This document shows positions 1 through 64,000 of a DNA stretch of 64,000 nt, one piece after another (within the stretch, counting starts at the first letter, position 1; each line of letters opens with the position of its first letter). The stretch covers positions 1-64,000 of the forward strand of contig JADGEM010000013.1 of the NCBI GenBank assembly GCA_016744375.1, given 5' to 3'. This DNA comes from Gammaproteobacteria bacterium (GTDB taxonomy: Bacteria > Pseudomonadota > Gammaproteobacteria > GRL18). The notes beneath the pieces were generated by a model. The model had not been told where the DNA came from. It ran no database searches and was given only the letters and a program-made list of their open reading frames with translations. The position numbers and the translations under genes were made by a program.

Positions 1-60
1 AGTATGCATTGGAGCCCGCATTTTATGCTCAAATGTAATAATAAAATCAGTGGTATTTAC

Positions 61-440
61 ATGAAAAATATAGATTTTTCTCTTAAGTACCTACCTATGT
101 ACTACTCTTAGTTTTCATTGTATTTTTTGGTAACAACATAAATGCCGAAAATATACCAACAATCAATGTAAATGGGACATGGAAAATAAATGACATAATC
201 ATGTGTGATGGATTATCTCTTGGTTCCGTGGAGAATGACTCAATTACATTTACTGGAAAAGGTGTAATAAAGTTCAGTATATCTGGAATGGTCTCAAAGC
301 ATAACTACCGTTTAGTTGATGATATACTCTACTATGAAAATTTATTAGGTGCAGAAGAGAAAAATACCATTATTCCTCTTACAGAAACAAAAATGAAACT
401 GGTATCTGGTGACGGAACAATATTTCTTATGGAAAAATAA
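61..440 (+). pseudogene. small secreted protein with an apparent frameshift
   Basis: I do not recognise this protein. The intact part (from ATG 201) is 79 residues, beta-rich, ending in GTIFLMEK. Reading the same frame upstream past that ATG gives no start codon but a hydrophobic stretch (VLLLVFIVFF) followed by INA-EN, a good signal-peptide core and cleavage site, and then NGTWKIND. A second frame opens with ATG at 61 (MKNIDFSLKYLP) and stops at 109. Joining the two frames by a single-base shift between about 85 and 100 gives a complete signal peptide of the usual type: charged start, hydrophobic core, Ala-X-Ala-like site. I infer one secreted protein of about 125 residues broken by a one-base indel, either a real mutation or a sequencing error. 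If it is intact, a non-canonical start would be needed. Confidence 0.45.
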
Positions 441-649
441 AAAAGTTAGTTTTTATGAGAATTATAAAATGATAAAATCAGGATGTTTTAGGCATTAGAA
501 TAACCACTGCACGATTAAATCCATAGCGACCATACAGCAATACATTTCAATGATTCCCATCAGATTAAAGAGAAATAAAAATGCGCATTATTATGCTTAA
601 GTACAAGGCGTGACAGGTTTCTGTCTGCGGTAATAAATTAACTGATGCC

Positions 650-1000
650 TTATTGGTTGTTTTTGTTGTCGGGTTCATTATTCTTTTTTTTCTGATTTTT
701 CAGAGAAGAAGGAAATAGAAAGTGTCGTGTACGCTTGCGGATTAAATAAGCAGAGATAGAACTGTATAAGAGACTTAATGTCATGCCAAAAATTAGCGAA
801 AGGATAAGATAGTGGGCGTTCCAGATGAAAACATAAGACTGAGCCAGATAGCCTGATTTAAGTAAGTCAAATGAGTGTTGGAAATTAACGAGCATACTGT
901 CATCAGTCTGGAGGAATTGCTCAAGTCCTGTGCGGGGTTTATCAATCCAGAACCAGACGAACCAGCCGGCGATGAAAGCAATAAAAGAATGACGCAACAT
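650..1000 (-). CDS. hypothetical two-segment membrane protein
   Basis: A 116-residue protein I cannot assign to a family. It has a short hydrophobic, tryptophan-rich N-terminal segment (FIAFIAGWFVWFWI), a soluble middle of about 50 residues, a second strong membrane segment (LILSLIFGMTLSLLYS) near residues 66-86, and a basic, lysine- and asparagine-rich C-terminal tail. The layout suggests two membrane passes with a cytoplasmic basic tail. The ribosome binding site is weak (a GGATGA some 12-17 bases before the ATG). It stands alone, with divergent or unrelated neighbours. The amphipathic pattern looks like a real protein, but no conserved context supports a role. Confidence 0.45.
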   Translation of the reverse strand: MLRHSFIAFIAGWFVWFWIDKPRTGLEQFLQTDDSMLVNFQHSFDLLKSGYLAQSYVFIWNAHYLILSLIFGMTLSLLYSSISAYLIRKRTRHFLFPSSLKNQKKKNNEPDNKNNQ

Positions 1001-1202
1001 AGAATAAATATTTCATCCATTACAGAGTAAAGTGACGGTGTATTTTATATATCATGTATCAAGATCAATTAGTTAAAACCATATTAACAGAGGTGATAAT
1101 AAAGCTGAAGTCTTTATTCGCAGAGCAATTGTCGATACACTAAATGATAATGGCCTGCACAGCAAATAATAATTGCGGCCTCAAATCTAGAGAAATAATC
1201 AT

Positions 1203-1652
1203 ATGTTGAAAAGAGTCATTGCTTTATTTATGCTTGTCATTGTCTCAGGCTGTGCGGGGTTGGATACAAAGCCTGAACAGTTCAAAATTAATATTTCCAG
1301 TATGCAGATGCTTGAGTCGACATTAATGGAACAACGCTATCAGGTTAAATTACGTATTATGAATCGCAGTAAGGAAAGCCTGAGTATTGATGGTCTGAGT
1401 TTTGATATTGAACTGAATGATAAGGATTTTGCATCGGGTGTCAGCGATGAAAAATTTAAACTGGAACCTTTATCAGAAACTCTGGTGAGTGTCACGGTTA
1501 CCAGTACTATTTTTGGGCTGATTCGGCAATTTAAAAGCCTGGAAAAAAACCAGACAAAGACGTTTTATTACAGTCTAAGTGGTCGTATATACACAAGCAG
1601 TGGTTTATTTGGGATACCATTTAATGAAAAAGGTGAAATTGACTTAAATTAA
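1203..1652 (+). CDS. LEA14/WHy-type lipoprotein
   Basis: A 149-residue predicted lipoprotein. Residues 1-17 form a lipoprotein signal ending in the lipobox VSGC, so Cys17 would be lipidated and the protein anchored in the outer or inner membrane facing the periplasm. The rest alternates polar and hydrophobic residues in beta strands (YQVKLRIMNRSKESLSIDGL ... FDIELN ... VSVTVTST), the pattern of the late-embryogenesis-abundant type 2 (LEA14/WHy) fold found in many proteobacterial lipoproteins. Members are usually about 150 residues, so it is full length. Their function is uncertain; a role in envelope stress or protein stabilisation is only suspected. It converges with the next gene, the two stop codons being adjacent. 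Confidence 0.7.
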   Translation: MLKRVIALFMLVIVSGCAGLDTKPEQFKINISSMQMLESTLMEQRYQVKLRIMNRSKESLSIDGLSFDIELNDKDFASGVSDEKFKLEPLSETLVSVTVTSTIFGLIRQFKSLEKNQTKTFYYSLSGRIYTSSGLFGIPFNEKGEIDLN

Positions 1653-1883
1653 TTATTTCAGCTTATTGATAAAGTTCATCACTTGCTGGCTGAGGTCGTG
1701 CTCAGGATTAAAACCGATAAAAATAAATATGACGGCCAGTGTAATGGCTAAAAACTTTAAAATAGGAAATAAAATCAGCGTAACAAATAGAATAATAAAG
1801 CCAGCAATCAGATAGTTAGGAGCTTTAATAAATTTTTTGAGCTCAGAAAATATTCCTGAGAGCTTTGCTGCTATGTCATTCAT
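1653..1883 (-). CDS. small hypothetical membrane protein
   Basis: A 76-residue protein with no recognised family. A lysine-containing amphipathic N-terminal helix (residues 1-25, MNDIAAKLSGIFSELKKF) is followed by one or two membrane segments (YLIAGFIILFVTLILFPILK and FLAITLAVIFIFIGF) and a short polar tail. Its stop codon is directly adjacent to the stop of the convergent LEA14-like gene. Length and composition are typical of a small inner-membrane protein. Confidence 0.5.
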   Translation of the reverse strand: MNDIAAKLSGIFSELKKFIKAPNYLIAGFIILFVTLILFPILKFLAITLAVIFIFIGFNPEHDLSQQVMNFINKLK

Positions 1884-1968
1884 AATGTTGCTCGGAGCTG
1901 GTTGGAAGCGTGATTGTACCAGAGATATGTTATGTTTTAGAATATATTTCTAAGCATTGAAATATATT

Positions 1969-2080
1969 TTGAACTAATAGAAAGACGAGGGGTCCTAGTT
2001 ATAGTGTGAATAAAGTTAACGCCTTATGAACACTTCACTTAATCCCTTTTTTCCCCCTACTTTATGTGGGGGTTTTTTTT
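1969..2080 (+). ncRNA. possible small RNA ending in an orphan terminator
   Basis: The plus-strand hairpin at 2053-2072 followed by eight T (2073-2080) is a convincing intrinsic terminator, yet no plus-strand gene precedes it: the genes on both sides lie on the minus strand. Upstream there is a good -10 (TATAGT, 2000-2005), but the nearest -35-like element (TTGAAC, 1969-1974) is too far away, so the promoter is weak. A transcript from about 2012 would be about 70 nt. The position, convergent with the 3' end of engB, is like that of Spot 42 in Escherichia coli, but I see no Spot 42 sequence. Confidence 0.3.
2053..2080 (+). terminator. intrinsic terminator, orphan on plus strand
   Basis: CCCCC (2053-2057) pairs with GGGGG (2068-2072), extended by AC/GT around a bulged T, and is followed by T8 at 2073-2080. 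The minus strand has no T-tract here, so it does not serve engB. Confidence 0.7.
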
Positions 2081-2107
2081 GCTTTTTTATCTACAAGATG
2101 GTTAACG

Positions 2108-2716
2108 CTAAGGGGTTAATTCAAACCACTGATTTAACTTCTCCCTTGCTTCCTCTACTCCGGTTTTCTTCAAGGAAGAGAATAATTGTACACTGGTACC
2201 AGGATAATCAGTCTCAAGTATTTTCTGGACTTTGAACAGTGTATTTTTTGCTGCACCACGCTTCAGTTTGTCAGCTTTTGTTAATAAAACATGAGCTGAC
2301 ATTTCGGCCTTCTGGCACCACTGCAGCATTAGGCAGTCATACTCTGTCAAAGGACGACGAACATCCATTATCATCACGACACCTCTTAAAGAAGAACGGT
2401 CGATTAAATAACGCTCCAGTAAATTTTGCCAGTGCTGCTTAACTTTGACCGGTACTTTTGCATAGCCATAGCCAGGTAGATCAACCAGGTGCCGATTGGG
2501 ATCAATTGAAAAATAGTTAATCATTTGAGTTCGACCCGGTGTTTTAGATGTTCGACAAAGGTTTTTTATATTGCTGATGGTATTAATTGCACTTGATTTT
2601 CCGGCATTGGAGCGTCCGGCAAAAGCAACTTCTATGGCATTATCATGTGGCAGCTGGCTCCACTTATTTACACTGAGTAAAAATTCAGCGCTACGATAGG
2701 GATTTGAGTTTGTCAT
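2108..2716 (-). CDS. engB: ribosome biogenesis GTPase EngB (YihA/YsxC)
   Basis: A 202-residue TRAFAC-class GTPase required for assembly of the large ribosomal subunit in the cytoplasm. The nucleotide-binding motifs are all present: G1 GRSNAGKSS (residues 34-42), G2 in SKTPGRTQ (about 57-64), G3 DLPGYG (79-84), G4 TKAD (about 146-149) and a G5-like SSLK. Length matches the family (about 200). The start ATG gives the usual short N-terminal stretch containing SAEFL before the first strand. It is transcribed away from the cytochrome c5 gene across a 344-bp divergent gap. The assignment is secure. Confidence 0.96.
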   Translation of the reverse strand: MTNSNPYRSAEFLLSVNKWSQLPHDNAIEVAFAGRSNAGKSSAINTISNIKNLCRTSKTPGRTQMINYFSIDPNRHLVDLPGYGYAKVPVKVKQHWQNLLERYLIDRSSLRGVVMIMDVRRPLTEYDCLMLQWCQKAEMSAHVLLTKADKLKRGAAKNTLFKVQKILETDYPGTSVQLFSSLKKTGVEEAREKLNQWFELTP

Positions 2717-3060
2717 ATGGTTTGGTCGTTTGGTTATCAGGTAAAAAATGTCTATGATGCGTTAAGTTTATGTTCAGTTAGCTTATGATAATCTGAATGT
2801 AAAATCTTCGCTTGTCATACTTTTGGTTATCGAGAGCGGATTTCAAGCTTTGGGATAGACTGAACATTAATCGAATGTTGGCATAGATCAATGTAATTGG
2901 CTATTTTAGCACTTTATTATGAACAAATGTTGGTCAAATGGTGCTAATTTGTGTAAAATGTCCCAAAATTTTTTGCACCGAGCGATTTCTGTGCCCAATA
3001 GTTTGGTCAATAACAGAGTGGTTGAGTCGGTATACAATTCACCCTTTTACGGAGTTAAAA
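2717..3060. other. 344-bp divergent intergenic region engB / cytochrome c5
   Basis: No gene seen. It should carry the engB promoter on the minus strand and the cytochrome promoter on the plus strand. A TATACAAT -10-like box lies about 25 bases before the cytochrome ribosome binding site, but I see no well-spaced -35. A reading frame from 2938 runs into the cytochrome, but its upstream part is not signal-peptide-like and has no ribosome binding site. Confidence 0.5.
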
Positions 3061-3360
3061 ATGAAAAAAACAATTCAATTGTTAGTTGCTGCTGCTTTTG
3101 TTGCAGGCACGTCTGCTGCCTTTGCTGATGGTGCTGCACTTTATAAGACTGCTTGCTTTGCTTGCCATGATGCAGGTATTGCCGGTGCGCCTAAATTTGC
3201 TGATAAAGCACTTTGGGCTCCTAGAATAGCAGCCGGTACTGATGCTATGGTCAAGACTGTTATCACGGGTAAAGGCGCTATGCCTCCTAAAGGTGGCACT
3301 CAGATGACTGAAGCTCAAATCCGCGAAGTTGTTGAGTATATGGCTGCTGCTGCTAAGTAA
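3061..3360 (+). CDS. small c-type cytochrome (cytochrome c5 family)
   Basis: A 99-residue periplasmic monohaem cytochrome c. Residues 1-22 are a Sec signal peptide (MKKTIQLLVAAAFVAGTSAAFA). The haem-binding motif is CFACH and the distal methionine ligand is probably the one in AMPPKGG, the order typical of the cytochrome c5 family, whose members pass electrons to terminal oxidases. I chose ATG 3061 because GGAG lies 7-10 bases upstream and because it starts the signal peptide; the frame continues upstream to 2938 without these features. Another cytochrome (c4) follows about 190 bp downstream, then cytochrome maturation genes, so the group is functionally coherent. Confidence 0.9.
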   Translation: MKKTIQLLVAAAFVAGTSAAFADGAALYKTACFACHDAGIAGAPKFADKALWAPRIAAGTDAMVKTVITGKGAMPPKGGTQMTEAQIREVVEYMAAAAK

Positions 3361-3554
3361 GCGGTCACTTGTAATTAAAGTTGACTTGAATCCTGAACTG
3401 GTACATATCTCAGATACACGCCAATGGGATTCAGGCTACTCGTTATACTTTCTATTATTTTGCATATAGAGATTTTGTATGAGAAATTTAAATAAGAGTT
3501 AAGTGATAGAACGTATAATGAGTAACGTTTGAAACATCAAGATTAGGTAAAACC

Positions 3555-4193
3555 ATGAAAAAAATTGCTATCGTTGCTGCTTTAATAGCAGGTTTGACAG
3601 GAGTCGCACACGCGGCTGGAGATGCTGAAGCTGGAAAAACAAAAGGCGCAAGCTGTGTTGCATGCCATGGAGCTGACGGTAATTCTTTAGCGGCTACTCC
3701 AAACTTTCCTAATCTTGCCGGGCAAAGTGCCTCTTATCTTTATAAACAGATGAAAGATTTTAAAGAAGGCAAGCGCAAAGATCCGACGATGAATGCAATG
3801 ATATTACCTCTTGATGATCAGGCAATGCATGATGTTGCGGCTTTCTTTTCTGGTCAGGCAATTAAAGCCGGGCAGGCCGATCCTGTTTTAGTTGATGCAG
3901 GTCAGGCTATTTATAAAGGTGGTATTGCTGAAATTAACGTTCCAGCTTGTATGGGCTGTCATGGTCCTGCAGGAAATGGTAATCCTGGTTCTGGTTATCC
4001 GCAGCTGGCCAGTCAGAAATCAGTTTATATTGAAAAACAATTAAAAGATTTCCGTGCTGCTGCACAGAGCATGGGAAGTGAGCCTGTTGGCCGTAGCAAC
4101 GATGCCAGTAATATGATGCGTAATGCTGTAAAACGCATGAGTGATCCAGAAATTAAGGCCGTTGCTCAGTATATTCAAGGTTTACAGCCTTAA
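3555..4193 (+). CDS. cytochrome c4, dihaem
   Basis: A 212-residue periplasmic dihaem cytochrome. A signal peptide ends at VAHA (residue 20). Two class I cytochrome domains follow, with haem motifs CVACH (about residues 33-37) and CMGCH (about 133-137); each domain has later methionines suitable as distal ligands. The two-domain layout, the stretches NFPNLAGQSASYLYKQMKDF and YPQLASQKSVYIEKQLKDF in matching positions, and the length are diagnostic of cytochrome c4, which carries electrons from the bc1 complex to cbb3-type or other terminal oxidases. A strong terminator follows at 4297-4325, so it is probably transcribed separately from resB. Confidence 0.95.
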   Translation: MKKIAIVAALIAGLTGVAHAAGDAEAGKTKGASCVACHGADGNSLAATPNFPNLAGQSASYLYKQMKDFKEGKRKDPTMNAMILPLDDQAMHDVAAFFSGQAIKAGQADPVLVDAGQAIYKGGIAEINVPACMGCHGPAGNGNPGSGYPQLASQKSVYIEKQLKDFRAAAQSMGSEPVGRSNDASNMMRNAVKRMSDPEIKAVAQYIQGLQP

Positions 4194-4296
4194 GCCTGCC
4201 AGCAAGTTTAAAACAATAGCAGATTTAAAAAATAGGCAGGTATTAACCTGTTAAAATCTGTGGTTTAAATGTGGATGGTTAGCTCTTATAATGATT

Positions 4297-4325
4297 GGGG
4301 TGGTCTTTGACCACCCCTTTTTTTT
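4297..4325 (+). terminator. intrinsic terminator after cytochrome c4
   Basis: A perfect 9-bp stem, GGGGTGGTC (4297-4305) with GACCACCCC (4309-4317), a TTT loop, then T8 (4318-4325). Confidence 0.95.
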
Positions 4326-4373
4326 GATTATACATTTTTATGTATTACCTGCTTTTAGAACATGAGTTAAAAC

Positions 4374-6494
4374 GTGAGCAACGAAATAAAATCGGATAAG
4401 CAGCATCTGGGAGACATTGCTTCAGAAGAAGTCAGTCTACAACAGCAAGCCATTGAGCGGGAACGCTCAAATCGTAAAGAACATGGTTTATTAAAGGTGT
4501 TGCTCAGCTTCATGGGTTCGATGGAGCTGGCCATCAGCTTATTTGTAATCATTGGCATTGCATCCATTATTGGCACCATTTTGCAGCAAAACCAGGACTA
4601 TAATACTTATATTATTAAGTTTGGCCCTTTCTGGTTTGAAGTTTTTCGCTCTATGGAGCTCTTTGATATTTACAGCTCCTGGTGGTTTGTCCTCTTGCTG
4701 GGGTTTTTACTGGCTTCAACTGCCACCTGTATTTATCGGTACACGCCAACCATTATTCGAGAGTGGCGTCAGTTCCGCCTGAACATCTCATCTAAATCAC
4801 TCAAACTGATGCACTCATCCAGCTCTTGGAGCAGTCAGATCAGCCCCGATGAAACGGCTCAATTTATACAGGAAAAGCTGAGTAATGGCGGTTATCAAAG
4901 TCGTCAGAAAAATGAACAGGGTGTGATTACGATTGCGGCCAAAAAAGGCGCCATTAATCGTCTTGGCTATCTGTTCACTCACGGGGCTATTATTGTCATT
5001 TGTCTGAGTGCTTTATATGATGGTAATTTTAATCTGAAATTACGCGAAGTGGCCGGCCAGCTCAAACCAGAAACACGTGACTTATTTGCTTCACAAGTGC
5101 CTGATATCAGTCGTTTGAAGGCGCATGAAAACCATGCTTTTCGTGGTAATGCCAGCATTCCGGAGGGCAGTACCACCGGACTGGTCTTTTTACAAATGCG
5201 TAATGGCTATCTGGTTCAGGAACTGCCCTTTAATATTAGCCTCAATGACTTCCGTATTGAACATTATGAATCAGGTATGCCCAAGTCATTTGAGAGTGAC
5301 GTGGTTATTGAAGATAAAGAAACCGGTGAACAAATCAGCAAAACAATTGAAGTCAATCACCCCCTGATCTATAAAGATTTTGCCATTTACCAGGCCTCTT
5401 TTGATGATGGGGGGTCTGTGATGGATATTCAGGCATGGCCGCTGAGTGCTACGGAACAAGACAGTAAGCCTTTTAATATAGAACCCTTTAAACAGGTAGT
5501 TGGGGAGAAAAAGTTAATCCAAACCCCTGATGGCGATTATAAACTGGAGCTGGCTGAATTCAAAAAATCCAATGTTCAGCCTAATCCGAAAGCGGGCACT
5601 GGAGAAAATGAACGTAAGTTTAAAAATATGGGACCCAGCCTGACTTTTCGTATCAGGGACAGCTCCGGTCAGGCTCAGGAATTTATTAATTATCTCAACC
5701 CCAGTGCACAAGAAGGGCGATTTTTCTTCCTTAGCGGCGTCCGTAGTACGGCAGCAGAGCCATTTCGTTATCTATTTATTCCTGCCGATGATGACATCAG
5801 TCTAAAACGCTTTTTTGATTTTCGTGCTCTATTAAGTGACTCAGTTCAAATGAAGCGTATTGCTGAAAAAACAGCGGCGATGTCACTGCAATCAGCGGGC
5901 ACTCCTAATTCTGAAATGGTGACTCAAATGGCGGTTGTTATGCAGCGACTGGCAGAATTATTTAATCAGGGTGGTTTTGATCTCGTTCTAAATGATATTA
6001 ATGATAAAGTGCCAGAAGACAGGCGAAAAGAAGTCTCGGATTCTTATTTTAAAGTCCTGCAAACAATTTTAGGGACTGTTTACCTGGAAGTTTTACAGGG
6101 AGAAGGTGTTGATATAGAAAATAATATTACACCGGCTCAGGAACGATATTATGATGATCTGGTCAATACTATGGGCGTTGTCTCAAATTATAAAGCGCCA
6201 TTCTATTTGCAGGTTAAATCTTTTGAACACAAAGAAGCATCAGGGTTTCAGATCACCAAGTCACCAGGTAAAGATTTAGTCTATCTGGGCTGCGTTCTTT
6301 TGTGTATTGGTATTGTACTGATGTTTTATGTGGCTCATAAGCGTATCTGGATTATTATTACACCAGCTGCTGAGGATGAGTCAGGCTCACACCTTGTTGT
6401 TGCTGGTTCAGGTGATCGGCATCAGAAAGAATTTGCCATGGAGTTTAAAGCACTTTCTCAGCTTCTGGACAAGCAATTCTCCAAAAGTGGATAG
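4374..6494 (+). CDS. resB: cytochrome c biogenesis protein ResB (Ccs1/CcsB)
   Basis: A 706-residue inner-membrane protein of System II cytochrome c maturation, which with CcsA exports haem and attaches it to apocytochromes. The first membrane segments lie near residues 45-65 and 100-125, a third near 195-212, followed by a very large periplasmic domain and a last membrane segment near 640-660 (LVYLGCVLLCIGIVLMFYV). This is the ResB topology. The sequence LIYKDFAIYQASF is typical of the family. Translation starts at GTG 4374; the ATG at 4362 is followed at once by a stop. An insert around residues 480-590 (containing MQRLAELFNQGGFDLVLNDI) makes it longer than many homologues. ccsA follows 86 bp downstream. 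Confidence 0.93.
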   Translation: MSNEIKSDKQHLGDIASEEVSLQQQAIERERSNRKEHGLLKVLLSFMGSMELAISLFVIIGIASIIGTILQQNQDYNTYIIKFGPFWFEVFRSMELFDIYSSWWFVLLLGFLLASTATCIYRYTPTIIREWRQFRLNISSKSLKLMHSSSSWSSQISPDETAQFIQEKLSNGGYQSRQKNEQGVITIAAKKGAINRLGYLFTHGAIIVICLSALYDGNFNLKLREVAGQLKPETRDLFASQVPDISRLKAHENHAFRGNASIPEGSTTGLVFLQMRNGYLVQELPFNISLNDFRIEHYESGMPKSFESDVVIEDKETGEQISKTIEVNHPLIYKDFAIYQASFDDGGSVMDIQAWPLSATEQDSKPFNIEPFKQVVGEKKLIQTPDGDYKLELAEFKKSNVQPNPKAGTGENERKFKNMGPSLTFRIRDSSGQAQEFINYLNPSAQEGRFFFLSGVRSTAAEPFRYLFIPADDDISLKRFFDFRALLSDSVQMKRIAEKTAAMSLQSAGTPNSEMVTQMAVVMQRLAELFNQGGFDLVLNDINDKVPEDRRKEVSDSYFKVLQTILGTVYLEVLQGEGVDIENNITPAQERYYDDLVNTMGVVSNYKAPFYLQVKSFEHKEASGFQITKSPGKDLVYLGCVLLCIGIVLMFYVAHKRIWIIITPAAEDESGSHLVVAGSGDRHQKEFAMEFKALSQLLDKQFSKSG

Positions 6495-6580
6495 CTAAGA
6501 ATTAAACCTCTAAGTGTTGAGAGTACATAAAGGCTTTGCACATTAATTTTCTATAAACTTATGAAAGACGGGTATCCACT

Positions 6581-7762
6581 ATGTCAATGACAGGTCAGGA
6601 GATGGAAAACATCTTTGAAAAGCAAAATCTCTGGCGAAAACTCAGTCTCTTTGACTGGGGATGGGCTGGACTTCTCATGATGTCGACAGCCTATGCATGG
6701 CAGCAGTATTCAGTTTTTATGGATACTTACGAGGCAGGTATTCTGATTGCGACAACTCTGTCAATTATCGCCTGGGGCTGGCTCTGGAAACCAGTTCGAG
6801 CCTACTCACTATACGTGGCAGTCATTAGTTTGTTTGCAATTTATCTTTATGGTAACGATCTGGCTCTGGGTGAGACAAACTTTTTTCTGAAATTCTTAAT
6901 TTCCAGTAAATCAGCTATCATGTGGATGTCTGCACTTTATGTACTTGCGACGGTTGCCTATTTTATTGGTTTATTTATAGGCTCGGAATTCAGTAGTAAA
7001 ACGGCATCTGCAATGACCTGGTCTGCAACGGTTATGGGGCTGGTTGGTTTACTGGTTCGCTGGCGTGAATCTTATCTGATTCATTTCGATGTGGGTCACA
7101 TTCCGGTGAGTAATCTCTATGAGGTCTTTATTCTTTTTTCCATTATCACTGCTTTGCTGTATCTCTATTATGAAGGAAAAAGTAAAACCTATAATATGGG
7201 TGGGTTTGTTCTTCTGGTGATTAGTTCAGCGGTCGCTTTTTTACTTTGGTATGGGTTTGGTTCTCGTGGTGCCAGTGAAATTCAACCTCTGGTCCCCGCC
7301 TTACAAAGTTACTGGATGAAAATCCATGTGCCTGCCAACTTTGTGGGTTACGGTGCTTTTGCTCTGGCAGCAATGCTGGGTGTGGCTTATCTGATAAAAG
7401 ATACAATGGTGAACAGGGGCAGCAACGGCGCTATTATTAATCGCTTCCCGGATTTGGAAATTCTGGATGATGTTATGTACAAAGCCATTGCTCTGGGATT
7501 TGCATTTTTTACCCTGGCAACAATCCTGGGTGCCATGTGGGCAGCAGAGGCCTGGGGTGGTTATTGGTCCTGGGACCCGAAAGAAACCTGGGCATTAATC
7601 GTCTGGCTGAATTATGCAGCATGGCTGCACCTGAGGCTAACCAAAGGTTGGCGCGGGCGCCCATTGGCGTGGTGGTCTGTGATCGGCTTATTTGTGACAC
7701 TTTTTGCCTTTATCGGTGTTAATATGTTTTTATCCGGCTTACACTCCTATGGTGAGCTCTAG
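6581..7762 (+). CDS. ccsA: cytochrome c biogenesis protein CcsA (ResC-type)
   Basis: A 393-residue polytopic membrane protein, the haem-handling partner of ResB in System II. The signature tryptophan-rich WWD segment, WGGYWSWDPKETWALIVWLN, is at about residues 324-343, flanked by conserved membrane histidines (for example in MKIHVPANFVGYGAFAL and in FLSGLHSYGEL near the C-terminus) that coordinate haem. About eight membrane segments are visible. It follows resB at 86 bp and precedes dsbA at about 90 bp, so one operon for cytochrome assembly is likely. The two upstream cytochromes are obvious clients. Confidence 0.93.
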   Translation: MSMTGQEMENIFEKQNLWRKLSLFDWGWAGLLMMSTAYAWQQYSVFMDTYEAGILIATTLSIIAWGWLWKPVRAYSLYVAVISLFAIYLYGNDLALGETNFFLKFLISSKSAIMWMSALYVLATVAYFIGLFIGSEFSSKTASAMTWSATVMGLVGLLVRWRESYLIHFDVGHIPVSNLYEVFILFSIITALLYLYYEGKSKTYNMGGFVLLVISSAVAFLLWYGFGSRGASEIQPLVPALQSYWMKIHVPANFVGYGAFALAAMLGVAYLIKDTMVNRGSNGAIINRFPDLEILDDVMYKAIALGFAFFTLATILGAMWAAEAWGGYWSWDPKETWALIVWLNYAAWLHLRLTKGWRGRPLAWWSVIGLFVTLFAFIGVNMFLSGLHSYGEL

Positions 7763-7854
7763 ATAGGATAGACTCCAGAGAGCTTTCAGGAACTATTCAG
7801 GTAAAGTGTGTTCTAATTTTATCTGAAAGAAATATAATAAATAAGGAAAATAAT

Positions 7855-8475
7855 ATGCGTAAGATTTTAACACTACTAATCGCTTTGGGCTTAAGCAGTT
7901 TTGCCTGGGCTGACTTTGATGAAGGCATTGAATATGAACTTTTAAAAAAGGCTCAACCTGCTCCCACTGACGGCAAAGTTGAAGTGATAGAGTTTTTTTC
8001 ATATGCCTGCCCACATTGTTATCGTTTTGAACCTCATATTGAAAAGTGGAAAGGAACTAAATCTGACAACATTACGTTTATCCATGTGCCTGCTGTTTTT
8101 AGTGACAGTTGGGAAGCTCTGGCAAGGTTGTATTATGCAGCTGAGGTCCTGGGTGTTCAGGAAAAGATGCATCCAGTTATTTTTGAAGCGATGCATGGAG
8201 AAGGGAAACAGATTCGTGGCTTTGACGGTGTCAAAGCACTTTTTGTTGCCAATGGCATCAGTGAAGAAAAACTGGATCAGGCATTGAACTCTTTCACCGT
8301 TGCCGCTAAAACCCGTCGCGCAAAAACTATGACAAAATCTTATGGCATTGACTCTGTACCAAATATTGTTGTTCAAGGTAAATATCGTACCAATGGCACA
8401 TTAGCACAAAGTCATGCTAATGTTTTCAATGTGGTTGATTTTCTGGCGGAGAAAATTGAAAAAGAAGCTAAATAA
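7855..8475 (+). CDS. dsbA: thiol:disulfide interchange protein DsbA
   Basis: A 206-residue periplasmic disulfide oxidoreductase of the thioredoxin fold. The signal peptide ends at FAWA (about residue 19). The active site is C52-P-H-C55, the canonical DsbA dipeptide, preceded by EFFSYACPHC. The usual helical insertion follows, and the cis-proline loop is SVPNIVV. Length and motifs match DsbA of gammaproteobacteria. It has an AAGGA-type ribosome binding site. Being directly after ccsA suggests coupling with cytochrome c biogenesis, where thiol redox control of CXXCH motifs is needed. A strong terminator follows. Confidence 0.95.
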   Translation: MRKILTLLIALGLSSFAWADFDEGIEYELLKKAQPAPTDGKVEVIEFFSYACPHCYRFEPHIEKWKGTKSDNITFIHVPAVFSDSWEALARLYYAAEVLGVQEKMHPVIFEAMHGEGKQIRGFDGVKALFVANGISEEKLDQALNSFTVAAKTRRAKTMTKSYGIDSVPNIVVQGKYRTNGTLAQSHANVFNVVDFLAEKIEKEAK

Positions 8476-8502
8476 TAAAGCAATTTAGACGTTTTTTGTC
8501 CT

Positions 8503-8536
8503 AAAAGGCATAAGGTTTTTCCTTATGCCTTTTTTT
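8503..8536 (+). terminator. intrinsic terminator after dsbA
   Basis: AAAAGGCATAAGG (8503-8515) pairs fully with CCTTATGCCTTTT (8521-8533) around a T5 loop, with the T-tract continuing to 8536. Confidence 0.93.
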
Positions 8537-8599
8537 ATGGCTCTTTTTTTATTATAGTTAAGGAGATTATTGCAAATTCAGGTAAATTAGATATTCATC

Positions 8600-10582
8600 A
8601 TGGCAGATAAAAGCGCACACTGGAAACAGAAATACTACGATAATCTTGATGACATTGAACGTCGTGAAAAAAAATGGCGGTCTCTGGAAGATTTATTTAA
8701 GCAAGCTATATCACGTCTGGCTCTTGCTGCTGAAGGAAATAGTAAAAGCCTTGATAAAGGACTGGGTGAGCTGCGCAGTGCCATTCGAAAAGGGAAAGAT
8801 AACCAGCTTATCCGCTTAATTTTAGAAAGTGTTTCAAAGGAGATTGTTAAACTTGACAGCCTGGCCAAAAATGCACCCAGTGGAGATGCAGGCTTTTTAA
8901 TTAAAATAGTCGAACAAATGCAGCTGAGTGGAAAATCAGAAAAAAAATCACAAAAATTACTTAAAGCCCTTAAAGCAAAAAATCCTCCTGAACAAAGTGA
9001 GCTACTCAAGAATTTTAGCAGCTTACTTGCTGATGTCGTCGAGCAGGCAATTACAGAAAATGCCAAAAAGAACGAAAAGAATCAACCAAACCATGGTGGA
9101 TTTTTAAAGAATTTATTCTCTGGCTCAGCTAAAGCTGACTCAGCAGATGAGCACCATTCATCGAGCCAAGAGCTTTCAGCCAGTCAAGAACCTTCAAGCA
9201 GTCAAGAGCCCTCAGCCAACTCAGCTGACAGTATAGAGCCAACAGCAGACACAACATCGATTACAGCTAGCGCTGCCCAGGAACCTGTTCAAAATGATGA
9301 AGCAATATCTCTTAATCAGGAACAATTAACCAGTGTTGTTTCGACTGTGCAGAATGTTCTTGAATCAATTATTGATGGCATGGAGATCTCTGATGATGTA
9401 AAAGCTCAATTGATAGACAAAATCTTTGATGTTAAGCCAACGAAAGAAATTCACATTTTATTAAGTGACTTAACCAATATCCTTCATGACTCGGGTATTA
9501 TTGATTGCTCAGATGAAAATTCTATTAATAATATTTTGGAACATAATGAGCTATTAATTCGTCTGATTGAATTTTTACCCCTGGAAGATGAAGTTAAAGA
9601 TAGTGCAGAACAATTAAAAGAAGATTTTTCTCATGGTGTGACAACAGAAGAGTTACCGAATGCTTTAAAATTAATTGCTGAGTTAATCAGTAAAATGCGC
9701 AGTAATGTTCAACAGGAACAAAAGGAATTTGAACGCTTTCTGAAGAGTTTGAATGGCCGTCTTGAAGAAGTCGATCAATATCTACAAAATAGTTTAACCG
9801 AATATCAGCAGTCATACCAAAATGGTGTTGACCTGGATGATGCAGTGAAAGAACAGGTCAAGAGCATTGGTGATTCAGTATCCTCTATACATAATATTGA
9901 AGAGATGGAATCTGCGGTTCAAACGCATCTGGATAAAATTCTAACTCATATTGACTTGCACCGTGACAAAGAAAGTGAACGTGTGAATCGAGTTGAAAAG
10001 GAAAATGAACAACTTTCCGGGCAGTTAAAAGAGCTTGAAAGTGAAAGTGGAAAATTACGACAGCAGGTTATTGAGTCAAAAAATAAAGCTCTCATTGATC
10101 AGCTGACACAACTGCCTAATCGAATGGCCTACGATGAGCGTATGAGTCAGGAATATGCACGTTGGAAACGATATAATTCAACCCTGATAATTATGGTCTG
10201 GGATATCGATTATTTCAAAAAAGTCAATGATACTTATGGGCATCAGGCAGGTGATAAAGTCCTTAAAGTGGTTGCTGGCTTATTACGGAAAAACTTACGT
10301 GAAACAGATTTTATTGCGCGTTTTGGTGGTGAGGAATTTGTGGGACTCATGCCGGAAACAACTTTGGGCGGTGGCTTTAAAATTGCGGAAAAAATTCGAG
10401 GTGCGGTTGAAAATTTGGAGTTTCATTATCGGGGAAGCAATGTCAAAGTCACTATTTCCTGTGGTATCAGTCTTTTTATAAAAAACGATACCCCCGAGTC
10501 GGCATTTGCCCGGGCTGATAAAGCATTGTACCAGGCGAAGGATGAAGGTAGAAACCGCTGCGTGATTGCAAAGGGCGTATAA
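8600..10582 (+). CDS. diguanylate cyclase with long helical N-terminal region
   Basis: A 660-residue cytoplasmic protein that should synthesise cyclic di-GMP. The C-terminal GGDEF domain (about residues 495-658) has the active-site motif GGEEF at about 576-580, preceded five residues earlier by RETD, a canonical RxxD inhibitory site, so product feedback is expected. The domain is introduced by LIDQLTQLPNRMAYDER, the standard GGDEF entry. The N-terminal 490 residues have no membrane segment; they are helical, with a low-complexity Ser/Gln/Glu-Pro linker around residues 190-220 and a long coiled coil just before the GGDEF domain, suggesting a dimerising sensor-transmitter. The input signal is not identifiable. 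The cobalamin genes follow on the same strand 56 bp downstream. Confidence 0.92.
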   Translation: MADKSAHWKQKYYDNLDDIERREKKWRSLEDLFKQAISRLALAAEGNSKSLDKGLGELRSAIRKGKDNQLIRLILESVSKEIVKLDSLAKNAPSGDAGFLIKIVEQMQLSGKSEKKSQKLLKALKAKNPPEQSELLKNFSSLLADVVEQAITENAKKNEKNQPNHGGFLKNLFSGSAKADSADEHHSSSQELSASQEPSSSQEPSANSADSIEPTADTTSITASAAQEPVQNDEAISLNQEQLTSVVSTVQNVLESIIDGMEISDDVKAQLIDKIFDVKPTKEIHILLSDLTNILHDSGIIDCSDENSINNILEHNELLIRLIEFLPLEDEVKDSAEQLKEDFSHGVTTEELPNALKLIAELISKMRSNVQQEQKEFERFLKSLNGRLEEVDQYLQNSLTEYQQSYQNGVDLDDAVKEQVKSIGDSVSSIHNIEEMESAVQTHLDKILTHIDLHRDKESERVNRVEKENEQLSGQLKELESESGKLRQQVIESKNKALIDQLTQLPNRMAYDERMSQEYARWKRYNSTLIIMVWDIDYFKKVNDTYGHQAGDKVLKVVAGLLRKNLRETDFIARFGGEEFVGLMPETTLGGGFKIAEKIRGAVENLEFHYRGSNVKVTISCGISLFIKNDTPESAFARADKALYQAKDEGRNRCVIAKGV

Positions 10583-10638
10583 AGTCTTGTTAAGAATACC
10601 GCTGTTTTTTGGATGGTAAAATTTAAAATGAGTTCATA

Positions 10639-11205
10639 TTGATAGAATTAATCCTTGGCGGGGCACGCTCCGGTAAAAGCAAACTGGCTGAATCAAGACT
10701 TGTATCAATTGCCAGTGCAGACTTTTCTGTTCAAAATAAGTCCCCTCAAAAAAAAATTATTTATGTTGCCACCGCAACTGCCTATGATCATGAAATGGCT
10801 GAACGCATCAAGCATCATCAACAAAGAAGACCGGTTGAATGGCAACTTATTGAAGAACCCATACATCTAGCTGAAGTCCTTAATGAGCATAATCAGTGTC
10901 ATACTATTGTGTTGATTGAATGCCTGACCCTCTGGTTGACTAATTTACTCTGTCATACAGACACTGAACTGTTTGAGTTGGAAAAAGAGAAGTTTATCAA
11001 GCAATTAAAAAAAGCTCAGGCAGATATTATTATTGTCAGCAACGAAACCGGGATGGGTGTTGTTCCAATGGGAGAGTTGAGCCGACGCTATGTTGATGAA
11101 GCTGGTTTTTTACATCAGGAACTGGCTCAAATCAGTGACCGTGTTTCTCTGGTTATTGCCGGGCTTGAGCAAGTTTTAAAAAAAACAGTGAATGACCATG
11201 ATTGA
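10639..11205 (+). CDS. cobU: bifunctional adenosylcobinamide kinase/guanylyltransferase CobU
   Basis: A 188-residue enzyme that phosphorylates adenosylcobinamide and then transfers GMP to make adenosylcobinamide-GDP, the activated corrin for nucleotide-loop assembly. The P-loop GGARSGKS is at residues 7-14; the catalytic histidine region is HHQQRRP, and SNETGMGVVP is a family hallmark. The start is TTG 10639: the only upstream ATG (10628) runs into a stop and an in-frame stop lies at 10624. The 3' end overlaps cobT by 14 bp, showing translational coupling. An insert near residues 28-40 (rich in Ser/Gln/Lys) lengthens the first loop slightly. Confidence 0.93.
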   Translation: MIELILGGARSGKSKLAESRLVSIASADFSVQNKSPQKKIIYVATATAYDHEMAERIKHHQQRRPVEWQLIEEPIHLAEVLNEHNQCHTIVLIECLTLWLTNLLCHTDTELFELEKEKFIKQLKKAQADIIIVSNETGMGVVPMGELSRRYVDEAGFLHQELAQISDRVSLVIAGLEQVLKKTVNDHD

Positions 11206-12250
11206 CTGGATAGCTGAACCCGTTAACCCAGTTGATAAACGTTTTCTAGTGCAGGCCCAGGAAAAGCAAAATCAGCTCACTAAACCACAGGGTTCCTTGG
11301 GTGAACTTGAAAATGTTGCTGTGATAATTTCAAGCCTGCAGCAAACACAAACGCCAAATGTTGATCGAGCTGAAATTATTATCTATGCTGCAGATCATGG
11401 CATTGCGAAAGAGGATGTCTCAGCATTTCCACAAGCAGTCACCGCTGAAATGGTAAAAAATTTTTCAGCGGGTGGTGCTGCAATTTCTGTTTTATCAAAA
11501 CAGCATGACTTATCATTACAAGTCATTAACCTTGGCCTGATCATCGATTTGCCAAAGATGAAACATGTTGAGCATCAGGTGATCAGTCAGGGGACAAAAA
11601 GCTTTTTACAACAGCAAGCCATGAGTGAAAAGCAGATTAAACAAGCCTTTTATACGGCGAAAAAAAAAGTTGATCGGGCAGGAGACAATCACTGTCAATT
11701 ATTGATTTTTGGTGAAATGGGTATTGGCAATACAAGTAGTGCCAGTGCTCTGGTCTGTGCTCTGGAATTAATTGAGCCAGAGGTGATCATCGGCTTGGGA
11801 ACAGGGATTAATCCAAGTACACTTGAACATAAAATTCAGGTGATTAAAGAAGCATTGAATACGAATAAACAGCACTTAAACTCCCCTCTGGGAATATTAC
11901 AAACATTGGGAGGTTATGAAATTGCGGCACTAACAGCAAGTTATATTCGTAGTGCACAGCGAGGTATTATTGCTCTGGTGGATGGCTTTATCTGTTCTGT
12001 TGCGGCATTATTTGCTATTCGTATCAAGCCAGAATGCAAGCCCTGGTTAATTTTCTCTCATCAGTCAGCAGAGCTGGGACATAAAAAAGTATTAGAAATT
12101 ATTTCAGCAAGACCATTACTTCAGTTTAAGCTCCGCCTCGGGGAAGGAAGTGGCGCCGCTTTAGTCTACCCGCTGATACGCTCAGCCTGTTTATTACAGA
12201 ATGAAATGGCAAGTTTTTCCCGTGCTGGGGTCAGTGAAAAACTCAGTTAA
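11192..12250 (+). CDS. cobT: nicotinate-nucleotide--dimethylbenzimidazole phosphoribosyltransferase CobT
   Basis: A 352-residue enzyme making alpha-ribazole phosphate from nicotinate mononucleotide and the lower-ligand base, in the nucleotide-loop branch of cobalamin synthesis. The N-terminal substrate signature TKPQGSLGELE is at residues 30-40, the glycine-rich GEMGIGNTSSAS lies mid-protein, and the catalytic glutamate is in GEGSGA (Glu318). Length is standard (about 350). It begins inside the end of cobU (14-bp overlap); a second in-frame ATG at 11198 is equally possible. A palindromic repeat follows before cobC. Confidence 0.95.
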   Translation: MTMIDWIAEPVNPVDKRFLVQAQEKQNQLTKPQGSLGELENVAVIISSLQQTQTPNVDRAEIIIYAADHGIAKEDVSAFPQAVTAEMVKNFSAGGAAISVLSKQHDLSLQVINLGLIIDLPKMKHVEHQVISQGTKSFLQQQAMSEKQIKQAFYTAKKKVDRAGDNHCQLLIFGEMGIGNTSSASALVCALELIEPEVIIGLGTGINPSTLEHKIQVIKEALNTNKQHLNSPLGILQTLGGYEIAALTASYIRSAQRGIIALVDGFICSVAALFAIRIKPECKPWLIFSHQSAELGHKKVLEIISARPLLQFKLRLGEGSGAALVYPLIRSACLLQNEMASFSRAGVSEKLS

Positions 12251-12278
12251 TTTGTTGCTATATTTTATATGCCGGGAG

Positions 12279-12297
12279 CATGGGCAGCTTGCCCATG
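12279..12297. repeat. palindromic repeat, copy 1
   Basis: CATGGGCA (12279-12286) and TGCCCATG (12290-12297) form a perfect 8-bp stem with a GCT loop, between cobT and cobC. In reverse orientation it matches the core of the hairpin after polA (31383-31409), differing by a compensatory A-T to G-C change. Confidence 0.7.
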
Positions 12298-12309
12298 TCA
12301 ATAATCTCT

Positions 12310-12969
12310 ATGAACTCAAATAAGAGCCAGACCTCAACCTTCATTCTTTTAAGGCATGGAGAACCATCAGATAATGTTTTATCAGAAAAAATCTTTCGTG
12401 GGATCACTGATAATGTCCTGACAAAAAAGGGATGGCAGCAAATGTCTGATGCAATTAGCAAGTCTGTTTATATTGAGAAAGTGGATCATATTATCAGCTC
12501 ACCTTTAAAACGATGTTATGACTTTGCTGAAAATTTATCAAAAACACATTCACTGCCACTGGAAATAACTGAGGAACTTAAAGAAATCAATTTTGGTCTA
12601 TGGGAAGGTCAATCAGTACAAAGTATTAAAGATAATGAGGGTGACAGATTAAATAAATTTTGGCAAGATCCTTTAAATAATACACCGCCAGAAGGTGAGC
12701 CTGTCCTTGATTTTCAAAATAGAGTTGTCTCGTGCTGGAATAAATTATTGATGGCTCAAAGCGGTAGAAACTGTTTGTTAATTGCTCATGGTGGTGTGCA
12801 AAAAATGATACTGGCTGATGTTCTGAAAATGCCGGTTCATGCTATCCATAATATAGAAGTGCCTTATGCTTGTTGTAGCACCTTTCAGGTTTACTATAAT
12901 GGGCCTGATGTTTTAGTGACACTGAAATCTCATATTAACCTCGACTCAAAGTATGGAAGTATAAGCTAA
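12310..12969 (+). CDS. cobC: alpha-ribazole phosphatase (histidine phosphatase family), CobC
   Basis: A 219-residue member of the phosphoglycerate-mutase-like histidine phosphatase family. The catalytic motif LRHGE places the phospho-accepting histidine at residue 16; the second histidine is in LIAHGG near residue 160. Its place between cobT and cobS argues that it dephosphorylates alpha-ribazole phosphate. I chose ATG 12310 because the earlier in-frame ATG at 12280 lies inside a palindromic repeat and would add ten residues (MGSLPMSIIS) with no family counterpart. The stop overlaps the ATG of cobS by one base (TAATG). The phosphatase class is certain; the substrate is inferred from context. 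Confidence 0.85.
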   Translation: MNSNKSQTSTFILLRHGEPSDNVLSEKIFRGITDNVLTKKGWQQMSDAISKSVYIEKVDHIISSPLKRCYDFAENLSKTHSLPLEITEELKEINFGLWEGQSVQSIKDNEGDRLNKFWQDPLNNTPPEGEPVLDFQNRVVSCWNKLLMAQSGRNCLLIAHGGVQKMILADVLKMPVHAIHNIEVPYACCSTFQVYYNGPDVLVTLKSHINLDSKYGSIS

Positions 12970-13730
12970 TGGCATCGAATTATCTGACAAACCATTTACG
13001 CTCATTTTATATTGCACTGAGTTTTCTTACCCGGGTACAGACCCCCTTAAAGGGAGATGTTTCACAGTCTCAGATTGGTCAGTCTATTATTTATTACCCA
13101 TTGGTGGGAGCTATTATGGGGTTGCTTTTTTTTTCCCTGACTGAGCTTATCCTGTTTTTTTCCACTGATTTTTCCAACGGTGTACTGGCAGCACTTTTAT
13201 TAAGTTTCTGGGTCTTAATCACCGGCGGGCTGCATCTGGATGGACTGGCTGATAGTGCTGATGCCTGGGTTGGAGGGCAAGATGATAGAGATCGTACTCT
13301 TGAAATTATGAAAGATCCTTATTGCGGCCCTATTGCTGTTGCAGTTATTGTACTGGTCTTATTACTAAAGTGGGCTGCATTAAATCAGCTTCTTAAAATG
13401 GATCAGTCTGCTTTTTTGATTGTTGTCCCTATGTTGTCACGGGGAGTAATTATTCTTTTGTTTATGACAACGACTTATGTTCGTGATTCGGGACTGGGGG
13501 CCGCTTTTTTAGATTATATGCCTGATGAAAATGTTTTATGGGGAAGCCTGTTCGCCAGTGCTTTTTTATACTTACTGTTTGGCGGTCTTTTTTCAATGCT
13601 TCTTGTTGCCGTGGTTGTACTGGCTCTGCGAGCAATGATGATACAGCGATTGGGAGGCATGACAGGAGATACTCTGGGTGCCACGGTTGAAATTGCTGAA
13701 GCCGTGGCGCTGCTTGGTTTAGTTTTCTGA
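12969..13730 (+). CDS. cobS: adenosylcobinamide-GDP ribazoletransferase CobS
   Basis: A 253-residue polytopic inner-membrane enzyme that joins adenosylcobinamide-GDP and alpha-ribazole, the final step of cobalamin nucleotide-loop assembly. The acidic metal-binding signature GGLHLDGLADSADAW is at about residues 85-99, and RTLEIMKDPYCGPIAV follows at about 113-128; both are family hallmarks. Hydrophobic helices surround them, and the C-terminal GGMTGDTLGATVEIAEA motif is intact. It is the last of four cob genes. Only late-pathway genes are present here, so the window itself does not show whether the corrin ring is made or salvaged. Confidence 0.95.
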   Translation: MASNYLTNHLRSFYIALSFLTRVQTPLKGDVSQSQIGQSIIYYPLVGAIMGLLFFSLTELILFFSTDFSNGVLAALLLSFWVLITGGLHLDGLADSADAWVGGQDDRDRTLEIMKDPYCGPIAVAVIVLVLLLKWAALNQLLKMDQSAFLIVVPMLSRGVIILLFMTTTYVRDSGLGAAFLDYMPDENVLWGSLFASAFLYLLFGGLFSMLLVAVVVLALRAMMIQRLGGMTGDTLGATVEIAEAVALLGLVF

Positions 13731-13756
13731 CTCTTGGCAGATTATTGAAATAGTCT

Positions 13757-14470
13757 CTAAAAATACATGGCGATAAATTTAGCAACTGATTTTTTACCTT
13801 GAAACAGTTCCAGACTTTCACCTTTGATGTGATAATTATCAGCCTTAGTGAGTCGGGTATTAAACTGCTGTTCAATTTCTATGGAGGGACATGCCATTTG
13901 GGTGCTCATAAGGGGACCAATCTTGATTTTTTTACCATCTGAGTTAAAATTGCCTGAGAACTTATTACAGCCAGAAAAACCTGAGATGATGTTCTCTTTT
14001 TTTATAATAAAATAAAGATCCCTGATAGCATTTTTCTGCTTTAATGGTGTTGAGTTGTGGCTCAGGTTTATTTTCTGGCCATCTATTTCAACCAGCTTCC
14101 AATAAGTATTGCTTAGAGTGGATGGAGGGACAATTCCTGTACAGCGTTCCTGCTGAGTGATACTTAGGAATTGATCAACAATAATCACTGTTTCCTGACC
14201 ATCCCCTTCCATTTTAGGGCGCATGCCTGTATGACCTTTAAATGTGACCAATAAGGATTTTCCTGGCTGATATCGACTCTTCAGATAGGCTCGTTGCAAT
14301 GCAATGTTATCACCTTCCATTGCAACGGGAAGGCGCTTTGTCTGACCACACTCAAGAAACAGAGCTGCATCAGCCATATAGGAATACATTCCGCTCATTT
14401 TATTGGCCTGTATGGTGCCAGACAAAAGTAATAAAAAAATGATAATAGGGGTAAGCATAACTTTTGTCAT
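13757..14470 (-). CDS. secreted protein with NlpE C-terminal-like and META domains
   Basis: A 237-residue exported protein with a signal peptide (cleavage near IQA-NK, residue 22). Residues 25-110 (MSGMYSYMADAALFLECG ... LPVAMEGDNIALQRAYL) resemble the C-terminal OB-type domain of the envelope lipoprotein NlpE. Residues 118-235 form a META (HslJ-type) domain, with NTYWKLVEIDG at its start, SGFSGCNKFSGNF in the middle and TQMACP later. Such proteins are linked to copper or envelope stress and to heat-shock-related novobiocin resistance; the precise function is unknown. It has no lipobox. It converges with cobS. Confidence 0.75.
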   Translation of the reverse strand: MTKVMLTPIIIFLLLLSGTIQANKMSGMYSYMADAALFLECGQTKRLPVAMEGDNIALQRAYLKSRYQPGKSLLVTFKGHTGMRPKMEGDGQETVIIVDQFLSITQQERCTGIVPPSTLSNTYWKLVEIDGQKINLSHNSTPLKQKNAIRDLYFIIKKENIISGFSGCNKFSGNFNSDGKKIKIGPLMSTQMACPSIEIEQQFNTRLTKADNYHIKGESLELFQGKKSVAKFIAMYF

Positions 14471-14599
14471 TATATTTCCTATAGATCCTTATCTGCAATT
14501 TGTTACGATTATGTTAAATGATAAAAGAGTTTAATTAAGTTGGCAATAAAATAATTTGTGCTACCATTAGGCTTAATAATAATGTCATACTTTTAGAAT

Positions 14600-14678
14600 C
14601 TATGGTTTCTGAGTGCTATGGTTATAGGGGACTATGGTTTAGAACTGTGATCTTAGAACTATGGCTTTAAAACTATTA
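14600..14678 (+). repeat. degenerate tandem CTATGG repeats upstream of the TPR gene
   Basis: CTATGG occurs at 14600, 14616, 14632 and 14659, with variants CTGTGA at 14645 and CTATTA at 14673, giving six units at 13-16 bp spacing. Several are preceded by TTAGAA or a variant. The array ends just before the AGGGGGG ribosome binding site region of the TPR gene. Confidence 0.65.
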
Positions 14679-14695
14679 AGGGGGGAAAATTAAGA

Positions 14696-15187
14696 ATGGA
14701 AACAAGTGTTCGCTTAGTTGATGAGTTTGCACAGGGGGTGCAGGCATTAAAAAATTCAGATTATTCAAAAGGCGTGTTTTATTTTAGAGTGGCGCAAAAT
14801 AAACATAAGCGAAGTGAAACTGCAACGGCAAAATGTATGGCCTATCTGGGTTTGTGTGAGGTGCTGGGAGGTCTTGGGGAAAAAGTGACTCATATTGAAA
14901 AAGCACATCAATTAAATCCAGTCGATACTAATATTTTACGCGTCCTTGCATATGCCTACTTTAGCCTGGGAAATCGTAAACAAGGTCTTGCGACCATTAT
15001 TATGGGCTTAAAAATTGAACCTGACAATCCAGAACTTTTTTTATTTTTGGAGCAAGTGGGGTATCGTCGAAAAAATGTCATTAGTTCTTTAGAGCGCGGT
15101 AATAGAATCAATCACTTTTTTGGCAGACTGTTCAGAAAATCAAAGAAGTCAATTGACGTTCTCAGCATTCTTCCAGCCGCTGCATAA
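14696..15187 (+). CDS. small TPR-repeat protein
   Basis: A 163-residue soluble protein with no signal peptide. Residues 10-115 contain about three tetratricopeptide-like helix pairs (ALKNSDYSKGVFYFRVAQ, then AYLGLCEVLGGLGEKVTHIEKAHQLNP and AYAYFSLGNRKQGLATIIMGLKIEPDNP), with the proline-ended units typical of TPRs. These repeats bind partner proteins. The C-terminal 45 residues are basic (GRLFRKSKKS) and end in a hydrophobic SILPAAA. The partner is not evident. The gene is alone, has an unusual repeat array in its leader (14600-14678), and converges with dctM. Confidence 0.7.
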   Translation: METSVRLVDEFAQGVQALKNSDYSKGVFYFRVAQNKHKRSETATAKCMAYLGLCEVLGGLGEKVTHIEKAHQLNPVDTNILRVLAYAYFSLGNRKQGLATIIMGLKIEPDNPELFLFLEQVGYRRKNVISSLERGNRINHFFGRLFRKSKKSIDVLSILPAAA

Positions 15188-15226
15188 TCAATGTTTTTTC
15201 AAAAACAGGTGGACATTAAATAAGTG

Positions 15227-16651
15227 TTAAGGATTAAAAACTTGCTCCGGTAACCAGGTTGCCAGTTCTGGCCAATAGGCCAGAGCAACCAGCATGAGAA
15301 GCTGGATTAGAATAAAAGGAACAATACCCTTATAGATATCGGTGGTCTTAACTGAGTCTGGAGCAACGCCTCGCAGATAAAAGAGTGCAAAGCCAAATGG
15401 CGGTGTCAGGAAGGAGGTTTGCAAATTAATGGCGATCATAATACCAAGCCATACGGGATCGATACCCATGGCCAGTAATATGGGGGCAATAATGGGTACG
15501 ACAACAAAAGTAATTTCAATAAAATCCAGTATAAATCCCAGTAAAAACATCACCAGCATAACGATTAAAACTGGACCAAATGCACCTTCTGGCAAGATTG
15601 CTGCTAAAGCACTCTCCGGATCATTTTCCGCTATACCTAATAAGAACCTCTCGATTAATTCATCACCACTATAGCCACGAAAAACCAGAGAGAAAATGGC
15701 CGCACCAATAAAAATAAAGAAAATCATACTGGTCACCTGGGTAGTGGAGTAAACCACATCTCTGAGCACCGCCAGACTGAGTGCTTTTTTACTAATAGCC
15801 AAAATTAACGCACCCATAGCTCCCACAGCAGCTGCTTCAGTCGGGGTTGCAGCGCCTGTTAAAATAGAACCTAGTACGGCAATAATCAGTAATAAGGGAG
15901 GCAATATAGCTTTAAATGTTCTTAAAAAAATGGACTCTGTATTTTGTGTGGGGTCAATTGTGACCTCTGGAATTAAATCACGTCGGGCAAGGCCAATGCT
16001 GATAATATACAGAATATAAAAAAGTACCAGTAATAACCCTGGAATTAAAGCACCCACAAATAAATCACCGACTGACAATGTTTCCGGTGCAAAAATGCCC
16101 ATATCCAGCTGTGCCTGTTGATAAGCTGCTGAGAGTACATCTCCAAGTAAGATTAAAATAATAGAGGGTGGGATTATTTGTCCCAGTGTACCAGCAGCAC
16201 AAATTGTCCCTGTTGCGATACTGGGGTGGTAGCCACGCTTAAGCATGATGGGCAGAGAAAGCATGCCCATGGTGACGACTGTTGCCCCGACAATTCCAGT
16301 GCTGGCGGCTAATAGCATACCGACCAGAATCACTGAAATGCCCAGTCCACCTCTCAGACTGCCAAAAAGATCAGCCATGGTGCCTAACAGGTCTTCTGCA
16401 ACTTTAGAACGCTCCAGCATGACACCCATAAAGACAAAGAGAGGTACTGCTATCAGAGTCTGATTGGTCATTATGCCATAAATTCGATTGGGCAGGGCCT
16501 GTAAAAAAATGGGATCAAATACTTCAGGCATCAGCAGACCAATTGCAGCAAAAAACAGTGCGGTTCCACCCAGAGATAAGGCGACCGGATAACCGATTAA
16601 TAAAACAACACAGACCGCCCCAAACAACATTAAAGGCATTATAATTTCCAT
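15227..16651 (-). CDS. dctM: TRAP transporter large permease DctM
   Basis: A 474-residue inner-membrane protein with about twelve membrane helices, the large subunit of a tripartite ATP-independent periplasmic (TRAP) transporter that couples uptake of an organic anion to sodium or proton flow. Family features include the early LIGYPVALSLGGTALFFA segment, GMLLAASTGIVGATVVTMG, the GTICAAGTLGQIIPPSIILI region and LTPPFGFALFYLRG near the C-terminus. It is slightly longer than usual because of the loop around residues 170-230. Its start overlaps the dctQ stop. No DctP substrate-binding gene is adjacent, so the substrate cannot be guessed. Confidence 0.93.
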   Translation of the reverse strand: MEIIMPLMLFGAVCVVLLIGYPVALSLGGTALFFAAIGLLMPEVFDPIFLQALPNRIYGIMTNQTLIAVPLFVFMGVMLERSKVAEDLLGTMADLFGSLRGGLGISVILVGMLLAASTGIVGATVVTMGMLSLPIMLKRGYHPSIATGTICAAGTLGQIIPPSIILILLGDVLSAAYQQAQLDMGIFAPETLSVGDLFVGALIPGLLLVLFYILYIISIGLARRDLIPEVTIDPTQNTESIFLRTFKAILPPLLLIIAVLGSILTGAATPTEAAAVGAMGALILAISKKALSLAVLRDVVYSTTQVTSMIFFIFIGAAIFSLVFRGYSGDELIERFLLGIAENDPESALAAILPEGAFGPVLIVMLVMFLLGFILDFIEITFVVVPIIAPILLAMGIDPVWLGIMIAINLQTSFLTPPFGFALFYLRGVAPDSVKTTDIYKGIVPFILIQLLMLVALAYWPELATWLPEQVFNP

Positions 16652-17226
16652 TACAGAACTCCGGAATTTATATTGTCGCTGGCCTTATCAGATGTTTTTG
16701 TCTTTTCGTTTGCAGCAGGATAAAAGAGAAAAGCAGTATAGAGCAATAGTTGGCTGACGCCCTGAATAATAAGTAGTAACGTCATTATTAATATGCTGGA
16801 CTTGAGCAGGTAAACGCCAGGCAGGCCGCTGGCTTCTCCAGACTGTTCTTTTAGAGCCCAGGATGCGGCAACATAGTCCCAGCTTATCCAGGCAATAAAT
16901 AATGTCATTGGGAATAATAGAAACAGAGTACCCAGTAAATTAACCCAGGCTTTTTTTCGAGGGCTTAAATTGCAGTAAAATATATCTACCCGGACATGGC
17001 CATCCTGTTTGAGTGTATAAGGAATGCCAATTAAAAAGACCAGAGCATACATATAAATGACAGATTCCTGCATAGCAACCCAACCCAGCTCAAATCCATA
17101 ACGCAGAACTACAATACTGAATGTGGTTAAAACCATCATTAAGGTAAGCCAGGAAATAGACTGGCCGCTGAAAACTGAAATTTTTTCCAGCAGGGATGCG
17201 AGTTTAGTTATTTTCATTGAATTCAT
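16651..17226 (-). CDS. dctQ: TRAP transporter small permease DctQ
   Basis: A 191-residue membrane protein with four helices, the small permease subunit that joins DctM in the membrane. Typical features are the first helix (ISWLTLMMVLTTFSIVVLRYGF), the following WVAMQESVIYMYALVFLIGIPYTLKQDGHVRVDIFY and the GLPGVYLLKSSILIMTLLLIIQG region near the end. The charged, low-complexity tail after residue 165 is not conserved in the family. It overlaps thrB upstream by four bases and dctM downstream by one, implying translational coupling of all three. Confidence 0.92.
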   Translation of the reverse strand: MNSMKITKLASLLEKISVFSGQSISWLTLMMVLTTFSIVVLRYGFELGWVAMQESVIYMYALVFLIGIPYTLKQDGHVRVDIFYCNLSPRKKAWVNLLGTLFLLFPMTLFIAWISWDYVAASWALKEQSGEASGLPGVYLLKSSILIMTLLLIIQGVSQLLLYTAFLFYPAANEKTKTSDKASDNINSGVL

Positions 17227-18203
17227 CGTTGTGCTTGCCCAGACAGACTCCTGGTCGTTTCACGGAGATTTAACAGCAGGCATTTTAACACATCTGGATC
17301 TTTATCCAGAGCTAATTCCGCTTGCGGGGCTGATTGTTTATAAGCCAGTCGGGAAAGCCAGAATCGCAGTCCGGCAGTACGTAGCAGGCAGGGCCAGGAT
17401 TTTTGCTCTTTGGCATTTAATGGTCTGATGGTTTCGTACGCTGAAAGCATTGCCTGAACCTTGTTTAAATCCAGATGATTGTCGTTGTTCAGACACCAGG
17501 CATTGATGCTAATGGCCAGATCAAATAAGAGTATATCGTGGCCAGCAGTATAGAAGTCCAGAATGCCGCTAAGCTGGTCATTATCAAACAATGCATTGTC
17601 ACAAAATAAATCACCATGGATAATACCTTTTGGCAGAGCAGAAGCCTGATGACTATTGAAGAAAGCTTGCTGGAACAAAAGCTCATCAGACAGAAGTTGT
17701 CTATCATCTGCACTCAACTTCGCTGCTTTGGGATCAATGAGTAATTGTTTGCCCGTTTGTTGTATCCAGAGTAGGTCCCAGTCATTCTTCTTATGCAGTG
17801 GAAATTGTTGACTGAGCGTGTGTAACTGAGCAAGGGCAATACCAATTTGCCGGCAATGATGGCGTTTCGGGGATAAGATGCTATGGCCCGGAAGCTGTTT
17901 AAAAAGTACGGAGGGTTTGGATTGCCATTGGCTGAGGGTTTGTTGTTCTGAGTTAGAAACGGGTTCCGGTGTCGGCATCTTATGGTTGCGAAGAAAAGCC
18001 ATTAATTTTAAATAAAAAGGTAAATCTTCGGCTTTATAATGCTCAAATATGGTCAGGACATAATGTCCACTCGCGGTTTCAACCTGATAATTTGTATTTT
18101 CAATACCATCAGGAATCCCTTCATAATGGTGGATTTCCCCTAGATTATAGTGCTTCAGTAATTGCTTGAGTTGTGTTAGAGAAAGCGGGCTATAAACCGC
18201 CAT
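17223..18203 (-). CDS. thrB: homoserine kinase type II (ThrB)
   Basis: A 326-residue homoserine kinase of the choline-kinase-like fold, phosphorylating homoserine in threonine synthesis. The early signature GIENTNYQVETASGHYVLTIFE, the catalytic loop GIIHGDLFCDNALF and the metal-binding GILDFYTAGHDILLFDLAI are all present, the order expected for ThrB type II of proteobacteria. Length is typical (about 315-325). The DUF2782 gene lies directly upstream, a common gammaproteobacterial arrangement. Downstream it overlaps dctQ by four bases, an unusual partner. Confidence 0.92.
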   Translation of the reverse strand: MAVYSPLSLTQLKQLLKHYNLGEIHHYEGIPDGIENTNYQVETASGHYVLTIFEHYKAEDLPFYLKLMAFLRNHKMPTPEPVSNSEQQTLSQWQSKPSVLFKQLPGHSILSPKRHHCRQIGIALAQLHTLSQQFPLHKKNDWDLLWIQQTGKQLLIDPKAAKLSADDRQLLSDELLFQQAFFNSHQASALPKGIIHGDLFCDNALFDNDQLSGILDFYTAGHDILLFDLAISINAWCLNNDNHLDLNKVQAMLSAYETIRPLNAKEQKSWPCLLRTAGLRFWLSRLAYKQSAPQAELALDKDPDVLKCLLLNLRETTRSLSGQAQR

Positions 18204-18209
18204 TTGTTC

Positions 18210-18551
18210 TTACCATTCAAAAATTTTCCATTGCTGAACAGTGGTTTCACTTAACTCGCGGTTTGAACGTGTTTCCAGTGAACCATCCCCATCCGTGTCA
18301 TATAGATAATAGATGGGTCCATTGCTTGGCGTCACTTTGACTTTATAGACTATGCCATTGACACTGTGGGTTTCAATGGTTTTATCTTCACGTTTAATGA
18401 TATTAATATCAACATTCTCAAGAGGATTGACTTTATCATCATCGGGTTTTGCTTTTTTTTCACCTTCTTCTGCCAAAGACAGGCTGCTGAAGATAAAAAA
18501 TGAGGCAATTAATGCCGCATTGATTAAAAATAAAAAATATTTTTTATTCAT
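18210..18551 (-). CDS. DUF2782 family exported protein
   Basis: A 113-residue exported protein: signal peptide to about residue 27 (ending SLSLA-EE), an acidic-lysine linker, then a compact domain (IETHSVNGIVYKVKVTPSNG ... YYLYDTDGDGSLETR ... QQWKIFEW) characteristic of DUF2782. The function is unknown. In many gammaproteobacteria this small gene sits between polA and thrB; here it precedes thrB by six bases while polA is about 10 kb away. Confidence 0.85.
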   Translation of the reverse strand: MNKKYFLFLINAALIASFFIFSSLSLAEEGEKKAKPDDDKVNPLENVDINIIKREDKTIETHSVNGIVYKVKVTPSNGPIYYLYDTDGDGSLETRSNRELSETTVQQWKIFEW

Positions 18552-18587
18552 TTGGAAATCCTCACAATAAATGTTTTCTTTTTAAAA

Positions 18588-19310
18588 TCAGAGATCCAGC
18601 ATTTTTTCGTGTTCTTTTTCAGATGGTTCAAAACAACGATGTTCATAATGATCAAAGATGGCGTCCACAATTGCCTGTGGTTCATCAATGATGCTGATCA
18701 ACTCTAAATCTTCCAGGTTAATTGTTCCTGCAGTGACCAGAGTCTGTCTGAACCAGTCAAGCAAACCAGACCAAAACTGACTACCAACCAAAATAATGGG
18801 GATCTTTCTGGTTTTCCCTGTTTGTATCAGGGTCAGTATTTCTGCAAATTCGTCTAGTGTACCAAAACCACCGGGCATAACAACGTATGCTGTTGCATAT
18901 TTAACAAACATCACCTTACGTGAGAAAAAATGCTTGAATGACAGAGAAACATCCTGATATGGATTGGGTGTTTGTTCTTTTGGCAACTCAATGTTTAATC
19001 CGATGCTCTCAGATTTTCCTGCCTGTCCGCCCTTGTTAGCTGCAGCCATAATCCCAGGACCGCCGCCACTAACAATTGAGAAGCCGGAGTTGGATAATAA
19101 CAGGGCAATTTCTTCGGCCAATTGATAATCGGGATGATTTTCTGCGGTACGGGCTGAACCAAAAATACTTACTGAAGGCTTTATTTGTGAGAGTTGTTCA
19201 AACCCATCAATGAACTCTGCCATGACCTGGAATACTCGCCAGGTTTCACGATTAAGTGAATCTTCTTTGAGTGGTATGAAGGCTGGATCTCGTCGGTCAA
19301 TTTTGTTCAT
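18588..19310 (-). CDS. LOG family protein (nucleotide 5'-monophosphate nucleosidase-like)
   Basis: A 240-residue cytoplasmic protein of the LOG (Lonely Guy) / TIGR00730 Rossmann family, whose members split nucleoside 5'-monophosphates into base and ribose 5-phosphate. Diagnostic motifs are GGGPGIMAAANKGG (about residues 82-95) and PGGFGTLDEFAE (about 146-157) with an arginine in the preceding FFSRK segment; these form the phosphoribosyl site. Length fits the longer bacterial subgroup. It lies 37 bp after the start-side of the DUF2782 gene with the same orientation. The true substrate is not known. Confidence 0.88.
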   Translation of the reverse strand: MNKIDRRDPAFIPLKEDSLNRETWRVFQVMAEFIDGFEQLSQIKPSVSIFGSARTAENHPDYQLAEEIALLLSNSGFSIVSGGGPGIMAAANKGGQAGKSESIGLNIELPKEQTPNPYQDVSLSFKHFFSRKVMFVKYATAYVVMPGGFGTLDEFAEILTLIQTGKTRKIPIILVGSQFWSGLLDWFRQTLVTAGTINLEDLELISIIDEPQAIVDAIFDHYEHRCFEPSEKEHEKMLDL

Positions 19311-19354
19311 ATTGCCCCTAATATTACAAACTTTATTGATTAAATAGATGGACT

Positions 19355-19642
19355 CTACTTAATTGTAGTCAAACCAGCCAGAAATTCAGGAAAAATAATT
19401 GTGAGAGCTATGAAAGTTGGCAATAAGATAAAATAGGAATGAATGGTATAACGAATAACAGGAATAGCTTCCCGCAGACCCATAAATTCGTCAATGACCA
19501 TATGACCCTTGACGAAAATAATAAAACAGACCAGTAAAACAGTCAGTTTGTCAGGTGTTACGGCCTCAGCAATTAATGTGGCAAATAGAGTTAAGGCAAT
19601 TAAAATAAGCCAAAAAAGGTTAATCCTGTTTTTATGAGACAT
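19355..19642 (-). CDS. cytochrome c oxidase subunit IV-like / NorF-like membrane protein
   Basis: A 95-residue protein with three membrane helices (FWLILIALTLFATLIAEA, KLTVLLVCFIIFVKGHMVIDEFMGL and a C-terminal helix after YTIHSYFILLP). The KGHMVIDEFMGLR stretch is characteristic of the small prokaryotic oxidase subunit IV/NorF family. These proteins assist assembly or activity of haem-copper oxidases, including nitric oxide reductase. It lies 12 bp after the subunit III-like gene, as norF follows norE. No catalytic subunit is nearby. Confidence 0.78.
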   Translation of the reverse strand: MSHKNRINLFWLILIALTLFATLIAEAVTPDKLTVLLVCFIIFVKGHMVIDEFMGLREAIPVIRYTIHSYFILLPTFIALTIIFPEFLAGLTTIK

Positions 19643-19654
19643 TTAATCTGCTCC

Positions 19655-20272
19655 TTATCTCAGTATATATAATAGAGGAAAAATGACAATCCAGACCAGG
19701 TCAATCATATGCCAATATAAGCCGGCACTTTCAAGTGTTGCATGGTGTTTTGAACTGTAATTTCCAAGATGCATGCCGATAGTGACCCATAATATAACTG
19801 ACATACCCATTAATACATGAACAAAATGATTAAAGGTGAGGTAGTAATAAACACCGAAGAAATAATTGCTGGAAGAATCAAAGCCCGACTCAATATTCCA
19901 CTGGTATTCCCATATTTTAACGATGCAATAAACGGCGCCCATAACAAACGTTAACCATAAAAATAAAATGGTTGTATTGCGTTGGTCTTTTTTTATTGCT
20001 GCAACGGCTCTGGCTACAAAAAAACTACCACTGATAAGAATTAAAGTATTCAGCATACCAGCAATGGTATTTAGCTTGTCCGGGCCCTGATAAAAAATGT
20101 CAGGATAGTGTGATTTTCCAATTAAGAAAACAATAAAGAAAAAGGCAAATTCAGTCAGCTCAATATAAATAAGAAACCAGATGGCAAAATTACCAATACC
20201 ATAGTATTTTTTGTGTAATTCAGCGCCATCAACGGAAGCTTGCATGGGGGAGGTTAGCGTTATACTGCTCAT
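19655..20272 (-). CDS. cytochrome c oxidase subunit III-like protein (NorE-like)
   Basis: A 205-residue membrane protein with five predicted helices, of the CoxC/NorE family. The N-terminal helix pair is FAIWFLIYIELTEFAFFFIVF; the later NHFVHVLMGMSVILWVTIGMH and ESAGLYWHMIDLVWIVIFPLLYIL segments are typical of subunit III, including the YWHMIDLVW signature. In this family NorE promotes nitric oxide reductase activity. With the subunit IV-like partner downstream it forms a two-gene unit, but norB/norC are not in the window. A perfect 14-bp inverted repeat lies about 85 bp upstream. Confidence 0.85.
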   Translation of the reverse strand: MSSITLTSPMQASVDGAELHKKYYGIGNFAIWFLIYIELTEFAFFFIVFLIGKSHYPDIFYQGPDKLNTIAGMLNTLILISGSFFVARAVAAIKKDQRNTTILFLWLTFVMGAVYCIVKIWEYQWNIESGFDSSSNYFFGVYYYLTFNHFVHVLMGMSVILWVTIGMHLGNYSSKHHATLESAGLYWHMIDLVWIVIFPLLYILR

Positions 20273-20356
20273 ACGTTTTACCGGGTTATAATCTTACATA
20301 TCATAAGCATACCACATATTGAAAGAAGCAAAACGAGATAGATCAAGGGATCAAGT

Positions 20357-20390
20357 CATTATATTGTAGGATAATGCCTACAATATAATG
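20357..20390. repeat. perfect 14-bp inverted repeat between norE-like and regulator genes
   Basis: CATTATATTGTAGG (20357-20370) and CCTACAATATAATG (20377-20390) are exact inverted copies with a 6-base spacer. It lies in a 186-bp divergent gap and has no T-tract, so it looks like an operator or an RNA structure rather than a terminator. Confidence 0.8.
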
Positions 20391-20458
20391 ATGTCTTTGC
20401 TCTAATGAGATTTTTATTGAACGATGAAAGCGGAAAAACCATATGAAAACTAATTAAT

Positions 20459-21649
20459 ATGCTAGTATCTAAATATAGGTTAAACTTTGGTCAAATTATG
20501 CAAGCAGAACCAGCCTCTATTCTAATTGTTGATGATATACGCGATAATATTAGTTTGCTGTCAGATTATCTGAAGGCAGATTATCAGGTGCTTGCGGCAA
20601 ATAATGGAGAAAAAGCACTGATTATTGCTGAAAAGCTGCACCCTGACCTCATTCTTCTTGATATCATGATGCCCGTTTTAAATGGTTATGAAGTATGTGA
20701 AAAGCTGAAAGAAAATTCCACCACTGCCGATATCCCTGTCATATTCTTATCGGCATTGAGTACTGGTGATGATGAGTCTAGAGGGCTCAGTTATGGTGCA
20801 GTGGATTATATTTCCAAGCCGTTTAATTTAAAAGTATTATGTACTCGAATTCAAACTCAGCTTAAATTAAGGCAGGCTCAAAAAGAGCTGCATCAATACA
20901 ATAAAGATCTTGAAAAGTGTGTTGCTGATAGAACCGCTGAGTTGTCACATGCGAATGAGCGCCTGAAAAAATTAGATGTGACACGACAGAATTTTCTGGC
21001 ATTAATTTCTCATGAATTAAGAACACCAGCTTGTGGTGTTCTGGGACTTGCAGAGCTGGCTTATCACTCTCTTGAACAGTATGAGGATATTGGTGAACAC
21101 TATAATGCTTTTAAAGATTCCAGCGAACGATTAATACAAACCATTGATAATGCCTTGCTATTAACTGAGCTGTTGACTAATGAGAATTTTTTAGAAATGG
21201 AGACTCTGGAAATGGCTCCTTTATTGAACGCTGCTTTGACCCACCTTACTGAGAAGATAGGTTATGCCGCACTGGATTATGAAATCATTACTTCTTCAAG
21301 TGATTTGCTGGTTGATGCGAATCGACAATTACTGGTCAGTAGCCTGACAACTCTACTGCAAATGGCATTTATGTTAAGCCAGAAAGGATCAAAACTGCAG
21401 CTAAGAAGTTACAAACAGGATGATACTTATGTTTTGCAAATTCGCTTTTCTGCATTACCCGTTTCAGACTCAGCATTAAGCTCTTATTTTGATGTTTTTT
21501 CAACACAACGTTCGAACTCCTATATTGAAAATCTGGGTTTAAGTGTCCCTGTGGCGGCACAAATTATTGAAGCATTTGACGGATCTGTTTCACTTCAGAA
21601 AACAGAAGGTGAAATTATTGAAATTGTCATGCGACTTAATTGTGCTTAA
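20459..21649 (+). CDS. response regulator fused to histidine-kinase-like region with degenerate ATPase domain
   Basis: A 396-residue cytoplasmic signalling protein. Residues 20-140 are a receiver domain with the acidic pair DD, the phospho-accepting Asp68 (LLDIMMP) and the conserved lysine in SKPFN. A coiled coil (about 140-175) leads to a HisKA helix with SHELRTP, histidine at residue 185. The C-terminal region keeps the length of an ATP-binding domain but lacks the N-box asparagines (LTTLLQMAFM), has no DxGxG, and keeps only a remnant LGL of the last glycine box. I infer a kinase-dead transmitter that may accept or pass phosphate. A start at ATG 20498 (MQAEPASILIVDD) is possible. Confidence 0.82.
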   Translation: MLVSKYRLNFGQIMQAEPASILIVDDIRDNISLLSDYLKADYQVLAANNGEKALIIAEKLHPDLILLDIMMPVLNGYEVCEKLKENSTTADIPVIFLSALSTGDDESRGLSYGAVDYISKPFNLKVLCTRIQTQLKLRQAQKELHQYNKDLEKCVADRTAELSHANERLKKLDVTRQNFLALISHELRTPACGVLGLAELAYHSLEQYEDIGEHYNAFKDSSERLIQTIDNALLLTELLTNENFLEMETLEMAPLLNAALTHLTEKIGYAALDYEIITSSSDLLVDANRQLLVSSLTTLLQMAFMLSQKGSKLQLRSYKQDDTYVLQIRFSALPVSDSALSSYFDVFSTQRSNSYIENLGLSVPVAAQIIEAFDGSVSLQKTEGEIIEIVMRLNCA

Positions 21650-21667
21650 CTGCCCTGTATTCAAAGC

Positions 21668-22216
21668 ATGAATCCCACCCCTGAAGCTATTCTTGATTAT
21701 TGGTATAGCGTTGACATGAAAAAGGCCTGGTTTCAATCGACACCAGAAATTGATACTCAAATCAGAGATAACTATGAGTACTTATGGGAACAGGCAGCTG
21801 CAGGAGCTTTAAACCATTGGGCTGAGACTCCTGATGGTGCCTTGGCTCTGGTCATTGTTCTGGATCAGTTTCCTCTGAATATGTTCCGAGATCAGGCCCG
21901 AAGTTTTCAGACAGAGCAGCTTGCTGTCCAAGTAACTCGGCAGGCAATTAAGCGGGGATTTGATCGCAAGATAACGCAAAACAGACTTTCTTTTTTATTT
22001 ATGCCTCTAATGCATAGTGAGAATATGGTCGATCAGGAATTGTCGGTGCAGCTTTTTGAACAAACAAAGCTGGATGACAATATACGTTTTGCCCGGCATC
22101 ACCGGGATATTATTCGAAAGTTTGGTCGTTTTCCTCACCGCAACCCTATTTTAAAACGTCAAAGTTCGCATGAGGAATTAGAATATCTGAGTTCAAAACA
22201 AGCTTTTATGGGCTGA
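21668..22216 (+). CDS. DUF924 family protein
   Basis: A 182-residue cytoplasmic helical protein of the DUF924 family. Hallmarks are ILDYWYSVDMKKAWFQSTPEID at the start, ALALVIVLDQFPLNMFRD mid-protein, and the conserved FARHHRDIIRKFGRFPHRN near the C-terminus, a histidine- and arginine-rich stretch that suggests a ligand or metal site. The fold is TPR-like in solved relatives, but no activity is established. It follows the regulator gene by 18 bp on the same strand and may be co-transcribed with it. Confidence 0.88.
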   Translation: MNPTPEAILDYWYSVDMKKAWFQSTPEIDTQIRDNYEYLWEQAAAGALNHWAETPDGALALVIVLDQFPLNMFRDQARSFQTEQLAVQVTRQAIKRGFDRKITQNRLSFLFMPLMHSENMVDQELSVQLFEQTKLDDNIRFARHHRDIIRKFGRFPHRNPILKRQSSHEELEYLSSKQAFMG

Positions 22217-22377
22217 ACATTGCTTGCTTTCCACAAGCCGGTATTATCGTTTTTCTTAACACTTTTATGGTGAGTTTTTAATATCACACCTGCAAAAATA
22301 AGTGATTCTCCAGCGTTTTTGTATAAATAACTGAGATAGATTAATCATTCAACAGGCTTACAATTTACCACTTAATA

Positions 22378-22453
22378 ATACAATGTTTAATTAATTTAAA
22401 AATATATTGAACATTGTTTAAAATTGTGTCATATTATATTCAACACTGTTTAA
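22378..22453 (+). promoter_or_regulatory. triple TGTTTAA motif upstream of pspA
   Basis: TGTTTAA occurs at 22384-22390, 22415-22421 and 22447-22453, spaced 31 and 32 bp, about three DNA turns. Copies 2 and 3 extend to TTGAACATTGTTTAA and TTCAACACTGTTTAA, imperfect palindromes. Located 50-130 bp before the pspA start, this looks like a multi-site operator. Confidence 0.55.
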
Positions 22454-22506
22454 TAAAGACAGTTTTTTTAATCAACTGTGACTCTGTAATTCAGAAGGTG
22501 AATAAT

Positions 22507-23175
22507 ATGACTAATATATTTAAACGTATCAACGATGTAATTAATGCTAATATCAATGATTTAATTGATAAAGTTGAAGATCCTGAGCGTATGATCAAAC
22601 AAATTATTCGTGAGATGGAAGAAAATATTCGATACTCAAAAGAGGGGGTTATTTCGGCAATTGCCAGTGAAAAACGATTATTTCGTGAACTTGAACAGCA
22701 CCGGGTTAAGTTTGAAGAGTGGCAAAATAAGGCTGAAGTTGCCATGAAAAGAGACAATGAAGAACTTGCCAGGGCGGCTCTAGGACAGAAAAAAGAGCAT
22801 GAACAGCTAATAAATCGGGTGGAGCCCATGTGGCGAGCTGCCTCAAGAACAAGTAATGATCTCAAGCACCAGCTAAGACAACTGGAAGATAAGCTGACTG
22901 ATGCTAAACGAAAGAAAGGATCATTGGTGGCACGCCAAAGGGCTGCACAAACTCAGGAGTATATGATAAATACCGGAGTTGATTTTGATACTCATCTAAC
23001 GGCTCAGGATAATTTTAACCGCATGGAAGATAAAGTGATGGAGATGGAAGCCCGTGCTCAGGCGTGTTCTGAATTAGAAGGTGATAGCATTCAGGAAGAG
23101 ATTTATGTTGAGATGGCAATTGAAGCTGAAATTAATTCAGAAATGGATGAATTAAAAAAGAAATTTGGAATGTAA
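22507..23175 (+). CDS. pspA: phage shock protein A homologue (PspA/IM30)
   Basis: A 222-residue ESCRT-III-like coiled-coil protein that binds the inner membrane and preserves it under stress. It begins with the amphipathic MTNIFKRINDVINANINDLIDK helix, followed by DPERMIKQIIREMEE, the family signature, and continuous heptad-rich coil to the end. Length equals that of E. coli PspA (222). I chose ATG 22507, preceded by AAGGTG; the frame extends upstream to 22414 but without family homology. No pspB, pspC or pspF is adjacent. Instead two giant membrane proteins follow, separated by a strong hairpin. An operator-like triple repeat precedes it. Confidence 0.93.
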   Translation: MTNIFKRINDVINANINDLIDKVEDPERMIKQIIREMEENIRYSKEGVISAIASEKRLFRELEQHRVKFEEWQNKAEVAMKRDNEELARAALGQKKEHEQLINRVEPMWRAASRTSNDLKHQLRQLEDKLTDAKRKKGSLVARQRAAQTQEYMINTGVDFDTHLTAQDNFNRMEDKVMEMEARAQACSELEGDSIQEEIYVEMAIEAEINSEMDELKKKFGM

Positions 23176-23198
23176 TTTATTTGTACCATTGTTACATC

Positions 23199-23222
23199 GG
23201 GGGAGCTCTCAAATGCTCCCCC
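23199..23222 (+). other. stem-loop between pspA and membrane gene
   Basis: GGGGGAGC (23199-23206) pairs perfectly with GCTCCCCC (23215-23222) around an 8-base loop. No T-tract follows, so it more likely protects the pspA mRNA 3' end or tunes the ratio to the downstream genes than acts as a full terminator. Confidence 0.65.
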
Positions 23223-23250
23223 AAATAGGCTCAAATTGTTGGAGTTTGAT

Positions 23251-25554
23251 ATGTTGAGTAGTTCGTTTTACCCGTTTTTGATTTTCTTTGATTCAGTGAG
23301 TCAACTCGATAGTCTGCCGTTATGGGGACTGCTCATTATTTCTGTGGGTATTAATCTTCATCTTTTTAAACAAAATAAGAAACTCAGGGCTCAACTGAAA
23401 CCTAAAAAAAATCAGTTACCAGCCAGGCTGAAAAAACCTTTGCCGGCGTTAAAACCTGCAGGGTTTCAGACTTTTTCTGAGCTAGAAAATGAAATGAATG
23501 ATAGCCTCTTTCTGGAAGAAGATGACTTAGTTATTGAAGCGCCAGAGCCTGTTGCTAACAGTAATGGACTATATAGTTTAATACAATCAATAAGTGGTTG
23601 GCATAAATCATTGGTGCCTTTTTTATTGCAGAATATTGGCTGGTTTATTGGTGTTTTATGTTTTATCAGTGGTTCGATTTTCTTTATTTCTTATACAGAA
23701 GGTTTTAACAAAAGCCTGACTATTTTTTATACGGTATTAAGTTACACTTTATTATTAGCCTGGGGTGGCTACCGCTTAAAAGATAAAGTTTCCCATGCCT
23801 CTACGAGTGCTTATGTTCTGATGGCGACCAGTTTTTTGCTCACCCCTCTCAATTTTACCGCGGCTACTCAGCTCCTGGGAAATAGCATCGGGACGTTTCA
23901 ATTTTTTATTTCAATCGCATCAACTCTGATTGCTTTTGGCTCCTTATATTACACCAGTAGACTGATCAGCGGTTTATTTAATCGTCACTTGTTGACTCAT
24001 TTTTCACCGGTTTTCTTTACTTTAAGTTGTCTTCAATTGTTGGTGCCATGGGTGCAGCAGGGTCAGAGTATATTCTGGTTGCTTATCGTTCAAATTAGCA
24101 TTATAGGGATATTGTTGTGGGCTTTGATTAATTATATGCCGGCATTATTAAAGCAGGTATTTATTGACAGAAAATATTTACTGCTTATGAGTGCGGGTAG
24201 TTTGATTTATACGGCGCTGGTTTCTTTCATTCACATTACGATGAGTAGTCCTGTGCCAATTGAACTTAATTATTATGCTCCGATTATTCTATTGCTTAGT
24301 AGTGCCTTATTTTACATGGATGGACAGCTTAATGATTATAAGGAGCAAATGAAATTATTATCATATTTTAGCTTTGTTTCCTATGCCGTATCTTTCATTG
24401 CAATAGCAATCTCTGTGAATGTTGAGCCAATACGATATCTGACGGTGTTTTTAGCTGTTTTGCTTTATGCTCGATTAATCTGGCTTTATCGCTCACTGGT
24501 GCCATTGTATCTGGTTTTTATTCTTTTAGGCTTCCTGCAGTTCGATATGATCTTGTCTGACTGGTTACTATCCATACCCGGAATGAGCTCAGACACTATC
24601 CATCATTGGTTTTTTCTAGCTTCTTTTCCTTTATTGCTGATTGCTTTCTTAGCTCTGAGGGTATTGAGAAAATCAGAGAGTTTAAGGGGTAAAACGTTTA
24701 GTATTACACGCCATTTATTTCATATTGTTATGATCAGTTCAATGAGTCTTAGTATCTATAGTCAGTGGACCATTGCCCTATATTACTTTACTGAAACAAG
24801 CAGCTTTTCAGTGGCTGTTTTTCTTAATCTATGCAACAGTCTGATTGTTTTTTTCAGCAGTTATTATTTGCTTAAATCACAACAGATAAATGCCTATGAA
24901 CTTTCAGGCCATAAATTTTATAGTGTTTACTTATACCTTTTACTTATTCTTCCTGTGATTCACATTTTATTAAGTTTTCAAGTGCTTTTTTCAATGGATA
25001 TAAAATTAGTCTTCATCTGTTTGCTTGTTTTTTTCTACTCACTTAATAGTCGCTATGATTTTATTTCATTTTATGGTGATAAGGAAAATGAGTACGATGG
25101 CTTGATGAACAGGCAGATGAATCGTAAGTTATTTATTAACATGTCAATAGTCATAAGCCTGTTGCTTCTTTCAATGGCTGCAGCTGGGTATTCATTATCC
25201 ATAAAAAATGCTTTATTGTTTTTTATTATTTCACTCAATTTTTTATTCCTAAGTCTGAATTTATTGAATCGAGCTCTGTTTTACTTTTTTTTAATGATTG
25301 TTTCAGTGGCAATTTTAACAATTAAACTTTATTTAAGTCATTCACCTTCAACGGGATTTCTAGTTATCAGTTCAGCTCTGCTTATTTTTTACTTTATTCA
25401 TTGGCTTGATGGTAAAAGAAAAAATGAAATAGAACGTATTAATATTGATATCAGTAGACAGGATAATCCAGATAAAATTTTAGGCTTTTATCCTGTGAAG
25501 GATTATTGTATTGAAGGTCAAGTAGAGGAGACAAACAATGTCCAGGTCAGATAG
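23251..25554 (+). CDS. large polytopic membrane protein, unknown function
   Basis: A 767-residue inner-membrane protein I do not recognise. One membrane helix near residues 20-40 is followed by a basic, proline-rich cytoplasmic linker (KPKKNQLPARLKKPLPALKP) and an acidic stretch, and then by roughly twenty hydrophobic segments from about residue 120 to 730. It carries no obvious catalytic motif, nucleotide site or conserved charged pair. This resembles the DUF2157/DUF2339-type multi-helix proteins in general layout only. I chose ATG 23251 with GGAG 7-10 bases upstream; TTG 23236 in the same frame is less likely. The 3' end overlaps the next gene by 17 bp, so both are made together, downstream of pspA. 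Confidence 0.75.
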   Translation: MLSSSFYPFLIFFDSVSQLDSLPLWGLLIISVGINLHLFKQNKKLRAQLKPKKNQLPARLKKPLPALKPAGFQTFSELENEMNDSLFLEEDDLVIEAPEPVANSNGLYSLIQSISGWHKSLVPFLLQNIGWFIGVLCFISGSIFFISYTEGFNKSLTIFYTVLSYTLLLAWGGYRLKDKVSHASTSAYVLMATSFLLTPLNFTAATQLLGNSIGTFQFFISIASTLIAFGSLYYTSRLISGLFNRHLLTHFSPVFFTLSCLQLLVPWVQQGQSIFWLLIVQISIIGILLWALINYMPALLKQVFIDRKYLLLMSAGSLIYTALVSFIHITMSSPVPIELNYYAPIILLLSSALFYMDGQLNDYKEQMKLLSYFSFVSYAVSFIAIAISVNVEPIRYLTVFLAVLLYARLIWLYRSLVPLYLVFILLGFLQFDMILSDWLLSIPGMSSDTIHHWFFLASFPLLLIAFLALRVLRKSESLRGKTFSITRHLFHIVMISSMSLSIYSQWTIALYYFTETSSFSVAVFLNLCNSLIVFFSSYYLLKSQQINAYELSGHKFYSVYLYLLLILPVIHILLSFQVLFSMDIKLVFICLLVFFYSLNSRYDFISFYGDKENEYDGLMNRQMNRKLFINMSIVISLLLLSMAAAGYSLSIKNALLFFIISLNFLFLSLNLLNRALFYFFLMIVSVAILTIKLYLSHSPSTGFLVISSALLIFYFIHWLDGKRKNEIERINIDISRQDNPDKILGFYPVKDYCIEGQVEETNNVQVR

Positions 25555-28186
25555 CTTAGAGCGTATTCCTGTTAATTTAATTCAGCAGCCAGTTGAGCGT
25601 GCTGCGCTTCTGGTTTGGGTGATTGCCTTTGCTCAATTTTTTACCTATTCATCAACTTCTGAACTCACAGGATCTCTAAGCTGGTATTTAACCGCTCCTG
25701 CCTTGATGCTGGCTTCAATGGTCGTTGCGATACGTTCGCGTAATTTTCTACCTTTATTGATTTTGAATGTCAGCGGGGCCATTGCAGTACTAGCTTTATT
25801 TATGCCTGAAGTGGTGATGAAAATGAGTGGATTTAATCTTTTTGAACTTCAGTTTTTACAAATAAACCATCAGGATAAGCATCAAGCCTTAATGATACTG
25901 AATCTTTATACACTTGTTTTGTTTGTGTTAAGTCGTCATTTTCTGTATAGCAGGGCTTTTATTGTAGTGCAACAGTTTGTAAACTCAGATAAAAATAATA
26001 ATGCTTCTATTGAGAATAAAGTGCAGGTTCTTTCTCAACAATTTGAATCATTTCTATTTCTTTTGACATTTATTATTATTAACATCACTCTTATTTTTAG
26101 TCTGAACCTTCCTGAACAATATACGCTTGTCAGCTTAAGCTCAGCGATTATTTTTTTGTTTATTTCGGGTGCACATATCAGTCCATCGAAGCGTGGATTG
26201 TTATTGCCGATTTATCTTTTTCTATTACTGATGTCTTATCTGCTGGTTCAATCGGATACCAATAGACTCTTCCTGACTGATTACATGAATGAAACGGTGA
26301 ATGGACAATTTTTAGATGCTGATTTAATCTCTTTTATTGTCTTTTCTTTTGTTCTTTGGGGCTGGCATAATTTTATATCACAGCACTATAATCGATTCTT
26401 TAAGCAGCTCAATATATCGACAACCTTATGGCCTCTATTGGGCTTATTTGTTCTGGTTGCTTTTTTCTTTAATACTTCTATGTCACTGATTATTCATCCG
26501 CTGTATTTAGTCCTGGTTGTGGTTTATCTGTTCTTAATATTGCGCAATACTTCATCTCAGTTGATTCCATGGGCTATTATTTTATTATTCAGCCTGCTTA
26601 TGCTTGTTGTTGAAATACCTCTTAATATGAATTTATTTTCCAGAAAAGTAATTTCTCATTTTGGTTTTTATGGTCAACAATCCCTACTGTATTGTTTTTC
26701 CCTGATTTTATTCAGCCTTTTGTGGGAGCGTTATATTAATCCATTTCTTATGAAATCAGGGTGGTCAAAAGTTTCATTTAAACAACCGGTTATTGCCGTG
26801 ACATTTGCTGTGGCCATGCTTTGGTATGTGATCAATATTGTTATGGTCACTGGTTTAATCACGGGATGGTTTGATTTAATTCATGAAGGTTTGGCAATAG
26901 AAATGACAACAGTACTGGTGATTATTTCATTTGTGTTGTTATCCCAATTTATAAGTAGTAAGTTATTGGCAAATCTTACTCATTCGAGTCTCATGTTTTT
27001 GATCATTGTCCTTTGGTATGATGGTAACGCTGCACATAACTCTGGTGGTGATCAAGTTTTGCCTGTGTATGCATTATTTTCACTCATACATCTCCTTTGG
27101 GTTGCACTACCAGTCATTGTCGATCGTTTATATGAACGTTTTGGTGGTCATCTGAAATTTAATTATCCTGAGAATTTTAATAAAACAGCCATCTACTGGA
27201 TAATGTTAAGCTTTGTTATGAGTATCATTTACTTACTGAACTTTGTAAATAGCCGAACAGTGGGTCTTGACAGTTCAGTATTTTTCTCCAGTATTGTTCT
27301 TCTTTTTATCGCCTCATTAATAATGTCCAGACGCTATGTTGCTACAGCCTGGGGTATCACCAGCTATTTATTAGCAGCAGCACTGATTGTATCAATACGT
27401 TTTATGATACTGGGTTATGTGCCCGTCAATGCTTATGATACAAGCGGGATATTAATTGTTTCGATGATTCTATATGGCGCCAATCAGCAGTCTCATTTAC
27501 CATCACTGGTTGTAACAGAGAATATAGTTATGAGCTCTGATGTACTGGTGAAACTATTACCACTAACCGCCCTATTGACTATCTCATGGCAGGTAGCATC
27601 TTTGCACAGCAGTATAACGCTGCTACTTTTAGGCGTATTTTATCTGCTGACTCAAAAGAATAGTCGTCTTGCCCTTTATTCAGGATTTTTATTCATTAAT
27701 CTCTCGATATATCTATGGATGCCCATATTTTCAAACTATACTAATATGATGCTACTCTATATCATGCCGGTTTCATTCAGCTTACTCTTTATCACTCATC
27801 TGCATAGAAATGAAATAAAACCTGGCTTGCGTAATAATATGCGCCTAATGGCACTAGGGGCTTTATATCTGGTTGCTGCTGCAGATATTTTTATCAGCTC
27901 ATCATTACTGTTGTTTTTTGTTGGCTTGCTGATGGGCTTACTGGGCATAATGTACGGTATTAGTCGAAAAACAAAAGCCTTTCTCTTTACCGGCATTGGT
28001 TTTATTGTTATTAATATTCTGGGGCAATTAATTGTATTCTACCCCGATGACCGTCTCGGGAGAGCATTGATTTTAATGGCAACGGGTGCTTTGATTACAG
28101 CGATAATGGTTTGGCTGAATATTAAACGTGAATACTTGTTGTCGAAAATACAATTATTTCGCTCAGATATAGAACAATGGGATTAG
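25538..28186 (+). CDS. second large polytopic membrane protein, unknown function
   Basis: An 882-residue protein with more than twenty hydrophobic segments and short loops, unassigned. The N-terminus (MSRSDSLERIPVNLIQQPVERAALLVWVIAFAQFF) is cytoplasmic and polar for about 25 residues. The soluble loops are short, the longest near residues 145-165 (NSDKNNNASIENKVQVLSQQ) and around 540. The start has AGAGGAG upstream and lies within the end of the previous gene, indicating translational coupling. The pair are similar in size and texture and may be distant paralogues or two halves of one complex. A terminator follows, closing the unit pspA plus two membrane genes. Confidence 0.75.
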   Translation: MSRSDSLERIPVNLIQQPVERAALLVWVIAFAQFFTYSSTSELTGSLSWYLTAPALMLASMVVAIRSRNFLPLLILNVSGAIAVLALFMPEVVMKMSGFNLFELQFLQINHQDKHQALMILNLYTLVLFVLSRHFLYSRAFIVVQQFVNSDKNNNASIENKVQVLSQQFESFLFLLTFIIINITLIFSLNLPEQYTLVSLSSAIIFLFISGAHISPSKRGLLLPIYLFLLLMSYLLVQSDTNRLFLTDYMNETVNGQFLDADLISFIVFSFVLWGWHNFISQHYNRFFKQLNISTTLWPLLGLFVLVAFFFNTSMSLIIHPLYLVLVVVYLFLILRNTSSQLIPWAIILLFSLLMLVVEIPLNMNLFSRKVISHFGFYGQQSLLYCFSLILFSLLWERYINPFLMKSGWSKVSFKQPVIAVTFAVAMLWYVINIVMVTGLITGWFDLIHEGLAIEMTTVLVIISFVLLSQFISSKLLANLTHSSLMFLIIVLWYDGNAAHNSGGDQVLPVYALFSLIHLLWVALPVIVDRLYERFGGHLKFNYPENFNKTAIYWIMLSFVMSIIYLLNFVNSRTVGLDSSVFFSSIVLLFIASLIMSRRYVATAWGITSYLLAAALIVSIRFMILGYVPVNAYDTSGILIVSMILYGANQQSHLPSLVVTENIVMSSDVLVKLLPLTALLTISWQVASLHSSITLLLLGVFYLLTQKNSRLALYSGFLFINLSIYLWMPIFSNYTNMMLLYIMPVSFSLLFITHLHRNEIKPGLRNNMRLMALGALYLVAAADIFISSSLLLFFVGLLMGLLGIMYGISRKTKAFLFTGIGFIVINILGQLIVFYPDDRLGRALILMATGALITAIMVWLNIKREYLLSKIQLFRSDIEQWD

Positions 28187-28590
28187 TTCAGGTTTTGTTT
28201 ATGCTTCGTTTTTTATGTGCCGGCTATGGCTGGCCTTTTTTTCGTTATTATGGCAGATAGAGAGCTGGAGCACTCAATGATGCTGAACAATTACAAGTCA
28301 GGAAACAATTAAAAGTACTGAAAATAATTGAGGAATAATGGAAAATATATTTGGAATTTTATTTATAGTGCAAGTGCATTAGTTGATAGTAAAATTAGAT
28401 GCAGCATAAAAACAGTTCTATTAATCGCCTGAATTTGAAAAGTATCAGTGAATTGAATATCATTGCACCTGCATTGGCGTTGCTGTCGAATAACTAAGCA
28501 GGCAATTCCTTGAGTGATTATAATAACGAATAGACTGCGCATGAAAAGCATGTGTTGGTAGCTTTCCACCTAAATAAGGACTAAATATAC
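28187..28590. other. 404-bp gap before polA
   Basis: It holds the terminator of the membrane-protein genes (28219-28241) and the polA leader with AAGGA about 11 bases before ATG. Between them, 28261-28338 reads as RAGALNDAEQLQVRKQLKV before a stop, protein-like but without a start codon; it may be a chance frame or a gene scrap. Nothing else is evident. Confidence 0.5.
28219..28241 (+). terminator. intrinsic terminator after the pspA-membrane unit
   Basis: GCCGGC (28219-28224) pairs with GCTGGC (28229-28234, one G-U) around TATG, followed by C and T7. Confidence 0.8.
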
Positions 28591-31368
28591 ATGTCAGGCT
28601 TGATAAATAACAAAGAATCATCGGCATCAGATAAACAGCTTATTCTGGTGGATGGCTCGTCCTATTTGTATCGTGCCTTTCATGCCATGCCGGGACTTAA
28701 TAACTCCAAAGGGATGCCAACCGGGGCGGTGTATGGGGTGGTTAATATGCTCAAGCGTCTACGGAATGATTACCCCACTCAGAGAGTGGCAATGATCTTT
28801 GATGCTAAAGGTAAAACTTTCCGTGATGACATGTTTCCTGAATATAAGGCAAATCGGGCATCAATGCCTGATGATTTGCGCTGTCAGATAGAACCTCTGC
28901 ACGAGTTGATCAGAGCTCTGGGTTTTCCGCTCATTGCCATTCCTGGTGTCGAGGCTGATGATGTGATTGGTACTCTGGCTGTGCAGGCTGCAGAACAGGG
29001 ACTCGATGTGGTGATATCAACCGGTGATAAAGATATGGCTCAGCTGGTCAATGAGCAGGTGTCTCTGGTGGATACCATGAAAAATCAGGTGATGGACACT
29101 GAAGGTGTTAAGAAAAAATTCGGTGTGACCCCGGAACAGATTAAAGATTATCTGTCCTTAATTGGTGATACCTCAGACAATATCCCTGGAGTCGTAAAAG
29201 TCGGGCCTAAGACGGCTGTAAAATGGCTGATGGAATACGATAGTGTGGCCAATATTATTGATAATGCAGAGGTGTTTAAAGGTAAAGTGGGTGAAAATCT
29301 GCGTGGTTCTCTTGAACAATTAAAGCTTTCTTATCAGCTGGTGACGATTAAGCTGGATGTGGAAATGGATGAGACCATTGAGCATTTGTATATGAGTGAG
29401 CCTGACTCAGAGAAACTCAAGACTCTCTATGGTGAATTAGAGTTTAAAACCTGGTTATCACAGTTACTCAGTAAGGAATTTGTGGGTACGCAGCAGGAGA
29501 TGCTGATGGCTGATGACAGTGAAGGCCAGCAGAACAATAATAAGGGTGACTACACTACAATCACCGACTGGAATACCTTTGAACTTTGGGAAGAAAAGCT
29601 GCAGCAGGCTGATCTGATAGCCTTTGATACTGAAACGACCTCTCTGGATTATATGCAAGCTGAAATTGTGGGCGTTTCATTTTCAGTCGAGTGTGGTAAG
29701 GCGGCTTATATTCCTTTAATCCATAAGGACGTTGAAGCACCGGAACAGTTGGATAGAAACAAGGTTCTGCAGCGACTAAAACCTTTGCTTGAAGATCCAG
29801 AGCGAGCTAAAGTTGGACAAAATTTAAAATATGATCGCAATGTATTGCTCAATCATGATATTAATCTGCAGGGCATTGCATTTGATACCATGCTGGAATC
29901 CTACGTTCTGGACAGTACCGCGACTCGCCATAATATGGATGCTCTGGCTTTGAAATATTTAAGCTATCAAACCACAAAGTATGAAGAGGTTGCTGGCAAG
30001 GGGGTTAAGCAATTACGTTTTGATGACGTTCCTGTGGCACTGGCGGCACCTTATGCCGCTGAAGATGCAGATATTACTTTACGTCTGCATGAAACACTCT
30101 GGCCAAAGCTTCAGCAGCAGGAAGGTCTGAAAAAACTCTTCTGTGAAGTCGAGTTACCGCTTCTATCAGTGTTGTCTCGTATTGAACGTAATGGTGTGCT
30201 GGTGGATGCTGACCTGCTGCATCAGCAAAGCCAGGAGATTGGTTTACAGCTGAAGACTATTGAAACAGAAGCATTTGATATGGCTGGTGATGCTTTTAAT
30301 ATGGCATCACCCAAGCAGATTCAACAAATTCTTTTTGAAAAAATGGGCTTGCCGGTTAAGTCGAAAACACCCAAAGGGCAACCGTCAACATCGGAGTCCG
30401 TTCTGCAGGAGCTGGCGCTTGATTACCCTATGCCAAAGCTGATTTTAGAATATCGCTCACTGGCCAAGCTGAAATCAACTTATACTGATAAATTGCCTTT
30501 GCAAGTTGATGCTAAAACAGGTCGCGTGCATACTTCTTACAATCAGGCTGTTGCCGTAACGGGGCGTTTATCATCCACAGAACCAAATTTGCAGAATATT
30601 CCCATACGAACGGCCCAGGGGCGAAAAGTTCGTCAGGCATTTATTGCGCCTGAGGGAAAGAAAATTGTTGCCGCGGATTATTCGCAAATTGAGTTGCGTA
30701 TTATGGCTCATTTGTCACAGGATGATGGTTTGTTAACGGCGTTTGAACAGGGACTGGATGTGCACCGTGCTACGGCTGCAGAAGTGTTTGGAACAGAGCT
30801 GGAATCGGTGAGTACAGAGCAGCGTCGTAGTGCCAAGGCTATTAATTTTGGTTTGATCTACGGCATGTCAGCCTTTGGACTGGCAAAACAGCTGGATATT
30901 GGCCGAAAGGATGCTCAGGGATACATTGATCTTTATTTTAATCGTTATCCCGGTGTTAAAGAATATATGGATAGAATGCGGGAACTGGCAAAAGATCAAG
31001 GCTATGTTGAAACTGTATTTGGCCGCAGGCTTTATATCCCTGAAATTAATTCGCGTAACGGTCAGCGACGACAGTACGCGGAACGGACTGCAATCAATGC
31101 ACCGATGCAGGGCAGCGCAGCCGATATTATTAAGCGAGCCATGTTTGCAATGGATTGCTGGCTGACTGAAGAGGCGGTTTCAGGACAAGCTTTTGACGGC
31201 ATTCTGATGACTATGCAGGTTCATGATGAACTGGTTTTTGAAGTGCCGGAAAATACTCTTGAGAGTGCTGTGGCTAAAATTAAAAATATCATGAGTGATG
31301 CGGCTCAGCTTAAAGTGCCATTAATTGTTGAAGCAGGTATTGGCGATAACTGGGATGAAGCGCATTAA
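28591..31368 (+). CDS. polA: DNA polymerase I
   Basis: A 925-residue DNA repair and Okazaki-fragment-processing polymerase with all three domains. The 5' nuclease (about residues 15-305) has LVDGSSYLYRAFHA, VEADDVIGTLA and GDTSDNIPGV. The 3'-5' proofreading domain is active by sequence, with DTETTSLD at about 345-352. The polymerase domain (about 530-925) carries motif A DYSQIELR (about 696), motif B KAINFGLIYG and motif C VHDELVFEVP (about 876). Length matches E. coli Pol I (928). It is alone, with a palindrome and terminator after it. Confidence 0.98.
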   Translation: MSGLINNKESSASDKQLILVDGSSYLYRAFHAMPGLNNSKGMPTGAVYGVVNMLKRLRNDYPTQRVAMIFDAKGKTFRDDMFPEYKANRASMPDDLRCQIEPLHELIRALGFPLIAIPGVEADDVIGTLAVQAAEQGLDVVISTGDKDMAQLVNEQVSLVDTMKNQVMDTEGVKKKFGVTPEQIKDYLSLIGDTSDNIPGVVKVGPKTAVKWLMEYDSVANIIDNAEVFKGKVGENLRGSLEQLKLSYQLVTIKLDVEMDETIEHLYMSEPDSEKLKTLYGELEFKTWLSQLLSKEFVGTQQEMLMADDSEGQQNNNKGDYTTITDWNTFELWEEKLQQADLIAFDTETTSLDYMQAEIVGVSFSVECGKAAYIPLIHKDVEAPEQLDRNKVLQRLKPLLEDPERAKVGQNLKYDRNVLLNHDINLQGIAFDTMLESYVLDSTATRHNMDALALKYLSYQTTKYEEVAGKGVKQLRFDDVPVALAAPYAAEDADITLRLHETLWPKLQQQEGLKKLFCEVELPLLSVLSRIERNGVLVDADLLHQQSQEIGLQLKTIETEAFDMAGDAFNMASPKQIQQILFEKMGLPVKSKTPKGQPSTSESVLQELALDYPMPKLILEYRSLAKLKSTYTDKLPLQVDAKTGRVHTSYNQAVAVTGRLSSTEPNLQNIPIRTAQGRKVRQAFIAPEGKKIVAADYSQIELRIMAHLSQDDGLLTAFEQGLDVHRATAAEVFGTELESVSTEQRRSAKAINFGLIYGMSAFGLAKQLDIGRKDAQGYIDLYFNRYPGVKEYMDRMRELAKDQGYVETVFGRRLYIPEINSRNGQRRQYAERTAINAPMQGSAADIIKRAMFAMDCWLTEEAVSGQAFDGILMTMQVHDELVFEVPENTLESAVAKIKNIMSDAAQLKVPLIVEAGIGDNWDEAH

Positions 31369-31382
31369 TTGTTTTTTTATTG

Positions 31383-31409
31383 GAAGTATGGGCGAGCCGC
31401 CCATACTTC
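31383..31409. repeat. palindromic repeat, copy 2
   Basis: GAAGTATGGGCG (31383-31394) and CGCCCATACTTC (31398-31409) form a perfect 12-bp stem with an AGC loop. The inner core ATGGGC-R-AGC-Y-GCCCAT matches the repeat at 12279-12297 in opposite orientation, with a compensating base-pair change. Confidence 0.75.
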
Positions 31410-31426
31410 AGGGACTGTCCCTTTTT
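31410..31426 (+). terminator. short terminator after polA
   Basis: AGGGA (31410-31414) pairs with TCCCT (31418-31422) around CTG, followed by a run of T to 31426. It directly abuts the larger palindrome, and the two hairpins together probably end polA transcription. Confidence 0.65.
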
Positions 31427-31524
31427 GATTTAGTATGAAACCAGTTTATGAGAAAACATTTGAGTAGTCAGTTCGTAATGATGCGTGTCTGATTTTGGTT
31501 TTTACGTAAGTTTAAACCTATAAT

Positions 31525-33306
31525 TTATTCGGGTTTAAGGTATTTTGAAAGGCATTGATGAAGGGCTTCTTTTTTTATTGGTTTTGTCAGAGTGTCATCC
31601 ATGCCGGACTGGATGGCTTTATCTAGGAATTCAGGCAGTGCATGTGCGGTGAGTGCAATAATCGGTGTTCTGGGCAGTTGGGATTGGGACTCATCATTTC
31701 TGATGATTTCAGTGGCCTTAAAGCCATCCATTTCAGGCATTTCACAATCCATCAAGATTAAATTAAATTCTTCCTTTCGAGTGATGTCAACTGCTTCTCG
31801 GCCATTATGGCAGGAGCTTATATTTTCAAAACCAGCTTTTTTGAGTATCGCCTGTGCAATTTTTAGATTAATCATGTTGTCATCGACCAGTAATAATTTT
31901 GCCCCTGTAATATGAGTTGATTTTGATGGGACTTGATTGCCGGATTTGCTGTCATGCTTTGCTTTAACTGTACTTGTTGCCATGTTATTTTTAGCGCGAA
32001 ATAAACAAACATTAAAACTGAATGAACTGCCCTTGTCAGGGGCGCTGCTGACCTGAATGTTTCCTGCCATCCTATTAACCAGCTGTTTTGCAATAACAAG
32101 CCCGAGACCTGTACCGCCAAATTTTCTCTGAATTGAACTGTCTGCCTGATTAAAGGATTTAAACAGGTTGTTTATGGTTTCTTCATCCATTCCAATCCCG
32201 GTATCACTGATAGTAAATAATAATTGATACTCATTTTCTGTTGATTGCTCCAGTTTAACAGACAATTTAACATAGCCATGAGAGGTAAATTTGAAGGCAT
32301 TGTTCAGCAGGTTCAGTATGATTTGCTGTAAACGAACCTGATCACCACACATATATTCAGGAATAGCGGGATCATACTCTGTTCGAAATTCAACCTCTTT
32401 ATCTTTTACCTGAATTTTTATAATATGCTCACAATTACTGAGCAATTGAAAAAAGGAAAAATCTTGCTTTTCCAACTCCATTTTATCTGCTTCAAGCTTT
32501 GAAAAATCAAGGATATCATTGATGACCAGCAGCAGCAGGTTGGCTGATGATTGAATCGTGTTGGTATATTCTTTTTGTTCCTCAGTCAGTCTGGTTTCAA
32601 TGAGCATTTCTGTCATGCCTACAATACCATTCATTGGAGTGCGAATTTCATGACTCATCTTGGCTAGAAACTCACTTTTTGCCTGGTTAGCTTTTTGGGC
32701 TTCAAGGGTTTTTTTCTCCAGCAGGATATGTGACTTTACCGATTCAACAAATTGCTGATGTAATTGTTTGCTAATCCCAAATAAGAAGCCGCTATAAATA
32801 AACAGCATGATAATAATTGAGATCTGGGTTGATTCCTGGTAATTAAATAACCCAACCAGAATGGATGGTAAAAATAAAACAATGATAAATACCAGCACAA
32901 GGCGATAGTATGGTGAGAGAGCAATCGTTCCGCCTGCGCTGACTGCGGCCAGGACAATTGTTGTATTTAAAATGATCGGTGATAAAGATAAATTTGAGAA
33001 GTAATAAACACTGGCATTAGAAAAACTAAAACAAGTTGCCAGAAATAAAGTGCTGAAAATAAATTTCTTATTCCACTCTGCCTGACTTTCACTATCATCC
33101 TTAATCTCTTTTAAACAAAGCCATGTTCTATAGCTGGCAGCTGTCAGACTAAGAATAAAAAATAAAATGAGCAATAAAAATAATGAATTATTGGTATCGG
33201 AGCTGAAAAGGGGAATTAAAATGCCAATACTGTAAAAAAAAGCAGAGTTACGGGAACGAGCAGCTAGTTCAGATGTTGTGTATTGTTCCAGCTGCTCATT
33301 AATCAT
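31525..33306 (-). CDS. membrane hybrid sensor histidine kinase
   Basis: A 593-residue hybrid kinase. Residues about 15-190 contain six or seven membrane helices with almost no periplasmic loop, suggesting that it senses something in the membrane. A short coiled coil leads to HisKA ([11 protein letters not shown], His219), then an intact ATP-binding domain with N-box [17 protein letters not shown] and GGTGLGL. A C-terminal receiver domain ([13 protein letters not shown]) has its phospho-accepting aspartate in [11 protein letters not shown] (about residue 518) and a lysine in LTKPIKK. No partner regulator or Hpt domain is adjacent. It lies directly downstream of cbbO on the same strand, separated by a strong hairpin. 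Confidence 0.93.
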
Positions 33307-33408
33307 AAAATAATTTCTATAAAAATTTAAGATTCTCAGAATATGAGTCTTCTTTAATTTTAGGAAAGCAAATGATTTATTTCAAGTTGACGAAAGAAAA
33401 TGGAAATT

Positions 33409-33447
33409 CTGTAGTCAGTTGCTGATAATTAAAGCAATTGACTACAG
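33409..33447 (-). terminator. hairpin after cbbO
   Basis: CTGTAGTCAGTTGC (33409-33422) and GCAATTGACTACAG (33434-33447) form a 14-bp stem with one wobble pair, starting 7 bases past the cbbO stop. T-richness after it is weak, so termination may be partial. Confidence 0.6.
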
Positions 33448-33453
33448 ACAGCT

Positions 33454-35754
33454 TTACTTCGTCAGACTCATAAAGAGCTGGGGTAGTTTTTCAGGCAGTT
33501 TTTCAACATGATCGATAACGGTATAACCATTTTTACCAAAAATATCTCCGATATATTCGTCGGCTTTTTTATCCAGGCTAATGCAGTGGGTGTAGATATT
33601 TTTACTGGACAGTTCTTCTACCGCTTTTCGCGTGTCTTCGATTAATAGCTGTTCATCATCAACATCAATATCAGCAGGTTCACCATCGGTTAGTACCAAT
33701 AATAATTTCTTATCTGCAGGCTGACTTTCCAGATAGTGAGCGGCATGGCGTATTGGTGCACCCATACGAGTTGAATACCCTGCCTCCATTGCAGCCAGAC
33801 GGGACTTCACATCATCATCCCAGTGTTCACTATAGCCTTTAATGTGCAGATAACGGACGTTATGACGAGTATCGGAATGAAAACCTGCAATAGCAAAGGG
33901 GTCATTAAGTTGCTCAATGGTCAGAGCCAGTAGAGAGACGGCTTCACGGCTTAATTCCAGAATGGATTGTTCACAGCCATCAGGGACTTCATGTAACGAG
34001 GCGGATAAATCCAGAAGCAGCATAACGGCAATATCACGACCATCATTCCTATGACTCATATTGATGCGGGGGTCAGGGGTATGACCACTCTTAAAATCAA
34101 TCAGAGAACGAATAGCAACATCCAGATCCAGTTCACTGCCTTCCTCCTGATAGCGAATACGCACCATTTGCTGTGGCTTGAGCAGTTCCAGCATTTTTTT
34201 CAGTTTTTTGGCCAGGCTGTCATGTTTGGCCAGAATCTGTTCTATTTTAGCGGGATCACCTTTGTAATGCAGTGTTTCATAGAGACTTACCCAGTCTGGG
34301 CGATAGGTCTTGGTGTTATAGTCCCACTCAGGATAATGACGAGGAGGTAATTTATCGATTTCGTGTTCATCTCGCTCCACTTCTCTGTGCTCATCGAAGG
34401 CCTCTTCCTCGTCACCTTCTTCAATAAATTTCCAGAGGTGACGATTGTCATCGCGATAGTCCACTACAGTGTTTTCAAAAACAATATTTGGAAAAGAATC
34501 ACTGGCCTGCTTGGTTTGGGCAATATAGGAAATACCCAGTTGCACCATATCTTTAACAGTAGCATTACCGGATTCCATCACCTCATGGAAACGGGCAATG
34601 AATTCAATAATTTTTTCATTTTTATAACAATGATCCGGGTTTAATAAACCCAGAGAGAGCATCGCAAGGCGGTGTAACAGGCAACTGGAGTTGGTGCTAT
34701 CACAGTTGTCCTCTTCAGGAATGGGATGCAGTGCTTGAAAAATACTACGCAGTCCGGGGTATTCTGCAATGGCCAGATACTCAACGCGAGCGTCTTCAAA
34801 AATTTCAATGGAAATGCGTTGAAACGGACTGAAGTTATCTGCCCATATTGCCTCGCCCCAGCGGCGATGAGCGGCAATATGGGCAATAGTGGCACGATAA
34901 CGATTAATGCCACTAATACCTGCCCGGTCATCATAAACATCAGGGATGCGGATACCCAGGCTGTCATAATAGGGCTTGGGTTTACGTAATTCATCAAAGC
35001 CCAGTGAATAGGGGACAAAGTGCTCATGATCCTGCCATAAGCCATACATATAAAGATCGAGTTTGCGTTCATGATCGGCAAATAGAGTGCCATGGCGCTC
35101 ACGGTGAAATATGGCTTTGCTATCTGCAGACTGCAGGCTAAAATAGTTTTTCTGGCGTTCAGGATGATTTCGGTAGTTGTTGGCGCCGTATTCTACCCAG
35201 TTCCTGATGCCCTCAATAGAGAGCTGACTCAGTAAATAGGATGACTGATTGAGAAAATCAGGTAAGCCGTCACTGGGAATAGTATCAACATGTCCATGGA
35301 TAGAACGGGTGGTTTTTCTCATCATCTCAAAAACAACATCAATATAGTGTTGTAATTGTTCCGTACTACCGAGACGACGTGCCGCTTCCGGTATGGTTTG
35401 CAGGAAGGGTAAAATAGATTTGCCATTGGGAGTACGTGAGAAATCCCAGACACATTTTGACACAGTCGCTATCATGCTTTCGTCTGTGTGGTGGACGATT
35501 TGAGGCATTTCTTCTAAATAAACCAGTACCGGCTCAAATCCACGGCCAATCATACAGACCAGGGATGCGCCAGAAAGGTAATCTGCGATACCTTGCTCAC
35601 TGAAGACCGCCTCAGCTTCTTCCATACAGTCGGCAAAAACGTCATCCAGTTGTGTAAATCCACATTTCAGCTGGTCACGAAAGACCTGCAGCTCAGGATT
35701 AAGCTCAGTAGTAGTATCTGTATCAGTCATGGCATTGCTCACAAGATTAGACAA
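33454..35754 (-). CDS. cbbO: RuBisCO activase component CbbO (von Willebrand factor A protein)
   Basis: A 766-residue cytoplasmic protein that works with the AAA+ ring CbbQ to remodel inhibited RuBisCO. The C-terminal von Willebrand factor A domain (from about residue 570) has the metal site LLLDLSASLHE (DxSxS) near 580, and later TDGEPADI. The long N-terminal region, with RFHEVMESG and EIFEDARVEYLA helices, is the CbbO-specific part that binds CbbQ and RuBisCO. Length fits (about 760-780). The start could be the internal methionine in NAMTDTD. It is the last gene of cbbM-cbbQ-cbbO on the minus strand. Confidence 0.93.
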   Translation of the reverse strand: MSNLVSNAMTDTDTTTELNPELQVFRDQLKCGFTQLDDVFADCMEEAEAVFSEQGIADYLSGASLVCMIGRGFEPVLVYLEEMPQIVHHTDESMIATVSKCVWDFSRTPNGKSILPFLQTIPEAARRLGSTEQLQHYIDVVFEMMRKTTRSIHGHVDTIPSDGLPDFLNQSSYLLSQLSIEGIRNWVEYGANNYRNHPERQKNYFSLQSADSKAIFHRERHGTLFADHERKLDLYMYGLWQDHEHFVPYSLGFDELRKPKPYYDSLGIRIPDVYDDRAGISGINRYRATIAHIAAHRRWGEAIWADNFSPFQRISIEIFEDARVEYLAIAEYPGLRSIFQALHPIPEEDNCDSTNSSCLLHRLAMLSLGLLNPDHCYKNEKIIEFIARFHEVMESGNATVKDMVQLGISYIAQTKQASDSFPNIVFENTVVDYRDDNRHLWKFIEEGDEEEAFDEHREVERDEHEIDKLPPRHYPEWDYNTKTYRPDWVSLYETLHYKGDPAKIEQILAKHDSLAKKLKKMLELLKPQQMVRIRYQEEGSELDLDVAIRSLIDFKSGHTPDPRINMSHRNDGRDIAVMLLLDLSASLHEVPDGCEQSILELSREAVSLLALTIEQLNDPFAIAGFHSDTRHNVRYLHIKGYSEHWDDDVKSRLAAMEAGYSTRMGAPIRHAAHYLESQPADKKLLLVLTDGEPADIDVDDEQLLIEDTRKAVEELSSKNIYTHCISLDKKADEYIGDIFGKNGYTVIDHVEKLPEKLPQLFMSLTK

Positions 35755-35865
35755 TTGTTGCTACAGAAAACACGGAAAAGAGATCAAGCATCGTTTGCTT
35801 TTGTTCGTGTTGGACGTGCTTTCAGTGGCTAATATGCTATTTAAAATAGTGCTCTTGTATAAAAA

Positions 35866-36675
35866 TCAGGAAAAAACACTATCAATTGCATGATCCAGAG
35901 TATCACGAATATCAGCGTCGTCAGTAATAGGGCGAACCAGAGCCATACGACAGGCTGATTTTTCTTCAACACCTTTGTTCATCAGGTTTGCTGCATATAC
36001 CAGTAAACGAGTTGAAATGCCTTCATCGAGGCCATGACCTTTGAGGTTTCTGGCTATGACTGCAATCTTGACTAGTTTCTTAGCAATTTCTTCGCTGGTG
36101 CCAGCTTCTTTAACCACAATACTGGCTTCAACTGAATTGGTTGGGTAATCAAATTCCAGTGCAGAAAAACGTTGTTTAGTGGATTGCTTCAGATCTTTCA
36201 TCAGGCTTTGATAGCCTGGATTGTATGAAATGACTAACTGGAAGTCTTCATGAGCTTTAATCATTTCGCCTTTTTTATCTAAAGGCAATTCACGTCGATG
36301 ATCGGTGAGTGGATGAATAACAACCGTAGTATCCTGGCGAGCTTCAACCACTTCATCCAGATAACAGATAGCACCAATACGAGCAGCAGTGGTTAATGGA
36401 CCATCAACCCAGCGTGTGCCATTGGCATCTAATAGGTAGCGACCGACCAGATCAGAGGCGGTCATGTCTTCATTACAGGCAACAGTAATTAGGGGTTTGC
36501 CTAATTTCCAGGCCATGTGTTCAATAAAACGGGATTTGCCACAACCGGTTGGCCCTTTAATCATCACAGGCAGACGAGCATCATAAGCAGCTTTGTATAA
36601 AGCAACTTCATCTTCCTGTGACTCGTAGTAAGGTTCTTCGCTTATTTTGTACTGTTCAATATCTTGATTGCTCAT
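35866..36675 (-). CDS. cbbQ: RuBisCO activase ATPase CbbQ (MoxR-type AAA+)
   Basis: A 269-residue AAA+ ATPase. Walker A is GPTGCGKS (residues 41-48), Walker B ICYLDEV (103-109), and sensor/arginine elements follow in [21 protein letters not shown]. The sequence and size match CbbQ of the NorQ/CbbQ group, which forms hexamers that bind CbbO and reactivate RuBisCO by ATP-driven removal of inhibitory sugar phosphates. It lies about 210 bp after cbbM, beyond a stem-loop that may reduce read-through, and about 110 bp before cbbO. The adjacent form II RuBisCO is its presumed client. Confidence 0.95.
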
Positions 36676-36824
36676 GCTTATCTTCCTATGTGACTTTCTT
36701 GTATGAATCAGTTGTACTCAGTTCTATTCCTGAATGACTCTTGTTATCTGTGATACAGGTTAAATGATTCAGGAATAACACTGATTTCTATTGTTTTTTT
36801 TAAGGTTTTTTATGGCTAAAGACA

Positions 36825-36852
36825 ACAAAGCCTCTGAAAATAGAGGCTTTGT
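36825..36852 (-). terminator. stem-loop between cbbM and cbbQ
   Basis: ACAAAGCCTCT (36825-36835) and AGAGGCTTTGT (36842-36852) form a perfect 11-bp stem 36 bp after the cbbM stop. The minus strand continues with a loosely T-rich TTGTCTTT, so partial termination that lets less transcript into cbbQO is plausible. Confidence 0.7.
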
Positions 36853-36887
36853 CATTAGATCTTCATATTAAGTACTCAGAAGAGTGC

Positions 36888-38276
36888 TTACTTGTGAACA
36901 CCTAACTTGTCTCTCCAACCTGGGTAAATTGAATCAGCATCATGTTCGAATGACTCGAAGGCACGAGCAAATTCATTATGCTCTTTCGCATATTCAATTG
37001 GGTCAGCACCTTGCTTCCAGCAATCATATGCCTGGTGTAGAGATTTTGCACCAGCAGCAGGAGAATCGATATGGCCATAAGAACCACCACCAGAAGTATT
37101 GATGACGTTACCATGACCCAGGTTCTCAAAGAATCCAGGTAGGCGCAGAGCATTCATACCACCAGAAATAATTGGAGTAGTTGGCTTCATACCATACCAT
37201 TTCTGGTGGTAAACAGGTCCCTGACACTCATCACGCTCAATCATATAAGCAATGATCTTGTCAGAAGTATCACCTTCCATCTTACCATAACCCATTGTGC
37301 CCACGTGGATACCGGAAGCACCCATCAGACGAGACATTTTAGCCAGGATATAAGCAGTATAACCACGCTTAGAAGAAGGAGAAGTTACAGCACCATGACC
37401 AGCACGGTGATAATGTAAGTACTGATCTGGGTACTGACGACGTGCTGTTGTGACCATACCAGGACCACCAACATATCCGTCAACCAGGAATGCAACTTTA
37501 TGAGCATCTTCACCAAAAGTTTCTAGAACAAAGTCAGCACGAGCACACATTTCGTAGTGATCATCTGCTGTGATGTTGGCAGAGAATAATTTTGCTTCGC
37601 CAGTCTCATCCTGAGCACGTTTCATGGCATCAGCAACTAAAGGAATAACCTTTTTCATTGGGCAGAAAACCTGGTTACCCTGAGGCTCATCATTCTTGAT
37701 GAAATCACCGCCAAGCCAGAACTGATAAGCAGCATCAGCAAAAGGCTCAGGACGTAAACCAAGTTTTGGCTTAATAATAGTACCTGCGATATAACCGCCA
37801 TTTTCAATAGGACGACCAAGAATGCGCCACATATCAGAAATGTCTTTAGAAGGACCATCAAATAACTGCAGCATTTTAGGTGGCACGTAGAAGTCAAACA
37901 TCTGAGCGTTCTTGATATCACCCATGCCCTGGTTGTTACCAATAGCCAGAGTCAGGAAAGAAACGATCATTGCACGACCATCAATGACATTGCGGTCAAA
38001 CAGTTCGTTTGGATAAGCAATTTTCATGATGCCCTTAGCTTCATCGATCTCATAAACTAAAGCATCAACACCTTTTGTGAAGTCATCAGTAGTCGAAACT
38101 TCAACATTGGTACCAGTAGAAGATTCAGCCGCAAAGTGAGCAGCTGCTTCCAGGTAACCATAACCTTCAGCAGGTTCCATTGTGTAAGCAACTAGAATAT
38201 GCTTACCGCCAGCGTGTAATTCGTCTTCTGTAAGACTTAAATCGGAGTAACGATTTGTTTGGTCTAATAATGCCAT
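36888..38276 (-). CDS. cbbM: ribulose-1,5-bisphosphate carboxylase, form II (CbbM)
   Basis: A 462-residue form II RuBisCO, the CO2-fixing enzyme of the Calvin cycle, active as large-subunit dimers without small subunits. Catalytic features are all there: Lys169 in TIIKPKLG, the carbamylated Lys194 with metal ligands Asp196 and Glu197 in FIKNDEP, HRAGHGA, and loop 6 Lys332 in [10 protein letters not shown]. The N-terminal [20 protein letters not shown] is typical of CbbM. No cbbS is present. cbbQ and cbbO follow and cbbR is divergent. It implies tolerance of high CO2 and low oxygen. The gene has a well-formed promoter with LysR-type sites upstream. Confidence 0.98.
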
Positions 38277-38364
38277 CTATCCGTTTCCTTTATGTAGTTA
38301 AAATTCGTGTTATGCAAGCCCTTAATCAATAAAAATATTAAGGTGCCTCATAAAGTGTTAGGAG

Positions 38365-38432
38365 AATATAATTTAATTGAACTATAAAGTAAAACTTTAT
38401 TTTTTAATTGTTACCATAAGCTATAGCTTATG
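38365..38432 (-). promoter_or_regulatory. cbbM promoter with two CbbR-type palindromes
   Basis: On the minus strand, -35 TTTACT (38388-38393) and -10 TATATT (38365-38370) are 17 bp apart, giving a start near 38358. A 7-bp inverted repeat with a 3-base centre (38384-38400) overlaps the -35, and a perfect 18-bp palindrome (38415-38432) is centred near -65. These are the positions of the activation and recognition sites of LysR-type regulators. Confidence 0.6.
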
Positions 38433-38474
38433 ATATATTATTTATCACTTTTACACTGAGACACAAAATAAATT

Positions 38475-39395
38475 ATGAATCTGACATTTCGACAGCTTAA
38501 GGTTTTTGAGGCCGTTGCCCGACATTTGAATTATACGAATGCCGCTAAAGAGCTGCATCTGTCGCAGCCTGCTGTATCTATGCAGGTAAAACAGCTGGAA
38601 GAGCAGGTGAGTACCCCTTTGATTGAAAAACTGGGCAAAAAACTCTATCTGACTGAGGTGGGGCTGGAAATACAGGATTATGCCTGCAATACCTTACAGC
38701 AACTGGTGGATCTGGAAGAAACCATTGCCCAGATGAAGTCAATGAAGCGGGGACATCTTAAAATGGCAGTGGCCAGTACAGCCAATCATTTTGTCATCCG
38801 CTTGCTGGCCAGTTTTGCTAAAGTTTACCCAAGGATCAGCATCAGTCTGGATGTGACCAATCGGAGTTCTTTATTGGAACTGCTGGAAAAGAATGAATGT
38901 GATCTGGTTATAATGGGCAGTCCCCCGGAAGGACATAATCTGCAGTCAGCACCATTTCTAGAAAACCCTTTAGTGGTGGTGTCTAATCCGCACCATTATC
39001 TGGCTGATAAGAAACACGTTTCATTGCAGGAACTGGAAAAAGAAGATTTTGTTGTTCGAGAGCAGGGTTCAGGTACTCGCAGTGCTGCCAAACGATTTTT
39101 TACAGAACATAATCTGAAATTTAAAACAAAAATGAATATGAGTAATAATCGTGCCATTAAGCATGCCGCAGAAGAGGGCCTGGGTCTGGCGATTGTTTCA
39201 GTGCATACGCTTGAGATTGAGTTAAAAGCTAAAACATTAAAAATTCTGAATGTTGAGGGATTCCCCATCTTTCGTAACTGGTATGTTGTTCAGAGAGAAG
39301 GAAAACGCTTATCACCTATTGCCAAGGTGTTTAATGAGTACATTCTGCAGGAATCTGATAATATGATGCAGAATTTTGATATACCCCATTTTTAA
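38475..39395 (+). CDS. cbbR: LysR-type regulator CbbR
   Basis: A 306-residue LysR-family transcription factor. The winged helix-turn-helix is at residues 1-60 (MNLTFRQLKVFEAVARHLNY, then AAKELHLSQPAVSMQVKQLE), with the effector-binding domain from about residue 90. Its divergent position 198 bp from cbbM, and the pair of palindromes between them, make CbbR the natural assignment: it would activate the Calvin-cycle genes in response to metabolites such as phosphoenolpyruvate or NADPH. The effector is not readable from sequence. Confidence 0.93.
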   Translation: MNLTFRQLKVFEAVARHLNYTNAAKELHLSQPAVSMQVKQLEEQVSTPLIEKLGKKLYLTEVGLEIQDYACNTLQQLVDLEETIAQMKSMKRGHLKMAVASTANHFVIRLLASFAKVYPRISISLDVTNRSSLLELLEKNECDLVIMGSPPEGHNLQSAPFLENPLVVVSNPHHYLADKKHVSLQELEKEDFVVREQGSGTRSAAKRFFTEHNLKFKTKMNMSNNRAIKHAAEEGLGLAIVSVHTLEIELKAKTLKILNVEGFPIFRNWYVVQREGKRLSPIAKVFNEYILQESDNMMQNFDIPHF

Positions 39396-39421
39396 AACAG
39401 ACACGGATAGTAAGTTAACCT

Positions 39422-40843
39422 ATGGCTTTAGCAGAAATTTCACATCATGGTGCCGTGGATGGCGTCACAGGTTCATGCCATGAACTTCATATTGACAGCA
39501 ATAATAGCATTTTGATTGACTGTGGTCTGTTTCAGGGGGCTGAAACCTCTCCAGGAGGTGCTGATCATGAGCAGATGGCGATTGATTTCCCCCTCAGAGC
39601 TGTTCAGGCACTGATTGTGACCCATGTGCATATTGACCATGTAGGGCGTATTCCCTATTTACTGGCAGCAGGCTTTGACGGGCCGATATATTGCTCTCAG
39701 GCAAGTGCAATATTGCTTCCGGATGTGCTCGAAGACGCTGTAAAAATTGGTTTTACCAGAAATCGTCACTTGATCAGTAAATTCATCCAACACATTAAAT
39801 CACTTCTGGTGCCTCTGGATTATGCTGAAAAAATGAACATTACACTTAAAAATTCTCAGCATACACTTTCGATTAAACTAAAACCTGCCGGGCATATTTT
39901 AGGTTCTGCCTATGTTGAATGTGAAATAAGTAAGCAGAAAATCATTTTTAGTGGTGATTTAGGAGCGCCATATGCACCACTGCTTCCGGCACCTAAATCA
40001 CCTTACGGTTGTAATCAGTTGGTATTAGAAAGTACCTATGGTGACAAAAATCATGGGGATCGCCGGCACAGACAAAAACAATTGCAAACAATTATTGAAC
40101 GGGCAGTTCAAAACCGCGGTGTTATATTGATCCCGGCTTTTAGTATTGGACGGACTCAGGAATTATTGTACGAGCTGGAAAACATAATCTACCAGCAGTC
40201 CTCTCAAATGAAGCAGAAGCAAACTAAAGACAGTTTATGGGAAAAGATTGAAATCATTGTTGACTCACCAATGGCCAGTGAATTTACAGAAAAATACCGC
40301 CAATTATCAGCATACTGGGATGCAGAAGCTCAGAAACGAGTCCATCAGGGACGTCACCCATTGGATTTTTCTCAACTACTCACTATTAACGATCATAAAA
40401 CTCATCTGGAAACCGTAAAATATTTACAAAAAACAGCCCGCCCTGCTATTGTTATATCAGCCAGTGGAATGTGTACCAGCGGCCGTGTCGTTAATTATTT
40501 AAAGGCGCTACTCGGTGATGAACGAACCGATATACTCTTTACAGGATATCAGGCTCAGGGGACACCAGGACGAGATATTCAGAAATACTCTAAAGGTGGC
40601 TATGTTATTTTTGATGCATCCTCACAGGGGGAAAAATACCCCATTAAAGCATGCATTCATACTCTGAGTGGTTATTCTGCCCATGCCGATCAGAGCAATC
40701 TGTTGAATTTTGTTAAACGAATGAGAAATAAGCCTGAACAAATCCGTCTGGTACATGGTGATTATGAGGCCAGGCATGCTCTGCAGAAAAAGCTAAAATC
40801 AGCCTGGCCGGAAATTGATGTTATGATACCTGGAAAGGTTTAA
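39422..40843 (+). CDS. MBL-fold RNA-processing-type metallohydrolase (beta-CASP)
   Basis: A 473-residue metallo-beta-lactamase-fold protein with a beta-CASP domain, the family of RNA 3'-end nucleases (YSH1/CPSF type). Metal motifs are THVHIDHVGR (the HxHxDH motif, near residues 71-78), the following PAGHILGSAYVE histidine, and FSGDLG. beta-CASP features include STYGDKNHGDR, PAFSIGRTQELLYEL and, near the C-terminus, SGYSAHADQ with VHGDYEAR. The protein could process or degrade RNA; some relatives have other substrates. It starts 26 bp after cbbR and may be co-transcribed; the GDP-mannose genes follow at 28 bp. Confidence 0.88.
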   Translation: MALAEISHHGAVDGVTGSCHELHIDSNNSILIDCGLFQGAETSPGGADHEQMAIDFPLRAVQALIVTHVHIDHVGRIPYLLAAGFDGPIYCSQASAILLPDVLEDAVKIGFTRNRHLISKFIQHIKSLLVPLDYAEKMNITLKNSQHTLSIKLKPAGHILGSAYVECEISKQKIIFSGDLGAPYAPLLPAPKSPYGCNQLVLESTYGDKNHGDRRHRQKQLQTIIERAVQNRGVILIPAFSIGRTQELLYELENIIYQQSSQMKQKQTKDSLWEKIEIIVDSPMASEFTEKYRQLSAYWDAEAQKRVHQGRHPLDFSQLLTINDHKTHLETVKYLQKTARPAIVISASGMCTSGRVVNYLKALLGDERTDILFTGYQAQGTPGRDIQKYSKGGYVIFDASSQGEKYPIKACIHTLSGYSAHADQSNLLNFVKRMRNKPEQIRLVHGDYEARHALQKKLKSAWPEIDVMIPGKV

Positions 40844-40871
40844 AGTCTAAGGGAAAAGTTGAGAAAATTTT

Positions 40872-42344
40872 ATGATTATTCCAGTTATTTTGTCAGGAGG
40901 TTCGGGATCTCGTCTGTGGCCAATGTCCAGAGAGATGAATCCGAAGCAGTTTTTATCGCTCTGTGGTGAGCAGAGCATGCTGCAGGAAACCGTGACCCGA
41001 TTAGAGGGGCTTGATGAGTTGGCGGCACCGGTCATTGTGTGTAATGAGGAACATCGATTTCTGGTGGCTCAACAGATGAGAGATATTGGCGTCGATGTTG
41101 ATAAAATTATTTTGGAGCCCATTGGTCGTAATACTGCTCCGGCAATTTGTGCTGCAGCTGAATACATTCATGAAAAAAATACCGGTGATTCTGCTTCGGA
41201 TGTCATGTTAATTCTAGCAGCTGACCATGTTATCCAGAATCAGGCTGTCTTTCACCAGGTGGTTGATAAAGGTTATCAAGTCGCTCAAAAGGGGCAGTTA
41301 GTGACATTTGGAATTGTACCGGACAAAGCTGAAACGGGCTATGGCTATATCAAGCGGGCTGGCCTCTTTGAACAAGAAGCCGGAGCAGAGTCTTCTCAGA
41401 ATGACAATGCGTATAAAGTTGAGAAATTTGTTGAAAAACCAAACTTAGAAACGGCTCAAAAATATTTAGACAGTGGTGACTATTATTGGAATAGCGGTAT
41501 GTTTATGTTTCAGTCGGGTACAATATTGCAAGAACTGGAAAGGCTGTCTAAGGATATTTTTGATGCAGTCAAAACCTCTGTTTCGGAAGGTACCAGAGAT
41601 CTGGATTTTTGCCGCCTGGGTGTTGAAGCTTTTACAGCATCACCCTCAGACTCAATTGACTATGCGGTCATGGAAAAAACTGACAAGGTCGTTGTTATTC
41701 CTCTGGATGCAAACTGGAATGATGTGGGGGCATGGTCGGCATTATGGGAAGTCAATGAACGTGATGATGACGGTAACGTTCTTCAAGGAGATATTTTAAA
41801 ATATCAACTTACTAATAGTTATATTCATGCTGAAGAACGTATGGTTGCAGTAATCGGTATGGATAACTGCGTTGTGGTGGAGACTGCGGATGCGGTTCTG
41901 GTGGCTGATAAATCACGGGCACAGGATGTTAAAGAAATTGTTAATCAGCTCAAACTCAGTGATCGTGAAGAAGCATTATTACATCAGCGGGTCTTTAGAC
42001 CCTGGGGCAGCTATGAGACTCTAGAAGAAACGGAGCGTTTTAAAGTAAAGCGAATTATTGTCAATCCGGGAGCTGAATTATCATTGCAGATGCATCACCA
42101 CCGGGCAGAACACTGGGTGGTGGTCAAAGGGACAGCAAAGATAGTTTGCGGTGAAAAAGAGTTTATTATGACGGAAGATCAGTCTAACTATATACCTCTG
42201 GGTACATTGCACCGTCTGGAAAATCCGGGAGTGATACCATTGGAGATTATTGAGATTCAAACGGGCAGCTATCTTGGCGAAGATGATATTGTTCGCTTTG
42301 ATGATCATTATGGTCGAGTAGAGGCGAGTTGTCTTAAAAAATGA
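40872..42344 (+). CDS. manC: mannose-1-phosphate guanylyltransferase / mannose-6-phosphate isomerase (ManC)
   Basis: A 490-residue bifunctional enzyme that makes GDP-mannose. The N-terminal nucleotidyltransferase has ILSGGSGSRLWPMSR (residues 6-20), LAADHVI and FVEKPN, which bind GTP and mannose 1-phosphate. The C-terminal cupin (from about residue 375) has PWGSYETLEETERFKVKRI and the metal-binding QMHHHRAEHW of type II phosphomannose isomerases. Length is as expected (about 470-490). It overlaps the following phosphohexomutase by four bases (ATGA), so GDP-mannose for polysaccharide or O-antigen is likely made from one operon. Confidence 0.95.
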   Translation: MIIPVILSGGSGSRLWPMSREMNPKQFLSLCGEQSMLQETVTRLEGLDELAAPVIVCNEEHRFLVAQQMRDIGVDVDKIILEPIGRNTAPAICAAAEYIHEKNTGDSASDVMLILAADHVIQNQAVFHQVVDKGYQVAQKGQLVTFGIVPDKAETGYGYIKRAGLFEQEAGAESSQNDNAYKVEKFVEKPNLETAQKYLDSGDYYWNSGMFMFQSGTILQELERLSKDIFDAVKTSVSEGTRDLDFCRLGVEAFTASPSDSIDYAVMEKTDKVVVIPLDANWNDVGAWSALWEVNERDDDGNVLQGDILKYQLTNSYIHAEERMVAVIGMDNCVVVETADAVLVADKSRAQDVKEIVNQLKLSDREEALLHQRVFRPWGSYETLEETERFKVKRIIVNPGAELSLQMHHHRAEHWVVVKGTAKIVCGEKEFIMTEDQSNYIPLGTLHRLENPGVIPLEIIEIQTGSYLGEDDIVRFDDHYGRVEASCLKK

Positions 42345-43846
42345 AAACAACAATTAAAGAACTGATGCAAACCAGCCAGGTTAAATTTGGTACCAGCGGA
42401 GCTCGCGGATTGGTCAGTGATATGACTGACCAGGTGTGTTATGGCTATACCATGGGCTTTATTCAATACCTTAAGCAGACACAACAACTGAATACCATCT
42501 TAAAACCTGGTTCAAATAAAATGGCAGAGATTGCACTGGCCGGTGATCTGAGAAACAGCACACCGAGAATTCTAAATGCCTGTGCCAGAGCCATCACAGA
42601 CAGTGGTTATCAGGTAGTTAACACCGGTCTTATTGCAACACCTGCAGTAGCACTTTACGGACTAGCACATAATTGCCCTGCCATTATGGTGACGGGGAGT
42701 CATATCCCGGATGATCGAAACGGCATAAAGTTTTATAAATTGTCCGGTGAGATTCTCAAAGAAGATGAACTCTCCATTAAAGAACAGGAAGTTAACCTGG
42801 CTGATGAATTATTTGATCCGCAGGGGCAATTTAAGGAGATAGGCAACTTCCTGCCTGATATTGATTCAACTGCTTTGGATGAATATAAACAACGCTATCT
42901 GGATCTGTTTCCGGAAAATGCATTTTCTGGTAAAAAAATCGGTGTCTATCAGCACAGTGGTGTTGCTAGAGAATTGTTACCGGAGATTCTAAATAAACTG
43001 GGTGCACAGGTGATTAATCTAGGGTATTCAGATCACTTTATTCCTGTTGATACAGAAGCCGTACGTGAAGAAGATATTGAGCTTGCCAGACGATGGGCGG
43101 CTGAGTATAAACTGGATGCCATTGTGTCAACTGATGGTGATGCTGATCGGCCATTAATTTCTGATGAAAAAGGCCATTGGTTACGTGGTGATATTGTCGG
43201 CATGATCTGTTCACAATATTTACAGATCGATCATGTTGTGACCCCGATCAGTTCAAACACCTGTGTGGAAAAATCAGGCTCCTTTGTTGATGTTAAGCGT
43301 ACTCGTATTGGTTCACCTTTCGTGATAGAAGCAATGAATCATTATATTGAAGATCATTATGCTGCGGTTGCGGGCTATGAGGCGAATGGTGGTTTTCTTC
43401 TGGCCACACCGATCAGGAGGAATGATTGTTTGTTGAGTGCATTGCCTACACGCGATGCAATTATTGTAATATTGACCTTATTACATAGAAGTATTGAGAA
43501 AAATGTTTCCTTGTCACAATTATCAGAACAATTACCACAGCGTTATACCTATAGTGATCGAATTAAAGATATTGCTACTGAACGCAGTCAACAATTAATT
43601 GCACGATTGACTCAAGGCACTGAATCAGAAAATAAACAAATCCTTGAAAAGGATTTTCCCCAGTTTGGACGCATCCAGTCAATTAATACTCTGGATGGCT
43701 TAAGAGTGACTTTTGATAATGAAGATATTATCCATTTTCGTCCTTCAGGAAACGCACCAGAGTTTCGTTGTTATAGTGAATCGGGCAGCATAGACAAAGC
43801 AGAGAGTATTAATCAGATGGCTCTGAAGCAAATTTTGTTAAGCTGA
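42341..43846 (+). CDS. phosphohexomutase, probable phosphomannomutase
   Basis: A 501-residue enzyme of the alpha-D-phosphohexomutase superfamily. The N-terminal FGTSGARGLV, the active-site serine loop MVTGSHIPDDRNGIKFY (variant of TASHNP), the metal-binding STDGDADRP and the late phosphate-binding FRPSGNAPEFR are present in order. Coupled to manC by a four-base overlap, it probably interconverts mannose 6- and 1-phosphate. The SHIP loop differs from the ManB/AlgC standard and occurs in a subgroup annotated variously as phosphomannomutase or phosphoglucosamine mutase-like, so substrate is inferred. Confidence 0.88.
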   Translation: MKTTIKELMQTSQVKFGTSGARGLVSDMTDQVCYGYTMGFIQYLKQTQQLNTILKPGSNKMAEIALAGDLRNSTPRILNACARAITDSGYQVVNTGLIATPAVALYGLAHNCPAIMVTGSHIPDDRNGIKFYKLSGEILKEDELSIKEQEVNLADELFDPQGQFKEIGNFLPDIDSTALDEYKQRYLDLFPENAFSGKKIGVYQHSGVARELLPEILNKLGAQVINLGYSDHFIPVDTEAVREEDIELARRWAAEYKLDAIVSTDGDADRPLISDEKGHWLRGDIVGMICSQYLQIDHVVTPISSNTCVEKSGSFVDVKRTRIGSPFVIEAMNHYIEDHYAAVAGYEANGGFLLATPIRRNDCLLSALPTRDAIIVILTLLHRSIEKNVSLSQLSEQLPQRYTYSDRIKDIATERSQQLIARLTQGTESENKQILEKDFPQFGRIQSINTLDGLRVTFDNEDIIHFRPSGNAPEFRCYSESGSIDKAESINQMALKQILLS

Positions 43847-44055
43847 TCACATAATTATCAATTGAAGATAATTGTTTTGTTTTGAGCAAAGGGTTTTCCG
43901 TCGCGTTGGACTCCAATTTATCTCCTTGAAATTAAATAAAAAAATGATGACTGCTTAAAATATGAACTGATGTTTTATCATAAATTATTAAATAATAATT
44001 TTCTTATACAGGAGAACCCTAATTGCCTGTTTGTCGTTTTTTGCTAAGATACATC
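43847..44055. other. AT-rich intergenic region before the sRNA candidate
   Basis: No gene is seen. A promoter for the RNA below lies at its end: -35 TTGCCT (44023-44028), 16-bp spacer, extended -10 TGC-TAAGAT (44042-44050). The region before it is very AT-rich, as is common upstream of strong stable-RNA promoters. Confidence 0.6.
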
Positions 44056-44248
44056 CATCGATTGATTAGGACATCAAAGAATTTATTCAAGGACGACGTA
44101 AGAGGGATCGATTAAGGAGTGTAGGGTCTAAGGATTGACCGCAAGCAGGATTCTTAGGGCAGAGTGTTTTCTAGCACTTTGTTCTGCGAGTGGCTTGGTA
44201 AGGAGGTACAAAAGCGGCTGAGAATTTATTCTCAGCCGCTTTTTTTTG
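44056..44248 (+). ncRNA. CsrB/RsmZ-like CsrA-binding sRNA candidate
   Basis: No protein frame of note runs through this stretch, but it has all parts of a small RNA gene: an extended -10 promoter, about 190 nt, and a strong terminator. It contains seven GGA motifs (44069, 44091, 44105, 44116, 44132, 44148, 44202), most within A(A/G)GGA. One is displayed in the loop of GGTC-TAAGGATT-GACC (44125-44140) and others lie between hairpins. GGA-rich loops are how CsrB, RsmY and RsmZ titrate CsrA/RsmA. A separate hairpin, GCAGA...TCTGC with an inner GTG/CAC, is at about 44159-44187. Primary sequence in this class is not conserved, so structure and motif count are the basis. It would control carbon storage, motility or virulence-like switches. 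Confidence 0.62.
44212..44247 (+). terminator. terminator of the sRNA, bidirectional with purH
   Basis: AAGCGGCTGAGAA (44212-44224) and TTCTCAGCCGCTT (44229-44241) make a perfect 13-bp stem with a TTTA loop and T8 on the plus strand. On the minus strand it follows purH by about 20 bp with a shorter T4, so it can also end purH. Confidence 0.93.
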
Positions 44249-44267
44249 CCTGAAAGAGTATTGAATT

Positions 44268-45839
44268 TTAGTGTCTAAAGTGGCGCATACCTGTGAAGAC
44301 CATCGCAATGCCATGTTCATCGGCCGCGTCAATGACTTCCTGATCGCGCATGGAGCCACCTGGCTGGATTACAGCAGTAATACCGGCTTCTGCGGCGGCA
44401 TCCAGGCCATCACGGAAGGGGAAGAATGCATCTGAAGCCATAACCGAGCCTGGGACGACAAGGTTCTCATCTGCAGCTTTAATGCCTGCAATTTTTGCTG
44501 AGTAAACGCGACTCATCTGGCCTGCACCAACACCAATAGTTTGTTTGTCTTTAGCGTAAACAATCGCATTGGATTTAACAAATTTTGCCACCTTCCAGGT
44601 GAAGATAAGATCCATCATTTGCTCTGGTGTGGGGACTTTCTTTGTAACGACTTTCAGATCACCTTCAGTCACCATACCTAAATCACGTTCCTGAACTAGC
44701 AAGCCGCCATTGACGCGCTTGTAATCCCAGGTTTGAACGGGTGTATCAGCCCATTGACCGCAGGAAAGAACCCGGACATTTTTCTTTTCTGAGAGAATTT
44801 TTTTGGCCTCTTCGTCAACATCCGGTGCAATAATAACCTCAACAAACTGGCGATCAATAATTGATTTTGCAGTTTCAGCAGAGAGGGTCTGGTTAAAGGC
44901 AATAATGCCGCCAAAGGCAGAAGTTGGATCGGTTTGAAAAGCTCTGTCATAGGCTTCCAGCTGATTGCTGCCCAGTGCAACACCACAGGGATTGGCATGC
45001 TTGACAATGACACAGGCTGGTGCTTCATTGAACTGTTTAACACATTCCAGTGCGGCATCGGTATCGCCAATATTGTTATAGGAGAGTTCTTTGCCCTGAA
45101 TCTGAATGGCTGTTGCTATGCAGGCATCTTTAGGTGAAGATTCAACGTAAAAAGCAGCATTTTGATGAGGATTTTCGCCATAGCGCATTTGCTGAGACTT
45201 ATTAAATTGCAGGCTGTAGGTTTGAGGAAATGTTGACTTAGTCTGATCGCCAATATTAATTGCGCCCAGGTAGTTGGCAATGTGGCTATCGTACTTGGCC
45301 GTATGCTCAAAGGCTCTGACTGCAAGTTTAAATAGCGTATCCTTTGCCAACTGAGCATCTGAGCTTTTCATTTCAGCAATGATACTATCGTAATCACCCG
45401 GATTAACAACTATTGCGACACTATTATGATTTTTAGCTGCAGCTCGAACCATTGTGGGGCCGCCAATATCAATATTTTCAATTGCGGTTTCCAGATCACA
45501 GTCGGGCCTGGCAACAGTGGCTTCAAATGGATAAAGATTAACAACGACCATGTCAATAGCATCTATGCCATGTTCTTTCATGACCTCATCATCGATGCCG
45601 CGTCTACCCAGAATCCCACCATGAACTTTAGGGTGCAGAGTCTTGACTCTGCCAGCCATCATTTCTGGAAAGCCGGTATAATCGGACACTTCAGTCACAG
45701 GAATGTTGTTCTCTTGCAGCAACTTTGCTGTGCCACCCGTTGATAAGATGTTTACTTGCATTTCAGATAAAGCTTTAGCAAATTCGACAATATTGTCTTT
45801 GTCCGAAACGCTGATCAGTGCTGTTTTCATTGTGGCCAT
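44268..45839 (-). CDS. purH: bifunctional AICAR formyltransferase / IMP cyclohydrolase (PurH)
   Basis: A 523-residue enzyme catalysing the last two steps of purine synthesis, formylation of AICAR and ring closure to IMP. The N-terminal cyclohydrolase domain (residues 1-200) has [34 protein letters not shown] and PFEATVARP. The C-terminal transformylase has [21 protein letters not shown] with the catalytic Lys-His, and [22 protein letters not shown]. Length is standard. It follows fis with 310 bp between, in the usual dusB-fis-purH order, and has its own promoter-like sequence. Confidence 0.97.
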
Positions 45840-46149
45840 TCAAGATACTCCAAAATTAGTCATTATGACTTTACATATAAATAGGTGAAAGGTTTCTATT
45901 TTGGTAACCTATTTAAAACTTAGATAATTTAGATGAATAAAATGGATCCAATCAGTCAGGAAGTGCTGGATTCTTAAATTGATTGGTTCACTATCATTCG
46001 AACTGGATATGATAATTGTTACCAGCGTTTACTACAATTATTTTTGATATTTTTTACTATATAGTTATAGTTTTAACTCTTTCAGAGGCAGGTTTTGAGT
46101 TTAGGGTAATTAAAGAAGAACAATAATAAACGGTGGATGCGATGAGACG
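45840..46149. other. 310-bp intergenic region purH-fis
   Basis: No gene. On the minus strand -35 TTGTAG (46032-46037) and -10 TATCAT (46009-46014) are 17 bp apart, a reasonable purH promoter. An 8-bp inverted repeat ATCCAATCA / TGATTGG(T) flanks 45950-45990 approximately; I see no purine riboswitch or clear PurR operator. Confidence 0.45.
46009..46037 (-). promoter_or_regulatory. candidate purH promoter
   Basis: -35 TTGTAG and -10 TATCAT with a 17-bp spacer on the minus strand. This would start transcription near 46002, leaving a leader of about 160 nt before purH. Confidence 0.45.
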
Positions 46150-46524
46150 TTAGTCATTGATATTATATTGTTTGAGTTTTTTTCGTAAAGTGCCTCGATT
46201 AATTCCCAGCATCTGAGCTGCCTTGCTCTGGTTGCCATTGGTGTGGCCCAGTATTGTTTCAAGTAAAGGTGCTTCGACTTCAGCAAGAACCAATTGATAG
46301 AGATCATCAACAGTATGACCTTCTAAGTCATTGATATAATTAGTTAATACTGAACGGACACAATCTCGTAAAATGGCGTTATCTGCGGAACCAACGGTTT
46401 TTACCTCATCAGTCATGATTGTATTTGATTCCTCTTTGCATGGGCTATCTATAGGTAATCCCTTATCGTGTGATAAAAAAGATTCAGGAGATTTGATTTC
46501 GTTGGTTTCACTATAAACGGGCAT
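46150..46524 (-). CDS. fis: DNA-binding protein Fis with N-terminal extension
   Basis: A nucleoid-associated, DNA-bending regulator. The C-terminal 85 residues are clearly Fis: [40 protein letters not shown], then the helix-turn-helix [21 protein letters not shown]. Standard Fis is about 98 residues; from ATG 46524 (MPVYSETNE) this is 124, from ATG 46416 (MTDEVKTV) 88, and from 46551 133. I give the middle start because of its nearer AGG, but the extension is unconserved acidic sequence. It sits between dusB and purH, the conserved gammaproteobacterial position. Confidence 0.85.
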
Positions 46525-46689
46525 GGGTTTTAACCTAAAGTAAAGTATCAATAAGAATGTGTTATTTCTAAATGATGCAGTGCATTATAAGCTGAATTGA
46601 AAAAGATTTTGTAAGACTTTTCCCTCAGATTACAAATAGACTGACTTAAATGTGCTTTATTTGATAATCATCAAATAAAGACTAAAAAA

Positions 46690-47703
46690 TTATAGTTTTT
46701 TTTCAAGAAAATGCCGGGTTATTTTAAACTGCTCATCGGCATCACTGATTCGGCTGATTTTTTTCCAGAAATGCTCACCTCCTGGGAGAGGTTTTATTGT
46801 TGCACAAAGATGTTTACGGGCAATTCTGGCACCATGCGATTTACCATAAAATGAATACAAATCATCAAGCAAACCTAAAATTATTTTACTTTTGTCTGGC
46901 AATGACAGCTCAGGTAAATGCTCACCAGTCGCTAAATAATGATTGATGTCTGAAAATATCCAGGGTGATTGAAGTGCTGCACGGCCAATCATTATTGCAT
47001 CGGAGTTGGTGTATTGTAGTACATATTGTGCCTTCTCTGCACTATTTATATCACCATTTGCAATAATTGGTATACTAACTTGTTGTTTTACCATTTTTAT
47101 CGTGTCATATTCTGCTTTTCCACGATAACCGCAGGCACGAGTTCGGCCATGAATGGTCAGTGCCTGGATACCACTCTCAGCGGCAATTTTTGCAATGTTC
47201 AGGGCATTTTTATGGCTCTCATCCCAACCCGTTCGAATTTTTAATGTGACAGGAACTGAGACTGCCTGAACCACGGAGGTTAAAATTTCACGAACCAGAG
47301 TTTCGTTTTTTAAAAGAGCTGAACCGGCTAAAACATTGCAGACTTTTTTGGCGGGGCAACCCATATTTATATCAATAATATCAGCACCATTATCGACATT
47401 AAATTGAGCAGCATATGACATCTGCTTCGCTTCTGTGCCTAAAATTTGTACCGCTATGGGGGCCTTTTCGCCATCGTGATTTAAACGAGTACGTGTCTTG
47501 AGTGAGTTTAAAAGTTCTGGTTTAGATGTGACCATTTCTGAGATGGCCTGTGCCGCTCCCAAGCGTCGACATAACTGCCGAAAGGGGCGATCAGTAATAC
47601 CTGCCATTGGTGCTAAAAAAATGGGTGGCATCAATGAAGATGAATTGACTGTGCCTCCTAGTGTATGAAAAGGAGCGTGAAATTGCCAGGAACCTATCTT
47701 CAT
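46690..47703 (-). CDS. dusB: tRNA-dihydrouridine synthase DusB
   Basis: A 337-residue FMN enzyme that reduces uridines in the tRNA D-loop. The TIM-barrel signatures are present: FLAPMAGITDRPFRQLCRRLG, DINMGCPAKKVC with the catalytic cysteine, and IANGDINS plus IMIGRAALQSPWIF for FMN binding. The N-terminus (MKIGSWQF) resembles DusB, but about 15 residues (HAPFHTLGGTVNSSSLM) intervene before LAPMAG, so a later start or small insertion is possible. It lies upstream of fis and downstream of the DUF3426 gene. Confidence 0.95.
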   Translation of the reverse strand: MKIGSWQFHAPFHTLGGTVNSSSLMPPIFLAPMAGITDRPFRQLCRRLGAAQAISEMVTSKPELLNSLKTRTRLNHDGEKAPIAVQILGTEAKQMSYAAQFNVDNGADIIDINMGCPAKKVCNVLAGSALLKNETLVREILTSVVQAVSVPVTLKIRTGWDESHKNALNIAKIAAESGIQALTIHGRTRACGYRGKAEYDTIKMVKQQVSIPIIANGDINSAEKAQYVLQYTNSDAIMIGRAALQSPWIFSDINHYLATGEHLPELSLPDKSKIILGLLDDLYSFYGKSHGARIARKHLCATIKPLPGGEHFWKKISRISDADEQFKITRHFLEKKL

Positions 47704-47738
47704 GTTTTTGAGTCAGGGTACTTCTATGAGCTAGAGTG

Positions 47739-49640
47739 TTAGAGATAATTAAATTGAAAGCTGAGCTCAGAACCTGGATCGGGGTCAACTATTTTAAGAT
47801 TAATTTCCTGGCTCTGGTTTGCTTTCAGACCACGTGAGTATTGAATATCACCGGTCAGGTATTCATCTGGTAAAAATTTTCGCTGAGCAATGACTTCGCC
47901 TATAGGATTGGAAAAAGTAATTTCCAGAATAGGGTAGTCCTGGGTGTGGTGTGCTTTATTCTTGAATGTTAATTGAATTTCAAGAGCATTGTTGACTTTG
48001 GGGTGTGAGCGCACATCATGGCTGACAGTTACAATTTTTCCTGGGTTTGAAATGAGAGGCAAAGGACAATTTGTTATGGGGCATAATGTTTCTAATAGTG
48101 GCCTGAAACTGGGATCTTGTGAAAATTTAATGCTATTGACATGCAGATATTGTGCGGCTAGTACCAGTAATAGAATAATAGTTCCTGCAAGCCAGCCCAG
48201 CATGGTAGCAGGATTTGTACTGGAAGAATCGCCCTGAGTTAGAAAAGAAGGGACCACCTCTTCAGCTACCGGTTTATTGTCTGAACCGGTTGAAAATATA
48301 TTGCCGGAAGATGAGCCTTCAGCCTGAGACGAGCCATCAGCTGGAGTATAATTATCCTCTGGGGAAGTTTCTTCAACGGGAGATTTATCAGTTGGGGTAT
48401 TGCCCTTATTAAGAAACTCATTCTCGAGTTGTTCTAATTCGGCCAGCAGATCATCACCATTATCTAAATCATCGAAATCATTGCCCAGACTAGAAAATTC
48501 ATCATCTAAAGAAGCATCACTGCTGTCTGAAAGTGTTTTGTTGATATCATCCAGTTCATTGAGCAATGCACTGCTGGAAGAGTTGTTGTCCTGAGTATCC
48601 ATAAGGCTATTCAGGATATCGATGTCGCCCTCATCGACATTGTGGGGATTGTAGTCTTCTTCTGTAGAAACTGATGACTCATTAAGATCATTTTCATCAT
48701 AGGTAACTAAGTCAAGTTCATCATCAATTTTTTTTAGCGGATCTGGTTCAAGACTCTCAGTGCCTTCTTCGGGCAGTTCCGGCTCAAGAGTTTCAATGTT
48801 ATCTTCGGGCAGTTCTGCTTCAAAACTCTCAGTGCCTTCTTCGGGCAGTTCCGGTTCAAGAGTTTCAATGTTATCTTCGGGCAGTTCCGGTTCAAGAGTT
48901 TCAATGTTATCTTCGGGCAGTTCCGGCTCAAGAATTTCAATGTTATCTTCGGTCAGTTCTGCTTCAAAACTCTCAGTGTTTTCTTCGGGCAGTTCCGGTT
49001 CAAGAGTTTCAATGTTATCTTCGGGCAGTTCTGCTTCAAGAATTTCAATGTTTTCTTCGGTCAGTTCCGGTTCAAGAGTTTCAATGTTATCTTCGGGCAG
49101 TTCTGCTTCAAGAATTTCAATGTTTTCTTCGGTCAGTTCCGGTTCAAGAATTTCAATGTTATCTTCGGGCAGTTCTGCTTCAAGACTCTCAGTGTTATCT
49201 TCGGTCAGTTTCGGTTTAAGAACCTCTTCTGTTTTATTGGGCTGCTCAGGACTAAAAGTATGTTTTTGTTCAGGTTTTTTATCATGTTTATAAAAGTAAG
49301 ATGATTTCCGTGCGTTTTTTAACTCAGCTGTTGCCGCAGAGAGTGATGCAGCAATACGCTCCATTTTCTCTTTAATATCTATGCTGGGGCTAGAAAGACC
49401 AAACTGTGATTTATCAGGTGTGGTTTGTTCCGTGCTATTGTTAGAAGTCTTTACGGAATCATTAGAATGGACTGTTGGTGTTTGAGCATTCTCGGGAGAG
49501 GATACTTTTTTCTCATAAAGGTTGTCCAGAGCATTAAAAATATGATCGCATTGACCACAGCGAACTTTGCCATTAGCAATGTCCAGGTATTCCTGAGAAA
49601 TTTCAAAATGTGTGTCGCAGTTTGGACAGTGGGTATACAT
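47739..49640 (-). CDS. zinc-ribbon and DUF3426 membrane protein with acidic 12-residue repeats
   Basis: A 633-residue protein. Residues 1-40 are an MJ0042-type zinc ribbon (CPNC ... CGQC). A lysine/serine region is followed by thirteen near-identical 12-residue units of the type LEPELPEDNIET (about residues 140-300), then a longer Asp/Ser-rich acidic stretch. One membrane helix (LGWLAGTIILLLVLAAQYL) near residue 480 is followed by the periplasmic DUF3426 domain (LCPITNCPLP ... VVSHDVRSHP-like ... YSRGLKANQSQEI), the conserved part. The family lies between prmA and dusB in many gammaproteobacteria; its function is unknown. The repeats make it about twice the usual length. Confidence 0.88.
   Translation of the reverse strand: MYTHCPNCDTHFEISQEYLDIANGKVRCGQCDHIFNALDNLYEKKVSSPENAQTPTVHSNDSVKTSNNSTEQTTPDKSQFGLSSPSIDIKEKMERIAASLSAATAELKNARKSSYFYKHDKKPEQKHTFSPEQPNKTEEVLKPKLTEDNTESLEAELPEDNIEILEPELTEENIEILEAELPEDNIETLEPELTEENIEILEAELPEDNIETLEPELPEENTESFEAELTEDNIEILEPELPEDNIETLEPELPEDNIETLEPELPEEGTESFEAELPEDNIETLEPELPEEGTESLEPDPLKKIDDELDLVTYDENDLNESSVSTEEDYNPHNVDEGDIDILNSLMDTQDNNSSSSALLNELDDINKTLSDSSDASLDDEFSSLGNDFDDLDNGDDLLAELEQLENEFLNKGNTPTDKSPVEETSPEDNYTPADGSSQAEGSSSGNIFSTGSDNKPVAEEVVPSFLTQGDSSSTNPATMLGWLAGTIILLLVLAAQYLHVNSIKFSQDPSFRPLLETLCPITNCPLPLISNPGKIVTVSHDVRSHPKVNNALEIQLTFKNKAHHTQDYPILEITFSNPIGEVIAQRKFLPDEYLTGDIQYSRGLKANQSQEINLKIVDPDPGSELSFQFNYL
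48740..49220 (-). repeat. 36-bp tandem repeats (minisatellite) in the DUF3426 gene
   Basis: About thirteen 36-bp units, in frame, encoding 12 residues each, alternating between LEPEL and LEAEL/FEAEL beginnings and PEDNIET, TEENIEI or PEEGTES endings. The high nucleotide identity between units points to recent duplication, with two subtypes arranged in alternation. Confidence 0.95.
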
Positions 49641-49741
49641 TTGCTGAAAACTTTCCTTATTCTAGTACTGTAGAACTACTTTATTCAATTATTTCGATAC
49701 TAACATTATTGAATAAAATAATCTGCTGTTTGTCTCTGAAA

Positions 49742-50632
49742 TTATGAGCTGATTTTTGTGCCAACAATACGGATCCAGTCCCCTTCTTGAGAGATATCGT
49801 CAATGGTGAACCATCGCTGATAAGCGGCAGATACTTTTTCAGCTTGCTCGGCTAAAATACCAGAGAGAACAATTTTACCTTTTGGTGCAACATGTGAGGC
49901 AAGCATTTCGGATAACTCAACTAATGGCCCGGCCAGAATATTGGCTAATAAAAGCGGGCACTGCAGTGTTTTATGCTTACGTGTAAAATCAGATACGGAA
50001 AAGGTTTCCATTCTCTCTACAACTTGATTTTTATCGGCATTAGCCTGCGTGGCCAAAAGTGCCTGGGGATCAAGATCAACAGCATAAACTTGAGAGGCAC
50101 CCAATAAATTAGCAGCGATACCTAGAATACCAGAGCCGCAACCATAATCAATCACTTTGACAGGCTGTTTAAAATATTGATCCAGCCATTGTAAACATAA
50201 AGAGGTTGTGGGGTGTGTTCCTGTTCCAAAAGCAAGGCCGGGATCGAGCATAATATTGACTGCTTCTGGATTGGGGGGGGTAAGCCACGTGGGACAAATC
50301 CAGAGTCTTTGACCAAACTGCATGGGCTTAAAGTCATCCATCCATGCTCTAACCCAATCCTTATCTTCCAGAGGATTGAGGGTGTATAGCGGCAGTTCAC
50401 CATATTGACTGCTGATATAATTAAGAACAGAATCAACCGGGATGTCGGCTTCAAACAGACCTGTTAATAGAAGTTCTTTCCAAAGTGGCGTACTTCCCGG
50501 AGGGGGTTCAAAAATTGGATCATCATGAGCATCCTGCAGAGTGACAGAAACGGCACCGGCCTGAGTTAAAATATCAGATAATTGCTCGCTATTACTGTGA
50601 GTTGCTTCGAGAGTAAGTTGCAGCCAGGCCAT
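49742..50632 (-). CDS. prmA: ribosomal protein L11 methyltransferase PrmA
   Basis: A 296-residue S-adenosylmethionine-dependent enzyme that trimethylates ribosomal protein L11. The N-terminal substrate-binding domain starts MAWLQLTLEATHSNSEQLSDIL; the methyltransferase domain has LDPGLAFGTGTHPTTSLCLQ, VIDYGCGSGILGIAA (motif I) and LANILAGPLVEL (motif IV, N-I-L-A). Length and order are standard. It lies after accC with a stem-loop between and about 100 bp before the DUF3426 gene. Confidence 0.96.
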   Translation of the reverse strand: MAWLQLTLEATHSNSEQLSDILTQAGAVSVTLQDAHDDPIFEPPPGSTPLWKELLLTGLFEADIPVDSVLNYISSQYGELPLYTLNPLEDKDWVRAWMDDFKPMQFGQRLWICPTWLTPPNPEAVNIMLDPGLAFGTGTHPTTSLCLQWLDQYFKQPVKVIDYGCGSGILGIAANLLGASQVYAVDLDPQALLATQANADKNQVVERMETFSVSDFTRKHKTLQCPLLLANILAGPLVELSEMLASHVAPKGKIVLSGILAEQAEKVSAAYQRWFTIDDISQEGDWIRIVGTKISS

Positions 50633-50671
50633 AATGATTCTTTATGTGTTAGTTCAGGAACCTCATAGTTC

Positions 50672-50699
50672 CCTAGGCAGGTTGTTTGTGCCTGCCTGG
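50672..50699. other. stem-loop between accC and prmA
   Basis: CCTAGGCAGG (50672-50681) pairs with CCTGCCTGG (50691-50699) with one bulged T. No T-tract follows on the minus strand, so it is probably an mRNA processing or stability element. Confidence 0.4.
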
Positions 50700-50711
50700 T
50701 TTTCAGCTGTG

Positions 50712-52052
50712 TTACAAGCCCAGTTTTTTCTCAAGATAGTGGATATTTGTACCGCCCGCTTTAAAAGCGGTGTCTGACAGGATATCTTGCTGCAATGGGA
50801 TATTGGTATTGATTCCCTGGACCACCATTTCACTCAGAGCGGTATTCATTCGTGCAATCGCAATTTCACGTGTATTTCCGAAAGTGATGAGTTTGCCAAT
50901 CATTGAATCATAATAGGGTGGTACGGTATAACCACTATAGATATGAGAATCAACTCTGACTCCGGGGCCACCTGGAGCATGATAGGTTTCAATCAGACCG
51001 GGGCTGGGTAAAAAGGTTTTTGAGTCTTCTGCATTGATGCGGCATTCAATGGCGTGGCCTTTTATTTTAATATCACTTTGAGAAAAACTTAGTGGTAAGC
51101 CGGCAGCGACGCGTAACTGCTCACGGACCAGATCAATACCGGTAATAAATTCAGTGACAGGATGTTCAACCTGTAGACGGGTATTCATTTCAATAAAATA
51201 AAACTCACCGTTCTCATATAAAAATTCGAATGTGCCCGCACCGCGATAACCAATCTGACGGCAGGCTTCAGCACAACGCTCACCAATTCTATTACGCACT
51301 TCTTCTGAAATGCCTGGAGCAGGAGCCTCTTCAACGACTTTTTGATGACGACGCTGCATGGAACAATCGCGTTCACCCAGATGAACAGCATTACCATGTT
51401 CATCAGCAATAACCTGAATTTCGACATGGCGTGGGGTTTCTAAATACTTCTCCATGTAAACTTCATCGTTTCCGAAGGTAACATCAGCCTCAGTCTTGGT
51501 TAAAGAAATTGCATTGAGCAGACTGGCTTCAGAGCGAACCACTCGCATTCCGCGACCACCGCCACCGCCGGAAGCTTTAATTATTACCGGGTAGCCGATT
51601 TCACGACCAATACGCATATTGGTTTCAGGATCGTCGCCCAAAGCGCCGTTTGAACCGGGTACGGTAGGTACTTCAGCCTTGAGCATTGCTTTAATTGCCT
51701 GAACCTTGTCACCCATTGTGCGAATTGAATCAGGACGGGGACCAATGAAAACGAAACCGCTTTCTTCAACACGCTCGGCAAAATCAGCGTTTTCAGAAAG
51801 AAAACCATATCCAGGGTGAATGGCTTGGGAATCAGTTACTTCAGCAGCACTGATGATTGCAGGCACATTTAAATAACTATCAGAGGATGGGGCAGGGCCG
51901 ATACAAACCGATTCATCTGCAAGAAGTACATGCTTGAGATTCTTGTCGGCTTCTGAATGAACGGCAACGGTTTTAATGCCTAACTCGCGGCAGGCACGGT
52001 GAATACGCAGTGCAATTTCTCCGCGATTGGCAATCACTATCTTTTCAAACAT
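50712..52052 (-). CDS. accC: acetyl-CoA carboxylase biotin carboxylase subunit AccC
   Basis: A 446-residue ATP-grasp enzyme that carboxylates the biotin on AccB in the first step of fatty-acid synthesis. [21 protein letters not shown] is the canonical start; [14 protein letters not shown] is the ATP-grasp glycine loop; [41 protein letters not shown] and the C-terminal domain are intact. It follows accB by 70 bp. Confidence 0.98.
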
Positions 52053-52122
52053 CAGAGTGTTCCAGGTGTTTATAAATTAGTAAAAAGGTGTTATCAATGA
52101 GCTCAGGGGCAAGTCCTGCTAA

Positions 52123-52575
52123 TCACTCAATAATGCAGATGGTCTGGCCATATTCCAGAGGCTCGCCATTTTCAACACAAATAGCCTTAATTGTACCACT
52201 GACATCGGCTTCAATCTGATTAAGCAGCTTCATTGCTTCGATAATGCAAATGGTATCACCTTTATTGACCTTTTGTCCGATTTCAGCAAAAGCTGCTGCC
52301 CCTGGAGAGGGTGCACTATAATAAGTACCAACCATGGGTGCTTTCACTTCATGACCTGTGACTTTTTCAGGTTCTGCTGCAGCGGGCGCTTCTGGAGCTG
52401 CAGCGGGTGCTGGAGCATATGGATGAGCATAAGCTTCCGGAGGTATTGGCATCATGGCTGGTGCCGGGCTATTGCGAGAAATTCGTACAGACTCTTCGCC
52501 TTCGTGAATTTCAATTTCAGCAACACCGGATTCATCCAGTAGTTCGATGAGTTTTTTTATTTTACGGATATCCAT
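52123..52575 (-). CDS. accB: biotin carboxyl carrier protein AccB
   Basis: A 150-residue carrier of acetyl-CoA carboxylase. [17 protein letters not shown] is the conserved N-terminal helix, followed by an Ala/Pro-rich flexible linker (about 36-70) and the biotinyl domain. The biotinylated lysine is Lys116 in [12 protein letters not shown]; most relatives have EAMKMMN, a conservative change. It precedes accC and follows aroQ, the usual order. Confidence 0.96.
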
Positions 52576-52718
52576 AATATGAACCTTGGTTCTAAAATTT
52601 ATAATAAGTGCTTAGGGATGAGGGAATAATTAAAGAGTAATACTTTAATTTATACCTCTCCCTTGATTAAGTTGTAATGACTCCATTGTTTAAACCCGAG
52701 TTTAAAACTAAAAAAGGT

Positions 52719-53168
52719 TTACGTGGTTTTATGATTAATGTGAGTCAAAGCATATTGTAATGCTAAGGTGTAACCAGTATGCCCAAGGCCGGTGATGACT
52801 CCTACTGCGATGTCTGAAAAGAATGAATTATGACGAAATTCTTCTCGTTTATAGACATTTGATAAATGCAGCTCGATAAATGGGATGTCAACACCCAGCA
52901 AAGCATCTCTGAGCGCAACACTGGTATGAGTGAACGCTGCAGGATTTATAATAATAAAATCAGTTTTGTTCTGAAATGCTTTATGAATATGTTCAATAAG
53001 CTGGTATTCAGCATTGCTTTGAAAGCATTCCAGCTCATGTCCCGCTTCCTTTGCAGACATGAACAGGCTTTTATTAATGTCATCAAGTGTTGTATGACCA
53101 TAATGAGTTGGTTCACGAACACCTAATAAATTGAGATTCGGCCCATTAAGCACTAATATTTTCGCCAT
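52719..53168 (-). CDS. aroQ: 3-dehydroquinate dehydratase type II (AroQ)
   Basis: A 149-residue shikimate-pathway enzyme forming dodecamers. Conserved features are [17 protein letters not shown] at the start with the catalytic tyrosine in [34 protein letters not shown], and the histidine in FIELHLSN. Length is typical. A good promoter is seen upstream on the minus strand. It is the first gene of an aroQ-accB-accC group. Confidence 0.97.
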
Positions 53169-53335
53169 ATAAATATATTCCGTTAATTTTTTCTTCTAAC
53201 AATTCTTTCTTTTATGTGGTGATTATGAGCAAATTATACCAAAAAAAGATGCGAACAGCATCGATTGAGCGACAAAAATAAATATTTAGATTATTTTGCA
53301 TGAGATTAATGATTTTGTCCAGAAATATTGTATAA

Positions 53336-53363
53336 ATTGTAGTGTTTTTGCAATTCACTGCAA
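53336..53363 (-). promoter_or_regulatory. candidate aroQ-accBC promoter
   Basis: On the minus strand, -35 TTGCAG (53358-53363) and -10 TACAAT (53336-53341) are 16 bp apart, with a start near 53329 and a leader of about 160 nt. An 8-bp inverted repeat CACACGAT/ATTGTGTG lies just upstream (53370-53394 approximately). Confidence 0.55.
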
Positions 53364-53454
53364 ATAGCCACACAATCTCTGCAAAATCGTGTGATTAACA
53401 AGAAAGATAGTATCATTAATAAAAGCACCACGCTTGCGCTTTATTTTATTGATA

Positions 53455-53997
53455 TTACAGAAGAGGCTCAATCTGGTTTAATAATTTTTGTCTGGAAATC
53501 AGTCCACCAGCGCGATAACGGACAATGCCATGTTTGTCAATAATGACGCTATAAGGTAAAGCACCACTGTAATTACCATATTGGTAGGAGACCTTCATCG
53601 CTGCTCTGTCGCCAATCAGTATGGGATAGTTGATACCCATGCGTTGGACAAATTCTGCAATTTTTTTCTGATCATCCGTGCCGACACCGATAACAATAAA
53701 GTCCTTTTCCTTATATTGATTATAAACATCAATAAAATCAGGAATCTCTCTTCGACAGGGTGGGCACCAGGTGGCCCAGAAATTGAGTAATACAACTTTA
53801 TTATTCCATTGTGAAAAATCTTGTTGCTGACCATTCAGATCAGGCAGGCTAAAGTCCTGACGCTTGAGGGAATGGGATTTCATAATAACAACTTCAGGGG
53901 AATTACTGGGCTCGTTTTCTTGAACAAAAACAAACCACAGTAAAACGAAGACGCAAAGGCTTATAGCCAGACTTATTACTTTGGCTAATGTCGTCAT
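53455..53997 (-). CDS. TlpA/ResA-type thiol-disulfide oxidoreductase
   Basis: A 180-residue membrane-anchored periplasmic thioredoxin. One N-terminal anchor helix (residues 5-25) is followed by a thioredoxin domain with WCPPC (Cys78 and Cys81) in NFWATWCPPCRREIP. The cis-proline is in GALPYSVIID. Such proteins reduce apocytochrome haem-binding cysteines or other periplasmic disulfides and are reduced by DsbD or CcdA. The dsbD gene lies 21 bp upstream on the same strand, supporting that partnership. Confidence 0.9.
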   Translation of the reverse strand: MTTLAKVISLAISLCVFVLLWFVFVQENEPSNSPEVVIMKSHSLKRQDFSLPDLNGQQQDFSQWNNKVVLLNFWATWCPPCRREIPDFIDVYNQYKEKDFIVIGVGTDDQKKIAEFVQRMGINYPILIGDRAAMKVSYQYGNYSGALPYSVIIDKHGIVRYRAGGLISRQKLLNQIEPLL

Positions 53998-54018
53998 AGT
54001 TAAATTAATTACTCTGCT

Positions 54019-56355
54019 TTAGTTTCTGGCGCTTATAAATTTATCAACATGTTGAGCAAAATCATCACCATTTTTATAACCAACGACACGGAAATTGCGG
54101 CTTTCACCTGATTCGGGTGAGAAGAATAATATTGCAGGTGGTGCAGGGATCTGAAAATGTTTTAAAAGTGCTTCATCCTGTTTGTCCATTTCAGTGACAT
54201 CGGCTTGCAGCACAATGAAATTATTCAATGAAGCCAATACTTTGGCTGATTTAAATGTGGTATTTTCCATGCTTTTACAATAAGTACACCAATCAGCATA
54301 AAAATCGAGCATGACCGGGCGATTTTGTTGTTTAGCCTGTGCCAGCTTTGAATTTAAATCAATAATGGATTTTACCCGTTCAAAGGCAACATGCTGCGGC
54401 GTACTATGGGCACCAGAAGCCTGCATCATACTGCCCTTGAGTGGCTGCAGGTAATCTGAATTCCCTGAAGATGCACCAATGATTAATAAGCTGCCATAAA
54501 GCATTAAGACTAAGCCGATAGACTTCCAGAATCTTGCCCAGCCAGTTGTGTTTTCATGAATTGGGGTTAATGCACCCATATAGATGCCGGACACAAAGAT
54601 TAACAGTGCCCATAGCCACATAATGATAATTTCAGAGACAACTCGTTCCAGCATCCATATGGCGACACCGAGCATGGCCACACCAAATACAGCTTTTACT
54701 GCATCCATCCAGACACCGGCTCTGGGCATAAGCTTGCCTGCGGAAGTACCGATAATAATCAGTGGGATACCCATTCCCAGACTCATAATAAAAAGAGCAG
54801 CCCCTCCAAGAACCGGATCGCCGGTCTGACTGATAAAGAGCAAAATACCCATCAATGGTGGTGCCATACAGGGGCCGACAATGAGTGCTGATAAAACACC
54901 CATTATGGCGACACCGATTAATGTGCCGCCTTCTTGCTGATTACTGAATTCTGAGATCTTTGATTGCAGTGATGAGGGAAGCTGCAGATTATAAAAACCA
55001 AACATTGAGAATGCCAGTGCAACAAATATCAGGGAAAAACTGCCTAGTACCCAGGGATTCTGGAAAATAACCTGAATATTATTACCGGAAATACCCGCGA
55101 TGACACCGACAGCTGTGTATACAACAGCCATTGAAAGAACATAAACGACAGACATAACAAAAGCACTGGTTTTAGCATTCTTGCCCTGGCCAGCAATAAT
55201 TCCGGATAAAATTGGAATCATTGGGAAAACACAGGGTGTAAAAGCCAGCCCCAGACCAATTAAGAAAAAAGTAAATAAGGCGATCAGAGTATTTTCTGTA
55301 CTGAGTAAACCTGCCAGGGCATCCTGTTCGGATTGAAGCTCGTTCTTTTGTGGTTTTGTGGTACTTGCTGTGGTGGATGGTGTTTCAGTCTGGTTCGATG
55401 CAGTAATGGTATTGGAGAGCTTTGAAACATCTAATTCAATATTTTTTCTGACTTTTGGATAACAGATTCCAGCTTCAGAACAGCCTTGATAAGTCACTTT
55501 TACGACTAAAGGTTTAGAACGATCACCAGCACCTGAGACAGGAATATTAATCACCAGATCATGGTAGTAGGCTTCAAAATCACCCAGGTATTCATCATTT
55601 TTTGCTTTACCTGCCGGCATTTCTGGCGCTGGGATAGAAAAACCATTGCCTTCAATGAGTTCAAACTTGAATTTATCTTTATAGAGGTAGTGCTTGTCTG
55701 CTATCGCCCAGATTGCAGACAATTGATTGTTCTTATCAACTGAAAGTGAAAATTTAAAGGCCTCTTCAACTTCTAAAATCTCATCCTGAGCACTATCATC
55801 GTTGCCAAGGCTGGCTAATGTAGATAACGAGTCAGGAGTGCTTTCAACCTGAGTTTTTTCAGGGATTACCGGTTTTGATGTGCTTGCAGCTGGCTGAACA
55901 AAAGAAACGTTTTGTTTAAGTGGTGGGTAGCAAATGCCTCCGGATGCACAGCCCTGGGATTTGGCCATTAAAAATAGCAGCTCACCTTTGGATTTGTCAG
56001 AGGTGAATGGAATTGTTGCTGTCAGGTGTTTTTTAAAAATCTGGATTTCACCAAAATAGGGATCGTTTTTGGTTTCGCTGGGTGATAACTCAACTGCTCC
56101 CAGATTTAAGCTATCATCTTTGGCGGTAAAGGTTACTTTGTCGCGGTAAATGTAATAACCGTCAGCAATATCCCATGAAACAATAACCTTGCTTTCATCG
56201 GGTGAAATAATGACCTTGCTGGGTTGAATAGAGAATGCTTTTTCAGGAGGAAGAAATTCTTCTTCTGCCACACTATAAGTTGACAGCAGGGAGAGACATA
56301 AGAATAAGGAGAAATGAATTAACTTTTCTTTTAAGAGCGTTGCTTTTAAGGACAT
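54019..56355 (-). CDS. dsbD: thiol:disulfide interchange protein DsbD with two N-terminal domains
   Basis: A 778-residue inner-membrane electron transporter that carries reducing power from cytoplasmic thioredoxin to periplasmic partners. After a signal peptide (to about residue 30) come two similar DsbD-alpha domains, at about 32-155 and 190-315; each ends in a matching cysteine pair, GCASGGICYPP and GCSEAGICYPK. The transmembrane domain (about 355-625) has TPCVFPMIPILSG and GPCMAPPLMG, and the C-terminal thioredoxin domain has the active site WCTYC in DFYADWCTYCKSME. Standard DsbD is about 570-600 residues with one alpha domain, so the second copy explains the added length. Confidence 0.93.
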   Translation of the reverse strand: MSLKATLLKEKLIHFSLFLCLSLLSTYSVAEEEFLPPEKAFSIQPSKVIISPDESKVIVSWDIADGYYIYRDKVTFTAKDDSLNLGAVELSPSETKNDPYFGEIQIFKKHLTATIPFTSDKSKGELLFLMAKSQGCASGGICYPPLKQNVSFVQPAASTSKPVIPEKTQVESTPDSLSTLASLGNDDSAQDEILEVEEAFKFSLSVDKNNQLSAIWAIADKHYLYKDKFKFELIEGNGFSIPAPEMPAGKAKNDEYLGDFEAYYHDLVINIPVSGAGDRSKPLVVKVTYQGCSEAGICYPKVRKNIELDVSKLSNTITASNQTETPSTTASTTKPQKNELQSEQDALAGLLSTENTLIALFTFFLIGLGLAFTPCVFPMIPILSGIIAGQGKNAKTSAFVMSVVYVLSMAVVYTAVGVIAGISGNNIQVIFQNPWVLGSFSLIFVALAFSMFGFYNLQLPSSLQSKISEFSNQQEGGTLIGVAIMGVLSALIVGPCMAPPLMGILLFISQTGDPVLGGAALFIMSLGMGIPLIIIGTSAGKLMPRAGVWMDAVKAVFGVAMLGVAIWMLERVVSEIIIMWLWALLIFVSGIYMGALTPIHENTTGWARFWKSIGLVLMLYGSLLIIGASSGNSDYLQPLKGSMMQASGAHSTPQHVAFERVKSIIDLNSKLAQAKQQNRPVMLDFYADWCTYCKSMENTTFKSAKVLASLNNFIVLQADVTEMDKQDEALLKHFQIPAPPAILFFSPESGESRNFRVVGYKNGDDFAQHVDKFISARN

Positions 56356-56505
56356 TTATTTGAACCGCTATATTTAATATTATTATTGATAAAACTTTTA
56401 TTCTTTTAAAAGAATTTTTTTATTGATAGTAGTTATTGAATAGTAAAGACCAATGTTACATGGCTTTACTTTCAATAAATAGTCACATCTCCGTAAATCC
56501 ATTTT

Positions 56506-56850
56506 TTATAAATCATTTATACTACTCTCAATCCATTTTAGATATTCTGGTAAACCACTATTGATATCCAGGGCAATTATCTCCGGTACCTCATAAGGAT
56601 GCAGGGAAATAATCACCTTCTCCAATGAGGTGTATTTATCAGTAATTGTTTTTATCAGCAGCATATTTTCTTTAGCTGATTCAACATTGCCCTGCCAGTG
56701 ATAGATTGAGTAAACACTGGGTAAAACATTGACACAGGCTGCTAACTTTTGAGCAACAACATTCTCGGCAATATTAACTGCAGTCTCTTCATCCGGACAG
56801 GCACAAATCACCAGTTGATAGAGTGTTTTTTCACTATTATTATTTTTCAT
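56506..56850 (-). CDS. cutA: divalent cation tolerance protein CutA
   Basis: A 114-residue cytoplasmic trimer-forming protein of the CutA1 family. Typical features are VICACPDEETAVNIAENVV, LAACVNVLPSVYSIYHWQG, and HPYEVPEIIALDI, which complete the ferredoxin-like PII-type fold. Family members bind copper and other divalent metals; the physiological role is unsettled. It is the first gene of the cutA-dsbD-tlpA set, a common gammaproteobacterial arrangement. Confidence 0.95.
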   Translation of the reverse strand: MKNNNSEKTLYQLVICACPDEETAVNIAENVVAQKLAACVNVLPSVYSIYHWQGNVESAKENMLLIKTITDKYTSLEKVIISLHPYEVPEIIALDINSGLPEYLKWIESSINDL

Positions 56851-57187
56851 TTGAAAAAAGGCTTCCCTTACCCCATAAATAAGAATGTAAAGCTTAAATT
56901 GGGGATAATAAGTTTAATGGATTATCCTATGTTAAATCGGCGACTAAACAGCGCCATCATTGTTCATTAATAACCAATAAAATAAAATCCTGATCTTATC
57001 GCTATGGAATTTTATGTTATGGGCAGTGGATAAGCAAATTAACTGATTACTGATAAGACTGATAAGGGTATAATAGGTTCAATCTACTTCCGAACGTTAA
57101 ATGTGAGAAACCTGAGTGAGTTCCACTGTTATTAACAATTAAAAAAATGCATTAATAACACTCTTTAATAAAACAATTGAGAAAACT
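56851..57187. other. 337-bp divergent gap cutA / fxsA
   Basis: No gene seen. It carries the fxsA promoter listed separately and presumably the cutA promoter on the minus strand. Short AT-rich repeats (ATTAACAA / TTAATAAC) lie near 57130-57165 but form no clear structure. Confidence 0.5.
57047..57074 (+). promoter_or_regulatory. candidate fxsA promoter
   Basis: -35 TTACTG (57047-57052) and consensus -10 TATAAT (57069-57074) are 16 bp apart. The start would be near 57081, about 105 nt before the fxsA ATG. Confidence 0.6.
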
Positions 57188-57712
57188 ATGCCACTATTTC
57201 CCCTGTTTCTACTTCTTTTTATTGGAGTCCCTTTAGTTGAGATTTATCTGTTGATTGAAGTGGGTGGTGTTATTGGTGCACTACCGACTGTCTTTGCTGT
57301 TGTTTTTACAGCCGTTCTCGGCATCACACTCATTAGAATTCAGGGCTTTTCAACACTACAGAAAGCACAGAGTTCCATGAATCAGGGGGTAGTGCCTGCT
57401 GCTGAAATGATCGAAGGTATGATGCTGCTATTTGCTGCTCTATGCCTGCTGATCCCCGGTTTTTTTACGGATACTGTTGGTTTTTTGCTGTTGATCCCGC
57501 CATTGAGAGCTTTGTTTGCTTCTAAAATGATAGGCAGTGCGGTTCTTAAAAGCCGTTTTTCTGGTCAAAAGTCCCATCAGAATGATTATTTTGATGGTGA
57601 ATATGAAGATTTAACCCCGGAACAGCAACATGAGAGAAATCAGGAACAACTCAATCATCAGCACACCTTTGAGGGGCAGGTTGAAAGCTCAAAGGATGAG
57701 CCTGGGAAGTAA
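57188..57712 (+). CDS. fxsA: FxsA family membrane protein
   Basis: A 174-residue inner-membrane protein of the FxsA family, named for suppressing phage F exclusion by overproduction. Typical features are the first membrane helix LFLLLFIGVPLVEIYLLIEVGG, then TAVLGITLIRIQGFSTLQKAQ and the helix LLFAALCLLIPGFFTDTVGFLLLIPPLR. The C-terminal 60 residues are polar, glutamine-rich and variable. In gammaproteobacteria it commonly lies just upstream of groES-groEL, as here (238 bp). Confidence 0.93.
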   Translation: MPLFPLFLLLFIGVPLVEIYLLIEVGGVIGALPTVFAVVFTAVLGITLIRIQGFSTLQKAQSSMNQGVVPAAEMIEGMMLLFAALCLLIPGFFTDTVGFLLLIPPLRALFASKMIGSAVLKSRFSGQKSHQNDYFDGEYEDLTPEQQHERNQEQLNHQHTFEGQVESSKDEPGK

Positions 57713-57898
57713 AATAAACACCCTAATTCTTATAAATTCAAAATAAAACTGTTTTTTTTTAATGTTTTACTTGAAAAAATAAGGCCAGTCCCAAATTAAC
57801 AATTCAATAACTTAATTCCCGGAAGTTTGAGGCATGACAAATCGATACAGATTTGAGTTGCTTTAAAGCAAGCTATCCGGTTTTTTTAACAGTATTGA

Positions 57899-57925
57899 TT
57901 AGCACTCACTCAATAGGAGTGCTAA
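57899..57925 (+). promoter_or_regulatory. CIRCE operator of groESL
   Basis: TTAGCACTC (57899-57907), 9-base spacer, GAGTGCTAA (57917-57925): an exact match to the HrcA-binding consensus. It lies 25 bp before the groES start, so HrcA represses this operon and loses its grip under heat stress. An additional 14-bp palindrome (TTGCTTTAAAGCAA) is at 57858-57871. Confidence 0.97.
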
Positions 57926-57949
57926 AACAACTGACGGAGAAAATTTATA

Positions 57950-58237
57950 GTGAACATTCGCCCATTAGGTGACCGCATTGTTGTGCGTCGTCTTGAAGAA
58001 GAAACAAAAACCGCTGGTGGCATTTATATCCCAGATTCTGCAACTGAAAAACCTTCAGAAGGAGAGATTGTTGCAGTTGGTCACGGTCGTACTGCTAACA
58101 ATGGTGACTTAATTGCCATGGAAGTCAAAAACGGTGACAAGGTTATTTTCGGTAAATACTCCGGAAGTGAAGTTAAAGTTGGTGACGAAACGTTGCTAAT
58201 CATGCGTGAAGAAGACGTATTAGCCGTTGTTGAATAA
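57950..58237 (+). CDS. groES: co-chaperonin GroES
   Basis: A 95-residue heptameric lid of the GroEL cage. [20 protein letters not shown] at the start, the mobile loop [20 protein letters not shown] and the C-terminal [13 protein letters not shown] are all standard. Translation starts at GTG 57950, with GACGGAG upstream, 25 bp beyond the CIRCE element. groEL follows. Confidence 0.98.
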
Positions 58238-58256
58238 GCTGAATTCTCAGCTTTTT
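58236..58256 (+). other. attenuator-like hairpin between groES and groEL
   Basis: AAGCTGA (58236-58242) and TCAGCTT (58247-58253) form a 7-bp stem with an ATTC loop, overlapping the groES stop and followed by T-rich DNA to 58256. It may lower groEL transcription or serve mRNA processing. Confidence 0.5.
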
Positions 58257-58277
58257 GCTTTTCTTTTTAAAAAATAG

Positions 58278-59954
<1,677 letters not shown>

Positions 59955-60011
59955 ATTTTTAAGAAATTTATGTCGAGCTGACAAGCTGCTCGCTTATTCG
60001 ATTCGTATCAG

Positions 60012-60050
60012 AAAAGCCCCTTTTGCTTATTAAGTGAGAGGGGCTTTTTT
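60012..60050 (+). terminator. intrinsic terminator after groEL
   Basis: AAAAGCCCC (60012-60020) pairs with GGGGCTTTT (60040-60048), with partial pairing inside the 19-base middle (TTGCTTA/TAAGTGA), then T6 to 60050. Confidence 0.85.
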
Positions 60051-60166
60051 GTTCATTATGGGTAGAGAATCAACGAATCCACTCAATCGGTAGGCTAACC
60101 TTTACCTGAACGCTCTTGGGGTACGGCAAGGATAGTAAAGCAATCTGAAGTCATATTATATAATGT

Positions 60167-60727
60167 TTAACCACGTATAATTTTGTCACTCAAGGCATCT
60201 ATTATCACTGTTGGTTTTTTACTCTCACCCAGTGGTCCGTCCAAAATATAATCCAGCTGATTATCAAAGTGCTGTCTGACGTCAGAAGCACTATAAGACA
60301 TATTCTTGTCAGTAATATTAGCACTGGTGGAAATAATGGCAGATTGACATTGCTGGCATAATTCTCGAACGAGTGGATGGGCACTGATACGGACTGCAAT
60401 GGTATCAAACTGACCTTTAATCAATGAAGAGGTTTCCTTCGGGGTAGGTAATATCCAAGTGGTTGGACCGGGCCAGGTGGATTGAAGTTTTTGCAGGATT
60501 TCATCATCAAATGGACTGAGATAAGGTTCTAACTGAGAGAGTTCAGAGGCAAGCAGGATCAGGCCTTTTTCTATGGGGCGCTGCTTAAGTTTTAATAATT
60601 TTTCAATTGTTTGGAGTTTATCCGGTAAACACCCCAGACCAAAAACAGCTTCGGTCGGGTAGGCAATCAGGCCGCCTTCTCTGAGGAGTTGTGCTGCATA
60701 ATGAATTGGCTGGGTGGCTTGTTCCAT
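60167..60727 (-). CDS. tsaC: threonylcarbamoyl-AMP synthase TsaC (YrdC/Sua5 family)
   Basis: A 186-residue enzyme that makes threonylcarbamoyl-AMP for the t6A modification of tRNA at position 37. LIAYPTEAVFGLGC at the start, KLLKLKQRPIEKGLILLAS, STWPGPTTWILP, IAVRISAHPLV and AIISTSANITDKNMS are all family motifs. Length equals E. coli TsaC (190). It ends the minus-strand block lysM-dprA-smg-tsaC, a common gammaproteobacterial order. Confidence 0.96.
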   Translation of the reverse strand: MEQATQPIHYAAQLLREGGLIAYPTEAVFGLGCLPDKLQTIEKLLKLKQRPIEKGLILLASELSQLEPYLSPFDDEILQKLQSTWPGPTTWILPTPKETSSLIKGQFDTIAVRISAHPLVRELCQQCQSAIISTSANITDKNMSYSASDVRQHFDNQLDYILDGPLGESKKPTVIIDALSDKIIRG

Positions 60728-60766
60728 ATAGTAGGTTATAGAGTAAGCTGAAACACTTCAGCTATG

Positions 60767-61243
60767 TCAGTGGACTGTCGGAGTTTCTTCATAAAGCAGA
60801 TCTTGAATCCATGTGAATGGACCTGCTGAGTCAGGGAGGTTAAATAATACCATTAAAATGACCCATTTCATTTGCTCCTGATCGATATGTGCAATATCCA
60901 GAGCCAATGCTTTATCAATAATCAGTTCGCGTTGGCCGGTTGTGATAACTCCAAGCTCAACCAGATCCAGTAAAACTCCGCGGGCTTGCAGATCAAATTT
61001 TTCTATTTCCAACGGGCTGAAAATACGAAAACAATTGATGTCCTGGACGTCGTTGTAGGTGAAATCATCTTTTAAAACGGCAAGACCATCCAGCCAGTCA
61101 AATGCCTTGCTGACCTTGGCTTCGTGGAATCCAATCTTTGATAATTCATTTCGGATGTTATCTTCACTGGGTATATCGGATTCATCATCATCCAGATAAG
61201 TTTCAAAAAGGTACATCAGAATGTCTAGCACTTCTGTCTTCAT
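60767..61243 (-). CDS. smg: Smg family protein (DUF494)
   Basis: A 158-residue cytoplasmic protein of the Smg/DUF494 family, beginning MKTEVLDILMYLFETYLDD and ending WVILMVLFNLPDSAGPFTWIQDLLYEE, which matches the family closely. The role is not well defined; it always accompanies dprA, which lies 100 bp upstream here. No signal or membrane segment. Confidence 0.93.
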   Translation of the reverse strand: MKTEVLDILMYLFETYLDDDESDIPSEDNIRNELSKIGFHEAKVSKAFDWLDGLAVLKDDFTYNDVQDINCFRIFSPLEIEKFDLQARGVLLDLVELGVITTGQRELIIDKALALDIAHIDQEQMKWVILMVLFNLPDSAGPFTWIQDLLYEETPTVH

Positions 61244-61343
61244 ATAAAATCAATCGTCTTCTATTAATAAGTCTTTTTTTCTGAGGTGTTCATTGTAATT
61301 CATTAGCAATATAGAAGAAAGAGAGAAAAATGGATAGAAAGCA

Positions 61344-62495
61344 TTACTTATTTTCGGACAAAGTTCCGTTTTTGAGGGAAAATAAATTTCCTGGGTGAGA
61401 TTGAATGTAATCATTCACTTCAAGCAGGACAATATTAGCATTGAGCTCAGCAATACTAAGGCCAGTTCGGTGAGAGATAGTATCAATTGAAGCAGGGTTA
61501 TAACCAATGTTCTGTAAAATTTTTTGCTGAATTTTTGGCAGTAGAGGATCGATACTTTGTTTGTCTGGATGAGTAATACTTTGCTCATCACTGCTATGAA
61601 TATCTGCTCGTGAAGCCAACATTAAACTGGCAAGCTCTTCAAGTATATCATTGGCAGTTTCGACCAGCTTAGCTCCGGATTTTATTAACTGGTGACAGCC
61701 TCTGGAAAGCGGATTATGGATTGACCCTGGAATGGCAAAGACTTCTCTGCCCTGTTCAAGAGCAGAGTAGGCAGTGATCAGAGAGCCACTTTTAAGTGCT
61801 GCCTCAACCACCAGAGTACCAACACTTAAGCCGCTGATGATGCGATTGCGCTGTGGGAAGTTGTATTGCATTGGACCTGTACCCAAGGGGTATTCGGATA
61901 TAATGGCACCGTGCTCAATAAGTTGCCAGGCTAATTTTTTATGGCGGGCAGGGTAAATTCTATCCAGGCCGGTACCTGCCACGGCAATGCTTTTTCCTGC
62001 TGCTTTAAGTGCACCCTTATGACTCTGTGCATCAATGCCCAGAGCCATTCCACTGGTGATGACCATACCATGTTGCGCCAGGTAGTGGGCAAATTGAAAT
62101 GCGGTTTCCTGACCGTCAATACTGGGATTTCGACTACCCACCATGGCCAGCTGGATGTCATTAAGAACACTCAGCTGGCCTTTGACAAACAGTAGAGGGG
62201 GAGGAGAATGAATTTGTTTCAATAGTTCGGGGTATTCTGCATGTGTCATAAGCAGAATATGATTTTCGCTGTCTTCTGACCAGATCTGGTCGTGTTCGAC
62301 GGCTTTCCAGTCAGGTTCCTGAATTGCTTTGAGTACAGCATTTCTTTGAACCGGGGTTAAATTAAGTTGTTTGAGTGTTTCCGGTGAATTAAAAATCAGG
62401 TGGGGGGCTGTATAGTGCTCAAATAATTGGTTAAAGGTGGCAGGACCGATACCGGGAGCCTTATGTAAGGCTAGCCAGTAAGACAAATCATCCAT
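61344..62495 (-). CDS. dprA: DNA processing protein DprA
   Basis: A 383-residue protein that binds incoming single-stranded DNA and loads RecA during natural transformation. Family motifs: an N-terminal helical domain (YWLALHKAPGIGPATFNQLFEHY), the Rossmann core with MVGSRNPSIDGQETAF, GMVITSGMALGIDAQSHKGAL, GTGLDRIYPARHKKLA, FPQRNRIISGLS and VVEAALKSGSLITA, and a C-terminal winged-helix-like region (residues 310-370). All are present, so it should be functional. No other competence genes are in the window. Confidence 0.95.
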   Translation of the reverse strand: MDDLSYWLALHKAPGIGPATFNQLFEHYTAPHLIFNSPETLKQLNLTPVQRNAVLKAIQEPDWKAVEHDQIWSEDSENHILLMTHAEYPELLKQIHSPPPLLFVKGQLSVLNDIQLAMVGSRNPSIDGQETAFQFAHYLAQHGMVITSGMALGIDAQSHKGALKAAGKSIAVAGTGLDRIYPARHKKLAWQLIEHGAIISEYPLGTGPMQYNFPQRNRIISGLSVGTLVVEAALKSGSLITAYSALEQGREVFAIPGSIHNPLSRGCHQLIKSGAKLVETANDILEELASLMLASRADIHSSDEQSITHPDKQSIDPLLPKIQQKILQNIGYNPASIDTISHRTGLSIAELNANIVLLEVNDYIQSHPGNLFSLKNGTLSENK

Positions 62496-62583
62496 GACTG
62501 ACTCCTGATATTCTACATTGAAACATTGCTTGCTTACTATTGAACTCTGGAGAGTTCAATAGTAATGCATGATTTAAAATAAA

Positions 62584-63663
62584 TTAATCTAAAAAGGGTG
62601 ATTTAATGATGTCGCCTACACGCAGGTCAGATTGTGCATCCATTACCAGGGCATAGCTGAGGCGGTTAAAAGTGCGGAAGATCATTAAATTCCCACTGAT
62701 TTCATTCGGTAAGTTAATCATTTTACCTTTTTGGAAAGGATCTTCTACTCTTGCCCCTTTCCTGTAGATGTTAAAGACATCACCGGTTTCTACGCCGTCT
62801 TTTAATCCGGCGTCAACAATAACCACATCCATTGCACCGACCATGGTTACTCCAGGCTGCATACCAGACGTTAATACGCCGATGATACTGCCCGGGCGTT
62901 TAAGTAAAGAGGGCTTTGGGATAAAATTAGCATTAATAATCCGGTCTCTATTGATAGGAATCACACGATGTTTAACAAGAATCTCTGCTCTGGACTTTTC
63001 AATATAGATTGTCGCTGGAGAACCTTTACGCTCTAAAGTGCCATCACCCAGGAAAATGGCTTCATAACCCAGTATTTCTTTTCTATTGGCTGGGCTTGTA
63101 TAAGCTTTTCCCTGGCGATAAACACCATAATTGTGATCCTGGGTGTCTTTGGCGATTCCCTGGACATAAATTGAGTTACCTGCCCCGGCAGACATGTGCT
63201 CACCACTGATACCGATAATGTAAGGCAGTTTAAAATATTCTCCGGCATTAAGAACGCGGTTCTGTGTAAGGAAGGGGGTGATCACATCCAATGGAATGGT
63301 TGGAATTGCACGTCCTAAATCTTCAACCCGAGTTTCGGGGCTCAGGCGAACAGTTCGCTTACCACCTCTGTCTCGAGTAATGTAGGGTTTGCCGTCAATA
63401 TAAACTAATCTGAGGACATCACCTGGATAAATCAGATGTGGATTTTCAATTTGCGGGTTAACGTGCCAGATTTCAGGCCAGTACCATGGCTCCGCTAAAA
63501 AGGTTCCGGAGATATCCCATAGCGTATCCCCTTTTACAACGGTGTATTCTTGAGGGTGACCGGGTTTAAGTTTAATTGTTTCAGCTTGAGCAGAAACAAA
63601 AAATATTGTTGTAAGCAATAGAGTTGAAAGTAATTTTGAAAGAAAGCTGTTATTGTTTTTCAT
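62584..63663 (-). CDS. LysM-domain peptidoglycan-binding protein
   Basis: A 359-residue exported protein. I chose ATG 63663, with AGGGA about 8 bases upstream, because it starts a clear signal peptide (MKNNNSFLSKLLSTLLLTTIFFVSAQA); an ATG six codons earlier is less likely. One LysM repeat follows (YTVVKGDTLWDISGTFLAEP ... NPHLIYPGDVLRL) which binds peptidoglycan. The remaining 270 residues are beta-rich, with a domain (GVETGDVFNIYRKGARVEDP, NLMIFRTFNRLSYALVMDAQ) found with LysM in the gene next to dprA. The exact function is unknown; a cell-wall-linked role is likely. Confidence 0.9.
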   Translation of the reverse strand: MKNNNSFLSKLLSTLLLTTIFFVSAQAETIKLKPGHPQEYTVVKGDTLWDISGTFLAEPWYWPEIWHVNPQIENPHLIYPGDVLRLVYIDGKPYITRDRGGKRTVRLSPETRVEDLGRAIPTIPLDVITPFLTQNRVLNAGEYFKLPYIIGISGEHMSAGAGNSIYVQGIAKDTQDHNYGVYRQGKAYTSPANRKEILGYEAIFLGDGTLERKGSPATIYIEKSRAEILVKHRVIPINRDRIINANFIPKPSLLKRPGSIIGVLTSGMQPGVTMVGAMDVVIVDAGLKDGVETGDVFNIYRKGARVEDPFQKGKMINLPNEISGNLMIFRTFNRLSYALVMDAQSDLRVGDIIKSPFLD

Positions 63664-64000
63664 ATGAATCCCTAAATTCATTGGAAATCGGTATCAATTT
63701 AACCAATCAAAGCTGTGCTCAACGGAGAAATAGTTAAAAATTATATAGTTTGAATTAATCTTCTTGAGATTATTCTAGTAAAGAGTCTTCGATAAAACCA
63801 TAAAATTATTAAAAAATTATAATAAAATCCAAAGATTAGCTTAAATTTATAATGTTTTTTATCAAATATAAAGTGTTTTATCAAAAATTACCAACCCAGT
63901 TAACACTTTTTCTATCAACAAGCGTGTGTTTTTTGATAAAATCACTGTCAAACCTGAATTAAACAAATTAATACGGCTCCCTGCTGAGTCGTTCAGATTA
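63664..64000. other. 337-bp region at right edge without a gene
   Basis: Very AT-rich. No coding frame is seen. It carries a set of TTTTATCAA motifs listed as a repeat. In related genomes a peptide deformylase gene often lies divergent from lysM-dprA, so this may be its promoter region, but that gene is outside the window. Confidence 0.45.
63855..63941. repeat. repeated TTTTATCAA motifs, two direct and one inverted
   Basis: TTTTTTATCAAA (63855-63866), TTTTATCAAAAA (63876-63887) and the exact inverse TTTTTGATAAAA (63930-63941). The last two form a perfect 12-bp inverted repeat 42 bp apart. The first two are offset by about two DNA turns. Confidence 0.6.

Follow-up and report, generated by a model that had tools for sequence, protein, structure and literature searches.

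A PspA/Vipp1-family protein linked with two very large polytopic membrane proteins: a candidate envelope-stress module in Gammaproteobacteria

The window analyzed here is a stretch of 64,000 nucleotides (positions 1 to 64,000, forward strand) of contig JADGEM010000013.1, from the 4.29 Mb, 137-contig draft genome of a gammaproteobacterium (GCA_016744375.1; G000). It contains a unit comprised of pspA followed by two overlapping genes, A and B, that encode very large membrane proteins (Table 1). The coordinates and sizes given in the original prediction were correct, and the genes, their overlap, the hairpin and the terminator are all present. The unit is flanked by genes for a DUF924 protein and a response-regulator/HisKA protein, and by polA. 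As had also been predicted, neither pspB, pspC nor pspF adjoins it, and the gap after B lacks a PspB- or PspC-like open reading frame, as judged from the flanking genes and gaps. A single PspA-family gene is present in the G000 genome.

Table 1. Features of the pspA-A-B unit in the window
Feature	Position	Strand	Description
Palindrome array TTNAACANTGTTNAA (operator-like)	22376-22390 (degenerate, 2 mismatches), 22407-22421, 22439-22453 (0 mismatches)	+	spacing 31-32 bp
Promoter-like site TGAACA -18 bp- TATTAT	22408-22437	+	consensus match only
pspA	22507-23175	+	222 aa; AB-type PspA/Vipp1-family (ESCRT-III-like) protein, by Pfam PspA_IM30 and tree
GC-rich hairpin in the pspA/A gap	23199-23222	+	24 nt, without a T-run; folding compared with shuffles
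Gene A	23251-25554	+	767 aa from ATG with GGAG box
Gene B	25538-28186	+	882 aa; 17-bp overlap with A
Intrinsic-terminator-like stem, then T7	28219-28242	+	sequence inspection

The hairpin between pspA and A gave a folding z-score of -3.3, with 1 of 200 shuffles as good. As it has no T-run, it is not an intrinsic terminator, and it is probably an RNA-processing or stoichiometry element. Hairpins were seen by eye at the same position in three other genomes (G005, G010 and G139). The terminator-like GC stem after B also appears in the predicted fold, but shuffled sequences fold equally well.

Hydropathy indicates 18 transmembrane (TM) segments in A, probably an undercount (15-20 in its homologues), and 26 in B (25-35 in full-length homologues). 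A begins with an N-terminal anchor and a soluble segment of about 90 residues, followed by an SGW-x5-PFLxQNIGWF core and many TM segments. Alignment across families places the conservation peak of A at this core (approximately residues 121-200) and that of B in its last 200 residues. The C-terminal core of B includes FYPxxxxxrAliLM and a tail that ends in KRExLLSKIxLFRADLxxW, or a close variant, in every case, and the aligned B proteins also share the polar residues R621, D634, H756, E759 and D783. The middle parts of both proteins vary in length and TM number. The A and B families are defined here by these cores and the tail, and the window proteins conform to that definition in the alignments.

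Searches of A and B against Pfam, NCBIfam, PHROGs, PADLOC and PDB sequences returned only sub-threshold chance matches, and distant relatives from other families had no Pfam or NCBIfam match; every row of both alignments, scanned at E values up to 10, likewise yielded chance matches alone. By sequence comparison, A and B therefore lie outside every curated family searched, in keeping with the original description of a unit of unknown type built from unrecognized families; nor did the family searches assign either protein to a well-characterized family of unrelated function. No recognizable sensor domain was found in A or B, and tblastn of plasmids with a distant A relative gave no match. An anti-phage defence system was considered and rejected, as PADLOC matched neither the pspA product nor A or B. 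AlphaFold models built with only five or six relatives of each protein were too poor for use (mean pLDDT 44 and 51). Profile-profile comparison detected a weak similarity between A and B that is confined to their C-termini and is too little to claim a duplication.

That weak similarity, together with size and many-TM texture (an impression only), recalls the DUF2157/DUF2339 group. A and B might thus be remote members of it, with a general and unrelated function, that share the pspA operon for regulation only; LiaF, a known PSP-type partner, has DUF2157 TM helices (PMC11237479; PMC9239133). The original prediction had proposed a check against these models, and Pfam did not bear the membership out: with E values up to 10 allowed, neither model hit a single one of the 20 relatives scanned (10 of A, 10 of B). 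Operon sharing alone also fails to explain why the co-occurrence holds in genomes whose pspA is not linked to AB (see below), and we regard this explanation as improbable.

The window PspA is a member of the PspA/IM30 family (PF04012, residues 3-215, 167 bits, E 5.9e-49; cut-off 33.9). It scored 150.7 bits against TIGR02977, the equivalog model of the PspBC type, below the NCBIfam cut-off of 242.95, and so falls outside that type. A maximum-likelihood tree resolved three groups: a PspBC type and a YjfJ type (both 100/100), labels that rest on sequence resemblance and on neighbours at a few loci, and the PspAs linked to A and B (AB type). When Nostoc Vipp1 was included, the AB-linked proteins formed a clade (96/95) that, in this unrooted tree, grouped with Vipp1, with the PspBC type apart (100/100). 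AB-type PspAs are 35-42% identical to Nostoc Vipp1 and approximately 31% identical to PspBC-type PspA. Against solved structures, two AB-type queries scored 115 and 134 bits with Vipp1 versus 86 and 81 bits with the E. coli PspA fragment, whereas a PspBC-type query scored 156 bits with that fragment versus 122 with Vipp1; the comparison is rough, because the E. coli chain has only 150 residues. In these sequence analyses the AB-type PspAs are a clade of their own, separate from the PspBC and YjfJ types and nearer to Vipp1. The C-terminal extension of Vipp1 is absent from the window PspA, which ends with the PspA core and matches Vipp1 only to its residue 214.

The genus is represented by 16 genomes, which were examined for the three genes. 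A, B and the window-type PspA are confined to the same six genomes and absent from the other ten; the PspA orthologues are 70-92% identical to that of the window. The genes are contiguous in the order pspA-A-B in G008 and G011 (where the contig ends within B), and in G005, G010 and G012, where contig ends cut the unit in or near A, the data are compatible with the same order. Within the genus the unit is thus patchy. In a family-level search, G007, G013 and G015 also proved to have PspA-family genes, and G008, G010 and G011 each proved to have a second copy. The extra PspAs of G007, G013 and G015 were read as YjfJ-type by sequence, and these genomes lack A and B. The simple rule that a genome without A and B has no pspA is consequently ruled out, and the co-occurrence claim is limited to the AB-type clade: as far as the sequences indicate, A and B are tied to one type of PspA and not to PspA in general. 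Envelope genes follow B directly in some relatives and were counted as support; in G010 a gene for a YiiX-type C92 amidase overlaps B by 10 bp, and in G011 a gene for an MscS_porin-domain protein begins 18 bp after B.

The survey was extended to a class sample of 369 genomes, 86 of which contain PF04012 as a whole. Sampling was almost wholly within this class, to which all of the genomes listed belong. A was found in five genomes (G000, G091, G139, G196 and G221) that represent four families, and these families are the independent units, as genomes of the same family are not independent. An AB-type PspA profile found the same five genomes at 346-400 bits, the next genome at 138 bits and an AB-type protein in none of the other 364; the class profiles for A and for AB-type PspA include the distant members, and their bit scores are inflated as partial self-matches. 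The window PspA alone, a query from which the distant members are absent, scored 200-242 bits against them and at most 101 bits against the others tested. A profile made from the B proteins of the genus alone reached five further genomes (G139, G091, G221, G196 and G254). For B, A and PspA alike, searches free of the distant members agree with the co-occurrence.

In G139, from another family, the order is again pspA-A-B, with an A of 867 aa and a B of 1142 aa that overlaps it. In G091 and G221, from a third family, A and B are fused in one open reading frame of 1809 and 1789 aa, respectively, with the A core N-terminal and the B core C-terminal. In these two genomes pspA and the fused AB gene are on separate contigs, and the PspA is still of AB type, which is the strongest argument for a tie beyond operon sharing. 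In G196, from the fourth family, A is present and B is broken by frame changes, probably a matter of draft quality. G254 encodes a divergent relative of the B C-terminus and an overlapping neighbour of 1458 aa, and its PspA is of YjfJ type only; the B family is thus able to exist without AB-type PspA. The 1458-aa neighbour was considered as a relative of A, and profile-profile comparison was not convincing.

As its arrangement is kept in relatives, the unit is more than a chance juxtaposition. The gene-neighbourhood survey that the original prediction had proposed gave the opposite of a pair that never occurs with pspA: A and B accompany AB-type PspA in genus and class alike. The predicted partnership with PspA is supported by this co-occurrence (6/6 versus 0/10 in the genus, 5/5 versus 0/364 in the class), and the predicted pairing of A with B by the order and overlap kept in another family and the fusion in a third. 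Naive chance probabilities for five of five shared genomes in 369 and six of six in 16 are approximately 2e-11 and 1e-4, figures that both ignore common descent. From these sequence comparisons, a partnership of AB with AB-type PspA is highly likely.

The surroundings of the unit differ between families. Shared ancestry and a single mobile cassette could between them produce the co-occurrence as a by-product, with no functional tie, and both these differing surroundings and the patchy distribution are as expected for a transferred cassette. This explanation is nonetheless very improbable: in G091 and G221 the genes are separated and A is fused to B, yet both parts have been kept, along with a PspA of that same clade and a related palindrome upstream.

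The palindrome in question, TTNAACANTGTTNAA, was found upstream of AB-type pspA in nine of ten genomes and in three families, unlinked copies included. All six genus members carry two or three copies before pspA, with at most two mismatches and 30-32 bp apart; G139 has one exact copy, and G091 and G221 have one copy each with one mismatch. No clear copy was found upstream of pspA in G196. Background sequence totalling 287 kb from these genomes contained one single-mismatch copy and no exact one. The only matches with at most one mismatch in the 64-kb window are the two before pspA; two matches also occur in 15 of 100 shuffles, and so the weight of the palindrome rests on its conservation. Ahead of the fused, unlinked AB gene of G091 and G221, and ahead of A in G196, the search turned up no palindrome, and there the conserved-site case for co-regulation stops short.

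The operator-like sites cover the -35 region of the promoter-like sequence and sit just downstream of its -10 element. Judged by sequence, this layout around a sigma-70-like promoter is probably that of a repressor-controlled promoter, with a putative repressor. A search for the sigma-54 motif TGGCAC-N5-TTGC with up to two mismatches found none upstream in nine of ten genomes and one weak, distant match in G010. A literature search on the operator sequence returned nothing relevant.

The unit resembles the PspFABC system of E. coli and Yersinia in that a PspA/IM30-family effector is encoded with integral membrane partners, with a stress role that would be common to both. It differs in having no adjoining PspB, PspC or PspF and no sigma-54 site, which places it outside PspFABC, and its partners are of 767 and 882 aa where PspB and PspC are small; its PspA also belongs to another clade (100/100, approximately 31% identity). 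Vipp1/IM30 of cyanobacteria and chloroplasts are the nearest solved relatives of the window PspA, which differs from them in lacking the C-terminal extension and in being encoded with A and B; we know of no A or B protein as a Vipp1 partner. The YjfJ-type PspAs are of the same PspA_IM30 family and occur in the same genus, but they form a distinct clade (100/100), have other neighbours and occur without A and B. LiaIFGH, pspA-ydjGHI of Bacillus and other PSP systems likewise combine a PspA homologue with multi-TM partners; these partners, however, are either small or equipped with Toastrack, Band 7 or zinc-ribbon domains, whereas no annotated domain is present in A or B. Keyword searches of two neighbourhood surveys (PMC11237479 and PMC9239133) found no mention of a partner like A or B, and a literature search found no paper that pairs PspA with DUF2339. 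With a bona fide PspA-family effector but different partners, PspA clade and cis-elements, the unit is a variant of the described PSP systems, and probably constitutes an envelope-stress machine of a new kind, in which neither known PspA partner takes part.

We propose that the unit works as a PSP-like envelope-stress module complete in itself. The soluble effector would be the distinct, Vipp1-leaning PspA, an ESCRT-III-like membrane binder, and the integral partner an A-B complex of approximately 45 TM helices in total, sometimes made as one fused protein. AB would most likely reside in the inner membrane as a sensor and docking platform from which PspA oligomers are recruited to damaged or strained membrane, and would fill the role of E. 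coli PspB/PspC. The best candidate for a physical contact with PspA is the invariant KRExLLSKIxLFRADLxxW tail of B. A putative repressor, bound to the TTGAACANTGTTCAA palindromes that recur there, would probably hold off transcription from the sigma-70-type promoter, and PspA is probably made more abundant than A and B by the hairpin that follows its gene. Taken jointly, a recruiting AB platform, contact through the B tail and repressor-controlled expression form a mechanism that we judge evenly balanced between right and wrong.

The main rival to this mechanism reverses the roles. AB would be a membrane machine with a job of its own, either the transport or translocation of lipids or envelope precursors or a respiratory-membrane function, and this PspA its dedicated maintenance factor, which would guard the surrounding membrane, with AB the client and not the sensor. 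The same co-occurrence data fit, A and B are almost wholly membrane-embedded and without a sensor domain, the conserved polar residues of B could make a functional site, and the third genes after B encode envelope and membrane enzymes and channels. However, searches of Pfam, NCBIfam and the PDB linked A and B to no family of transporters or enzymes, and the number of TM segments in B differs between families (26, 31 and 35), which is not usual in a transporter whose pathway is fixed. We consider the client-machine explanation rather unlikely.

A wider and more tentative proposal, which we hold at less than even confidence, is that the unit represents a separate branch among bacterial ESCRT-III-like systems. 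In such a branch a Vipp1-leaning PspA would work obligately with an AB complex of approximately 45 helices, sometimes fused, and inner-membrane remodelling or repair would be the task of the two; control would lie with its own operator and a regulator other than PspF/sigma-54.

PspA is a membrane remodeller of the ESCRT-III superfamily, and to our knowledge little is settled about what recruits it beyond the PspBC and Lia systems. In the two neighbourhood surveys (PMC11237479 and PMC9239133), PSP neighbours are described via protein domains; as A and B are without a domain model, domain-based surveys would probably register a lone pspA at such loci. If AB is the recruiter, it would be a new and very large PspA receptor for which a clearly defined candidate contact, the invariant tail of B, and a conserved operator could both be put to a direct test.

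The gene lying directly 3' of B in G010, a member of the window's genus, encodes an amidase that matched Peptidase_C92 (E 2.4e-29), and by its position it resembles a fourth operon member. The MscS_porin-domain protein found at this position in G011, of the same genus, is of the giant mechanosensitive-channel type. No Pfam match was obtained for the small protein of G005, a further congener; its CCxxHD motif is reminiscent of phospholipase A2.

Features outside the unit in the window, and related loci in other genomes
Source	Coordinates	Feature	Placement
Window	20459-22216	DUF924 gene; HisKA-containing response regulator	immediately 5' of unit
G008	L012:6062-6685	DUF924 gene	also adjoins pspA
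Window	33454-38276	RuBisCO large chain; CbbQ-type AAA ATPase and VWA protein	ATPase and VWA genes beside RuBisCO gene
G005	L011:5104-5532	small secreted-looking protein	downstream of B, same strand
G010	L014:15662-17152	YiiX/YaeF-type permuted papain-like amidase	10-bp overlap with B end
G011	L015:1129 onward	MscS_porin-domain protein	start 18 bp past B
G254	L055:72-6855	pair of giant membrane proteins, 1458 aa and 808 aa long	genes overlapping
G196	L069:2461-4032	integrase-like ORF	antisense to AB-type pspA

Elsewhere in the class sample, the second protein of the giant pair in G254 has a C-terminal core in common with B, the first is not recognisable as A, and the only PspA in that genome is YjfJ-type. 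The pair is possibly a sister system of the A/B unit. The integrase-like ORF of G196 covers the full length of pspA, the coding strand at this locus having been assigned from the PspA match only.

The host of the window DNA is probably an autotroph, because the window encodes a RuBisCO large chain together with the CbbQ-type ATPase and VWA protein.
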